Assembly (NCBI GenBank): GCA_024220505.1
Contig: JAKZZE010000005.1
Location: forward strand, 1,014,501-1,078,500
Length of the DNA stretch: 64,000 bases
From: Rhizopus arrhizus
Lineage: Eukaryota > Mucoromycota > Mucoromycetes > Mucorales > Rhizopodaceae
Direction of reading: 5' to 3'
Shown here: positions 1 through 64,000 of the stretch, in pieces
Layout of the letters: each line of letters starts with the position of its first letter
How positions within the stretch are numbered: the first letter of the stretch is position 1
Made by a program: the position numbers and the translations under genes
Notes under the pieces: generated by a model
What the model saw: the letters and a program-made list of their open reading frames with translations, nothing else
Told to the model about the DNA's origin: nothing
The model's database searches: none

Positions 1-3000
1 ATAATGAGGAATGGGATGGTGAAGTTGAATTGGCATCGTACAGAACCACAATACCATGTTGACCGTGATGAAGGCATTGGAATCCACTGATAGGTGAACT
101 CAAGACATCATATAGTTCTCGAATGTCAATAGGAAAATCCATGTACAGATCATTCATCATACAGTGTAATTGAACAAGTGTATGGTATTCTGTAAACATC
201 TTGACTTGAGTAATCTCATTCAATTTTTGGTAAGCCACTTTAGCTCGTTCTAATGTAATTGCTGTACGATCAGGCTATAAAAGGACATTTAATCATCTTG
301 TTGTAATAGAAAAAGATACACTTACCAAGGCATCACCAAATAATTTACCATGCACATTGTCTGATAGTAATGATGAAGCTGTCCATCCTATAGAAATGTA
401 AGTTATTTGAAAACTTTTTTATAATCGGAAGGGAATTTACCATTTGTCCAACTGGAAGGGTTTTGACTATCGCTTGAAAATCTTCTATTATCTTGCATTA
501 TTCTCGTATCATTAGGCAACATGGTATTATTATGGTCTATACAAAACTATGGTTTATATTTTTGACTTGGTTTTCTATTAAGCATACTTACATTTAGTAG
601 GTTCACCAAACAAAAAACTAGAAAAGAAGGAACGAGCAGCTCCCCCTTCAGATTCCATTCGCTTATTACCCATCAAAGTGTCATCTTGAAGTGAACCGAT
701 CAGTCCAGTAGGCTGTATAGAGAGTGCACGATGTCCAGGATGAAGTCTTTGGCCAATGGGGGCAATAGGAGTAATCGATCGTCGAGTAGAAGGTGTTTCT
801 GACAGGAGAGGTGTGTTCATTGTAGTCGATCGACTGTGAAACAATCCCATGACATTAGGATCAGATAAAGGCGAGGGATGTTCGAGTGAACTTGAAACAA
901 ACGGAGCGGGGACCCCTCCTAAATGACGTGATATTGGCATAAATGGCTGTTGCTGTTGTAAATGTGACAAGGGAGATGGCTGAGGAGGGAGAGAAAGTGA
1001 AGCAGAATGAGGTGGCTGCAACGGAGTAAGAGGTGGTTGGATATTGGTAGGCTCAATAAAATTAGGTTGTCTTGAGGAAGAGCCAACAAGAGCTTCAATA
1101 AGCACTTGTTGTCTACTTTCAAAATCATCCGAGGAGGAACTGTTGTCTTGCATTGGAACAGCACTTGGCTTGGATGCCTTTTGTTTTAATCGTTCTTCCC
1201 CTTCAAGTTTTTTCTTTTTCTCTTCCTCTTCCTTTTCTTCATGTTCCCTTTTTGCTCGCTCTTCCTCTTCCTTTTCTTTACGTTCTCTCTCTTCTCTCTC
1301 TTTACGTTCTTTTTCTTCCTTTTCTTTACGCTTCTTTTCGCGTTCTTTTTCTTCTTTCAATTTTCGCTTTCGTTCCTCTTCCTTCCTTTGACGTTCTTCC
1401 TCTCTTTGTCTTTTCTCTTCCTCCTTCTTTAAACGTTCCTGTTCACGTCTCTGTCGTTCTTCTTCGAGCTTCTTTTCTTTTTGTTTACGAAGTGCCTCTT
1501 CTTCGGCCTTTCTCTTTGCCTCACGCGCCAGCCTTTCTTCCTCCTGTTGTTTCTTTAATTGTCTACAAGGTTGTGAGTTTGCATGCTTCTACTTTATTCT
1601 TTATTCTCACCTCTTTTTGTCCTTTTTCTTTTCTCTTTCTAATTGCTTTTTAGCCTCTCTCTCTTCGCGAAGACGATCTTCTTCTTCAAGCTCTTCTAAA
1701 AGTCTTTGCTGACGCTCCTGTGCTACTTTTTCTCTATATGCAGCCAGTACTCTTTGCTCAAACATGCGAGCAGCAAAGATTTGAAACATACGTCGTCCTT
1801 CTTCCATGCGTTGTTCTTCAGTGCGGGTATCCTTTATGAACAGTTAATAAACATGTTTTTTTTTTTTATCTGATCTATACGGTACCTCGTCTTCTTCTTC
1901 TTCATAAGCTTCTTCATCATCATCATCCTCTTCTTGAAAATAATTAGTATTTTGTTCCAAAGATATATCCTCTTTTGCATTCTTCTTTCAGCAAGACGTT
2001 CCATCATGTCAAGAAATTTTTTCCCGTCATTTTTTAATAAATCGTCTGCCACTGTTAAAATACCACCTTATTGAGAAGGAGAAAAATTTTCAGCCTAATT
2101 TTAAAAAATTTTTGTGTTGAGGTTTATTTTACCTTTGACTGTAAGACTATTTCCAAAGCTAAAATGATCGCCATTGGTAGAAGAAGACTTTGAAGGCCGA
2201 ATATGTGCCATTTCCTCAAATCGACTCTTTTCAGGATATGCTGATATTGGAGGGCGAGTCATGATATCATCATCTTCCTCTTCTTCATCGTATTCTTCAT
2301 CTTCATCTTCGTCTTCATCGCCTAGTATATCAATATCTTCATCATCGTCATCATCCTCATCCTCTTCATCATCTTCATCATCATCCTCGTCTAATGTGTC
2401 GTCATAACCATTATGATATATCCTACCCCCACGAATATAACTAACTGAGCGGGGTAGAGAAGCGATAGCTGAAGATGATGATGAACCACGAGTTTGTTGT
2501 TGGTGATTAGCATATTGTTCCAACTCTTCATAGTAGGCATCATATAAAACTTCCAACTCGTCTTCAATGGCTGTTCTACTTGTAAACATAACACATGAGA
2601 TATTTTATAATTACGAATAGTAAGATATTACCTCTTTTTACCACACACAGAACAATTACAACTGTGCTTTTGTTGTTCCTTCATTTTACGCAGCACGGCT
2701 TCTTTTTCAACTTTCACAAGTGATCTTCTTTCTTCTTCACCCAATTGCAACCAAAATTCACGAATTTTTTGTCTTTCTTCTGTGTTATTTGTACTTGACC
2801 AAAAGCTATCATCTTCATTTTGATTGTTTTTATTCTTTATTTTCTTCTGTATATTTTTTGCGTGGTTTTCTCCGTGCCGAATGACGTGGTGGTTCATCAT
2901 GGCGTCTACCATATCTGCTTGCGCCTTGGCTTGACTACTATTGGTTGTCGTTTTGGACTTCTTTTTATTCTTCTTTTTCTTTTTTGTACTCAACGCGGCA

Positions 3001-3095
3001 GTACAATCGTTGTTGATATTCATTGTGTTATTATTATCAGTAGAAGTAATTGTGGTTTGAACTGTCTTGCTGGGTACTTGTAAGGACTTTGTCAT
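1..3095 (-). CDS. NST1: NST1-type stress response protein (3' end cut by window edge)
   Basis: Fungal Nst1 family, linked in yeast to salt tolerance; the molecular role is poorly known. The start is the ATG at 3093-3095. In order: a Ser/Thr/Lys-rich N-terminus, a conserved block with the Cys motif [10 protein letters not shown] (near 2640), then after an intron the [20 protein letters not shown] block (2575 downward), a long Asp/Glu tract (about 2260-2400), a [13 protein letters not shown] block (~2040), and a very long Glu/Lys/Arg coiled coil (about 1800-1190). A Pro/Ser-rich segment and smaller C-terminal exons follow (about 578, 440-520, 325-395 and 1-275). The reading frame breaks by one base near 1990-2000 between ERRMQ and EDISLEQ with no room for an intron, so a sequence error is likely there. 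The block order fits Nst1 strongly. The stop codon lies outside the window. Confidence 0.88.
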
Positions 3096-4220
3096 TAGAC
3101 TAAAGAGCCAGATGAAACAAAGGTCAATTAAAATGGAAAAAATAAAAGACAGGATCTTTTTGAAAAAGATTAACAAAAGTAAATAATTATGGGAGTTAAT
3201 GAGAAAAAAATAGTTACCCTGTAACTTTTTGTGTTAATTAGGAAAAAAAAAGAAAAAATAGAAAAAAAAAATTGGATTTCCATAGGAGCCCTTTTTTTTC
3301 CACTCAAACTTTTTGTGCAAAAAAGTAGGAAATCGATCTGACCAATAAAATGCTTTTGTTTTGCCAAAGTCACAGGTTTCTAGAGATTTCAAACTCAATT
3401 AGCTTTTCTGGCAAGAGTATTTGAACTACCACTTTTTCAAACCCAAGTAATTTTTTGCAAAAATTCATAAACTCTTTCATCTATTAAACTACTTTACAGA
3501 CTTTTGTTTTCCTTCTCTATTATAAGATTATTATTCCGAGATTTCGAGCGCATTGCTCCTTTTTTCCTCCAAATAAAAAAAAAACCTTATAGACGTGTGA
3601 GTGTTTGAGTTTAGGCAGCTACTGAAAACTTGGCAGGTTATAAATTGCTACTTGTAATACACAAAAGCGCAATTGCTCTGAAAAAGGATTTACTTGCATG
3701 ACATTATTTTGGATTGGCTTTATTACCAAAACAACTATTAAAGAGACTTTTTATTGAGACAAAGACAGGCCAAAATAAATTTATCGCTTGAAATAAGAGT
3801 ATGTGTAATACGCAAACTTTGAACATTGACAGCACTCAAGACCAAAGGCTGCGTATACATATACATGCTTCAGAAAGGAGGTGCTGCTTTTATTTGAAAG
3901 TTAAAGGAAACTTTACAAACTAGAGGGCTAGTTATTTATTTAATAGCATATTTATTTAATAGCAATTACTTTATCTGCTACTACACTGCATCAAATTTTT
4001 CTAATAACCCATTGATCATTTCTTTATCACAAGTTCTATAAATTTTTCTGTTGCGCGAAGCATTCTCTGTCATTCCTTTGCACAGCATGTTTCTGAACCC
4101 AGGACAATTTTTCTGGGTTTCAAATGTTCATTCCGTGATTATGTGACTGTTTTTAGCCCTTTTTTCCCTCTCTATTACTTATCACCTGTCAAAAGTTTTT
4201 CTTTTTTTTTATCTGTATAC
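3096..4220. other. intergenic, divergent promoters of NST1 and SLS1
   Basis: AT-rich spacer between two divergently transcribed genes. It holds long A and T runs and a short tandem 'tatttatttaatagca' near 3935-3965. No coding segment with a spliceable structure was seen. Confidence 0.6.
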
Positions 4221-6577
4221 ATGTCTTGCCTTTCTACTCGCTTCAGGTATATAAGCACTCGATTTATTGTCCAGAAATCCAAGAGATACTTGTCAACCTC
4301 AGCCTATTGCCAATCTCAAGAGATTTTACCCGATGAACGATTAAAAGTGCTCGTTGCCGAACTTGAAAAACCGTTAAAAACTGAGGACAATACGACTGTT
4401 TTGTTAGCAGCCATTGAGTCACTTCGACCCAAGACCAGTGTATTGCCCGATAAAGAGTATGACAAACTATATACGAGACTCAGCAAATCCTATAACCGAC
4501 AACAACTGGCTGAATACTTGGCATCTAAAGAAATGTACAAAAAGGGGACAAAAAAGAGCATAATTGCCAGCATTTTGCAAAACACATGGGGAATAAAGAC
4601 GGTGGAACAGGTCAAGGAGGAAAAACGTAAAAGAGTAATGCGGCAATTCCCAGCAACACGCCAGGAACTCTTTTTTATTATTGGAGATAATGGAAACACG
4701 ATCCGAAAGATTGAAGAGAAGAATGATGTGAATATTACCATTGATGTATCTCAGTCCCGATACTTGGTTGAAGGACAACCGACTGCGGTAGAGAAGACTA
4801 AGAAGGATATCAAGTCCCATCTGACCATTATTGAAAATGAAGTCCAAGTACCACAGGAAACGATAGAGAATGAGCATTATCGATCTGGCATTTCGCATTT
4901 ATTGACAGATATATCGAAGGTGTCAGGATCTTATATTTCATTGAATGGTGATAAGGTAAAGAGAGTTAATCTGGGTGTACATTTATTTTTTATGAAAATT
5001 AACATTATTCTTTGTGTAGTTTGTATTTTCAAGTCTGTCTCAGGAGACAATGGATAACGCAAAGCGTCTGCTTAGTTTGGCATTAACAGATGTAAGCAAC
5101 AAAAAAAAGGAAGGGTTTATATAAATGACTAACGTCGAAATATCAGTTAAAGTTGACGAACAAAAAGCCATTGAACCAAGCTGACAAAATAATAATACAA
5201 AATGGAGCAGAATTCAATTTGATACCTTTCCATGATTCTCATGCCATGTCCTTACATGACCGACAGTATGGCTGGAGCAAATTGCAGAAAAATGACACGG
5301 AAGCAGGAGCGGTTGAGTTTATAGATTTAAATGATAAAAAGTAAGTAGCAATTTTCATATATAGCTATCTTATATTTGACGCCCTCCTATTTTTAAAAGA
5401 CCCATATCAATGGATGATATCAAGCCTTTATTGCTCAGTAAATTTAATGAAGATGAATACAAAAATATTTCTCTTGAAGCAAGGTAAGGATAATATGTAT
5501 GCATGTAACCTTTAGACAAGAAGATATCAATCAAACAAGTTCTCATTTAGATTTGGTCATCTTCTTTGCAAGAATTCAGCCAAACATAAAACAACATCTA
5601 ACTTATTACAACCTATTTCAGCCAATAGCATGGATGCTTCAAAGCTCTTCGATTTGTACAAAAACAATAGAACAATTTTTTTCAATGCGTAATTTGCCCT
5701 TCTTTCTTCCTTTGCCTATTGATCTCACTTTTTTATTTTAGCATGCCACCTGTCCAATTAACGTCAGCTTTTACACCCTTAACTTTGAATGGAGGAATCC
5801 ATGAAAGATCTATTAAAGTTAAATACATAAATAATTCACTATTAGCCAATAATGCCGAACAAAATCATGCCAACTTGAACAAACTTGAAGTTGAATTCAA
5901 TGTGGAAGATGACGGAAATATGCAATTAAAGAGCATTATTGGAGAAAAAAAGAGATCGATTGTTGATTTACTTTGTGTATCAGGGTAAGAATTAAGAATA
6001 TCTCTACAACTTATTTTAGACATATTCATTCTTTTTAGCCGTATTGATATTCGGCTTACAGCCAAACAATTGGTCAAATATTCAAAGAAAGATATGGAGC
6101 AATTGCTTGAAAAGTGTAAATTATTAGGGTAAGTAAAATCAATAAGAGGCAACTTATGAAACTCATTTTTGGTCTTTTAAAAAAATAGTTATAATGAATT
6201 ACGCGCACCTCTTCATCATGCAGACATGACACTATTAGATATTTCATATATAAATAAGAAAAGATTTTTGTACAATAATAATTTAATCAGTGTAGATCGT
6301 ATAGAAGAACAAGACAAAGGGTCAAAGAGAACAGAAATACAAGTAAGTTAGTTATCAAATTGTTTGATTTTCTTTTATTTAGTTTTTCATTTTACAGGTG
6401 TCCTCCGTCCACCCTGATACACTGGATGTATTGAACTCGATAGAAAGATGGACTTCATTCTCGAACTGTTTCATGGACATTTCTACAAAATGGACATTGT
6501 AAGCATTGCATATTTGTTTGTTATTAACAATAAACTTTCTTTTCTCTTTTTACTATAAAAGGAAATCAAATAAATGA
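4221..6577 (+). CDS. SLS1: Sls1-like mitochondrial inner-membrane regulator
   Basis: Ten exons (about 4221-4955, 5020-5091, 5147-5340, 5400-5483, 5551-5688, 5742-5984, 6039-6128, 6189-6342, 6398-6498, 6562-6577) join into 608 residues with consistent phases. The ATG at 4221 is preferred because it opens an Arg/Ser/Tyr-rich, acid-free mitochondrial presequence. Next comes the family's N-terminal helical block (YDKLYTRLSKSYNRQQLAEY), then a KH-like segment (FFIIGDNGNTIRKIEEK, near 4670-4735). Yeast Sls1 sits in the inner membrane and couples mitochondrial transcription to translation; that role is known for the family and is inferred here. The match is to domain order and short motifs, so the assignment is good but not certain. 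The gene stands alone, with no partner gene beside it. Confidence 0.72.
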
Positions 6578-7874
6578 TCATGCTCAGGCTGTTATTGAAT
6601 TTGACTAAGGCGTGCCAATAATCATACTTCAGTGTTAGCCTACGCTTAGTATATAATATACGTTTCATTGAGCAGCAACTTAAATAAACATAATTTCTTT
6701 TTATTTGTTTACTCTCAAAATAAACAAAAAGAAGCTCTAAAAAAAAGCTTTGTATCGTTTTTTAACAAAAGCAAGCACCTTTTCTTTGTGAAAGCAAGTA
6801 GAAAATAGGCAATGGAATGTATTTATAAAAAAAAGTAGGTATTTCTTTAATGCACCATTTCCCTTTTTTTATAGCTTTTAATCGTGAAAATGGCTTCTTT
6901 ATATGTTAGTCAAAAGGCTTTGCTATATTTGAAATCAGTATTACAGACCTATAATTGATGCAATCCGCCCCAAATCACAATTTGAAATCATTTAATTTTA
7001 TTTCCTGCTTAGTCCACTGAAAAAAAAAGCACCTTCCATGTTTAATCTCAAATCGTTACTCCATACAAAGATGGAATTTGAAATCTAAATGATAGAAGCC
7101 GTGCTTTTAGTAGACCAAACCATGGTTTTCTCTAAGGTAATACGACGTACCAATTATTAAAAAAAATCAAAACCCTTCAAAAAATGCGTACTGATAGTGC
7201 TTATATATTTGGCAATCATTGATATTCCTTGATGATAGTTAATTTGTTCATTTTAACATTATGAATCAAAATTCCTTGAAAGATGACTAGCGTGGTTTTA
7301 TTCATTTGGATATGAGTAGTTTTTTGAAAATTAGACTTTCAAGCTTTTCTATTAGACTTTTCGGTCAACCCCTGAAGAAATTTGTCCATTAAGTTGATGA
7401 AAGATGCTTTTACGGTGGTTATCTCATGTTAAAGCAAAACTCTTTTTTCTTCGCTTCCTTGAATGAGCATTCATTAATTTTCGAGCATGTGGAACGGCTT
7501 GCTTACGATATACGCCTATATCTATCCTCACTTTCTACCTGTAGTTTAAATCTTTAATCTTTTTTTTTTTTTTTGCTACTCACTTTATTATTAGACATCC
7601 TCACATAAAAATGGAAACATATATTGCGATTTTTTTTTTAAAAAAAAAGAAAGCGATAAAGAACAGACTTCTATTTTCCTTACTGATACAAAAGTATTCT
7701 AAAAAGATGTGCATTTTTGAAGATAATAGAAGTTTGGTACTATAATTGCAACATGCTATTGCGAAATGGAATACTATCAACCTGTAAGCGAAGCATAAGC
7801 AAACAACCAAAAAAAGTAAATGGATTTGGGAAAACGAGCTATAGATTGTTAAATGTCCGAACATTTTACAGTTA
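6578..7874. other. intergenic DNA left of the Fanzor transposon
   Basis: About 1.3 kb of AT-rich sequence with no spliceable reading frame. It carries the SLS1 3' flank and ends at the left terminal repeat of the transposon. Confidence 0.6.
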
Positions 7875-7943
7875 AAGAAACTAGGTTGGGCCAATGAAAA
7901 AAAAAAATTTGGTCAATTTAAAATTGAATTGGGACACGGTTGC

Positions 7944-7944
<1 letters not shown>
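7875..7944 (+). repeat. left terminal inverted repeat
   Basis: Begins AAGAAACTAGGTTGGGCCAA and ends GGGACACGGTTGCC. Its reverse complement recurs at 11335-11403 with one substitution and a shorter A run. It is followed directly by a 36-nt A run. Confidence 0.92.

Positions 7945-7980
<36 letters not shown>
7945..7980 (+). repeat. 36-nt poly-A run inside the left end of the transposon
   Basis: A continuous A run lies between the left terminal repeat and the Fanzor 3' flank. On the Fanzor strand it reads as a T run, which would end RNA polymerase III transcription. It may also be an assembly-sensitive homopolymer. Confidence 0.85.
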
Positions 7981-7982
<2 letters not shown>

Positions 7983-8055
7983 TGTCCAACTTACACTGTA
8001 CAGAAGTATGAGAGAGTCATATCAATCACACGGAAAGCTGGCCACTGGGATCTAA
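7945..8055 (-). ncRNA. candidate omega-RNA region at the Fanzor 3' flank
   Basis: Position only. In studied Fanzor and TnpB loci the guide RNA scaffold overlaps or follows the 3' end of the nuclease gene and runs to the element boundary, and the flanking DNA supplies the guide. Here 111 bases lie between the stop codon (8056) and the left terminal repeat. They include a short non-repetitive part (7981-8055) with small self-complementary segments such as CTGTACAG, then the poly-A (T on this strand) run. No fold was computed, and transcription is not shown. Confidence 0.3.
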
Positions 8056-10816
8056 CTAACGCACAAAGGCATCAAGACGCTGATTTTTGTTTTTTGCAGC
8101 AAATAAAAATATATCCAGTATGTTATGAGCAGCCATGATATCACGATTCCATATGATATTGCAATTGTTTTGCTTACACTGCAATACCGTATGTACTCTT
8201 CGTTTTGATTTGGCGGTTACAACATTGTCTACATTTCTAGTCTTGCATTTGTTGCAGATTTGGCTTGTTAAGTATTCATCCACCATGCAAATATCAAGCT
8301 GCTTTCCACAATATTTTTTCAACGCCTTCTTAATCATCCGCACAGGAGCAGATTTATTTCCACGGAGGCTGGAACCAAACATACCATCACCAAAAGCAAT
8401 GATGGTTTTCTTGGATCTTTTTTCGTGATCAATGGGAGCAGAAGGATAGTATCTATTCTCTTTCTTGGTAGATGTTCTTACGCCTGTAGTTGCTTTTTCA
8501 TCGTATTTGGCACTACCGTAAATGAAGCGCTTACAGATGTCATGAACACCTTTTTGTTTTCTAATATAGCATTTGAACTTCAGCTTTGACGACCTACACA
8601 GATTTTTGCATGTTGCTCAAGTAAACAAGTAAAAAAAATCATGTTTTATTTACCAAGATTTTTCATTGTAGTAACTTGTATTATCGTCATATAAGCTTAG
8701 TCTTTCTTTGCAAGCTTTTAAAAATTCTGCCATATTGGATGTCTTTAACGAGCTTAAGTTAGAAATTTTCAAAAACTGAGCCTTGTGTTGTTCTTGATGC
8801 TTTTTTCGTATAGAATTCGCATCATTATAGCCACACAGATGATAGTACTCGTACAAGCGTGTAGTCCTTTGTCTTCCGGATGTATCGACGGCAGTTACAA
8901 GTGTGGCAACACCAGGATCTACTCCCCAAATTTCACAGCCGTTTTCAATATCTTCGAGGAAGTCCTCAGGCTGTTTTCCCAGTAGAGTATCTATTTGTTT
9001 TTTCTTCCTCACTCTAGAAAAAAGGAAAGAAATCGAATACCCATCGGTATATATAACGTTTCTATGTATAACTTGATTAAATTAAGGCTCTTATTTTTCA
9101 ATTCAACTAAGCTAACTTACTGGAACTGTTTTTTCCCCTCTGAAAGGCTTTTTCGAGTTCGAAATCCCATTTTGGAAAAGTTAAAAAGCCTATAGTAGAA
9201 GTCCGAGAGAGCCGATTTATCTTTAACACCTTTTGGGATATTTTCAACACCAGATTGCTTCAACAGTCGCCAGAAAGCTTGGGCATCTATTTGTATTGAC
9301 TTCATCGCAAATGAGTATACAGGTAAGATGGAAAAAAAGCGATAGCCTCGCCGATCCGTGTATTTAGCAGGCGTGAATGTTCCGTCTTCAATTCTAGACT
9401 GGATACTTGTAATAAATTTCAAAAGAGCAGGTAAATGGGGCTCAAGCTTCTCTAATTTTTTCCCAAGCACTAGTGGTATTTTTGAATTAATGCTTTGCAG
9501 TACTTGTTCCTGTAAAGACTTGAAGCTTCGTCTATTGAGTATTGAAGTAAACGTGAGTTCTTTTAACTTCCTATAAATGTAGGACTTGGAGGCAAAGGTG
9601 GCTGGTTTTTCTTCCATAATATACACCTTCTCATTTATCTTTTGCTGAAGATAGAAAAACCATTTGAAGAATTCATGAGGTTTAGAGTACAGGTCTTCCG
9701 CATCGCAGTTCATTGTCTGATATCGACTCCATAATGCATTCATCTTCTCTATGGTTTCTTCTAAACATTTATTTCTTTCTAAAGATGAGGGCCATATTGA
9801 TTGCTGTTTCTGCTTTAATGTATAAACATAGTGAGAGAGTGCTTTTCTTTGGGCAACTGATAATCCTTTGCAATAGAAGGGAGAAGACATATCTGAAAAA
9901 GCTTCCAGAAAAAAGCGGGTTGTTCTCCTTTCATGGTTTTCACATACATGGTTGCGTATGAGTACATCGTATTGTTTACACATAATAGACAGAACAGACG
10001 AATATCCAATACTCTTGAGGGATTGCAGTATTGTTTCATTGACTTGGCATTCGTTGCAAAATTCAGCAAAGTAATCTTGACAGTATTTAGGGACTTTTTT
10101 GCCATTGCCAGTTACAACAGTGAAAATAGAATAGACAAGGGTATGATCAATAATTGGCACTTGTTCCCCCTTGTTTAAAAGCTTCAAAAAAATATAGTTC
10201 ATGAATAGTGAGCCTACGTGGATCGCTTTGGTTATGTAGGCCACTACTGAAGCAATCTTTTCAGAAACCCTTGTGTCCGTACATATATTTTTTAAAGAGG
10301 ATTTGATTGCAAAAGTTTCCTTTTTCTCATCAGGATTGTGAGATGGCTCCTTTTGCTTCTTTTTTGGGCAAAGGTTGGATGATGATCTTGAGTGAGTATT
10401 TAACCCGCAAGAAGGACATGTCTTTTCTGTATTGCTTTTTGTTTTCATTCTAAAGTCCTGCAAAGCAAGTTGTTTATCTATTTTCTTCTGTATCTTTTTG
10501 GAGGTAGGAGGAAGAGCACTAGGGGCCTGTGAAGTAGAAGCCTGTGAAGTAGAAGCATGTGAAGTAGAAGCTTGTGAAGTAGAGGCTTGTGAAGTAGAAG
10601 CTTGTGAAGTAGAAGCTTGTGAAGTAGAAGCTTGTGAATCAGAAGCAACTGAAGTGGTCAGAGCAGATGTAACTGATATATTATCAGAATTGACTCCTTG
10701 AAAAAAAAAGTAAAGAACATGATACCTCGCAATGTGTTATTTTGGTACTTACTCTTTAAAATCTTTCTTTTTGTTGACGAGCTCTTCGCGGGATCATTTT
10801 TATATCTTCGCTTCAT
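8056..10816 (-). CDS. Fanzor: eukaryotic TnpB-family RNA-guided DNA endonuclease
   Basis: Four exons (10816-10753, 10696-9121, 9013-8654, 8593-8056) give an uninterrupted 845-residue protein with consistent phases. The N-terminus holds a Ser/Thr/Gln/Ala repeat (residues ~42-77) and a zinc-knuckle-like motif C115-x2-C118-x4-H123-x7-C131. A long helical region (~150-540) follows. The C-terminal RuvC fold shows Asp579 in IWGVDPGVATL, Glu773 in VDEYLTSQIC, and Asp818 in IIWNRDIMAAHNI. A zinc ribbon, C780-x2-C783 and C806-x4-C811, sits between the last two. The glutamate beside the zinc ribbon matches the shifted catalytic Glu known from Fanzors, where the classical RuvC-II position (here IIAFGDGMFG) lacks it. 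Family members are RNA-guided DNA nucleases borne on transposons. All catalytic residues and the frame are intact, so activity is plausible but unproven. Confidence 0.92.
10531..10635 (-). repeat. 15-bp minisatellite in the Fanzor N-terminus
   Basis: Seven tandem copies of a 15-bp unit (consensus GAAGTAGAAGCTTGT on the plus strand), most identical or one base apart, with degenerate copies on both sides. It stays in frame and codes a five-residue Ser/Thr/Gln/Ala repeat, probably a flexible linker whose length may vary between strains. Confidence 0.9.
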
Positions 10817-11334
10817 TATCTATTATAAGCTTCAGAAAGAAAATAAATGTTTATAGATTTGTTCAAGTTCTGTTACTTTCTATTGAAATCCTTAATGACC
10901 AATGAAATTTCTTTGATATATAACAGTAGCAAAACTGATTAATTGCTTTGGAGCATCTCAAAACTATAGCTTGTGGCGATCCAGCGTAATTACTAGTCAT
11001 ATGCTTTTCTTGACTATTTAATTAATAGACTGGCAGGTAATGTAATTGGCTATACGGCTTATGTAATGTTATAAGATAATAAGCATTTTGCATAAAATTT
11101 ATTCTACCTCATATTTTGTAATATACACAGTGGGGCTAAGTAATCTGTCCATTTTGAAGATGAATATTCGTAACTTAAGCAATGGTTTCAGAAATTACTG
11201 CTTTGTCCGATTTCCATTTTCGCTTTTTCCAAAAAAAGGTGAGTTAAACATTTTAAAATCAATTGTTATTCGTCCAAAAAAAAACTAACATTCTGTCTCT
11301 CCTTTGTCCCATTTTCCTATCTGTGTCCCATTTT
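10817..11334. other. Fanzor 5' region inside the transposon
   Basis: About 0.5 kb between the Fanzor start and the right terminal repeat, presumably its promoter. Toward the repeat there are direct repeats of TGTCCCATTTT (11305 and 11324), and a third partial copy (TGTCCCA) lies inside the repeat. No reliable gene is present. Confidence 0.55.
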
Positions 11335-11403
11335 GGCAACCGTGTCCCAATTCAATTTTAAATTGACCAGAATTTTTTTTTCATTGGCCCAACCTAGTTT
11401 CTT
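11335..11403 (-). repeat. right terminal inverted repeat
   Basis: Reverse complement of the left repeat at 7875-7944, ending CCTAGTTTCTT. It is also bordered by an inner T run, the counterpart of the A's beside the left repeat. Confidence 0.92.
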
Positions 11404-12795
11404 GCAATGTTAATTTTGGGATTACTGTAAAGATTGAAATAGAATGATAATCATCACAGCTTTATATACTGGATTGGAAGGATTATTGTATGATGTGAAG
11501 TATTAAATTGCGCACTTTGTTCATCTTGTTGCCAATTCTTGAAAACTAAGCGTGATGCAGAAGAGGAAAAAAGCTGGATTACACCTTAATTTTTTTTACT
11601 CCTCTCTCTTGTTCGTCCTTCTTTAATGTGGTTATTTAAGGAATAACTAATTGCCTCATCACTATTTTGTTCCTATCCAATTAAAAACCATTTAAACATA
11701 CTATTTTTTCAATCGCCGTTAAATAAGCAAAAAAAAAGTACAAAAAGATCATCAAAGAAGGGGGCCTTATCATTTTTCTTCTTTTTTTACTTTACTTCTT
11801 TTTATTCATTTATAATAGAAAACAATAATAAGAGTCAAGTGGCATGCCCTAATGGGATGGAATCCTTGTCGGCCTACACTTATTGTCTCTGCGGTGTTGG
11901 TTTAACATCATGCAAGGTCGGGCCAGTAGTAATATAGTTCAAAAAAATCATTCGAATCTCTGCTGGTCTGTTCTTCAGTATATGCTCCTAGATCTTGGTG
12001 TCTTTTTGCTCCTCCTTTTCTAAACGCGTTTTCTCTGCAGCTTTATGAATTAAACACAACAAAATCCTCGCTAGTGATAATTCCTTCCGCTCGTTTAATG
12101 GACAGCACAAAAGACTCTCTCCTACTCTTCTCTTGGGTAAATCGGAATAGCACAAAAAGAGTGAGAAGCCTTGATCCAGTATAGTCACCCTCTTTTAATA
12201 TAATAAAAGTAAATTATTGCTCTTGCAGCAAACCAAAAAAAGAAAAAAGGAAAAAAAAATTTTTTTTCTATTATAGACCACAAGCAATTTAAAATGAAAT
12301 AAAAAAGTTTAAAATTTCGATCACATACATAGACTTATATTCCAAAGCCACAAACAAAATAGTGTTTTATATAAAAGTCTTTGGTCATATATCACTCGCA
12401 AATTAGCGCTTAATAATAAAGTAATAAAAAAGGACAATAGGAATGAAACAGGTGAAATTACTACATTTTAAAGACGATACAATCTGTCTACAACTATCTA
12501 GGGATATCTGGAAAGTTCGACCGGTTGTACAAATGCCACGTTTTACATATAATAAAATATAAGAGTATAATAATAGGACTATGACTGAAAAACAATAAAT
12601 AAAATATAAGTGAGTCATACTAAATTAAAGCATCTATAAACCACTATGTATTAAATTACAAAGCGCAAAAATACATATGAACAGATATTAAGGTCAAGTC
12701 TTTTGCAGCATTCCTAGAGTTCATTGGCTCTGATGCCGAAAAAAAAACGGTTGCAGCCACCGTCCTTTCTAAATAAGAATGATAATAATAAAAAA
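11404..12795. other. intergenic DNA right of the transposon
   Basis: AT-rich, with a GC-richer patch near 11840-11940. A minus-strand open stretch (11988-12188) was seen but matches nothing I recognise and has no gene context. No spliceable gene was found. Confidence 0.5.
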
Positions 12796-14115
12796 CTACC
12801 GGGATCTCGGACTAATAACTTCATCATTCAAGCCTGACAGGCTATACAAATCACTCTCTTGACTGAAAAGTGCATCTTCTTCATCGTCCTCATCATCGCT
12901 ATCATCTATTAAAATTCTTTCGCTTTCGTCCATATCGTGATTTTTTGTAGTCGAGTTCAAGAAATAAATACCAATAAAGATGATGATAAAGCCACATAAA
13001 AGTGACGCGATATTCACAGGGTTATCTGTGTTGAACCCTTGAAATAATATAGCCGATGCAACAATAGTAGCTGTCGTGAAACATACAAAATAAATTGGGT
13101 TGACACTAATCAGATTCAATCAGAAAAAGACAATCCATCGACAATAAGACATACTTACACACTTGTGGGAAATAGTTCAAGCGCCTTGTTGAAATAGTTC
13201 ATTTGCACCATGATACATATAACCACTGTAAAGCCAAACGCGTAAGTAGATGTATGCGTGAATTGATTATTTCCTGACAATGTTAATTTGAGCGCGATAC
13301 CGAATGCTTTGATGGACATTACAGATATTGAACCAACCAGAGAACAAATGATGATGTATACAAATGGATTAGTTGAACCATGGACAGGTACAATTTTAAA
13401 TATCATAAAAATGGAAATAAAACATACAAGAATACAATAACTAACAAAAGCTTTATATTCATATTATTATTATATATTTATTTGTAATTTCTGTATTTTC
13501 TTTTTTTTTTATCTTACCTGGTTGTAAAGCATAGTAGATGAGCTCATCTATTAATGTGACTTCTTTGTCTTCAGGTGCATGCAGTACTACAATAAACGCG
13601 CCAATAATGGATAATAAGCAACCTATTTTACCAGTTATGCTTAGTCTTTCTTTTAAAAAGATGGATGCAAACAAAGTCCTAGTGTCTAGCACATTTAACA
13701 TTTACTTTTTTATATAAACAAATTTTCTTTTTTTTACCCTGTAATAATACTAAGTGCTCCAAGAGGTGTTACCAGGATAGCTGGAGCAAATGAATAAGCT
13801 GAGAAATTTAGAATTTCGCCCACAGCCACTAACAACGATACAGTTCATACAACATTCAATTCCCTCCTTTAGTTTTTCTTACTCGTTCCTATGCCAATCC
13901 ACCAAGTCCAATTCCTCAAGTAGGAAATATGCCCATGTTCTGCAGATAAACCTTTAAACACTTTAATATTTTTTGTTTTTAGTAAACATTTTCTTATTAT
14001 TACCATGCCGTCTTTTTGAACTTACAAGTCCCTTTTTAGTGATCACAAAAGATAGACCAATGAATATGCTAGAACTCATAGCCAATATAAGCCCAATGTA
14101 TTTTTCTTGAAGCAT
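12796..14115 (-). CDS. NIPA-family magnesium transporter
   Basis: Six exons join cleanly from the ATG at 14113-14115 to a TAG at 12796. Family hallmarks in order: MLQEKYIGLILAMSSSIFIG (first membrane helix), YLRNWTWWIGI, MAVGEILNFSAYSFAPAILV, TPLGALSIITGTLFASIFLK, IGCLLSIIGAFIVVLHAPED, ICSLVGSISVMSIKAFGIAL and a last set of helices near 13080-12970. A Glu/Asp/Ser-rich cytosolic tail follows (near 12940-12860). NIPA proteins are multi-pass membrane proteins that move magnesium ions at the plasma membrane or endosomes. The exon-exon reading is continuous and the motifs are very typical. A GTAAGA donor (just below 13520) and an AAAG acceptor ending at 13451 give the intron after ALQP. Confidence 0.88.
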
Positions 14116-14730
14116 GTTTAACAGAAATTGAAAAGAAAAAGAAAAAGAATAAAAAATCATGAAACATGGTTTAAAATACGTAATGTCATATGATCTTTAC
14201 AATGAAAGCAGTTTCAAATATCACAAATAATAAATGAAAGCACACTTTGCATTTTGATGAAAACAAGCTTGACTATTAAGAAAGAGCAATGTAAGTCGTA
14301 TTAATATCATAGTTCATACATCCTGATTTTTCTATTCTTTTTTAAACTATTTGTTTACATTTTTATTTTGGTAGATAAACGGTTTTATGATTATTCAATT
14401 GTATCATATTATATCAAGCCTTGAATCTAAATACACTTGTATTAAGGAGTAACTAAATTAAATACATCACCAATCTTCTTTTCAATTTCAGTAAAAAGTA
14501 CCAATGGCTGTTTTGCTTGGACCAATCATTTCCCAGCTAATTTGAATTATGTGTGAAGTAAATATTTCGTTTATAGAAAAGCAGTAGGATTTGTTGAAAT
14601 CAAAAAGATGAGTCTCTGTTGATAAAAATACTATTTATTATTCAATCATACAAATTCTATACATTTTATTAATAATATTACATAAATAATGAATTAAGAG
14701 AAAGAATTGATTCTCAAGCTATATACATTT
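14116..14730. other. intergenic
   Basis: AT-rich spacer upstream of the NIPA gene. Nothing gene-like was seen. Confidence 0.6.
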
Positions 14731-14973
14731 CTAACAAGGACAGAATTCGGTTGAATGTGGTCCATTACAATTAAAGCAGGTAGAAGCCTTTAAACCTGAT
14801 TTGAAACTAAGTGTAGGCTGTAAATTAGGTCTTGGAAAAGAGTTTAATATTGAGCTTTCAGTTATTTCATTTGATTGCTGTTGTCGTACAATGGTTGATG
14901 TAGTCAATGGTGCAATTGTTTTACCTACTAATGGCTTGCTAATTATATTTGCAAATGAAGCTAAGGGAATCAT
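14731..14973 (-). CDS. small zinc-knuckle protein, unknown
   Basis: An 80-residue frame that starts at the ATG at 14971-14973 and ends with a single zinc-binding motif C-x2-C-x3-H-x4-C (in STCFNCNGPHSTEFCPC). The rest is Ser/Thr/Pro/Gln-rich and probably disordered. Such single knuckles often bind RNA. It could be the last exon of a longer gene, because an ATG-led segment lies upstream near 15093, but no phase-compatible splice was found. Not recognised. Confidence 0.4.
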   Translation of the reverse strand: MIPLASFANIISKPLVGKTIAPLTTSTIVRQQQSNEITESSILNSFPRPNLQPTLSFKSGLKASTCFNCNGPHSTEFCPC

Positions 14974-15560
14974 TGAAATAGTTTGATTGAATTAAAGAAA
15001 AAAAAAAAAAGAAAAGAAAAAAGTTAAAAAATTTATTTAGGTACATTAAAAATCGGAGATTTAAGTATATTATGATTTGATTGGCATTGATTCATTTTGC
15101 TACTTTTTTTTTTTTTTGTAATGGAAGTTTTAAAAGTTACATGATCTTTTATAATCAAAGACATCTTTAATACCTTGAATTGGTTACACATGCTTTAATT
15201 ATGCAAAAAAGAACGGCTTAAGATTACACAAACATTTTTCGGCAAGATTAACTTCTCTATTTCAGTTTTTCTGCAATCGCGTAATCTTTCATCCATTCTA
15301 CAAATAGATACCTAGTTACTCTCTATTTCCCATTGAGATTTGTGACCTTGATATGGACACGTTTATCAAAAAAAGTACATTTATGGCTTTACCAGTGTTT
15401 GCTTCGGAGCAACTTTGAGCACTTTTGTCACCAAGGATGCTATTTTAAGAAAAAATAAAGTTACATCTAGTGCCAAAATGATACCGCAAGAAAAAAAAAA
15501 AAATTAAAGTATCATTCTTTTAAAAAAAACAGTCTCTTATATTTTTTTAACAAAAAAAGA

Positions 15561-15903
15561 ATGTTGTGGCTACCAAAGTCCAATGCAGAACATAGTCGCT
15601 GTATACGGTGGAGCTTAGGTTGGCTACCTGATGGCAAGCTTAGACCATGCCTCAAGCATCCTACACAACATCTCTTAAAGAACCATGCTATCGACTGCCT
15701 TACTATACACCAACGTCTATTTATAACTGAAACTATAAAGGATCCATTGTCATTTCTTATGAATAGGCTCCCGCTACATCCTTTGGTTCCCTCTGAGGTC
15801 ACCTTCTCCTGGTCATAGCGATGGCCGATTACATGCTCAATACTGCATGAATTAGACCAGCTGCACCAACACAAACAGATCTTTACCAATCACCAACATG
15901 ATC
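15561..15903 (+). pseudogene. LINE-type retrotransposon 3' coding remnant
   Basis: A frame with the sense of Mucorales LINE C-termini: WSLGWLPDGKLRPC, HPTQHLLKNHAIDCL, then PLSFLMNRLP. An in-frame stop lies at 15816-15818, and the frame resumes as RWPITCSILHE. The element is 5'-truncated: no reverse transcriptase motifs were found upstream. A GC-rich tail motif (GGCCTGGTCCGGGCCGACAT near 16037) follows, as expected of an untranslated LINE end. The family assignment rests on resemblance from memory. Confidence 0.55.
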
Positions 15904-16689
15904 AGAAGTTTCTTATCTGGCTAAGTTAATTTATGTAACTTTCTTCTGATGACTCCACTCATTCCTTTCTCTTTTACATTTTTTACCCTTGACCCCAAAT
16001 GTATTTTTTCTTAGCATTAACTTTCTAACGGATTGGCCTGGTCCGGGCCGACATTCGTATATTTTAATTTTATGTGCTCAATTTGATCTTAAATAAAATA
16101 TTATGTTTAAACAAAAAAAAGAATGTCATATCTAAAAAAATCGTGTCGTATATAATGAATATTTATCAAGTAGGACGGCCTGTAAGGTACTCATCAAAAC
16201 GTTTAACAGAATAATGTGTAAACTCTTCAAAAGATGACTGGACAACTTGGTTGCTAGCATCTGCAACTCTATACGAGTGAAGCGAAATATGAAAATTTAA
16301 GTAAAACAATTTTTTTGGACATCCCATTTTCGAACTTGGAATTGTTTTGGAAGGATGTTGGATTAGCGCGAACTTCTCCAAAGGGTAGAAAATAAAATAA
16401 AAAACTAAAGCGTAATATAAGTTTTTTTCACTTTAGTCCTTTATTCTAAAAGACTATTACATACTTGTTGTTTATTGCATTCGTAAACTTAGCATTGTTT
16501 AACGTATTGTAAAGTAACGCGTTATTGTATTGGGCGCGGTTGCAGATGTACCTTAGCAAAGATGATTATGACTAAGATAGTAACTTCGCGTATATATTAA
16601 TCCTGTTATATTGCTTAGAACTGTCAAATAATTGTTGAATTTCGAATAATGGTACATCAATTCATTTATTGTTAATATGTTTACAAAAA

Positions 16690-18482
16690 TCAATTAAAAA
16701 ACCCCTCTCAATTATCCTTGGTGAGAACATTTTTGTCATAAGACAAGGTTGCTGCCTCCTTGACTGCCTGTGTGAGTCTTCTTTCTTGCTCAACAGCTTC
16801 CCACTCTTCAGCAATCTTGGCGCTTTCCTATGAAATATCGGAGAACGGACTGTTTTCGCGATAGAGGGCTTTTATGTCTAGGTCTATCAAGAACTTAATC
16901 TAGTCCTTTTTTGTAATTGGTAGCAGGTGGCAGAGTTTATTCAGATTCAAGAAAATGTTTCTCTACAAAAGATAAATTAGTTATATATAAAAGATGGTTT
17001 GCAGGAATTTACTTTTAAAGAAAAAACAACTAAAAAAAGTAAGCCACCTTGACAGAGCTGCTTTCGTCAAGTGAGGTAGGAACAGCGCATCTGTACTTTT
17101 CATAGTGAACGATGGCTCCGCTGTCCAACATTTTTTATCCATCGATGCTTAATGTTGTACCGATAAACTGCGAGCCGATCGCTTTTACATAAGCTATCGC
17201 TTTAGGTAAAGAGAGTATCGACTGCCAGTATGCTAAAGTATTTGCTCTGAGCTGCTCCAACTTGACACTATCCATCTTCACCTGGTTATTGGCTGCCTTG
17301 AAAGGCTTATCTTTGCAGATAAAAATTTAATCAAAATCATCGTGGCGCGCAATAAAATCAAACCTTGTATTTTGGTACTCATGGGAAGTTGGTTCCTTGC
17401 CTTCAATGTCTTGATTATAGTGGCGTGACATTCTGACCTGGAAAGGAAGACACATAAAATTAGCGTTCAAGTACTATATCATTACACATTACTAATGTGA
17501 CTTACCTCTTGGCATTGTAGTTGTTATTGTCGAAAAGGAATATAGAGTCAAAAACATCTCCATACAAATCTGTCTGGTACCAAGTCTCATGATGTGAGGT
17601 CTGAAGAATGTTAGTGGACCATAATACAATGCTATTTTTTTTTTTTTCTAATTAGTATCTATAAACCTTTGATGTTTATCGTTTTGTACCCATATTACTT
17701 ACAGCTTGATGTACGCCAAATGCAAAAACATTTCATGCATTTCTGCTTTTAAATGTATTGTTGCCAAAAGTTGAATGGTTGCAACACGACTGCCTGCTTT
17801 AGAAATGGACGATAGAATCTCTTTTTCTTTTCTTTTTTTTTGTAGAAGCTTTTATTTATTAAATAATAATATAATAGATAAAAAAATCACATGTCATAGT
17901 GAGAGGTGTGCTTTTAGTGCAAACTAGATCAAAACTTTTCAAGTATTGTTGTAGAATCTCTTTTGTTACTGCCAGGACCATATTCAATTTCATCTCCTCC
18001 CAAATATTTTTGGTGATACCAGAATAGCGCTCAGAAAATAACCCAGGTTTACTGAAGCTCAAAGTACCATCAATGCAACTGATAAAAAAAAAAGGATAAG
18101 ACCGCTAAAACCAAACAAAAATAATTATTGTAAGGTAATTGTTGTCTTACGTTGCACCTATCGAAATTTGAACTTGATTGCAAGCCGTTTGTTCTTTTAA
18201 AGATCTTGAAATCTTTCTTGGGTAGTTAAAATCGAATAAATCAGAAGCTAATAGAGCCTTTCAGATAGAAGAAAGAAAAACATTCTTTATTAAAGTGCTT
18301 CCTTTTTGTATATTTATATATTCTACTTTAATGGGCTTGATCATAATTTCTTTACCTTGAGATACAGCATAATCAGGACTTCTTTTGGCTTGGGTTCTGG
18401 GTTGGGATCGATGATTTATAGATTCGCTTGTACATTCTATATTTGAAAGGTCTATCGTATTGTATTTCCATTTGGTCATCTC
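16690..18482 (-). pseudogene. decayed multi-exon gene of a dispersed, unrecognised family
   Basis: Minus-strand coding pieces line up as one gene: WKYNTIDLSNIECTSESIN and RTQAKRSPDYAVS (18479-18360), DFNYPRKISRSLKEQTACNQ (~18220), FSKPGLFSERYSGITKNIWE (~18040), ETWYQTDLYGDVFDSIFLFD (~17580), EGKEPTSHEYQNTRFDFIAR (~17400), LEQLRANTLAYWQSILSLPK (~17240), and EEWEAVEQERRLTQAVKEA (~16800). Several frames are broken by stops (for example after HDDFD near 17335 and after LSIDG near 17140). Splice-like donors persist. I do not know the function. The look is that of a repeated mucoralean gene family, possibly transposon-linked. Confidence 0.6.
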
Positions 18483-19379
18483 TATATTTAGTTTCTGTTC
18501 CTTTGTTCATAGAATTGATATTGACAATTTTACAGAGAGCTTATTTTTCTTGACCGCTTGTGGAGTGTAATTGTAGCCGCTAATGTTTTCTTATCTCCTT
18601 CTTCTGCTACTATTAAGGTTATTGCTTATTATACTGTTCTTATTGTTCAATGTATCCGCCTCTAAGTTTTTATTGTACAGTTTTTATATCTCTTATTTAC
18701 AGACAACTAATCAGATGCGGCTGAATTTAGTAGGATGAATAGTCAAACCTGTTTTATATTCTTTGCTAACAAACGTTGGATCAAATTTGAGGCCAAGATA
18801 TTATCGCATCATTGGATGAGGCTTGTTAATTTTCTGCTAATTTTTGCGATTTCTGATTTTTATTTATAATTTGAGGAGAGGTATTTAAATGCTCTTGAAA
18901 AGTAAGACACGAATCCTTCAGCATTATTTACCTTTAAATTTCATCAATATTACTTAGGTAATATCCCTGATTTTCCAATCATTGAAAACTGTTGTCGCAA
19001 AAGATTGCTGATAAACAGAATTAATTTCACCATCAGCTAGAATATAAAGGGGCTTTTTAGCAATCCACTAGAAGTTTTTATGATTCTTATACGTCACTGA
19101 TTTCTAATAAAAATGGTTTGATGCTATCATCAACATCGTTTTGATCCATGTTGACTATATAGAAAAAAAATTGAACAAAAGAAGAATAGATAGTATCTCA
19201 TATGAAGTTCAATTGACGGTGGATCCATTATAAAATAATGAAAAAGATTATTTTAGTGTAGCAGCATTGAAAGTGGCAGCGTGAAACAATAAGCCGTCAC
19301 TGTGACTATGTTATATTTTTCTTTTTTTTTTTGTAGAATTAACATTTTTTTTTGTCTTTACACATACAGTTTATTATAG
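18483..19379. other. intergenic
   Basis: AT-rich spacer with no spliceable frame. It provides the promoter side of the Utp12-domain gene. Confidence 0.6.
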
Positions 19380-20148
19380 ATGGTTAAAAAGGGAGGAAAT
19401 AAGAGCAATACAAGAAGCTCCTCGATAGTAACAGACGTGAAACAAAATGAAGATGTTGAAATAATCAATGAAGATCACAGTAAATTTAGTGTGATTCGTT
19501 CTAGCAATGAGTATAATGTGAGTAAAGAAATCAAGCACTGGAACGAATTAAAGCAAGAATGTACAACAATAGAAGAAATCCACAACACTGTGAGACGCCT
19601 TCCCTTAGATAATGTACTGCCCTTATTAGAGGAATTACTAGAAAAGTTTGATGTACAACAAGCACGAAACACAGACTTGACAGAGTGGATCAAGGCTGTT
19701 CTTTTGATTCACACAGCTTACTTTATGACAATGCCTGAAATCGTCGGACAGTTGTCAAATTTATATAACGAGCTCGATGTACGATTAACCGTGTATCCTA
19801 AGCTATTGGCCATGCACGGCAGACTCGGGCTTATCCAAAGACAGATTGATTATCGTAATCGTAAAGAGGAAGATGAAAGTGAGGAAGAAGAAGACGTGAA
19901 GGTTTTTAGTGAAAGCGAGGATGAGGACTTGGAAGATGATGCTATAAGTGATGAAGGTGAAGAGGAAGATGATGAAAATGATGACTTAATGGATATGGAT
20001 AATAATGAAGTACGTGTAGTATTGAATAATGCAAGAGAAAACGCTTACTAAATTTTGTTTTTAGGCACCTATGTTTGAAGAGGAAGAAGATTACTTAAAT
20101 ACAGAGGATGAAGATGATGACTTGAGTGACAGTGACATTGAAGAATAA
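19380..20148 (+). CDS. Utp12-domain small-subunit processome protein (short form)
   Basis: Two exons (19380-20009 and 20065-20148) give 237 residues. A GTACGT donor and a CTTACTAA branch site support the intron, which replaces a premature stop by a conserved-looking acidic end. The core (about residues 35-160) is a Utp12/Dip2-type helical domain: NVLPLLEELLEKFD, WIKAVLLIHTAYFMTMPEIV, LYNELDVRLTVYPKLLAMHG, LGLIQRQIDYR. An Asp/Glu/Ser tail follows. In the family this domain normally sits behind WD40 propellers in U3 snoRNP subunits (Utp5/WDR43 type), acting in nucleolar 18S rRNA processing. No propeller is encoded here, so this is a stand-alone domain protein. Function is inferred. Confidence 0.78.
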
Positions 20149-20516
20149 ATAACAAATACAACTGCATAGAATAAAAAAGAAAAAACAGCTCAAATATACT
20201 TTTTTTTTCATCTCGTTATTAAAAAGCATTAGCTGTTTGATTCATCTGTATTTTTCGTGTTTATAAAATTCCTTTTTTTCTGCTGAAGGAAAGGAAGTTT
20301 ATGTTATCGGAGTAGCAGACTATGTTCTTTAATTGGCATCTTTGTTTTTGAAGAGAAACAAAGTTTTATAGGTTTAATAAGCATCTTGATATAAAGGTGA
20401 CCAGGAAATACCAATCTACCATTAACTATATAGAATTCATTTGTCTGCTGTGATCACACATAAATAAATGTATTCAAAAAAAAAAAAAATTATTATATAT
20501 AAAAGCAAAGAGTTTA
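20149..20516. other. intergenic between convergent genes
   Basis: 3' flanks of the Utp12-domain gene and the clathrin light chain gene. Nothing else was seen. Confidence 0.6.
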
Positions 20517-21357
20517 TTAAGCAACAATGTTGCCAGGAGCAGAAGCATCTTTTCGAAGACTCAACAAAAGTTCCTTCATTCTAGAAACGTCTCTTGTATG
20601 GTATCCAGTCTTTGCACTCTTGATATCAATCTCATTCACAACACGTTCCCAGATGTTGGCTGAAGAAGATACTTGTTCACGATTCTTTTCAGTTGTTTCT
20701 TCACGAGATCTTAAAAATAATAAGATTTCCTTTTCCTTTTACTTTTTACTTTATTACCTGTTCTCTTCAATAGCCCTTTGTTTTTTGTCATTGTAATCTT
20801 CATAGAACTTATCAATTTCCTCACGTGCATGTTTAATCATATCTTCCTTCTTCTTTGCAGAAGCAGCATCACGCTCAGCAATGATTTCTTGTTGTTTCTC
20901 GCGCCATTGGCTATAAGAAAGAGATGAGGACCATTTAATAAGCTAATCCTCTTTCTAATCTTACCGTACTGTTTCAGGTTCTTCTTCTGGCAAAAGAGCC
21001 TTGTGAAAAGCCTATTAGATGAAGAGATGAACAAAATGCAATAAAAAACAATGACTCTATGTATATACGTGTGAAGTCTCCAACTCTTCAGCCTTTGGGA
21101 ATTCAGCCTCAAAAGCTGAATAAACATCATTAGTCGGTTGTTGTTGAGGTGCAGTAGGGCTATCTTGTGGTATTTCATCAAAGACAGAAGGAGACATGGG
21201 CAATGTAGAAGGAGTCAACAAGTCGTTTACAGCAGGTGATGAAATAGATTCACTACTGAAAAAAATCAGCATCTTCACCTAAAGCAGCCCTTTCACGAGC
21301 AAGGAAATCAGCTGTAGGATCTTCTGAGGGTGTATTGAAATCTCCAAAGTCAGACAT
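20517..21357 (-). CDS. CLC1: clathrin light chain
   Basis: Starts at the ATG at 21355-21357 (MSDFGDFNTPSEDPTADFLA) and ends at the TAA at 20517-20519. It runs through an acidic, Pro/Gln-rich part, the EEEPETVRQWREKQQEIIAE heavy-chain-binding coiled coil, and the hallmark end NIWERVVNEIDIKSAKTGYH then DVSRMKELLLSLRKD. Clathrin light chain binds the heavy chain on coated vesicles and regulates coat assembly. Four exons are visible. In the first, the A run at 21259-21265 (T on the coding strand) is one base too long: removing one base joins GEDADFF to SSESIS. That homopolymer slip is more likely a sequence error than a real null allele. Confidence 0.9.
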
Positions 21358-21448
21358 TGTTGTTTAAATAAAGAAGAAAAAGAGAAAGTTACTTGTGACG
21401 TATGGTCTAAATTAAATCAAATACCGAATTTATACAGTGACTAAAAAC

Positions 21449-21480
<32 letters not shown>

Positions 21481-22289
21481 CAAAATAAAATACTTATTTA
21501 CATGCAGTCTTAAATGGGCACAAGGTATCTTTACATCTTAATTGCCTAGACCGGTTTAATTTGAATAAAATGTAAAGAGCTGAAAATTTCCTTTAGGATC
21601 AAGGGAAAAAGAAACGTAAGACAATGTAAAAGAGAGTGAAATCAGTGTTTTGTTGATCCTATTGAGAAAAGGAGAATTTGATTGAGTATTCGAGGGAAAG
21701 GAAAGCAGATGTTTATGGTATTGGATAATATAACAACAATTAAGCAAAATGTTTAATTGAAAAAGTAACAGTTTTCTTGTATTTGTTGTAGTTACTCTTT
21801 AAACTACTGCCACTACCATATGCTATAATTAATCCTTCTTGAACTCCTTTTTCTAAGCATTTCTGCCATGTAATTTTCGACAAATTTCATAAACGCAGCA
21901 TTATTGTCATTTGCATTGCTTCCATTAAGATTGTTTATGATGAATAGTTCACTTGGCTTTTCCATTGTTGTGGGTGGATTATTATCGCCTGCTTCAGCAA
22001 TGTTTCATATTTTCATTTTAATCAACAGCAATTATGTGAACCATCCTCGGTATGCCTCAATGCTTTTTAATATTTTGGGGAGGAGCTTGCTGAAACTGTT
22101 CGTGCGTTTTTGTAAATTGGTTGTTAGTTGCAAGGCTGCAGGTATGATTTTTCTTTTCTGTGGTAATGTCTTTGATGATGTCCTGTGCATATCTGTGCGA
22201 GCTTCAAATCATAGGGTCTCTCCATCTTACAACATTTATTAAAAAATTCTATTGGAAGATAATGAAAATTATTTGATTCTTTAAAAAGG
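21358..22289. other. intergenic with a 29-nt T run
   Basis: Upstream side of the clathrin light chain gene, with a 29-base T run at 21452-21480. A minus-strand frame near 21830-21990 (MEKPSELFIINNLNGSNAND...) looks protein-like but runs into stops upstream, so it may be a decayed gene end. Confidence 0.45.
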
Positions 22290-22560
22290 TATAATTCAAG
22301 TATTCTTTTGAAACATTCATTTGTTTTTGAATTCTTTTCTGACCCAACTCTTAATTATACTATTACTTATCAGAATAACCATCTTTCTGGTTGTTCATGC
22401 CCTAATCAAGTTGAATTATACAGGCATATCTTTCTTGTTTCAAGTATAAATAAATCCCTTACACTTCCAGAAAAGATAATCTCTCTAACAGTCTCAATGA
22501 AGAAGAAGCAGCGATTGATTTAGCTGATAATAATTGGAACCACAAGAAACTTATAACAAC
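22290..22560 (+). pseudogene. SWIM zinc-finger remnant
   Basis: A plus-strand frame reads FSDPTLNYTITYQNNHLSGC then SCPNQVELYRHIFLVSS. This follows the SWIM pattern C-x-C-x(n)-C-x-H, but the third Cys is Tyr. A one-base frame change near 22490 leads to a second coding-like piece (SLNEEEAAIDLADNNWNHKK). SWIM fingers are common at the ends of MULE-type transposases and related fungal proteins. Here the motif is broken and no transposase core was seen. Confidence 0.45.
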
Positions 22561-23925
22561 ATTACCTCTAAATTATTAAGCAAGTTTTCTTTCTTTTGAA
22601 AAATACAAGAAGGATTCTGACAGAAAACTTAAATAGAATATGTATGTGATAATGCCATTTTATCCAAGACGACCTCTTTTAGACAGAATAAAATAAATGC
22701 TCTCTCTATGGCTGCTCCAAAGTGGAGGAGGGATTTGAAGACATACTATTTGAATATTCATAGCTAAGAAACAATTATTAAATATTTAAACACTAATATT
22801 GGTAAGCTAACCTGATTGTACAGATGAAGTAGAATGGCCTTAACTATTTCATTTAAGGAACTCTATAATTTCTCATGAAATAAAAAGATTATAAATTTCA
22901 ACGAGGCTGAAAACATCTATTCTTTATTTAATGTTAATGGGTCTAGTATCTATATCCTTTTCATTAAGATTCAATTTAATACTTTCTAAACTGTTTTAAT
23001 TAATTATGGCTGTAGATCAAGTATAAATAAAATCCAATATGAATAGTTGTTTTTGGTCATGTAAGAGATCTGTTTATATTTATTTCTTAAGTTGATCTTG
23101 CTTTCAACTTATGCGTCATTGCTCCAGGAACTATACTAAAACAGTTTTACTGAGCTAAAAGTGTAGAATCGGTTGTGACGAAATAATAGCGAAAAGAACT
23201 TAATTAGACTTTGTAAAGCATTCACTATGGTTTTTTTGTAATTTGAATGTGAATCATGATTAAAGTATGTCAAAATACGACCAACTCATATCAAAAGTAT
23301 AGTAATAAATAATGAAACTGAATGCAATATGTCCTTTATCAAAAGCAACGATCCTATACGGTATTTATATGGATTCACAAACGTAAGAGTTCCATCAGAG
23401 ACATTGATATAGCATAGGATTTATAAAGATTTTGGCTAACATCTCGTTAAATAAGCCCCAATTTTATTGAATTCTTACAACTATCCCCTCACATTCAAAT
23501 AGAATACAGAGGATTTATAGTTATATCTATTTGTCATAATATGGCGTCATTGTCATATTTCCGTTTTTGTTTTTAATAGATGATTTATTTAGTCTATTTA
23601 AATGTTCATCACTCATACATACAATCATATTACATTGCTTAAATCTGTGATAAGGTTTTCTCAAAGCATTAAAGGCTAGGTTTTTCTTGGATTTTTTAAT
23701 AGTTGACTATGGTCATGTAATTTTATGCAATTAAAAGAGAGGATCCAATGGATAACTACTATTTAAGTTCTTGTGATTTCTATTAAAGGCTAGTTACTAT
23801 TGACACATTGTTAGGAGAGCAGTTTTTTAATGTAAAGTGATAATTACAGGAAAAAGAGCCTCCAAACATAATTGACTCTTTGCATAATTTGCAATTAAAA
23901 TAATTTAAAGTTCTTAATCAACGCA
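22561..23925. other. intergenic, nothing recognised
   Basis: About 1.4 kb of AT-rich DNA without a credible gene on either strand. Confidence 0.6.
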
Positions 23926-23934
23926 TATAAAAGG
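23926..23934 (+). promoter_or_regulatory. TATA box of the 48-residue secreted protein gene
   Basis: TATAAAAGG, 68 bases upstream of the ATG at 24002, a typical core promoter distance for a highly expressed small gene. Confidence 0.5.
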
Positions 23935-24001
23935 AGCCCTCTAATTTTTTTAAAAGAAAATTAATTTTATTAAAAAGAAACACTCTACTTTACATACAAA
24001 T

Positions 24002-24148
24002 ATGCGCTTGCTTCTTATCTTCTTTGGTTTATTATCCACAGCTATGATTGTGTCTGCATTCTCTCCTGATATTGATACTTTCTTACATCGAAATGGTGCC
24101 AGAAATGTTGCTCGTAGTGTAGACACCACTAAAGATAATAAAGCTTAA
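24002..24148 (+). CDS. small secreted protein, 48 residues
   Basis: One exon. The first ~19 residues (MRLLLIFFGLLSTAMIVSAF) are a strong signal peptide with a likely cut after VSA. The rest (about 29 residues, no Cys) is short and polar. A good TATA box precedes it. Not recognised; it could be a small cell-surface, spore or effector-like peptide, but nothing in the sequence decides this. Confidence 0.55.
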   Translation: MRLLLIFFGLLSTAMIVSAFSPDIDTFLHRNGARNVARSVDTTKDNKA

Positions 24149-24553
24149 AGTTCTTTCAATGTACATGGCAAAGTATAGTCTACTAGAGACGTTAATAATC
24201 AAATCCATAGCACTTAAAAACAAAGACTATAATTAATAAAATAAAATACATCATACATCTTTCAAGCCTTTTTTGCCAACCAAACTACATTGAACTGGAT
24301 GAATTTTTTTCTATAAAAAAAAAGTATAGATTGTTTCCTTATAAGGGAAAAAGAATATGATTGTTTTTGGTATATTTATATTTCCATCTCTGACTACTCC
24401 AGACTGATTTAATAAAGGAAAACATGCAAATGGAAAAATTAAAGACAGGAAATCTGTGCTGTAAGCACTAATTGAAGTGTGAATCTCAAGTAAAATTTCT
24501 GTACTTTTTGAGTTTTAATAAATCCATATTTTTTTTTTTTTCTTCCTGATAAA
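24149..24553. other. intergenic
   Basis: Short AT-rich spacer; nothing seen. Confidence 0.6.
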
Positions 24554-27363
24554 ATGGAAAGGATCGAAACACGCGTCGATCATTCCTTTCGTATTGATTC
24601 AACTGATCCCTGTCAACTTTTTGGTTGCTCATTTCACAGTTATAGCTTCATTATTGATACACACGGGAATTTATTTTCTTTCGACTTTGAGGTAAAATAG
24701 TTTGAATGGGGTAATTGAACAAAAAAAAAGCTAAATTGTACGAGAGAACTTGATAAGCTTACCTGTTGAGTCCATTACTCAAATTGCTGTTTCTTGTGAA
24801 AAAGAGAATGGCTGTGAATATTATTTTTTAACAAAATCTGGAAGTGTTTATTTATGGACAGTGAATAAGTAACTTTAATGGCCTTGTTTTCTCTACTTTA
24901 TTCATTCGTTTGTCTAGTCGACCAGCAAAGAGATTGAAGCTTGAGGGGTCGAAATCAAATTATGAGTTGCAAAAGGTTCTTTTATGACATATAAACGAAA
25001 GAGAAAGCGAAGGAGTTTCTTATGTATTTTTATGCCTAGATTCGTGATAAAGTTTATTATATTGCATCTGCTGTGCCCAATGGCATTTATTTGTTTTCTG
25101 AACAACAATGTGAAATTTATCAGCAAGGTACTTTTCACATCACTGAATTAGGTGGAATAAGCTCAAAGGTTGCTTGTCATTGCTTTTTCCAGTATTTGGA
25201 TCCATCCTTTGGCGAGTTTTTTTCCATAAAGTAACAAATAGGCATGCGATTGTACAAAAAAGCCCTTTAACTAATGCTTTCTTCATATATATAAAAGAGA
25301 TAAAGGCTTTGTTTATGGAACTACATCCGGAGAAATCTTCTTTCGTGATACGTCTAACGCTTCATGTGTACAAGACGTTAGGTTAATAGTGCTAGAAGAC
25401 AATGAAAAAGTAATGCATGTGGAGCTTGCTCATATTGAAGAATTATGTTATCTTTTAGCAATTGGACATCTAGGAACAATTATGATTTATTACAAGCGTT
25501 TTGGAGAGGGTGCTATGAACTTCAGGCAATTTAACATTCAATTTCCAGTAAATTTGGTGGACAAAATCCAAGTTAAAAAATCTTATCCTTATTCATGTCA
25601 TAGCCCGTAGTAACATTTCTTTTTTATAGGAGCTGAACTATGCAATTTCCATCAGTGTGGGCAAAGTTTCTTTTTTGAAATTTAAATTAGATCAAGGGAA
25701 TATCATATTAGAATCAAAGCCTTTTCAACTCTTGACGCAAATATCTAATCTAAGAGTCCTTGATCAGTCAACGCTAGAAGTTTTGACTAAGGCTTTTGAG
25801 TATCAGAAAATCAAATATGATCTTCAAACTATTTCTGCTGAAAATGATCCTCAAATTATTCGTACATTAATTAAAGATGCTTTGGAGGAATTAGCGATTT
25901 CAGAAACTGCTTTAAAACAAATAGAGGAAGAGGAAGAGGTAAATACATATATCATACTTCCCTTTTAAATAATGCTATCGGATAGGATTTGAGCCGAAAA
26001 TTAGCGTCTGTTAATCAAACTTTATATGCTATTCAAAGCATTAATTCTAAAAGAAAAAAGGGGATCCCTAATTCGTTAGAAGATACTGGATTCGAATTCA
26101 CGCTGTGTCCAGTAGTAAAATCAACTTCGCTAGCCAATATTTGCTTACAGCCAACCACCTATTTACGTGTCTGCATAAAGACAACCAAGTTTTTACAACT
26201 AGAAAGTTGGTATCTTGCATTAGACTTGTTTTCAGAAAACAACATAACTGGAGAGACAAAAACCTTGCCCGTAATAGGCTTTGAATCACACTATGAACAA
26301 GGTCTTGAACTATACTCTGTTTGGGAACGCGATGTTTCGATTGAACCATCTCAGTTACCCCTCAAAGTGACATGTGCACTTGTGATGAGTTCTTTAAACG
26401 AACCACTGCGATTTCCAGTGGCTGAGATGATGGTGGATGATATTCATTTTGCGATGCCATGCAATACAAATCTGATCCAAAGTATACAAAGGAGAGGATT
26501 GGATGATGTTTCAAGAGAATTAAATGAATCATATACTCGACAAATATTATTAGACAAAACTGGAAGCTATCCATTTGCAAGGTTTCTTCGAAAACAAAAT
26601 TTCTCTCAACAAGTAAATGTGTAATTGAATTGAACAAGCTTGATAACTTGACATAATTGGTATTAGATAACAAAAAGATCATTCTATAACAACAAGCATG
26701 TCCATATTCGATGTTTGATTGATCCTTCCATGACGGATGAACAGTATCGCTCTATTTTACCCAATTTACTTAACGAAGGACGTACAGTGTAAATTTATTT
26801 TATTCTCCTCCTCCAAACCTACTACCCATTCTAATATTTGGTTTAGTGATGAAGTTAAGCTTATAATGAATAATGCTGAACAAGCTTATCTTACTTTAGC
26901 TTCATTTCCTTCAAGTCCGATCATCTTACTGCTATCAAAAGGTAGCTGCTGAAAATGGAATCGCGATTGGAGACTAACTAATTTTGTATAGTGGCAGTGA
27001 ATGAACTCGATATTACAATACAATCTGCACATCCTTCCGCTCTTTTCAAAACAGAGGCAAATTTAATATTAAGATTATCTCGTTGCATAAAGGACGAAAA
27101 TCAAAGTAAAAAAAAAAAAAAAAAAAAAAAAACTCGTAAATAATAACAATAATAATAAAATCTAAACCAATTTAGGCACGAATTTAAGTAAAAAGTTGAA
27201 GTTTCTTGAAGATTCAGTTGTAGAATTACAAGAAATATATCAGCAAGATAATATGGAAATAGATAACGATGACAATCAACTTACAAATTCTATCAAACAA
27301 ATCATCGAAAGATTATATAATACTTATGATGAATTGCCTATTGGATTTGTCAAATTTGCTTAG
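24554..27363 (+). CDS. propeller/coiled-coil/beta-sandwich protein; candidate Fanconi anaemia core subunit (FAAP100 or FANCB type)
   Basis: About a dozen exons join in phase from ATG 24554 to TAG 27361-27363. The first half has beta-propeller-like repeats (SFHSYSFIIDTHGNLFSFDF, CEYYFLTKSGSVYLWTVN, DKGFVYGTTSGEIFFRD, LLAIGHLGTIMIYYK). A coiled coil follows (LEELAISETALKQIEEEEE through LSRKLASVNQTLYAIQSIN), then a beta-sandwich-like part (TYLRVCIKTTKFLQLESWYL, LPLKVTCALVM), then a helical end (IKQIIERLYNTYDELPIGF). This order is that of FANCB and FAAP100, two scaffold subunits of the DNA-crosslink repair ubiquitin ligase complex; BBS proteins share it but belong to cilia. The gene is real and expressed-looking. 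The name is an architecture-based guess. Confidence 0.45.
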
Positions 27364-27455
27364 TCTCATTTCATTGGTTCACAACTATTGCATGAATTTT
27401 ATAAGACATTTATAAAAAGGAGCTTATAAAATAAACTCTTTCTTTAACTTAGAAT

Positions 27456-27656
27456 ATGGCTCGGAAGTTTGTAAATTATTTTGTAGTGCCAGTAGCAACA
27501 CTTGCTTTGGTTGGAACCGCTATTCGTAGTCAAGCTAGACCTGCTAAAGCCCACAGCCATTTCATGAAACCAGATCATCAAACCAGACAAAGTTGGAGAC
27601 AAGCCAATGATGGACTTAGTGTACAAGATGTTGGTAGAAGTGGTGGGGGCGTTTAA
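27456..27656 (+). CDS. small membrane or mitochondrial protein, 66 residues
   Basis: Single exon from ATG 27456. An N-terminal stretch (MARKFVNYFVVPVATLALVG) forms one membrane helix with basic residues on both sides, which would suit a mitochondrial inner-membrane microprotein. The tail is His/Gln/Arg-rich, then Gly-rich. A TATAAAAAG-like motif lies about 45 bases upstream. The gene sits 92 bases after the preceding one. Not recognised. Confidence 0.5.
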   Translation: MARKFVNYFVVPVATLALVGTAIRSQARPAKAHSHFMKPDHQTRQSWRQANDGLSVQDVGRSGGGV

Positions 27657-27926
27657 TCAGGCACAGGAATGAAATCAATATATTTGTATTTATTGTAATT
27701 AAAGAAAAGACGTTTCGTCTGATACTTTTGTGATATCAGTATTACTAGTGATTTCATTTTTATTTTTTATTTTTATTCATTATCGCTTGTAAAAAGAAGA
27801 TCGAGTGCAAATATGAAAACATATATGCCATTAGATAAACATAACAATGAATGATACAAAGCTTTTTAATTCAGTGCAATATAATTTACATAATATGGAA
27901 TAATTGATTAATGTGGTGAAAGGCAC

Positions 27927-28441
27927 TTAAAAGTCTCCCCTCGAAGAAGACTGTAAGATAATAGGCTTTACTTTTGTTATTGAAATGGAACCTGCCTTAA
28001 TCAATACATGGTCTCTCAATAGAGCTGAATTTCGATAAGTAATTGACGGAGATCCTTTACAATCTTTAAGCTAATATCCCAAAAAAATTAATATGAAACC
28101 TTTATGGAGGCTTTAAAGCATCCACTTACTTTATAAAAAGTGATTTTGACTAAAGGATCATTGAGTGCATAAGATCCAACTCTTTTTGATGAAAGGTTCC
28201 AGCAGGGAATTTGGTCTGTACGAGGATCATTGCATAAGCTTATGATACACAATAAATAAATTTTGTTGTTACCTTTAGTATGTGTTCTAACGTTCTGAAC
28301 GGTGCCCTGTCTAAATGGCTTTGAATAAATTTGCATTCTAAATTGTTCTGGCCTTTTATTCCAAGTGTGTACAGATGTAGCAAAGGCAAAAGTAAGAAAG
28401 AAAGCAAGGATTAACGTGAAAACGAATGATATGCGGAACAT
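27927..28441 (-). CDS. small secreted protein, 132 residues
   Basis: Three exons (28441-28273, 28215-28130, 28070-27927) join in phase. The N-terminus (MFRISFVFTLILAFFLTFAF) is a signal peptide with a cut near ATS. The mature part has two Cys (in IPCWN and KDCKG), enough for one disulphide, and looks beta-rich. No membrane anchor follows. Not recognised; a secreted or vacuolar role is inferred from the signal peptide only. Confidence 0.6.
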
Positions 28442-31056
28442 AAATGTATAGTTTATATTGAAAAAATAAAATAAAAGGTAAAGGGAAGATGAGAGCTTAT
28501 TTTATATTGGTTTTCCAGAATGCTATCGGGTTTGGCCAATACATTGTTTGTGTTATGTTATTCAACCCAGTGTAAATTCAACTACCGTATGGCAATGATA
28601 TCAATGAATAGATTCTACTTATTATGTAAGTATATGGACTCGTGTTAGCAAAATGCTAACAGAGTAATTTCCATTTGTTTGTAAAAAGCCTCTCTTTATT
28701 GATTAATATACTTGCATTATGTAATTGTTGTACAATGAAAGATGGAGTCCTCCGTTTTTTAAGGCATTCAAAGGATAGTCTATGAATAACAGATGTATTT
28801 TTTGTGATCTTTGCTTCTTACAGTTCAATTCAATCCACATTCAAACCATACTGAGGGGGACCCAGCCTTTTATTCATACAGTCAAATGAAGTATAAGTTT
28901 TAATAGACACTACAGCTATACCCAACAAGTGGTTGACTTTATTTCTTTTTTTTTTAAAAAAAAGGAGAGTACGGTACTTAGGGAGAAAAACACATATACA
29001 CTGACAAAATAGGTTATACGCAAAAGTTGTACACAGCAATTAACTTAATGACTTACAAAACAACATTGGTTTCCCATACAATAAATTATAAATATGATAA
29101 TCCAACATACTAAACTCAATCTAGCACCCCTTCGTTATAAACTAGGCAAAAAAAGAAAATACCTTTTTAGTGAAAAAAAAAAAAAAAGATATGAACTATG
29201 AAAAGCCAGTAATGGTACACACACTAATATTAATAAAATCACTCCATTTCTTTGATTGCGATAGTTGAAGTATTACCCAGATTCTGCAATTACAAAACTT
29301 AATTTTTGTTCTGTACTGCAACGATCCCTTTATCTTGCATTTTGAGTAACACAGACTGGGACCTAATAAACGTTTTTTTAATAAGATTGCATCAGGAGTA
29401 CTTTATGAAACAATTTAGTATCGTTATTCTTGACAGTCGCAATTTTAGTAGGAGGATATGCAGCTCATTCGGCCTGTACGTACTACAAAGTAGCTTTGCT
29501 TTTGCAACTAAAACTGCCAGTCACTGAGCTTCAATGGGAAATACTATTGTATCTAGTCCCTTCGTTATTTCTACTGCTTATAGAAAGAAATTGTATGTAG
29601 AGTATCTAAATTAAACTTAACAAATATCTGGTCCAATTATCTAAGCAAGTAAAGTTCTACTCCTTTTTTTTGTGCTAATCAGGTTTTAAGCTTGAATTCA
29701 ACTAAATTTTATGGTAAATGTGTTACAGAGGATGGTATCAGATATAGCATATATTTTATATTTGTATAAGCTAAATCAAACAAGACGTACAAGAATAAAA
29801 CTTAAGAAGGTTACTCAATAACCAGTGAAATGGCTCTCCGTATCTCTATAAAATGACATAATTGATCAATACATATAAGTAGAATTTAATACTTTTAACA
29901 ATATCAATCAAGACGTTTACTGATGTAACTTTTTTTTTAAATATAGTCTAATGATTAGTCAAGTCACTCATCAGTAAGTAGAAACTCTTCTTGTGAAGAT
30001 CGTTCAAAACAACGGATGATCTCAGTAGTGAAGATGAAAGTAGCACACAGCCAGGTATCACCGAAAGAATACATAAAAATAGAACTAGGGAAGTAAGTGA
30101 AATCAATCGTGAAGCATGGCAATGACATCTAGGATTGAATAAAATATATTTCCGAAAACTAAATATTTCTATGCCAACTTTATTATACTAATGAGTTCTA
30201 AGCGAATATTTTTTCTTCCTCCTAGCTAGAGTTATTTGGACAGCAGCACATTGGAGTTGTGGAGAGTGGAGATGCTGGATTGACAGTTATATAACCCAAG
30301 AATCTGAGCTTATTTTGGCGTAAGGTTGTTTAGGCAGAATGTTACACTAAAGTTTTAGCACAAAATTTGCTTTTTAGAGACAAATTGGTGGCTGCATTTT
30401 GTTTTGAGTGCATTAATTGACAGCATGATACATGTGTATACGACCAGATTTATTTCATCTTTAAAAGGAAAATTAAATATAAACTTTGATGTCTTTAAAA
30501 GATAGAGTTATACACTCTCGTTTTTTTGAACATTGTTTAGCAATGAAAGATAAACTTTAGTTGATATGGTATATTTTATTTTTATCAAGAAAAAGAATAC
30601 TTTCATCAAAATTAATGACAAAACTTAATTCTTATTTTTTCAAATTCTAATATTAAAATAATTTTTTATACCAATATTCGCTAAAAATTCAGTATCAGTG
30701 TAGTATGGAGACTGCCACTTCCGTGGCTACTAAAGATTAGGTATTAAGCAGACGATTTGAAGAGTGTGTGTACAGGCTCTCTCTAAAATATCATCTTTAC
30801 CAAATATTTAAGTGTATTAATTTACAATTGATAAATACAAATATACTACTTCCATTATACCTGCTGATGAGTGAAAAGAACAGAAAAAAAAAAATGCGAT
30901 ATAAAAGATAGGGTGTTACAATTTGTCCGTTCTACAAAATTGTTTTATTTTTTTTTTATTTTTTTCAAGGATTGCATTAATAAAAAAAGGTTTGATTGTT
31001 TAGAATCTATAATATAAGAGTGTAAATAATCAACATTTGGTAGTAAAAGATAAAGG
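28442..31056. other. intergenic, 2.6 kb
   Basis: AT-rich with several A/T runs. Some protein-like pieces near 29950-30300 (for example EDESSTQPGITERIHKNRTR, and a later piece after a CTAG acceptor) could be gene remnants but do not join into a gene. Confidence 0.5.
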
Positions 31057-32644
31057 TTAATACCTGTTGTATGCCATGTTACCACGGACTCTAGTATAAT
31101 CAGTCAAACCTTCACAAGGACCATGAGCAACAACAGCAAGTTCTTGATCCCAGAGATAGTTGTAGGCAGTGTTGCGAACATCGTTCACAGAAATCTTATT
31201 GATAGTAGCCTTCAATTCATCAGCGCTCATGTGCTTACCGGTAGAAAGAACTTGGGAACCAATGTCTTGGGCAGTAGCGCAAGTAGTATCAAGGCTTAAC
31301 AATAAACTGCTCTTAACTTGTTGCTTTGCACGTTCGACTTCAGAGGCAGTGACGGACGTAGAAAGACGAGTCCATTCCTTTTGGAGGAAGTGAACAAAGT
31401 CATCAATTTGAAGTTTGTTGTCGGTTTCTACATACATACCCCACAAACCGGTATCCTTGTATCCCTTGGTGAATGAAGCGAAAGAGCTGGCAAGGTGGTT
31501 GTTATTGGTGATAGTAGACAATCTAGAAGAAAGGAAAGGAGCACCGTTTAAGCCCTTGTCCCAGGCACCAATGATAGCCTGCATAACAAGCATGTTGAAG
31601 TAGTCACTGGAGAGGTAGGGAGCACCTTCAACAGCAAGAGCAATACGGGCTACAGGCAAAACATCGTCACGGAGACGGATTTCTGAACCAGTGAAGATAG
31701 GCTTGGCAGATGAAGGAGTAGTAGAAGATTGAAGACCCTTAAACTTTTCTTCGGCTAAGCGAACAAGAGATTCGTGATCAATATCACCGGAGCCGACAAG
31801 GACCATACGTTCGGCGCTGTAGTTTTGCTTGTAGAATGCAGATAAATCCTCGGCGGTCAGTTGTTCGACGGTTTCCTTGATACCTTCAACGGGACGACCC
31901 AAAGCTTCACCTTGGAAGGCAGTAGCGTGTAAGTGGTCGAAAACAACAGCTTCAAAATCATTCTGAGAAGCTTGTTGTTGCTTCAATACAGCTTGACGTT
32001 GTTTGTCGACAGTAGTGGAATCGATCTTAACATTTTGAACAAGATCAGCAAGAATTTCGACGGATTCCTTAACGTTAGCTCCCAAAGTCTTGGCTGCAAA
32101 ATGAGTTTGTTCACGGCCAGTTTGAGCATTAAGAACACCACCAACTTTTTCGAATTTGGCAGCTTGACCCTACATCGAATGAAAGAATATTGATTAATCT
32201 CTAATCTTTTAAAATGCTCGTTTTCCATTTGACACATTGGGTGAAAATGGTGCTGTTATCTCATTTTTGTTCCCCTCCTCCCGATTTCAATGCTGAAAAT
32301 AAAAATATTTTTTTGACATTTTACCTGAAGGGCAACATGTTCCAAAAAATTAGCAGCACCATTAGCCTTGGAAGATTCATGGCGAGAACCAGCTTCGATC
32401 CAAACACCAACAGTAGCAGCACCAGAAGAAGCATTTTCGTCAGTGGCAACTGTAAGACCGTTAGGCAAGTGAGTAATACGAGTGGCGGCAGATTGCTTAG
32501 CGGCAGTAGCCAAAGGGCGAACAAACTGATTTTATATCTTTTCTTTTTAATAAATTGTCGAAAATTGTATAAAGCTGGCTTTTTTACCTGCTTAGTCAAA
32601 CCAACATTAGCTTGTAAGGTGTTAGCAAGTAGCCTAGAAGCCAT
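31057..32644 (-). CDS. QCR1: cytochrome bc1 complex core protein 1 (M16 peptidase fold, inactive)
   Basis: Three exons (32644-32588, 32525-32325, 32169-31057) give 456 residues, the usual core-1 or MPP-beta length. An Arg/Ser/Thr-rich mitochondrial presequence leads into the M16 fold (TRITHLPNGLTVATDEN, VGVWIEAGSRHE). The family's metal site H-x2-E-H is N78-F-L-E81-H82 here, so the first zinc ligand is lost; the second half of the site (E of VEILADLVQN) remains. Active processing-peptidase beta keeps both His, so this is more likely the structural core subunit 1 of respiratory complex III than the presequence protease. C-terminal blocks (LSSRLSTITNNNHLASSFAS, TCATAQDIGSQVLSTGKHMS) fit the family. 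Confidence 0.85.
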
Positions 32645-33308
32645 TTTAAATTGTGAATTCAAAGAGTGGGGAGAAACAATGAACAGAAACTTCGGTTCCT
32701 CTCTTTTTTTTCTGTGACCAGATAACTTTTTTTTCACCCCTTCACAAGGCGGCTTCGATGGGGGCCGGGAATTGAATGTTTTGTTACGTCACCGCCAACA
32801 ATAGGATTCTTTAAGATGAATAAAATGGCTTCAGAATGATGAAGCACTCGTAATAAACAGTCTATAAATGTTAATGTTTTCTAACATATTTGCTTTGAGA
32901 GAGAAGAGATTACGATTCTCATGTATTACATATATGTTTTTGTCGGGTTACGTATTTTACAATCGTTATTTACCATTCATTCCTCCAATGTGAACAAAAT
33001 GTTGCTGAATAAATTTAAACAAGCTATAGCCAAAAAGAGTTGTATAGACTCATCTATAGCATTTAGTATGAGATATTCTAGTTTTATGTGAATATGGTAC
33101 AAACTTTGATGATATTTGTAACTGTCACTAATACAGTTGTCATTCTACCTGGTAAATCATTATCTACCGGACACTACGCTGATATTGTTGAATTTGGCAT
33201 TTAAAAATAAGCATTTGTTAGTGTGTATAGTTAGATAAGTTATTGCAACCAGTAATAAGACATGAACGATTAACAGAATATATTTTATTATTATTATCGA
33301 ATTTAAGT
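32645..33308. other. intergenic between core 1 and midasin genes
   Basis: AT-rich upstream region of the core 1 gene and 3' flank of the midasin gene. Nothing else was seen. Confidence 0.6.
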
Positions 33309-36300
33309 TTAACTAGATACAAAGCTGAAATACTGTCTTAAAGCATCAGAGAGTGCTTCCGGTAATGAGCTTACATCACGTACAATCATAAAGTACTGGA
33401 ATGGGAAGGTTTCAAGATAGGGCTTCATCTGGATTCCGTATTTGCCATCATTAATGGTATATGTGATATTTGTCATATTCAAAATAGAATCTTTCTCAGG
33501 CTTGTTGTCCACGACAATGAATATGATCATGATACGCTGTTCAAGTGCGCTTCGAACTAGCGCTTTTAACATGTCGTGATCTTCACAAATACCATCAGAA
33601 ATAATCAATTGAAGTTGCCAAAGGTCATCTTTGCCAGGACCTGAAGAATGCTTTGCATTTTCAAACAATCCAAGAGAAGTTTCAATCAAGTTTTTAACGT
33701 AAGTCTTTTGTTGACCAAATGTGAATTGTTGAATGACATTGGCACCAGATTCTGCTGTAAAAGGTTGGCCAAATGGATGCAATAGTCGTACACGTTCGCC
33801 AAAAGAAGAGATAGAAATATCACCTACCTCTAACTGTGACAAGGCTTTAGATATCAATGCTAATGTTTCATAAGCTAATTGTACGGAGCGAGATTCAGAC
33901 ATTGACTTGGAATCATCAACAGAGATCATAACTTGGTATTGTCGTTTGCTTAATTTTGTGCGGCGTAACCAAATTTTATCCTTCTTGAATTGACTTGCAA
34001 TGTAAGGAATAATCTTCTTCATATTAAGTCGTTTACCAGTGCGGTAATCACCCTTAAGTTTTGTAGCCAAAGTGGGTTCAAGAATCAAACGAAGCTGCTC
34101 ACAAAGACCCATTGCAAGGTCATGCGTCAAATTTTCATATCCCTGCCAAAGCTCTCTTGCCTTGTTGATATCTCGTCCTTCTTCACGCCAATCAGAAACT
34201 CGAGTTTCAAGCTCTTGTCTCATAAGTTCAATATCTTGTTGTTCAAGAGGTTCTCGGGACACGACAGATTCATCTATTGTCAATATCTCAGTTTCATCGA
34301 CCATCTGGCTTTCAGGTAGTTTCTTGCTTAAAATAGCTCCTTGTCTATCAGTAGTACCAGACATATCCAAGGTATCACGTGGTAAAGGCATTGTATCAAT
34401 CGATTCTTCAGGTTGGTCAATGTCCATTTCACCGGAAACTTCTTTTCCATCTTCTTGTTGCTCATCCATTGCTGCCGTCTTCAAATCTTGTACTTGATCA
34501 GGTTGTGCATTGCCCATTGCTTGCATATCATGAGCCTCATCATCATTTTTAACATACTCAAATGAATCATTTTCATTCACTTCAGCATTTTCTGTATTTT
34601 CATCTTCAGTCTTCTTAACTTCATCAGATTCTTCCTCTTCTTCGTCATTAAGTTCATCATCAAGGTTTGCTAATCTTCTTCTCCACTTCTCTAAAGCATC
34701 ACCTAGACTTCTTTGAGGGTTGGATTGTTCTTGATTTGTTTCTTTGTCTTCAGCTTGATCAATGTTTTCCTCATTCTCAGCATCATCTTCATTGTTAGCC
34801 TCATTAGAACCGTTTTGAGATTTGCCCTTCTTTTCTTTCTTTTCGGCAGTATCGTCTTCATCTTCGGCAATATCAGCCATATCATCTTCGCCTTCTTTCT
34901 TACCAGCAGAACTCTTGCTTTGTTTACCAGATTGACCTTGAACACCGAATTGATTATCAGCAGCAGCATCGCTATTGGGCTGTTCACGATTTTGAGCTGT
35001 ATTCTCAAGTTGCTCCTCTTCATCTTCTTGTTCTATCTGAGCACCATTCTTCGAGTCTTCTTGATCTCCTGTAGCATCAGGCACCTCTTCGCTCTTTTCT
35101 TTATCTTCTTCGATGCCTTCTTCAGTTTGCTCTGTATCCAATTCAGCGGAAGCATCAGCCATTTCATCATCCTCTTCCTTTCCATCCGCCAGTTCATTGT
35201 CAATGTCATCTAAAGCATCATGGAAGGCTTCTCCTTCTTCATCTTCTTCAGGGAGCTGCTCTTCATTAGGTTTTTCGTCGAGATCCATTGGGTCATCCAT
35301 ACCCATCTCTTCATTCTCGCCTCCTTCTTGGTCTTCATCATCACCTTCCATGTTCATATCTTCTGGAAGATCAAGTGTTTCGGCTTCAGGGATTTCAGCA
35401 TTAAGTTGCTCTCCAGGCCTGTTCTCAACATCATCCTCATCCTCACCTTCACCTTCACCTTCTTTTTCTTCATCGCCTTCACCATTTTCATCTTGTTCAT
35501 CAATCTCTTCTTCGCCCTCAAGATCTTGCTGTTGATCATCCTTATTTTCAGCCTTATCTGACTTACCATCTGTCTTTTCAGGTTCTTGTTCACCTTCTTC
35601 CTTGGCAACAATATCAGAGTTTTCTTGCTTGTCTTGTTTTCCTTGGTCGTCCACAGTTTTATCGCTTTCGTTCAAGTTATCTTCACCTTCATCACCCCAC
35701 ATCTTATCATCTACAGCATCGGGATCCATATCGTCAACATCGCCAATTTGTTCATCAGGCTCGTCCTCTTCATCTTCTGAACTTTCAGATTCATCATTTT
35801 CATCCTCATCTTGTTCCATATCTTCAAGGTTGCCGTCAAAATCGTTCTCCATATCCATACCGTTCTTCTCTTCTTTAGTATCCTGCTTGTCATCATTAGA
35901 ACGCTCTTCATTCTGAGTTCCAAGCACTTGCTCTTCATCTTCAATTTCATGGCTGACATCCTTAGTACCTTCACCTTCACCAACACCAGTTCCAGCTTGA
36001 GTACCATCAGCTTCACCTTCTTCAGCATCTTCTGCACCAGCAGGCATACAAAATCCTTTGGTGATAATGATGCTAAAGGAATTAACGAGACAGTAAGTGA
36101 ATTTGGCCATAGACTTGTGGTGGATAATCATACGGGCTAATGTATGTTGAACAATAAGCATATATTGTTGAAGGAAAGGATAGGCTTCTTGCAATAACCG
36201 GGAGATCTCCTTTACTACTGAGCTATCTTGTTGGCGGCCAAGTAAAGCATGGGTAATCATCAATAGTTCACTACTGCGTTTGGCAGCAGATTCCATATGG

Positions 36301-39300
36301 AGAGCATTGACAAGTGCAAATTGTTTTTCGCTTTGTTGGCAGATAAAATTTTGTGCCAATTCATCTTCGTCCTCATCATTTGCGGAAGAGGGCTTTTCAG
36401 ACACGCCGAGCTTCCTTAAATCTTGAATAGATACCAAAGCTACATCAATCAAACCGTAAACCTTTTCACGAAGTTCTGAAATAGAAACTTCTGGTTCAGT
36501 AGAGGAATTTGCATCAGATATATCAGCAGTTGCCTTGGAACTTGTAATGTATTGAATAATGGGGAAGAGAACATGGTTTGATTGAGGTAATGTTTCCATA
36601 GCTCTGATCAATACAGCATGTACAGGCTCAAGTCTCTTGGCGTGCTCTTCCATTAATTGCTCGATATCAACAGACATCAAAGAGAAATCGAGCGACGTAG
36701 CAGACTTTGGATAAAGGTAACGTTGTACGAACCAGTAATCCACAGTTCTTTGAATCTTTTGAGTATCACCACAGACAGCTTGTAAGTCTTTCAACATTTG
36801 TTGATCAGATAAGCCAACTTGAAGTGAGACACTTGAAACGGCTTGCTTCAAGAGTAAGGCAAGTTTATCTACATATACCTTGTGACTTACAAATCGATAT
36901 ACAAGGTTTTTGTCGTTAGCAATTAATTTGCCATTGCTGAAAGCATCATACAAGCTAGCAAGTTGTACTGATGCACCTTGGAGTATCTGGATTCGCTCTT
37001 CCATTTGAACAAAAATGTTGCGTTCTTTACGAACCAAGAGGAACATGTGTTCGGCAGCAGTCAAACTTCGTTCAACCTCGAGCATAGAAAGATCTTTGTT
37101 AACATTAGTTGCACTGATAGTTCTTAGATGAGATAATCTGGCAATACAGCGAAAGTAATAGTCATTTGCTTTGTTCCACTGCTCATTCATATCTTGAGTA
37201 GCATTGCAATAAATGGAGAGTTGCTGCTTTTGAATATCCTTCATTCTTTTCATTGATTCCAATTTAGCTGCGTTTTGGAGGAAAAGGGATGTTGTATCAG
37301 AATTACTTTCTCGAATTGCAGTAGAACGAGATTTTAAACCAAGACGTCGAAGTTCCTTCAAAAAGTCAACAAGCGCCTTTTTCTTTAGCAGCTTCTGATT
37401 CATCACCATTGACTTGTTTTCATCTGTCAAAACAGAGGGTGTTTCCTTTTGGAAGTACTTGATCTTGCTAATCATTTCAGTCATAAGGTTTTCAAGGGGG
37501 AGTTCCTTGCTTTCATCATCAGATATGAAAACATCTTTCTCACAGTAACGACGTAATTTGGCAAGAGTAGCTGGGAGATTAGTCAAATGTTGTTTAACGG
37601 ACACCGTTCCAGACCAGTCAAATGAAGTAGTGTATTCCCCAATCACGGACTCACTCATCCAAAGATTCGCTTCAGACAATTGATTGATCAAGTCACGGTT
37701 GATATCTTTAGCATATCGCTTCTCATCACCATATTGATACATAGCATGTTCTTCGTTATAGTTGGCAATAACAGTAAGCATAGTGCTATTCAAGACTTCA
37801 CGGTATTTGCAAATACATTTATGGAGCTTTCTATGTGTCTTCATTGCACTTTGACGAAGGGCATATATATTTACATCTTTCCATGTAGCAATTTTAACAA
37901 AGTCCTTCAAGTCCTTTTCAATTGGCTTTCGCATTTGAGCCAACATAAGATCGACATGTTGACGGAATTGAGAATAGTACAAGTAAACATTGCGTAAGAT
38001 GACTGCAGTTCTTTCAAAGCTCAGCTTTTCATTATCAAAAGTAGAGAATTGTGCTTGCAGTTTAGCTTGTTGATAGAAGGTATCAATCATCTTGAGACGA
38101 GGCTCAAATTCTGCAATACTTGATGTTTGGATAAATTGATCCAAAGCGCCCAATAAATCATGAGCTCTGTTTCTGCACTCTTCATTAGATTCAGAGTCGA
38201 AAGATGTGTTATTTACAGTATCGTAAAGGTGGAACCACCATTTGAAAGCAGCATCTTGATGATATTGTTCTTGTGCAGCCAAAAGCTTTGGCCAACAATT
38301 AAGTTCCAGTTGTCTCCAGTGAACAATCAAAGAAATGAGTTCATCCCGTTGTGCTTGGAGTGATACATGTTTGGCGGCATAAGCTTCCCAATCTTCAGAT
38401 TTTTGTAATAGAAGTTCAATACCGGTCAGGAATTTGGCAACAGGAGACAAGATAGAGAACGTCAACAACCGATCACAAATTACAACTAAATGCTCAAGAA
38501 TAGCATGCTCTGGCCATTGTTCAATGAGTTCCAGGACACGTGCCTTGAAACGGTTAACAACAGGCTCGACTTTCTTTGCTTCATGAATATTCTCGCTTTG
38601 ATAAAAGTCGTAAATACTGTCACTTGTAGTAGCAAATGAATTTTCAGATTCAAGGCGATTGATGGTTAAGGTTGCAATACGAAGATGGCCAGCATTACAA
38701 ATACGATCAGTGCTGTCCATAAATGGATATTGAGCCATAGCAGCAAGTTGGTTGGCAGCAGCATATGATTGAAGAACTTCTCTGTCAAATGGCTTATCAG
38801 AGCGAGCACAAGCATCAGCCTTGTAGGTTTCAAAAATCAATTTATGAAGATGACCAATACGATGAATATCTTCAGCATCAAGCACAGACGTTTCTTCCAC
38901 CTTAGTGGGTGCAGATGCCTTCTTGGGCATATCATCATCAGCTATAGCAAGATCAGCAAATTCGTCGTTGAAATCAGCAAAGACTTTCTTCAAATCTTGT
39001 TCTTCAAGCTCCTCATCAGTAGGAGGTTCATACTTTTTGGCACGGGTTTTATACAAGGCCTCTTTTTCAGCTTCCATCTTACTCTTGTACTCTTCTGCAG
39101 ATTTCCAAACTTGAATAATCTCGTTAAATAATGTGTTGACAGTAACAAGATCTTCAGCCTTCAAATAACCACTTGTGTTGACAGTCATTACAATACGTTG
39201 AAGGATAACAATCAAGATACGAAGATAGAATGCCCATTTCCTCTTTGTTGGAGCTCGTTCAAATACAATGCTTTTAATTTCAGCAATCTTTTCAGATGTA

Positions 39301-42300
39301 GCAAGTGTATACCAATTGAGGCCTTGAGGTACATGAGAAACATTAGGATCACGGATCAAAAGTTCAATGAATTCAGATAAAAATTCATCCGTAGGATTTG
39401 TACGACTATTGGCTGTCAGCAATCGTAGACCATACTTGATATCATCAACAGCTACGATTAATGGTTGAAGAATATCCCTGTATAAAGGAAATTTGTCATA
39501 TACTCGATCAACAAATTGAAGCGCGTTTCCTTGTAGAAGAGCTTCACGTTGTAAAACAGAGTCACTGCCGTTTGCTTCCAGTTCTACCAAAAGGTTTTCA
39601 ACATTGTGCTCAAGCATACTCTTTTGTAAATAACGCAAGTCAACAAAAATTTCTTCAAGTTGAGATTGTGCAGGACGAAGTGAGAATACAGTAGCGTTCT
39701 TTTCAAGAGTACCATTAATGTTTTCCAAAGCAGATCGCTCTTCCTTGATTATAGTGTTTGAACCGTTACCAGTATATACCTTTTCAATGTTTTCTCGGAC
39801 ATCAATATTATTCATATGTTTTTGCTTTTGTTGAAGTAATAAATCAACACGAAGGCGAGGCTCAGAGGTTGGATCAACAGGATAATCAGGAATATAAGCA
39901 GATACAAAAGCAAGACCCAACAGAACACGAGTTTTACCACAAGCAGAAAGGAATTTTCGCTGATCTTTGCTCTTCAAGCATTCAATAGTCACTTTTATGG
40001 TATCAATAGCAGCAACATAGTACGTGCTTAATTCATGCTGTTGAGCAATTTGTAATCCTTCGGTAAGTACAGCAATAACTTGATCAAAACAGGCTGTTAC
40101 ATCATTGTTTGAGTACAAGGTTGATCTGAGCAATTTGTTTACAAAACTAGCAGTTTTACTGAATTCTCTAGATAAAGAAGTGTATATTTCCTCACTAAGA
40201 ACATCAGCAGAAGCATTAAGCAGCTAATTTTATAAAAAATAGAGCAAGTTAGTTACTTTGGTATAATTAAAATTTAGGTATTTCGTATGTTACCTGGCGT
40301 GCCATGGATATCAAGATGGCTACTTCAAGATATCTCCTGTCTTTCACTTGGGCATTAAAGGACAAGAACTGTTGTAAATTTTTAAGTTGCTTTAAGGCAC
40401 TATCATATGCGTCTGCAGGCATCTTTTCAACAGAGCCTAGAATGTTTAAGCAAACAAACGTCTCAACACTTTCAAAAAGTGCAAGAGATCCCTCAGTGAT
40501 ATTAAAATCCTAATAGAACAACTGTATAAGAACATGAATGATAATTGTCTTTACTAACTTACATTAGGTTCAGTGTTAGGTATAAGACCAAACAGATCTT
40601 TTTGTAATATACTTGAGCGCCAAAGGCGTTGATGATGAGCAAAAGCAGAGTCTTGAAGCATTCCAGGAACCAAGAATTTATTGATAGATCGGCCAGAGTC
40701 TAAGAGCCAGATAAAGCGCTGGTAAGGCAACATATCAAGTGGAGGGCGAGAAGATTTTTCTAAAGTAAACTTTTTGAATTTAGTCAATCTATCAACCAGA
40801 TTTTCCATCTCTTCAATCGTAAGATCACCACAAGAAATAGAGTATAGATTGGCCAAAAGCTCCATTTCGTCGACCAAACTGGAATAGTCATACAATGGCA
40901 CCAAAGCGGTATCCCAAAGAGTTTCTCTACGAACTTCTCCCTTAACTGATTCAACAGGCTCCATCTCACGATTGATATACTCGGGAAGATTGCGAAGGGA
41001 TTTCAGAACTTCCTGAGTTTTATCGGTATCATTTGCATCAGCTGCATAAAGCGTGGCAAGACCTTCAACAAGAGCTTCTTTTGCATCGACTTTGGCATGC
41101 AAGACAAGAGATTTTGGACTAAGTCCTCCTTCAGAACCAAATTTATAGCAATTGAGGTTGGCATTGATTTTATGCAGTTCAGCTTCAAGCAAATGCAGAG
41201 ATTCCGAGGAAAGAGTGGAAGGGTGGAAATAACTCCATAAGGCCTTCATTGATTTGCTTGTTTCAAAATCAAAGCCAGACATTATATCTTGAATACGACT
41301 AGAAACTGAATTAAATTCTGCAGAATCGATGCCTTCACTAGCGATTAATTCAATCATGATTCTTATACTAATCAAGAACTTGTCCAAACTGAGATTTTCC
41401 ATTTGAGTAAGAGACCAGGTAAAATCTCTAATATCCAGTATTCTATGAAGCACTTCAAACGCTTTTGTTGAGCAGCTGTGGTAATAGCCTTGGTTAATCC
41501 ATGCAACAATTGCTGAGTTTATAGACTGGAAGAAAGGATAAAGCTTAGAAACAACAGGATGCAACAATTGGCTTTCACTAAGTCTGCCATCATGGAAGCA
41601 ATAAGATTGTTGAAGGGCGGTCAAGTTGCCAACCTTGAGCTTTTGTGTAGCAAAACGCATACTGTTGTTGGCATATTCCTGCTTCAATGTACGAATCAAT
41701 AATGTGTATGCTTTGCGCAAGTGCACCAGCATATTGATATCAGCGTACGAGCTTTGTGCATATCTCATTTGAATATCAGATAATTCTTTAAACAACGGGT
41801 GAAGGTGTAATTCCCTCATCAGATAGCCTAAACGTTCCAACGCAGCAGACTTGTCAGGAACAACTTGCAGGGACATATAGCCTAACCAACGGTAGGAAAG
41901 ACCGTAGTTTTGATGGTTCAAGTGTTCTAAAAAGTAATCACCAGCAACGTCAATCTTCTTAAAAGATTTTTCGTCATTGATATCCAATGTTTGAACCAAA
42001 TAAATGAGATAGGCTCCGTGTAATGTAAGCGTAGCAAGATTGGAATCATTTTCATACATTCCTCCTCCAATAAGGAAAGGTGAGTTGGCTGGGGAAAATA
42101 ATTGCTGCAATAAGGACTGATCATCAGAACTATTATCAAGCAATGCAGCAAGCGATTCAGGAGCCTGTTCAATATCAACAAAAACTTGGAAAAAGGAATC
42201 ATGGATAGCAGCTTTCAGAGATTGTCCACGTTGAAGACGCTCAGCCATATATGTGGCAAACATCAAATAATCGCGAACATTTTCAGATTTTCCAAATGGC

Positions 42301-45300
42301 CCGCGTCTATCGGTCGCATCATACTGAATGGCATTTAAAAGCAAAGGGATATTAGAACCACGAATACCAAGTGAATTGACAAGCTTAGTAGCATCCTGTT
42401 CGTTCTTATTCCAATCGGAATCAAGTAAGGCAATTTCAATACCTCTGTTTCTCATTGCACGAGAGAGTTCACCGTTTTGAGGATCAACAGTCATAAACAT
42501 GCGGAAGTTGGGATGAGGCTTGATTACTTTTACAGTACCGTCTACAAGACCACGCTCATTTACCATAAGAACACCATCGTTTTCAAAAAGAGGATTTAAA
42601 CGATCCAATACTGATGGATTACAAAGGTTTGCATTATCAATCAACAGCCAGTGACCCTTCTCGAGAGCATTGATCAAGAGACCATCGATCCATTCAAATT
42701 TACCAGCAATTGTATCCTTCTCAAGCTTCTGTAAATTTTCGATTGCGATGCTTATTTCATTAATCGATATTGTAAGATCTTGGTCAATTACAGCAGCAGA
42801 ATTTAAGTAAGCAATAATGTTGGAAACCAAAACGTAATCCAATTCTACAAATTCTGAATCGGATGATGTTGTGTTCATATGTTGCTTGCTTTCCAAAACA
42901 AACCAGACATCATTCAATTGACGTACGAGCTGTAAAGCTGTGTTATAATGCTCACTGTCATCAGAAAGAGTTGTTGCATACATCAGCAAGCTCTTTGAAG
43001 CAGCACTGATAGCTGTATTCAACATGTCCATAACTACTTGTCTATGACGATTCAAGTCAACTTGTTCAAAGCCACCGAGCAATTCCATAGTATCAACACT
43101 GCTGTTCATAGCAAATTCTTGTAATGTATTTCCAGTCATCTTGCTTAATAAACGAACAAGGGAAGTCTTTCCAGAGGCAGAAGGACCCGTAAGGATAGCC
43201 ATCCAGCTTGATTCAACGCACTTCATAAGGGATTGGAGCGAAGGTAAGAAAGATTGCAGAATATGATTTTCATGTTCCAGAACGCCAACTGAACGAGTAT
43301 TTTGCTTTCGTGTCAAACGAGAATGACCAATACTGAAAGAATCTGTTGATACGTTGTATTCAGGATGTTCAGGTCTTTCATATTTTACATTGAATACCGT
43401 CTCAAAAAGTACAACTATATGCTTGCGGTCTTCATGAGAACGCATACGTTGCATGTAAATGATATCGAGATACTCTGCAGGATCAGTAACATGGTTTTGC
43501 TTCATCAATTCTAACCAACGGAAAACATCACGCAAATTGAATTCCCATGGACTTCCTTTACGACCAAAGCTGCAACGAACCATTGTTTCTTCATACATTC
43601 GGTTGTTAAATTCAATCATTTTGGCCAATATAGCAGGTTCAAATTCTGGGAATAAATGAGAGCAGATAAACAAAAGATCTTCAGAGGTCAACTGTTCAAC
43701 ATACACTTGAGTGAATCGATTCACAAAGGATTTTGGTAAACCTTTACGACCGCCACCCTGTTGGAGAGGATTTTGAGCACCAAAAACACGGAAATCCTTA
43801 TTACAGAAAAATTCTCTGTCAAGTTCAGGGATATATACAGCGCCACGATGATCCAAACAAGAATTGAGACCTTCTAATACAGATTGAGAAGCCAAGTTCA
43901 ATTCATCCAAGAGTACCCAGTCACCAGCTTTCATTGCTTGCAAGAATGGAGCATCTCTCCAAGCAAATTCACCGCTGTTTCCACCTTCAACAGGCAGATC
44001 GGAACCAAATAAATCCATCAGATCAGTTTGTTCTGACAAATTAATACGAACCAAGTTATGACCTGAGGCAGCAGCTAAAGCAGAGATCAAACTAGTCTTT
44101 CCAACACCAGGGCTTCCTTCAAGTAAGATTGGCTTTTTCAGTTGCATTGCACGAACAACACGCATAGCGTTATCAGAAGTTGTAGGTGCTGAAAGAGTAA
44201 ATTTCACGCTAGTCTTAGACAACTTGCCACGTGGAATTTCAAATGGACCAATAGCAAGCTTATCGTCGCCAATATGGATTCTATCCTTTGTTTCTCCAAG
44301 AATTTCTTGTTCGGTAGCATTGGGCTTTCCAGAAAGATAGCGAAGACATTTCAGACGGAACTCTTTTAATGTATGGCCAGTCATAAAAGAACTGGAAGAG
44401 CCATGAGATCCTAAACCATCAAGTAACACTATACATCCACCGTGGGCAAAACTGACTTCAGGATCTAAGCCAAAATCCACGGCAATATTCATAAACTTGA
44501 CCCAAGAAAGAATGTCACGAAGAGAAATGACAGTACGGCTTTGCCCAAGAGCTTGAGAATACCATGCAATAAAATCAAGCTTCTTTGCACTATATCCTTT
44601 AAGAACAGAATGCTTCATTTGCTCATCTATGATACTAATCAAGTCATCTCTATCAGTGACAGATGGAACCCAAATTTCTGTAAAACGATTTCTCAAAGCT
44701 GGAGAAAGTTCCTTTTTACCATAATCACCACCAGGGTTCATAGTAGCCAAGAATTTGAAACCTGGAGCAGCGTACAATTCTTCTACTTGCTTGCCGCCCT
44801 TTTCGGCAAGTACCAAAAGACGGCTAGGCTCAAGTACAGAATTGAGTCTTTCCAATACAGAGTCATCAGCCAAAGAGATTTCATCAAGTAAAAACAAATG
44901 ACCTTCTTTCATAGATTGCACCAAAGGACCATCATGCCACTCAAATAATTGTTTAGGCTTATCTATGTCTTCATCATTGTCCTTGCTACGAACAGGTCTC
45001 TGTCCACCAAGTAAATCGCCAGTTTCAGTGTTTTGATGACAATTTACAATATGAAGCTCTCTGCCATAGGTTTCAGCAAGCATCTGACAGACAGTAGTCT
45101 TACCACAGCCGGTATCGCCAACGAGCAAAACAGGTTCGTCATATTTAAGACAACGAGCTACAAGACTAAACAACCGACGCATAGCTTTTGTCCATACAAG
45201 CTTATTATCTTCCCCTGCCTCAGCAGCTTGTTTTTTGAGCAATTCATCGTATACCTTAAACTCATCGAGTTTGGTGCAGTCATACATTTCATTTTCATCA

Positions 45301-48300
45301 AGCTTTACTTTCATGACTTGCTCAAGGACTTGCTTCACAACCTTCTTTTCTTCATCTCTTCGGCATCTTTCAGCCAATAACATGTAACCATTTTCAGCCA
45401 ATTCTTGATATCCTTGAGGATCACGACCAGCCCAACGGAAAAGATCACGAAGAGTGATAAATCCATGCTTCTGCTCAAAAATACGTGTGCTCTGTCGGTG
45501 TGCCATCAAATCCTTGTAAACCTTGACTAATTTTTTACAATAAGAAGGTGCAATGCTACATCGTTTGGAAAGGATAGTTTCTAATTCATCCTCGGGTATA
45601 TCATCAAAATGAAGTTCAAGGAAACGGTTGCGGAAGGCTCTGGATAATGCTTTACGTCCACCATAAAGGCCAGCAGGGTTTTGAGTAGCAAAAAGCATAA
45701 AGTGAGGATGAGGCTTCACAATTTCCTGAGTTTCAGGTATCAACAATTCTCTGTTATCATCAAGCAAACGGTTCAAGGCTTCCAGTACATCAGAAGGTGC
45801 TAAATTAAGTTCATCAAGAACAATCCAATAACCATTACGAAGAGCTTCGACTAAAACACCTTCTTGAAATACCAATTTACCCTCGTTGTTTGAAACATAG
45901 GTACCAAGATACTCTTGAAGATCGGTGTGTTCGTGATTATTGATACGTACAAAGCGATGACCTGTCTTCTTGGCCATGTATTCCACCATAGAGGTCTTAC
46001 CAGCTGAAGTGGGGCCTTGAATCAAGACAGGGAACTTCCTAGACATGATAACACGAGCAAGATTATAAAGTTTGGTTTCAATAGATGTTGTTAATATATA
46101 ACGAGAGTCGTCATCAAGAGGGAATTGACCTTGCTCTAACCAAAAATGACCAAATTGAATATAGTTTTCAGCAGGTTGACGAGGAATTCGAGTGATGAGC
46201 TGCTGAGGATTTTGCACATTTCGTAAAATGGTTTTATAAATCAGCTCACGCATCAATGCTTCACTGTCCTTATCAAGCTGGGTCAAGAAGGTCATACAAA
46301 AACCTTCAAATAGTGATCGTCTTAACCCATAGGTTGGAGAGATTTGAGCAACGTAGGTCAATGCTCTTGCAAGCGTTCTCATACTAAAATGAGGTCGTTG
46401 ATTTGCACCATCCACTAATTTGTGTTCATTAGCCAGTTTCTTTGCGCTCATGTAGAAATCAGCAACATCGTCATAACATCTTTCGTCTCCAGCAGCGATA
46501 CCATAAAGATATTGCTTAACAATTTGCAAAAGGTCATCATAACGGTTGTCGGGGGGATGCACATAGAACTCGGTAAATCTGTTACGAAGGCCTGGTGGTA
46601 AATCACGCTTGCCAACATCCGTAGCAGGATTCATACAAGCAAATAAACGGAAGTTGGGATGACGTTTGATGGGCTCAACATCACCTTTTTCAGTCAATAA
46701 CAATGAACCATTGACATCCTGAAGTAAACCAGACAAACATTCAAGCGTCTCTGTTGTAGCCAAGTTGATTTCATCCAACAATATCCAGTCACCTTGGCGA
46801 ACAGCCTTCACAAGAGAACCTTCCATAAAGCTAAACACAAACTTATTTTGAGATTGAACCTGCTGCACCTCAAACTCTTCAACATGTTTTGTGAATGACT
46901 TCCATGCGTTTCGAAGCTGAGGAGAGGATACCTTTTTGCTTTCAACGTTCTGTTCAGCTTCAAATTTTTGTTGAGACATTTTGATAGATTGTTTAAGTAA
47001 AGCTACAAAGCTACTCCATTTTTGGTGAACAAACATCTTGCGAACCATATCCAAAAATTTGACATTCTTCTTTACAGAAAAAGTCTTTTCAAATAAGCGT
47101 TCAAACTCTTCATTCAAAGGGATGGCCAGTACTTTGCCATCAACAGGTTTGAATCCACCTAATAAATCCGAGCTGTCTGATTGTTGAGACAAGTTGATGA
47201 CAATCAAGTTTTGATGAATCATATCAGCCAAGTGCTGTACAACGGTAGTCTTACCAGTACCAGTCTCACCAACCAAAAGGACAGGTTCATTTAAATGAAT
47301 TGAGACTGCGATTCTTTCCATCAAACGTAAAGCATGTCCTGTTGTAGCAAATGGTCTTTGTTTTTCTCGTTTAATTAAAGCAGCTTTCTTCTTTTGCTTT
47401 CCACTTGCTGCGATAGATGACAAATTGACACGACCGATACGAATATTGGTATCATTGACATCGAGAATAGGCTTATACTGATCTACGTAGTTACGAACTA
47501 ATTCCTGAGATATCTGCAATGGTCTGCCAAGAGTTTGAAGTACAGTCATCCATATGTTGTAATCTGGTATCATTCCGCAGAAGCAATCGTTGGCTTCGTT
47601 GAATAAATCCTGGCGAAGTGTAAGGTCCATGCCCATGCTGGAATCGTTTAATTTTTCGCCTAGCAAAAGGTCAACACGGTGGCACCACTTCATCAAATCT
47701 CTTGTTGAAAGGAAACGACCCATAGTGGATGATGATAAAGAAGAAAAGTTAGGATCTTCATAAATACCAACCACTGTTTGAAACAAATCCATGGCATGAG
47801 GAGCAAAATCACGGATGTGAGTAAACTTATCACGAATCACTTGTTCCAATTCCTGATGTGACAAAGGTTCAACATGTACTCTTGTCCAAAGATTAGCGCC
47901 TGTCATCACTGCTCCTCCTCTAGCGCTGACTCCCTTTCCAGATCGAGATGGAACAAAAGATCTCGTACCAAACAAATGAAAACCCTCCTTTGCCTTGATC
48001 TTTTCACCTCTGGAAGGAATAAATAAATGACCAGTTTCCAAAAGAGGCAAAAGTACAGATAGAACTTCTGCTGGTGCCAAATCAATATCTTCAATCAACA
48101 CCCATCGGCCTTCAAGGACAGCAGTAGTTAAAACACCAGCCTGCCAGCGGAAAGAGCCAGGTGTTGATGTTGATACATATGTACCCAATAAAATTTTAGG
48201 GTCTGTTTGATCACCTAAATGGATTTTCACTAGCCCTGCGCCTCTTCCAGTTCTCCATGCAAGCTCTTCTATAAGACATGTTTTTCCTGCACCAGTTACA

Positions 48301-49509
48301 CCCTCCAATAATGTAGGTGCTCCAATGGATAATGCTAAACTGATTGCATGCAAGTTCTTTGAGGTTGTGTTTGTCAAGACTAGTTTGGGATTAAAACTAT
48401 TCTTATCGTTATGTTTGTTTGCGTTCTTTGGAAACAAAACACCACACAGGTTGCAAGTCGATGAACACAAATCCTCGTTAGTCAATTGAGGTTGTTGAAC
48501 AGTATATTGGTTTGTCAAAAGTGCTATTTGATTGTCGGAAAGTCTTTGCTGTTCCCACAAGCTAAAATAAAAACAATTATGTTAGAATCATGTGTTTAGC
48601 TTCTTTATTATCCTATTTACTCCAAGAATCTAATATCTAAACGATTGCCATCGATAGTTGTATAAATAGGCTCATCTGATTCGTCCAAAGGTTTTCCAAC
48701 AATTGATGATAGCAAGGCTTTTTGCTGCATGTCACTGAGACTATAGACCTTACCAAGACATAACACAGTGAGATAGCGAACGCATGTGTCTGGGTATTTG
48801 AGCAGTTGAACTACAGGTCCCCAGTTCCAGAGTGATGTAAATGTAGTTGTAGAAAAAGAGAGTAAACGATATGTAGTTAAAAGTAAATCTTGCAATTCAG
48901 CTATTAAAGTTGAATTCACCTATATGAATCATACACACACAATTAGTTTAAATTCATGTTAAATTTTTTTAATCCTTACAAGCTCTTCATTATTATCAGC
49001 AATATTAAAATGGTTTAATCTTTCAAATAGAGAGGTTGAATGAGTAAAATATGTCACAGTCAAGCTAAGTTGATGAGGTTAGAGATTGATTGTTTGCCTG
49101 ACTTTTTTTTTTTTTTTTACTTTTTCACTTGCGGTACAATAGGCAATACTATACTAAAAGCCTTTGCAACCAATTCAATTGTATGTACAGTAGTATTCAC
49201 GTTTGACAAATTCGTTTCCATTGAGTTTATAAATCCTCGCAAAGTCCAACGTCCGATCAAGTCTATCACAATTGGACGGAACAAGCGGACGACAGTAAGG
49301 GTCCAAAGAGGATTGAGCATGGCTTTTGAAACTGAATCAAGTAGATCTGACCGAGAAATAGTAGTAGGATTTTTTAATTGTTCGAGATCGATCACATGTC
49401 TAAAGGTTGGAGAGTCATTCTCTGTAATGTATGTTGAAAGTTGTTGAATAGCATCAAAAAAGTCAAATGCAAGAGGATCGAAAATACTGTTTTCAGTTAC
49501 TTCTGTCAT
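33309..49509 (-). CDS. MDN1: midasin (Rea1/Mdn1), giant AAA+ ribosome-assembly ATPase
   Basis: Six exons (49509-49121, 49064-48980, 48919-48621, 48561-40563, 40509-40294, 40223-33309) join in phase to 5,300 residues, within the family's size range. Six Walker A loops mark the AAA1-AAA6 ring: GVTGAGKT, GETGTGKT, GPTSAGKT, GDTGCGKT, GSPGVGKT and GPSASGKT, between about 48300 and 43150. A long linker follows, then a very Glu/Asp/Gln-rich tract (36050-34500), and a C-terminal MIDAS domain with ISVDDSKSMSES (~33900). Midasin pulls the assembly factors Rsa4 and Ytm1 off pre-60S particles in nucleolus and nucleoplasm. Two exons are 8 kb and 6.9 kb, long for this intron-rich genome. Confidence 0.98.
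34500..36050 (-). repeat. acidic D/E-rich tract within midasin
   Basis: About 500 codons dominated by Glu, Asp, Gln, Asn and Lys, coded by GAA/GAT-rich low-complexity DNA. This is the known flexible stretch between the linker and the MIDAS domain. Open frames on the other strand here are artefacts of this composition. Confidence 0.85.
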
Positions 49510-50038
49510 TTCAGTAGTTCAAATCTAAGCAAGATTCTGTTCTGAAAACAAGTATAAACTAGTCCTTGATAAAAAAAAAAACTAAAAAAAAATAAAATTG
49601 TGACAGCCGAAAGTGAATGGGAAATTCAAGTCGCTTTCATTCTCAGCTGTCAATGGCTCGCAGCAATTGATTTACAACCATGTGTCAATTCGTTTTAAAT
49701 AGGTGATTTGGATTACCAATTTTCTCAATCTGACGATATATATCTGAAGAACATGAATCTGAAGTGATACTTACTTCTCAAAGCTTTGTTGATATAAATT
49801 AGTATCTAGAAAAATTGTAACCTAACCTTAGATTTCACTGTTGATATTAAAGACTCATAAATATCAGCTACGATGTCCATTCATGGCTGCATAATCCCTT
49901 TTCATAATAAGATTAATCATACGCCTTACCTAGAAAAAAGAAAGATTGTGCTGGCATGTTTCGATTTATAATTTTAACTCCGCATGATCACTTACACTTC
50001 CACGTTTCTTTTTTTTTTTTCTCCAATTAACAACAGTG
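49510..50038. other. intergenic, divergent promoters
   Basis: Spacer between midasin and the LCL2-like gene, with A runs near 49570-49600 and a T run just before the next gene. No other feature was seen. Confidence 0.6.
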
Positions 50039-50429
50039 ATGATGTCAAACCGTTTATTAAATTGCACTTTATTATTTCTCTTGTCTGTCACAACAATAGC
50101 AGCCTTTAATATAAAGGAAGCTTTGTTTGGTTCGAGCAATACACATGCCGAACCTCAAGCGTCATTTGGCACACCTCAAGTCCGTACAACAGAATCGACT
50201 CGAGCAGGTACACTTAAAAATGTCTAGATTCTACTCAAGAATCTCTGCTGCTGATCACTTGAAATCCTTCTTAGATATACCTTGTAAAGGCTACATATGT
50301 AAAGAAACCGAGACTTGTGTTGATATGCCAGCGCAGTGTCCATGCAAATCAACAACCTACAAAAAATGCGTCCTAGGTGACTGGTATACGTGCGTTCAAG
50401 CTGACACAGCGTGTTCTGATCTTTTCTGA
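50039..50429 (+). CDS. LCL2-like small secreted Cys-rich protein
   Basis: Two exons (50039-50207 and 50275-50429) give 107 residues. The start is the first of two adjacent ATGs. The N-terminus (MMSNRLLNCTLLFLLSVTTI) is a signal peptide. The intron (GTACAC...CTTCTTAG) is chosen because it restores the frame into DIPCKGYICKETETCVDMPA and QCPCKSTTYKKCVLGDWYTC. This spacing (C-x4-C, x5-C, x5-C-x-C, then C and C) is that of the fungal Lcl2 family, named for effects on yeast lifespan; Lcl2 proteins go through the secretory pathway. The similarity is in the Cys pattern and length. Confidence 0.6.
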
Positions 50430-51127
50430 GCAGCACAAAGGATAGAAAGACAAATGTATAAAATAAAAACGCTGTCCCCTTTTGAGAATGAGGTTGATTT
50501 TTATCAAAACCTTGAATACGTTTTGTCTTTTTCTGTATAGAAATAAAAAAGAAATGTGATGAATTGCATGATTCCCAGTACTTGATTAAGTTAAAAGTCA
50601 ATTAGGCGCTTTACTTTCTCTCGGTTGTATCTTGTGTTTATTTAAATAAAATAAATACTTTTCTTTCTTGACAAGTTCTTATTGCTAAAAGGGTTTCAAT
50701 ATATGAATCAAGTAGATGAATTGCAGAGATGTTCTTCTCAGGGTGAGCACTCAATAAAAACGCATTTTGCTTGAATATTTTAAATGTATAAAAGGGTTTT
50801 TTTGATAGTTTAAAATGTCATACATCCCAATCTTAACAATATTTGAATCTATTGATCGTAGACTTTATCTACGCATTATCCTGCTATGAACCTCTCTTAT
50901 TGAAAAAAAAGAAGGCATGTTATAAATGACTTTTTAAATATCTTTTAAAAAGAGACGTTTATAATCTGTTGACACACAGAAAACCATTTGCTTTGATTTG
51001 CACCACATTTATTCTAGACTTCTCTCTGCTTAGATCTAAAGCCGGCCAAGAACAGGAGAAAAGGGACACCATTGAAATTCAGGGTTTTTTTTTTAGAGAT
51101 CATGTTGTTTCAGAAGAGAATTTTACT
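50430..51127. other. intergenic
   Basis: 3' flank of the LCL2-like gene and AT-rich spacer. Nothing gene-like was seen. Confidence 0.55.
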
Positions 51128-52480
51128 TTATTTACGAATAAAATTTAAACTCAAATAGGCTCTTGATGATTTAGTTTTCATCGCTTTCGCCCGGATCAGA
51201 TTGTACATTTTATTGTCAAGGGTAACGGTCACTAGGTGCTTTGTGGCGTGGTTACTGGCATTCCACCCCTTCACCAAATGACATCCTGTAATAGTATCAC
51301 GAGCTAAGTCTTTGATCACGTACACGTCTACAGTGTCGTTGAACAAGACTAGTTTAGTTGTGGCTGCGCCATTGTTGACGTCAGTATGCTGAATCATCAT
51401 GTTACTGTCCATTTTCCAATTGAGCTTGTTGGAAATGTTGCGATTTACTGCTGTGATTGAAGAACCTGTATTCCATAAAGCGATCGGCTGTTGATTAATA
51501 ATAAAAAGAGGTGTTACTAGTACTAAACAGTGTTACTGATGCTAAGCAGTGTTACTTGTGATAAGCTGCGGTTTCGTTAGTGTAGATTGTTTGGCTGATA
51601 AAGTTGATGTTGACTTCTGGAGTGATCTATACTTTCTAAGCACCTGTTGGATTGTCAAGCTCTACTTCATCTTTGCTGGATTCGTTGCTAGATTCATTGC
51701 TAGATAGGCAGTGAGTTTGTCATAGACAATTGTTGTAATTGTATTGCTTGCAGTCTATTGTACGATGAGCTTTTCCGGAATACCCACACACAAGGTTGAT
51801 ATTTTTATCATAGAGCCGAGGAAAGTTGTTTTTCTGTTTGCTGTATCTGATTTGATGCTTGTTGCTGTTATAGTTTTCTCTGTCTTTATTTTTGTTGCAT
51901 TGTCCACTGGGTTTGTTCCCACCGTAACTACGCTGGCTCTTACATCGCTGAAGATAATGTATATCTACCTCCATTGGATTGTCAATTTCTGAATTCGTGT
52001 TGTCTTGCTTATTGTCGATATTGATGAGGTCATTGAGTTTTATCTTGTTCTTAATCTCGACATCTTTTTTATTCACTTCAGAAATGGTTTTCAACTCTTT
52101 GATTTTTGAGTAAGAGACTAGTGTTGTTCGAAGGCTTTGATTGTTAAGTGACTGAATATATATTTGGATTTTTTGCTCTTCTTTGAGAAGATTAGGAGGA
52201 ACTAAGCCGTTGATATGTTATCCTTTCGCACGGAATAGATTCACTCTGTTGTTGTATACAGCGGTGCAAGCTATTGACCAACTCATGATTTTCTTCTTCA
52301 GGCTTTTCAAAATAAAGAAGCAGTTTTTTGATAAATAATGCCCAAGATGTCTTGACCATTGGTGAGAGCTCTGGCAACATGCGGCGAATAATAGGAGGCA
52401 TAAAACAACCCATCTAAGGAATAAACAGTGATTTTTTGTATACTTGCATACTCGACTTGATAATCATTGAGCCTTAAACG
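51128..52480 (-). pseudogene. LTR-type retrotransposon gag-protease remnant
   Basis: Minus-strand pieces in gag-to-protease order: a capsid-like segment (MGCFMPPIIRRMLPELSPMV, 52413 down), a nucleocapsid-like segment whose zinc knuckle is broken (CGYSGKAHRTIDC, ~51760), then an aspartic-protease segment (ALWNTGSSITAVN, ~51480) running to 51128. The protease motif has Asn where the active-site Asp should be. Frames are interrupted between pieces. No reverse transcriptase or integrase was seen, and long terminal repeats could not be paired by eye. Probably a decayed Ty3-like element. Confidence 0.6.
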
Positions 52481-53171
52481 GAGGTTTTGGTTCCAAGAAT
52501 AAGATGGGATATCAAGATTTTTTAGGCTTTCAATAATCAGGTACTCGGAGAACTTGATCGATACAATCTGCTGATTGCTGATATTGGGTTGTTAGCGAGG
52601 TAGATTGGTGCTGTAAAGTAAGAGCCGCTAGAATTTGTTGATATCACCGAATGTGTTGATAAAACTAGTAAAATGATTGATGCACTACATAGGTTTGAAA
52701 CTACTAGATGTTGGTCAATTAAATTATGATAGAATTGGGTGACGGGAAGATGGTAGTCATCAGGCTCTAGATTGCGTCTTCTCTTGTGTTGATATGTAAT
52801 ACAGTGTGTTGGTCGAATGATGTATGTTTTCTGATTGTTAAAGAGTTGGTAGTCTCGGCATGTAACGTTAAAACTCAGGGTTTTTGCAAGTCAGAAAAGG
52901 GAGTATCATTTATTTTTATACTTTTTTTGTACATAATTGGCAGTTTTGTTTGAAGTCCAATGACAAGCATTTTCGTGTAGAGCAGGTAAAAATATAGCTT
53001 TTATATATGCTTATGTTTGTAAGCTTTCTTTTTTTAGAAACAAGTAAAAGATAAAAAATAAGGTTTGTGCATTTAGAATATATGGGAAAATAATTAAAGT
53101 TGGAAACATAGAGCCTACATGTATAAAAACCGCAGCTTAAATGATAACTCTTTTTCTTTGCAAAAAAAAAA

Positions 53172-53193
53172 AAGAAAGAAAGAAAGAAAGAAA
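53172..53193 (+). repeat. (GAAA)n simple repeat before the hydrolase start
   Basis: Five to six GAAA units immediately before the ATG, in the presumed 5' untranslated region. Confidence 0.8.
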
Positions 53194-54324
53194 ATGACCA
53201 AATTTCCACTTGTTCCACTTTCTGAAGCTGTCAAGACGTTAGCTGCTGAAGTATTGAATGTGACCCCCGAAGAAGCTTGCCAACTCGAAGTCTTTCGTCA
53301 GTTCTTTGAGGCAGTCATGATAACACCAGACGATGATGAGGTCGAAAAAGAGGATAAAACGATCGAGGTGGGAGGTATCAAGGTGGATATATCCATCGTG
53401 AGACCACCAGGACAAAAAGACAAGGTCTTGCCTGTCATCTTATTCTTGTAAGTAAAAAAAAAAAAAAAAGCGGGACGATGAAGTATTAATTTTCTATTTG
53501 AATAGACACGGTGGTGGATGGTCTGTCTGTAATTACAAAACGCATTCTATTTTAGTAAGCAAGGTAACTACGCAAATTGAACGTGTTCAGAGATCACTCA
53601 CTACTTTCTTTAGCTTGTGACTCTTGCAAATGCATGTATTGTCTTTGTCCACTACTCTTTAAGCCCCGAAGTAAAATATCCTGTTGCATTAGAAGAATGT
53701 TACGCTGCTCTTTGCTGGACACAACAAAATGCAGAGACAATCCGTGTCGATACGAACAAGTTGACTGTGTTGGGTGATTCTTCTGGGGGAAATCTTTCAA
53801 CAGCCCTTGCAAGTAAGATTTTATATTAGATGCCTACAGAATTGATTAACCTTGTTCTAGTGTATGCAAAGGAAAAAGGAAATGATGGAATCAAACAGCA
53901 GGTTCTTTATTATCCTCCTCTAAGCACCACTTTTGATAGTGAATCCTTTAAACTCTTTAAAAATGACGAGTTCTTACCAGGTGCACAAGTCATTTACTAT
54001 GTTAAAAATTATGTTCGTAGTAAAGAAGACTACTTGCTACCTTACATCGCCCCTTTAAGAGCATCCCTAGAGACATTAGCTGGATTACCTCCTGCACTTA
54101 TCATGACAGCCGAAAATGATGTGCTTCGATCTGATGGTGAAGAGTATGCTCACAAGTTGTTGAAGGCTGGTGTGCCTGCTCTATGTGTCAGATATCAAAA
54201 TACGGCGCATTCATTTCTTTTACCTACGAGACCACAGCTTAGTCCTGAAGCAACAGCAGGTATTACTCAAACTGTTGTTTGGTTAAAGAGTCAGTGGAAG
54301 GAAGATTTGACTTTAAAAGTATAA
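53194..54324 (+). CDS. alpha/beta hydrolase (HSL-type lipase/esterase)
   Basis: Four exons (53194-53447, 53506-53563, 53614-53812, 53861-54324) give 324 residues. The oxyanion motif HGGGW, the nucleophile motif GDSSGG, the acid in AENDVLRSDGEEYA, and the His in TAHSF are all present and in the right order, so the catalytic triad is complete. Family members hydrolyse short acyl esters or lipids. No signal peptide is visible, so a cytosolic place is likely. An AGAAAG-type simple repeat sits directly before the ATG. The exact substrate cannot be read from sequence. Confidence 0.85.
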
Positions 54325-54796
54325 AATATATGAAATAGTCAATAAAAGAAAATTTCTTGTGTTTAAACAAAGTGTTTGTTTCATTAAACCCTTTATATGA
54401 GTAAAGAATACCCTTTTTAAATCGAGATGCTATTCTCCTAGTTCATCTCAAATAGAGAATATTATTTGATTTATTCTTATTTTAGTCATGTTATCTTTCT
54501 GTTGTAGTCAATCATCTTGATTATCAGCGGTTTCAAGTAAATGAACAAACAGGGCCAATGATTGTTCACAGACAAATAATTCGGAACCCAAAAGGTTGTT
54601 TTTTTCTGTGCCTTTTTTTTTTTCTCAACCCCCCCTGTTGATGACGCTGATGCGATAAGAACAATAGAAAGTAGGACGGTGTAACATCAGTTTTATTAAA
54701 AAAAAAAGAATAAAAGAGCGGAGGAATTATGTACAATAGACTACAATTAGATAAGAAAGGGTATAAGAGAGAGAGAGAGAGAGAGAGAGAGATGAA
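54325..54796. other. intergenic with (GA)n tract
   Basis: 3' flanks of the hydrolase and cyclin genes. A GA dinucleotide repeat spans about 54766-54792, just beyond the cyclin stop. Confidence 0.6.
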
Positions 54797-55458
54797 TCAA
54801 GAGGTGTCATCGAGGGTGATAGAAGATGACATGATTGTATTTACATCAAAGTTTAACTCTTTCAAAAAGTGTGTCATTTGTTCAAAAGTAATATAAAGAT
54901 CCCAATGTAAAAATCTCAAGAAAGCTAATTCCATACGAGTAATCTCTTTTATTGACCAAACATCACCAGTTGCACGTACAACTTGTTTGGTAGACAAACA
55001 ACGGTCTTCACTATATTTACTCGCAATTAAAAGAGAGGCTACAAATATCCTATGGGCTGCTTCAGGTTCTGCTTTGAAACCTATTGAATGAGATAAGTAA
55101 ATGATTTTATAATATAAATTGTACTGTACCAGGTGGTAGTGACTTTCTAAATCGTTGCACATACATCAATGCCATGACAAGATGTACAGGTTGTACGTCA
55201 CATTTTTCAGTAATGAGTGAGATAAAAGGTATAAGATCAGGTAAATGACTCGATCTCTTTTGTATTTCTCCACTACTCGTTGTTGTTACTGATCCTACTG
55301 TGGGTGTCTCGATTGAATTTGAATAAAAAATAGCATCAAAAGAAGACGAAGCAAAGTCTATATTTTTATGAATACATGTATTTTTCAACCTAATTGAACT
55401 TACCAATAAATCCAGGTGGAATACTCCTTCTTGTTGAAGCAGGAGGTGAAATCAACAT
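54797..55458 (-). CDS. cyclin of the Pho80/PCL type
   Basis: Three exons from ATG 55458 (MLISPPASTRRSIPPGFI) to the stop at 54797. The cyclin box reads HLVMALMYVQRFRKSLPPGF, then AAHRIFVASLLIASKYSEDR, then MELAFLRFLHWDLYITFEQM. Such cyclins activate a Pho85-like kinase in phosphate, cell-cycle or stress control. The intron joins (G|GTTTCAAAGC) preserve the box. It lacks a destruction box or other features that would name a specific PCL. Confidence 0.82.
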
Positions 55459-55850
55459 GAGAGGGTTTAAAGTGGGCAAATTGCCAAAAAGAAAAAAAAA
55501 GAAAAAAAGAAAAAAAAAAAAAAATTAAAAAACATGAGTCATTTATACTCTCTTTTTTTTTTTGGTTTCAGCAGCTGATAACATTTTCGGAAAAATACGT
55601 AAATTAGAATGAATCATTTGATTCTCCCTTGTATTGTTTTATCATAGTTAACCATTCACTTTAAAGAGGTTGTACATAACACATCCCATTTCGTCATCAA
55701 ACCCTTCACAAATAATTCAGGGCTCAAAAAAAGTTTTTTTAAAAGACAGACAAGTAACTTTCTTGTATTGAACCTTGCAATATGATTTTTCTTTTGAAAA
55801 AGAAAAAAAAAAAAAAAAAAAGCAGGAGATTTATTCAATCACAAACAGAT
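55459..55850. other. intergenic
   Basis: AT-rich spacer with A runs (55490-55525, 55800-55820). Nothing else was seen. Confidence 0.6.
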
Positions 55851-57225
55851 TTAAAAATAAGCCCATAGTTTTTCAAATTCTTTTGCATAAGATTCTACAA
55901 CAGAAGGAATATTGGTAATCACCACATTCTCACGATTCTTATAACGTGCACTATACAAGATAATTGGTTCATTGATCTCAGTCCTTCTTTATCACTTACC
56001 CTGCACTCCAATTGAAACTTCCAGTGATTACTATCTTGTTATCAATCACTGCAAACTTATTGTGCATGAATTGATCACTAACCAATCATCTTTGTCAGTT
56101 ATCGTCAACGAACATTGCCAATTACCTGTTGTCGTATTTATAAGGAATTCCATAACGTTCATTCAACATCATGACATCAGCACCCTTTCTAGTATCCATT
56201 TGATCATTGTCTGTAATAATACGAACATCCACACCTCGTTCATAAGCATCACCCAATACATAAGCAGTATCATTGTCTGTTAATGAAAACACACAGACAT
56301 GAAGAGTTCTTTTCGCAGACGAAAGAGCAGAATGAAAGATCTGAGAACAAGGTGAATAAAATGATAATCAACCATAACCTATTTTACCCTGTAACTTTCT
56401 TCAGATGGGAAAAAGATGGGCACACAAAATACTTCTCCGGATATATGCTCCAACATCTTTGGATGAAATTCGTGGGTTTGAACAGGATGACGAGGTGGTC
56501 TATAACTGTTGGTGACCGTATAAGTCTTGGTTGTCTTTTTCTTTTTTTGACGACGACGCACCACTTGGAATTCTTCCGTACCACCAATCTCTCTTGATTT
56601 TACTGGTACTCTGACTTCCACTTCCTCATACTCACTCTCCCCTTCCTCATCCTCTTCTTCATCCGCACTGTGTTCTCCATAGTTTTCTTCTGCCAACTGA
56701 CGAAGTCTTTCATGCTCAGTATGTTCAGGACCAAAGATATCTGCCTTTAACCGATGATAGAATTCCTTGGTCTCTTCCCACTTACTCGTCTTCTTGTGCT
56801 CTTCTTCCTTTACTTCTGCCGTAGCCAAAGACAATCGCTCGACCTCTTCCTCTTCTTCTTCTTTTACCGTCTCACGTTGCTCTAAAAACGGCTGTACACC
56901 GAGCGTTACACCAATAAAACTAGACACTTGACGTTTCAACACAGACAGCACTTGCTTGTCACTCTCTAGTGACATTGCCTTCTCCGCATGAAGAAACATA
57001 CGATCAAACACGGCCGTAGGTGAATTATCTTGCTTTTGACGAAGTAAGCCGTTCAGGTGCGTCGTCATCTTGTCAAGTAAAGAGTGGTCGGATGAAAGGC
57101 TTTCAACCGATTTCATCGACTGTTCCTTGTCAGTCTTGATAAAAAACAGGAGGCTGACTTACATGCTTTAAAAGTTCGGAAATGCTGAGTGGTGTATCTT
57201 GATCGTAAGGGAGACTGTTTGTCAT
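55851..57225 (-). CDS. phospholipase D-family nuclease/hydrolase with a long N-terminal extension
   Basis: Five exons join in phase from ATG 57223-57225 (MTNSLPYDQDTPLSISELLK) to TAA at 55851. A ~230-residue N-terminal part has acidic and Lys/Arg-rich coiled stretches and matches nothing I know. The C-terminal domain begins IFHSALSSAKRTLHVCVFSL, includes DAYERGVDVRIITDN, and carries one HKD motif HNKFAVIDNKIVITGSFNWS. Single-HKD proteins of this kind (PLD6/Zucchini-like) work as dimers on cardiolipin or as endonucleases at mitochondria. Here the fold is clear, the substrate is not. Confidence 0.75.
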
Positions 57226-57495
57226 CTTGTCTGTGAAAGAAAGAAAGGAAAAAGCAGAGGGGACGCTTTAAATAAGGAAGGATTAGGCTATGTACGACCA
57301 GTTGTGATACAGACGGGAATAGACACTGTTTTAGAATCTCTGGGCTATTTTCATTCTGATGACGTTTCATCCTCTCTTGACAGCCACTCGGTGACCCGGA
57401 TCAAATCGCCTTGTCTTTCAAAAAGTGGTGTCTGAAACTAGCTTGAAACGGAGGTCATTTATAGAACCTCGACGGAAAAAAGGAGGTTGGGCGAT
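57226..57495. other. intergenic between divergent small and PLD genes
   Basis: Short spacer; no separate feature recognised. Confidence 0.5.
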
Positions 57496-57760
57496 ATGTC
57501 TGTCGAGTCAAGTATCCATGCTGCTTACCTGTACGCGAATAGTGAGTTAAGGTTACCTTGGATGATAAAACTTGTTTAGGGGGGAATACATAACACAGGC
57601 AGGTCTTGATGATTTATATCAAGTGTTAACATACACCCACATGAACTCACAGCCGAGCAACATATCCAGTCATGGTAAACTACCCAAGGCCTTATCTTTC
57701 ACCGAACTTGAACATCTTTTAAAAGGGGGGGGGGAAGTGTTGTACCCATTGGATAGATGA
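57496..57760 (+). CDS. small protein, 71 residues, unknown
   Basis: Proposed two-exon gene. Exon 1 (57496-57529) begins MSVESSIHAAYL, and a GTACGC donor and TTTAG acceptor (57577) join it in phase to GEYITQAGLDDLYQVLTYTH. The rest is short and helical (FTELEHLLKGGGEVLYPLDR). A long G run (57726-57734) codes the GGG near the end. No signal peptide or membrane segment. Splicing removes all stops, and the reading is coherent, but I do not recognise it. Confidence 0.45.
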
Positions 57761-58050
57761 GTTTCTTAAAAAAAAAAAAAGAGGATAATCCATGCAATTA
57801 TCTTGATAATAATGAATATACATGTGCTGCTTTAGTGAAATATTCTTGTTGTTCTCGTATCTTTTCCATTCGTAACTTTACAAGAATCTTCAATTGTACC
57901 TGATAACTAATTTCATAAGACGTGACTTATTTAAAAACTTTTTTTTCCCCCTTCTCGTCTTCTTTTTCTCTTGTGCAAAAAAAAAAAAAAAGTAAATAAT
58001 AAAGAGAGTGTGTTGTTAGGAATCGCTCATTTTCTTTTGTTTATCAGGAA
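57761..58050. other. intergenic
   Basis: AT-rich spacer; nothing seen. Confidence 0.5.
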
Positions 58051-59965
58051 ATGAACAGTGATAGTAATTGGGTAACAAAACGCGAAAGTATCATGATTAC
58101 TATTTGATGTTAAATTGCGCGTTTTATAGAAACTCGATGAATGCCTAAAGTCTTTTCAATCGGAAAAAGCACCCAAAAACGAAAAAGAAGTAAAAAGACA
58201 AAAGCAGATGGAGAAAGAGAAAGAGAGAAAACTAAACAAATTGATAGTTTTATACCAAATCATTCAACCTATTCTTAAAACTTTACACAATTACAAAAGA
58301 CTTGAACCTCACTGGAATCACAGAACAGACGTAAAGAAAAAAAAGAAAAAAAAAATAAAACGACACCTATTGTTTAACTTGTGTCGATTAGTAAACAAGC
58401 GATTGAAGATGTCATTTGGGAATACAACACGTTATGTCACTCTTATTCACCCAAAGCTCATTTAACCAAAGTATGGGATCTTGTATTGATCCTATACTTT
58501 TCCACTCAAAATGACAGTTATATTGACCCACTTTCAGATTGGTTAAACCAATACTATCCTGTGGATCCAGCGTCGCCTACCAAACTCTATCAATTCATCG
58601 TTCGTGGTGATTGGACGATGACGTTGGATGAGTTAAACAAGTTGAAAGAACAGGAAGCAGAGCGAGATCAGTGGGCGGTAGAGAAAGTGATGGAAGAGAT
58701 TGAAAGGTGGAGTCAGGTAGAAGGCATAGACAAATGGACAGAGTGGCGAGAGCAAGTGTCGAGTGGTTTGGATCGCAACCAGCTGACACCTGTTCTGCTG
58801 CGTGTGTATGCGATTTTGTTGGGTGATGAAGAAGGTGGCTGTGAAGGATTGGGTTTGCTAGACAGGTTGCTGGCTATCGGTCGTTTTTCGAGACCAGGGA
58901 TTCCGTTGATTGAATTACAATCAGTAGGACAACGCATCTATGAAACAACAGATCCCTTGGACAAGACATGTGCGTACCTGTTGATGGGATTACTAGATGA
59001 TGGATTGAGTTATTCAAATGATCTCTGGTTAGAGACTCATTTAGGACATGCTTTTATTTCTGTGGATGTCAAATTAGCCCAGACATTTCAATTATCGAAT
59101 GTACAGGCCATTGTGGATCCAGTCTACCTTTCGATGAATGAATATGTAAAGACGATTGTCGCAAAGGAGGATATGTGGCAGGAAGCCATGATTTATTTAA
59201 GCACTTGCAAAGAGAACGGACAAGATTGGATGATAAAGGTAAAAAAGAATTAGACCTGAACTCTACTTACCTTCATCATTAGCTGTTGGGTGATCCACCT
59301 TTGAATGAAAAGAAGGTTGAATTTATAAAAGAGATATTAGCAATTGCTTATGAATATCAATTGAATGATATTCAGAGACTATTACACAACGCGCTCGGAA
59401 AAAGACAGGAAGGGATGGGTGATAGACATCAAGCAGTGATAGAATATACAAGGGCACAGAATGTAGATGCACTCAACAGACTTTCCTTGGTTGAGTTGAA
59501 TGATTATTTAGAAAAAGGAAAACTGAATGATGTGGTGACAATAAGAGAAGTAGAAATCAGCCAGCGTTATTCTCTTTTGGTCAAATATCATCACTTTCAT
59601 ACACTTGTCAATCAAAAAGAATACAAACAAGCTTCAAATGTTTTATTGGAGTTGATTGAAAACAAAGAGTTATTACCAAATCAATATGAAATAGTGTTCA
59701 TGATTGACACGATAGAGATCCTCAAAGGTAAACTATCATTGATTTATATTCTTACTGATTCATCCTAGATAAAGAGAATCACTATAGCTTTGAACAGTGT
59801 TTGAAATGGATTGAACTGTTTAAGTCGATAGAAAGAGATGAATCAAAGCATGCGTTTATCAGTAAATATTACAAGTTTACTCACCAAGTTGATCTCTCGA
59901 GTCATCTCATCTTGACCAAATTACGTGAATTGCTATCTTACAAGGCATCTTTATCTCAACAGTAA
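58051..59965 (+). CDS. NUP85: nucleoporin Nup85-like (Nup84/Nup107 complex)
   Basis: The main exons (58392 onward) code WEYNTLCHSYSPKAHLTKVW, WTEWREQVSSGLDRNQLTPV, and the family-typical helices LLVKYHHFHTLVNQKEYKQA and NVLLELIENKELLPNQYEIV, ending in LRELLSYKASLSQQ. Nup85 is a helical scaffold of the Y-shaped complex of the nuclear pore. Two upstream exons (58051-58071 and 58130-58330; KLDECLKSFQSE... through HNYKRLEPHWNHRTD) look like its N-terminus. The join from 58330 to 58392 is out of phase by visible splice sites, so either one base is wrong or the N-terminus is assigned to the wrong gene. The three later exons join cleanly. Confidence 0.72.
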
Positions 59966-60011
59966 AATTGTGCAACCAAAGAAAGGGTACACGTGTGTTT
60001 ATGAACTCCCT

Positions 60012-60863
60012 TTATTTTATTTTGATTGTTAAACTATTGACAGCTTCAGTACATTGATTGACTTGCTGTTCTATTAAACTATCATCCACAAGCTTATTTA
60101 AAAGATCAAATAATTCCAACTTGACTTGTTCAATAAATGCTTTTGTATTCACTTCTATTTCTTCTTCAACCCTTTTCAAATCCTTTACTAATCTCATTCT
60201 CTCCTTTGCTTGTTCATTCATTCTGGCCTTGATCACATCCTCATCCACATCCGTCGTCTTTAACCGATCGATTTCTTGTTGAACCGAAGCCAACAGTTTC
60301 TTTTGAGTGTCCATTTCCAGATCAAACTCAGCTTGATGTTGTGTGACAGATTGTGAGAGTAGACTGGTTTGCTGCACTATTTTCTCTCTTAAATTTTCCA
60401 CTGTACGACGTTCCTTTTCAATCGTGCTTTCTCTCCGTTTGAGGTCATCCAACTCCTTTCTGGCTGCAGTCGCTTCATCCTTTAGTTGCTTGACTCTGTT
60501 TTCATTAGCAGAATATGTCTTTTTACTATCATCCAATAGTTGCTGCTTGGATCCCAAGATTTGCATGACTTCACCTATTTCTGATCGAAGTTGTTTGTTG
60601 GATTCAATGTATTCTTCATTCTCTCTTTCATATTGTTCTTTTGTTTCTCTCACCGTTTGAAGCTAATGAGAAATTATTCATCTTGTTTGTTCCTTGTTTT
60701 CTTCTTTTTTTCTTTGTACCTGCTTTTTTGTTTTTTCTACTTGTTGTTCTATCTTTTCTAATTTACCTTGAAGCTCTTCTATAACCCTTGTTGTTCTTGA
60801 ATTACCAGAAGAAGAAGAAGGTCTAGGTAACGTATGACTTCTTGGTAAAGAGGTTTGAAGCAT
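60012..60863 (-). CDS. coiled-coil protein, She3-like in outline
   Basis: Two exons (60863-60720 and 60662-60012) give 264 residues. After a Ser/Pro-rich head (MLQTSLPRSHTLPRPSSSSG) nearly all of it is heptad-pattern Glu/Lys/Gln/Leu coiled coil (RVIEELQGKLEKIEQQVEKT to the C-terminus). No catalytic motif. The head plus coiled coil resembles the She3 family of mRNA-transport adaptors, but coiled coils match each other too easily for this to be firm. Confidence 0.6.
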
Positions 60864-61256
60864 AATTTATAATAAAAAAAAAAGAAGAGAAAAATAGTTT
60901 AAATTTTTAATGATTTTTAATAAAAAAAGAAGATGTCGGAATACAAATATTACTGTTGAACCTAAATCATAAAGTCAAGTATTTATATCATGTGGATTCA
61001 TGCAAAAGAGTGGTTACTTGATGACGCCAAGTTTAAATTATAAAAATAAATTTCCCATGATTTTATTTTATTTTTTTATTTTTTTTTATTTTTATTTTAT
61101 TTTTATTTTAAATTATTTTATTTTGTGTGTGTGTGTGTGTATTTGATTAAATAGAAGACTTTATCAACTTGAACTGTAATCTTTAAAGTGTGTCTGTGTT
61201 TTGAAGATAAAAGGGCAAGAAGAATAAAAGGGAAATAACAACTCTCTTTTATTTTC
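60864..61256. other. intergenic with T/A-rich and (GT)n repeats
   Basis: Divergent promoter region. A TTTTATTT-type low-complexity tract (61060-61120) is followed by a GT dinucleotide run (61125-61140). Confidence 0.65.
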
Positions 61257-62314
61257 ATGATGGAAAGCAAAGAAATTATTATTCATAAACGATGGTTAAT
61301 ATTATATAAAATTGGTGAAGGTTCATTTGGACAAGTATTTAAAGGTAAGCCTTCTTTCCTCCTTTTATTTTACTTGTTCCTGAAACCCTCTTGTTATTTT
61401 GCCCTTTTTCTTTATTAGCCAAAGATATAAAGTCGAATGATTTTTATGCAATTAAGCGTGAACCCTTGAATAGTCCACAATTATACCATGAATATAAATT
61501 GTATAAAATATTAAGAAATGGGCGTAAGTTTAACTTTTTCTTCTTCTTTTTTTTTCATGCTCATTTAATGATAGCTTCTATACCAAAATGTCATTGGTTT
61601 GGACAACATGATGGATATAATTGTCTTGCTATTGATTTATTAGGCATGAATCTAAAAGAATGGCAAGATCAAATCAAGACGATTCCATTAGAAACAATTA
61701 TACATTTTGGCTGTCAATTAGTTAATTGTTTCAGATATATGCATGAACTTGGTATCATCTATCGTGACTTGAAACCAGAAAACCTTTGTTTACTCCCTCA
61801 TCATTCACTTAAAATTGTTGACTTTGGTTTAGCCACTTGGTGGAAAAACACAAAGACCAACATACCCCATCCTCCTTACAAGACCAAACACAAGACAGGT
61901 ACAGCTCGATATGCCTCTATTCCTGTTCACCACGGTCAGACACATGCAAGAAGAGATGATATGGAAAGCTTGGGTTATCTTTTACTAGATCTTTTCATTG
62001 ACTTGCCTTGGTCTGGTGTGGTAGCCAAGAGTTGCAAGGCAGGATGGGATCGTATTCGACAGATCAAGGAAAGGACACCTCTGAAAAGGATGTGTGTGGG
62101 ATTACCTGTGGGTCTATTGCACTTTATAGAGTACACAAGAAGACTCGAATTTTATGATCGACCTGATTATGATTATTTGATTTCTCTCTTGACAGGCTGT
62201 CTTTCTTCAGGTCCTTATTCTTCACTTGTCGAATTAAAGAATAATCAAAAGGCACGGTTGATGCATGAACTCTCTTCGGCTAATCAACGTTCTCCTATCT
62301 CACATTGTTCATGA
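61257..62314 (+). CDS. casein kinase 1-like protein kinase
   Basis: Three exons (61257-61344, 61419-61523, 61575-62314) give 310 residues, close to a bare CK1 kinase domain. Motifs: glycine loop IGEGSFGQVFKA, ATP lysine in FYAIKREP, catalytic loop YRDLKPEN, DFG in KIVDFGLATW, and the CK1-specific TGTARYASIP and ARRDDMESLGYLLLDLFIDL. CK1 kinases prefer already phosphorylated targets. The catalytic Asp and Asn are kept, but the HRD His is Tyr. No long tail or lipid-anchor Cys pair is visible, so the membrane-bound Yck type is unlikely. Confidence 0.85.
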
Positions 62315-62567
62315 AAACTCATTTAATTCTTGTCAACTAAATAATAAAGAGATGTTGTATAATTTGATTGCCCTCGATATCTCAAAAAAATTAAAGATAT
62401 TCAATGACTCTGAAAGTGATTTATCTTTACCTTTTCACTTTGAGTTGCTTTATTGTCCCCAAGAAATTGCTTTCGGACTTTGTACATTTCTACAATCAAC
62501 TCTCACACAAAAAGCACTTCTTTTTCTTTTTCTTTTATTATTATTCTTTACTGCTTTTTCACTCATC
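62315..62567. other. intergenic between kinase and NRDE2 genes
   Basis: Short tandem-gene spacer with T runs; nothing else seen. Confidence 0.5.
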
Positions 62568-64000
62568 ATGGACCCACATAAAAAGGTAGGGATGTCTTTT
62601 CTTCACAAGTATTTTTTTAAGAAAAGCTTTTTTAGAATACATTACCTCCTCCACCTTCATTCAAATCAGCACCTGACTTTAGTCAATCAACCCTCAACAT
62701 TCCATCGTTTTCAAGTGCACCTGATTTCACTAGCAAGGAATCCAAAAGCTCAAAAAGAGAATATGGACATGAATCAAGATCACCCAAACAATATACCAGT
62801 CGATCGCGTTCTCCCACATACCGTTCATCCAAACGAACACGATCACGTTCACCTAAAAGACGCAGATCTCGTTCACCCAGAAGACGCAGATCTCGTTCAC
62901 CCAGAAGATACAGATCTCGCTCACCTAAAAGGCACAGATCTCGTTCACCTAAACAAAAGAGATCATCTCATGACCCATCTTCTAAGCAAATGGTAAACAT
63001 TAACAAAAAAAAAATAAAAAAAAGCATAGCTTTCCTTATTTACTTTATATTTTTTAGTCTCGCCGCTCAAGACGATCACCTTCTCCAGTACCAATTCACA
63101 CGTAAAAAAAGAAAAAAAGAAAAAGATTATTGTTGACTTACATGTATTTTTTATGTTTTATATCAGTGGAGAGCTAAAAACAGGGTTTACATTTATAGTA
63201 GATAAACGAGGAGATCCGGATCTAGTCACCTACGGCACTACCCATACCTATGGTATTCCCTCCTTTCGTCGATCAGGAAGTAGGTTGCAGACACTTTATA
63301 GTATATAGGACTTATCATGATAAGTAGATGGAAGAGTGCTAGGTTATGATTGGAACGAGCGTATGACAATGAACCAAGGCAAAGCGGAGATTGTTGATAT
63401 AAGAACTTCTAAGGTATAAAAAAAAGGGAGGGAGAGGACTGAATGCCATTCCAACAGAATTACTTATCTTTGAGAAGCCTGCACGGTATACAGATTCCAC
63501 TTATACTTGGAAAGAAATGGACAAATCTATGAAACGGTAAAAAAAAAAAGAAAAGAAAAAGAAAAACATCGACTGATACTTGATGATGATCAGAATACAT
63601 ATAAAGCAAGGAGTCAATGAAGAGGATCCATTTTCATCTTCCACTGCCTTCATTCAATTAGCAGATGAAAAATTGAAAAAGAAGAAAAATGATTATGAAT
63701 CGCTTGTTTCTACCGGAGTGGACTATAGATCCTTAGAGGGCAATAAAGTACGAGCTGCGCATGAGGAGGATGAGGAGGAAGAAGAAGAAGAAGGCGAGAG
63801 TTATAATGATATGATTCGACGTCGTACGATTGAATTCAATCAGAGATTAGATCAAGAACCGGAGAATGTTCAACTCTGGTTAGACTTTATCCAATTTCAG
63901 GACGAGGCAGCCGAAGGTCTGTCAACAACCAAAAACCAAACCAGTCTTAACGAGGTCAAGATCAGTATCTTTCAAAAGGCACTCCAGCACAACCCAAGAG
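62568..64000 (+). CDS. NRDE2: NRDE2-family nuclear RNA-processing protein (3' end cut by window edge)
   Basis: Exons join in phase from ATG 62568. The N-terminus is disordered, with tandem Arg/Ser-Pro units (SPRRRRSRSPRRYRSRSPKR, 62840-62960). It is followed by the conserved start of the domain (KTGFTFIVDKRGDPDLVTYG, YDWNERMTMNQGKAEIVDI), then IHIKQGVNEEDPFSSSTAFI, a Glu run, and the signature NDMIRRRTIEFNQRLDQEPE with VQLWLDFIQFQDEAAEG and helical repeats running off the window. NRDE2 works in the nucleus in co-transcriptional silencing or splicing, and in animals it restrains the Mtr4 exosome helper. The repeated RS-coding DNA is a 24-bp near-perfect tandem. Confidence 0.85.

Follow-up and report, generated by a model that had tools for sequence, protein, structure and literature searches.

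Experiments have demonstrated DNA cutting by a few Fanzors, and the benefit to their transposons has been argued from bacterial TnpB. Among the described elements, SPu-1 of Spizellomyces punctatus, with its protein SpuFz1, resembles the locus analysed here in having a Fanzor1 as its sole ORF, terminal inverted repeats (TIRs), a TA target duplication and many copies, part of them intact (PMC3627910; PMC10432273). Conserved bases ending in TA occur only at the 5' side in both (CATA in SPu-1, AATTA in the Rhizopus element), and experiments on SpuFz1 identified CATA, the conserved CA of the 5' side together with the TA, as its TAM (PMC10432273). Set against the published descriptions of SPu-1/SpuFz1, the Rhizopus element has an intron-containing gene for a longer protein, longer TIRs, another predicted TAM and matches between its 5' ends and its own flanks (scars), which were looked for in the Rhizopus copies. 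PUl-4-type elements also carry only a Fanzor1, with mariner TIRs, a TA duplication and no transposase gene (PMC3627910); their TIRs are described as identical to those of confirmed mariners, whereas the Rhizopus element reaches at best 44/56 identical positions with a transposase-bearing element.

Four families of the same genus, ROr-1 to ROr-4, have been described from Rhizopus oryzae (PMC3627910). The family studied here may be one of them, as compared by description and not by sequence; ROr-4 differs in being described as MuDR-like with 9-bp duplications. Another Mucorales Fanzor1, PpFz1 of Parasitella parasitica, has the TAM ATN, and Rhizopus relatives with the extra domain of PpFz1 are mentioned in the same source (PMC11423790). 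PpFz1 is a distant relative at most, since no PDB sequence matched the present protein up to an E value of 1. In bacterial IS200/IS605 elements the TnpB guide comes from the insertion flank, empty sites are cut and the element spreads, much as proposed below, but these are TnpA/TnpB elements and not eukaryotic TA-type cut-and-paste transposons (PMC11870625). Fanzor-only mariner-type elements are already published, and the present element joins this known kind. No report of own-flank scars at Fanzor or TnpB insertions was found in the open literature, which was covered in part, by titles and the starts of abstracts.

The window (the whole stretch of 64,000 nucleotides of Rhizopus arrhizus DNA that was analysed) harbours a Fanzor gene on the minus strand. 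By reading of the sequence, its four exons (10753..10816 with the start codon, 9121..10696, 8654..9013, and 8056..8593 with the stop included) splice at three GT..AG introns into a protein of 845 aa. Exon 2 contains a run of 15-bp repeats (10528-10646, ASTSQ), exon 3 the RuvC-I motif with D579-P-G, and exon 4 E773, the zinc ribbon cysteines and R817-D818. The TnpB zinc ribbon PF07282 was detected in the last exon (Pfam, E 1.4e-7, 32 bits, cut-off 26.3). The published Fanzor motif, D-X(125,275)-[TS][TS]XX-C4 zinc finger-X(5,50)-RD (PMC3627910), is present as D579, T776-S777, C780/C783/C806/C811 and R817-D818. The fingerprint of a DPG in RuvC-I and a glutamate six residues ahead of the first CxxC (PMC10711439) is present as well (D579-P580-G581; E773, six residues, then C780); the second cysteine pair is CX4C in the window protein versus CXXC in the search pattern given in PMC10711439. 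The glutamate at E773 and the LTSQ that follows it are invariant in 17/17 aligned proteins. By these published motif fingerprints the protein is a Fanzor1, and the placement of D579, E773 and D818 in RuvC is putative, resting on the same kind of sequence motifs. The lone match in a further PDB sequence search was a ribosomal protein (E 0.52), and the structure model of the homologue P0016 (19 sequences) had a mean pLDDT of 45.8, too poor for a fold search. Among named proteins, the last exon was most similar to ones of Rhizopus arrhizus (97% identity over 90%) and R. delemar (96% over 37%), and exon 2 matched proteins of Mucor, Cokeromyces and R. microsporus in addition to unnamed ones. The first-pass annotation, which had proposed an intact four-exon Fanzor of 845 residues as the sole gene of a transposon, thus described the gene correctly: frame and splice sites are intact, the three acidic residues are as given there, and the element contains no transposase or other long sense ORF.

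Comparison of the 5' and 3' ends of the copies places the whole transposon at 7869..11410 on the minus strand, with its 5' end at 11410, its 3' end at 7869 and a TA on both sides (11411-11412 and 7867..7868, the target duplication). The 5' TIR (11331..11410) starts with ACATTGC in place of the usual CAGTGC, and the 3' TIR (7869..7948) terminates in ...CTTTAACTG ahead of the TA. The inverted arms of the window copy are 96% identical between 7898-7948 and 11331-11381 and 90% identical between 7865-7905 and 11373-11413. In the family, the ends read TA|CAGT..., usually CAGTGC at the gene 5' side and CAGTTA at the 3' side. A longer right-hand TIR is wholly or partly kept in 13/21 copies and is absent in the other eight, as compared by eye; the window copy belongs to the latter and has a T-run (an A-run on the plus strand) where the longer TIR would be. 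Searches of the genome (50.3 Mb, 41 contigs) gave at least 50 matches to the TIR (51 candidates, the best 40 scored) and at least 57 matches to the terminal pattern, compared to 1 for a reversed-pattern control, which shows that the TIR pair is not due to chance. The inverted repeats that had been reported to enclose the gene are therefore real; the interval given for them, 7875..11403, was too short: the element extends beyond it on both sides, and no target duplication is found at the coordinates given. Other copies have this pair of repeats too, so both repeats derive from one element and not from two unrelated insertions.

The genome contains further copies of the element. Sequences at least 92% identical to the last exon occur at 28 loci (a count over 70 match rows). 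Twenty-five of these, including the window copy, were aligned, while L005, L050 and L051 entered the end and junction counts alone. Twelve of the 25 are fully intact, with an open frame and three GT..AG introns; in L014 and L016 the frame is open and the alignment has one odd splice site each. A second Fanzor family was rejected as an independent comparison, since no TIR was found within 4.1-4.2 kb per copy, except for an inverted stretch in L062.

The TA target duplication and the TACAGT-type inverted ends point to Tc1/mariner kinship. A related 1.6-kb element (L054, C23:1632562-1634153) contains a transposase ORF of 314 aa whose DDE_3 match is interrupted by stops; the TIR of L054 is the one with the 44/56 identity quoted above (score 30, shuffle maximum 9). 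The TIR of a transposase relic at C21:68605 agrees with that of the family at 47/55 positions; the intact transposases closest to this relic were rejected as partners since their TIRs differ. Genome TIR and DDE_3 searches, the latter scoring the best 150 of 1749 first-look candidates, listed no intact transposase with a matching TIR of about 75 bp among their matches. Of the transposase with matching ends that the first-pass annotation suggested looking for, the searches gave a broken one with related ends, in L054, and no intact one among the matches listed. We consider it somewhat probable, jointly with the homing explanation given below, that the element is a non-autonomous Tc1/mariner-type transposon carrying only a Fanzor1.

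The two sides of the insertions differ in the bases that precede the TA. AAT precedes it at 18/20 5' ends and at 0/33 3' ends (Fisher 3e-12), with TG standing for TA at the 5' ends of L016 and L035 (both AATTG). As background, AAT occurs before 273/9452 TA sites in the window. In L011, L017 and L027 a LINE piece separates the motif from the element (in L017, a 267-bp internal LINE piece between AATTA and ATTA), and the motif was scored to the left of it; scoring the bases that adjoin the element itself gives 16/20. The exceptions are L015 (CACTA) and L052 (GATTA), and L012 and L029, both outside the 20, also have AAT. From this one-sided motif and the 5'-only bases that form part of the experimental TAM of SpuFz1, we predict that the TAM is 5'-AATTA and that the guide is the 3' flank of each copy. 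For the window copy, the predicted TAM would be the AATTA beside the 5' end (11411..11415, minus strand) and the predicted guide/protospacer would be the 3' flank at 7847..7866 (minus strand), with an assumed length of 20, as suggested by the SpuFz1 layout and the scars of other copies. TAM and guide of the window Fanzor can thus be predicted from motif and scars before any experiment.

The 3'UTR and right TIR (7867..8055, minus strand), of which the first part is little variable, form a candidate omega-RNA scaffold. Diversity was 0.0126 over the 72 nt at the start of the 3'UTR (8052-7981, 22 copies), lower than in all 443 5'UTR windows, with 264/3131 element-wide windows as low. The candidate scaffold folds no better than its shuffles (z -0.42; 63/200 shuffles fold as well), and 0/36 pairs covaried in an alignment of 7 sequences.

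Next to the motif, some 5' ends carry bases of their own 3' flank. The sequence after the 5' TA was compared with the 3' flank of the same copy after its TA, the 5' ends of L011, L017 and L027 again being read left of the LINE. Over 21 copies, the prefixes in common total 53 nt (permutation mean 9.0; total reached in 0/300000 permutations). At least 3 nt are shared in 7/21 copies (L011, 12 nt; L029, 10; L027, 8; L026, 6; L030, 5; L015, 4; L009, 3), which was also reached in 0/300000 permutations. Among 420 mismatched pairs, the match is at least 3 nt in 9 and at least 5 nt in two, and never 6 nt or more. L023 was excluded from the test; with its canonical 5' end (L052) it would have contributed nothing to the sum. 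L011 read directly at the element still shares 11 nt. When copies with a LINE or a truncation are set aside, as a conservative measure, the remaining 16 give 21 nt, reached by 56/300000 permutations, and an earlier test of 19 copies gave 1/200000 (19/200000 without L011). The mirror comparison at the 3' end gave zero in 21/21 copies.

As read from the sequences, the replacement preserves the register of the element end in L011, L026, L030 and L015, and likewise in L029 except for a 3-nt gap; L009 is one base longer. By eye, the first four bases deviate at 8/20 5' ends versus 0/33 3' ends, a comparison in which some solo 3' ends were found by the terminal pattern and bias the 3' sample to canonical ends. 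Two 5' ends, ACATTGC in the window copy and CTGTGC in L028, are deviant without a match to the flank of the copy concerned; CTGTGC, which is also the sequence in L015 and L030, may have been inherited as a single variant. The LINE at the L011 junction has a 14-bp duplication and looks ordinary, and the 8-nt match of L027, left of its LINE, may be the target duplication of that LINE. In the left 2.3 kb, a TAM followed by the own protospacer exceeds 552 mismatched pairs in L011 and L027 alone. Broken or missing 5' ends show TAM plus protospacer in 2/14 cases (L029, 10 nt; L012, 2 nt); the other 12 do not fit, some of them being interrupted by nested insertions or missing the 3' end. Scars as a general rule at broken left ends were consequently rejected. 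All the scars (3-12 nt) are shorter than the distance at which SpuFz1 cuts, the non-target strand being cut after bases 16 and 17 (PMC10432273), as expected after trimming of the tail.

We slightly favour, as a whole, the explanation in which the 5' scars are repaired cuts in the protospacers of empty sites, with element-bearing DNA as the template. The guide RNA would come from transcription that runs from the 3'UTR across the right TIR and on into the flank, so that each copy would be guided by its own 3' flank. The complex would recognise AATTA joined to the 3' flank and cut inside the flank; this junction would exist only where the element is absent, that is, in an empty allele or a cleanly excised sister. 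The right broken end, being fully homologous, would use the occupied chromosome as template and copy the element. On the left, the broken end would consist of AATTA and some protospacer bases and would rejoin with its tail trimmed as a rule; sometimes the tail would be kept, overwriting the first bases of the element 5' end and leaving a scar. New insertions would be made by a Tc1/mariner transposase acting in trans, and those beside a TAM would be retained or able to home, which would explain the AATTA at the gene 5' side of most copies. The narrower claim, that the natural Fanzor is a eukaryotic homing gene drive cutting empty alleles at AATTA plus its own 3' flank, and that the remaining scars roughly report the cut positions, stands evenly balanced in our judgement. 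If true, one-sided own-flank scars would amount to evidence, from the genome itself, that RNA-guided homing or retention takes place in a eukaryote. Such evidence is readable from sequence alone, and the own-flank test is applicable to any multi-copy Fanzor family. A search for empty paralogous sites by joined flanks found none in the genome among 40 scored places, and LINE junctions surfaced instead.

The Fanzor might instead be a mere passenger, with a transposase that prefers an oriented AATTA because the subterminal regions differ, and with scars that are chance matches, inherited end variants or LINE duplications. The ends of the two sides do differ in sequence and length, T before TA is weakly preferred at the 3' ends too (18/33), the three deviant 5' ends with CTGTGC fit a shared variant, and two of the strongest matches, L011 and L027, touch LINE insertions. 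However, three copies have termini of a single type at both ends (3'-type in L013 and L024, 5'-type in L019), and the motif stays at the gene 5' side in all three; it therefore tracks the direction of the gene and not the terminal bases. Elements with related TIRs that lack a Fanzor have AAT at 0/12 ends by eye, a sample with fewer independent ends since the two ends of L055 are alike, as are those of L056. Chance is disfavoured by the permutation tests even without the LINE-bearing and truncated copies, or without L011. We regard this account as unlikely.

An equally low probability is given to cutting that lets the element be retained in the cell in which it excised, as opposed to homing into the empty alleles of a mate. 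Vegetative Mucorales are haploid, which suits such retention, and the layout of TAM and guide is identical under both models. Tc1/mariner excision, by contrast, usually leaves footprint bases between the TAs, and such a footprint would put a sequence other than AATTA beside the protospacer. Bacterial TnpB acts in both retention and drive (PMC11870625). Least probable, and in our opinion improbable indeed, is real break repair of a general allelic or sister-chromatid kind after any nearby break, without Fanzor cutting: the in-register replacement would be expected of gene conversion with a mismatched tail, but such repair should mark both ends, against the one-sided deviant ends and the empty 3' mirror comparison, and neither general conversion nor a transposase break at TA predicts one-sided scars.

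Pooled dN/dS was 0.30 (13 copies), and dN/dS of private changes was 0.35 (110 non-synonymous and 82 synonymous changes) or 0.39 by a second count. In the ten inactivated copies it was 0.31-0.32, not different from the intact copies (Fisher 0.41). Purifying selection acted along the lineages of the family; selection on single inserted copies was dropped as a claim, dead and intact copies being alike in private-change dN/dS. A tree built from 24 copies, L032 being excluded, has a star-like shape and terminal branches of 0.8-2.8%. At least four copies (L009, L019, L020 and L027) have the identical variant in both ends, which makes near-identity of the TIRs a poor clock. The window copy had been called recently inserted; its terminal branch (1.16%) is the ninth shortest of the 24, and it is not specially young.

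The 15-bp tandem repeat in the Fanzor N-terminus (window 10528-10646), which encodes ASTSQ, varies in copy number among the copies of the main Fanzor family, and, as judged by eye, this variation explains most of the length differences of the Fanzor protein. Two mini-elements composed of this family's ends were found in the genome (G000), one of 73 bp (C4:341452-341524) and one of 189 bp (C1:2065767-2065955). Both retained AAT at the 5'-type side (AATTG and AATTA respectively).

LINE pieces were located a few bases from the element end in four copies, at the 5' junction in L011, L017 and L027 and in the 3' flank in L020. The LINEs may have entered at breaks there, they may reflect a site preference, or the LINE may have come first.

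A second, multi-copy Fanzor family was also observed in G000, at seven loci (L060-L066: C38:1261490, C38:1778900, C11:654370, C3:184911, C1:1563386, C15:443369 and C17:144372 respectively). Its copies were about 93-96% alike among themselves, compared to 28-33% identity with the window gene (last exon). The zinc-ribbon frame was open in six of the seven, and the ends of this family lie outside the 4.1-4.2 kb examined per copy.

G000 also harboured a wider TIR superfamily with TACAGYTGAAGAAAATAGGTTGG and TACAGTCGACGAAAAAAGGTTGG and GGGACA-like subterminal repeats (C7:270376, C8:881352, C34:1357359/1359856, C37:670977, C28:270451/274626 and C5:391812/396646), some members of which form inverted pairs. 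DDE_3 transposases were very abundant in the whole genome (at least 199 matches listed, from the best 150 of 1749 candidates).

Elsewhere in the window, positions 34001-36000 showed a strong strand skew (GC skew -0.31, AT skew -0.30); judging from sequence, the minus strand here looks like a putative acidic stretch of a long protein.
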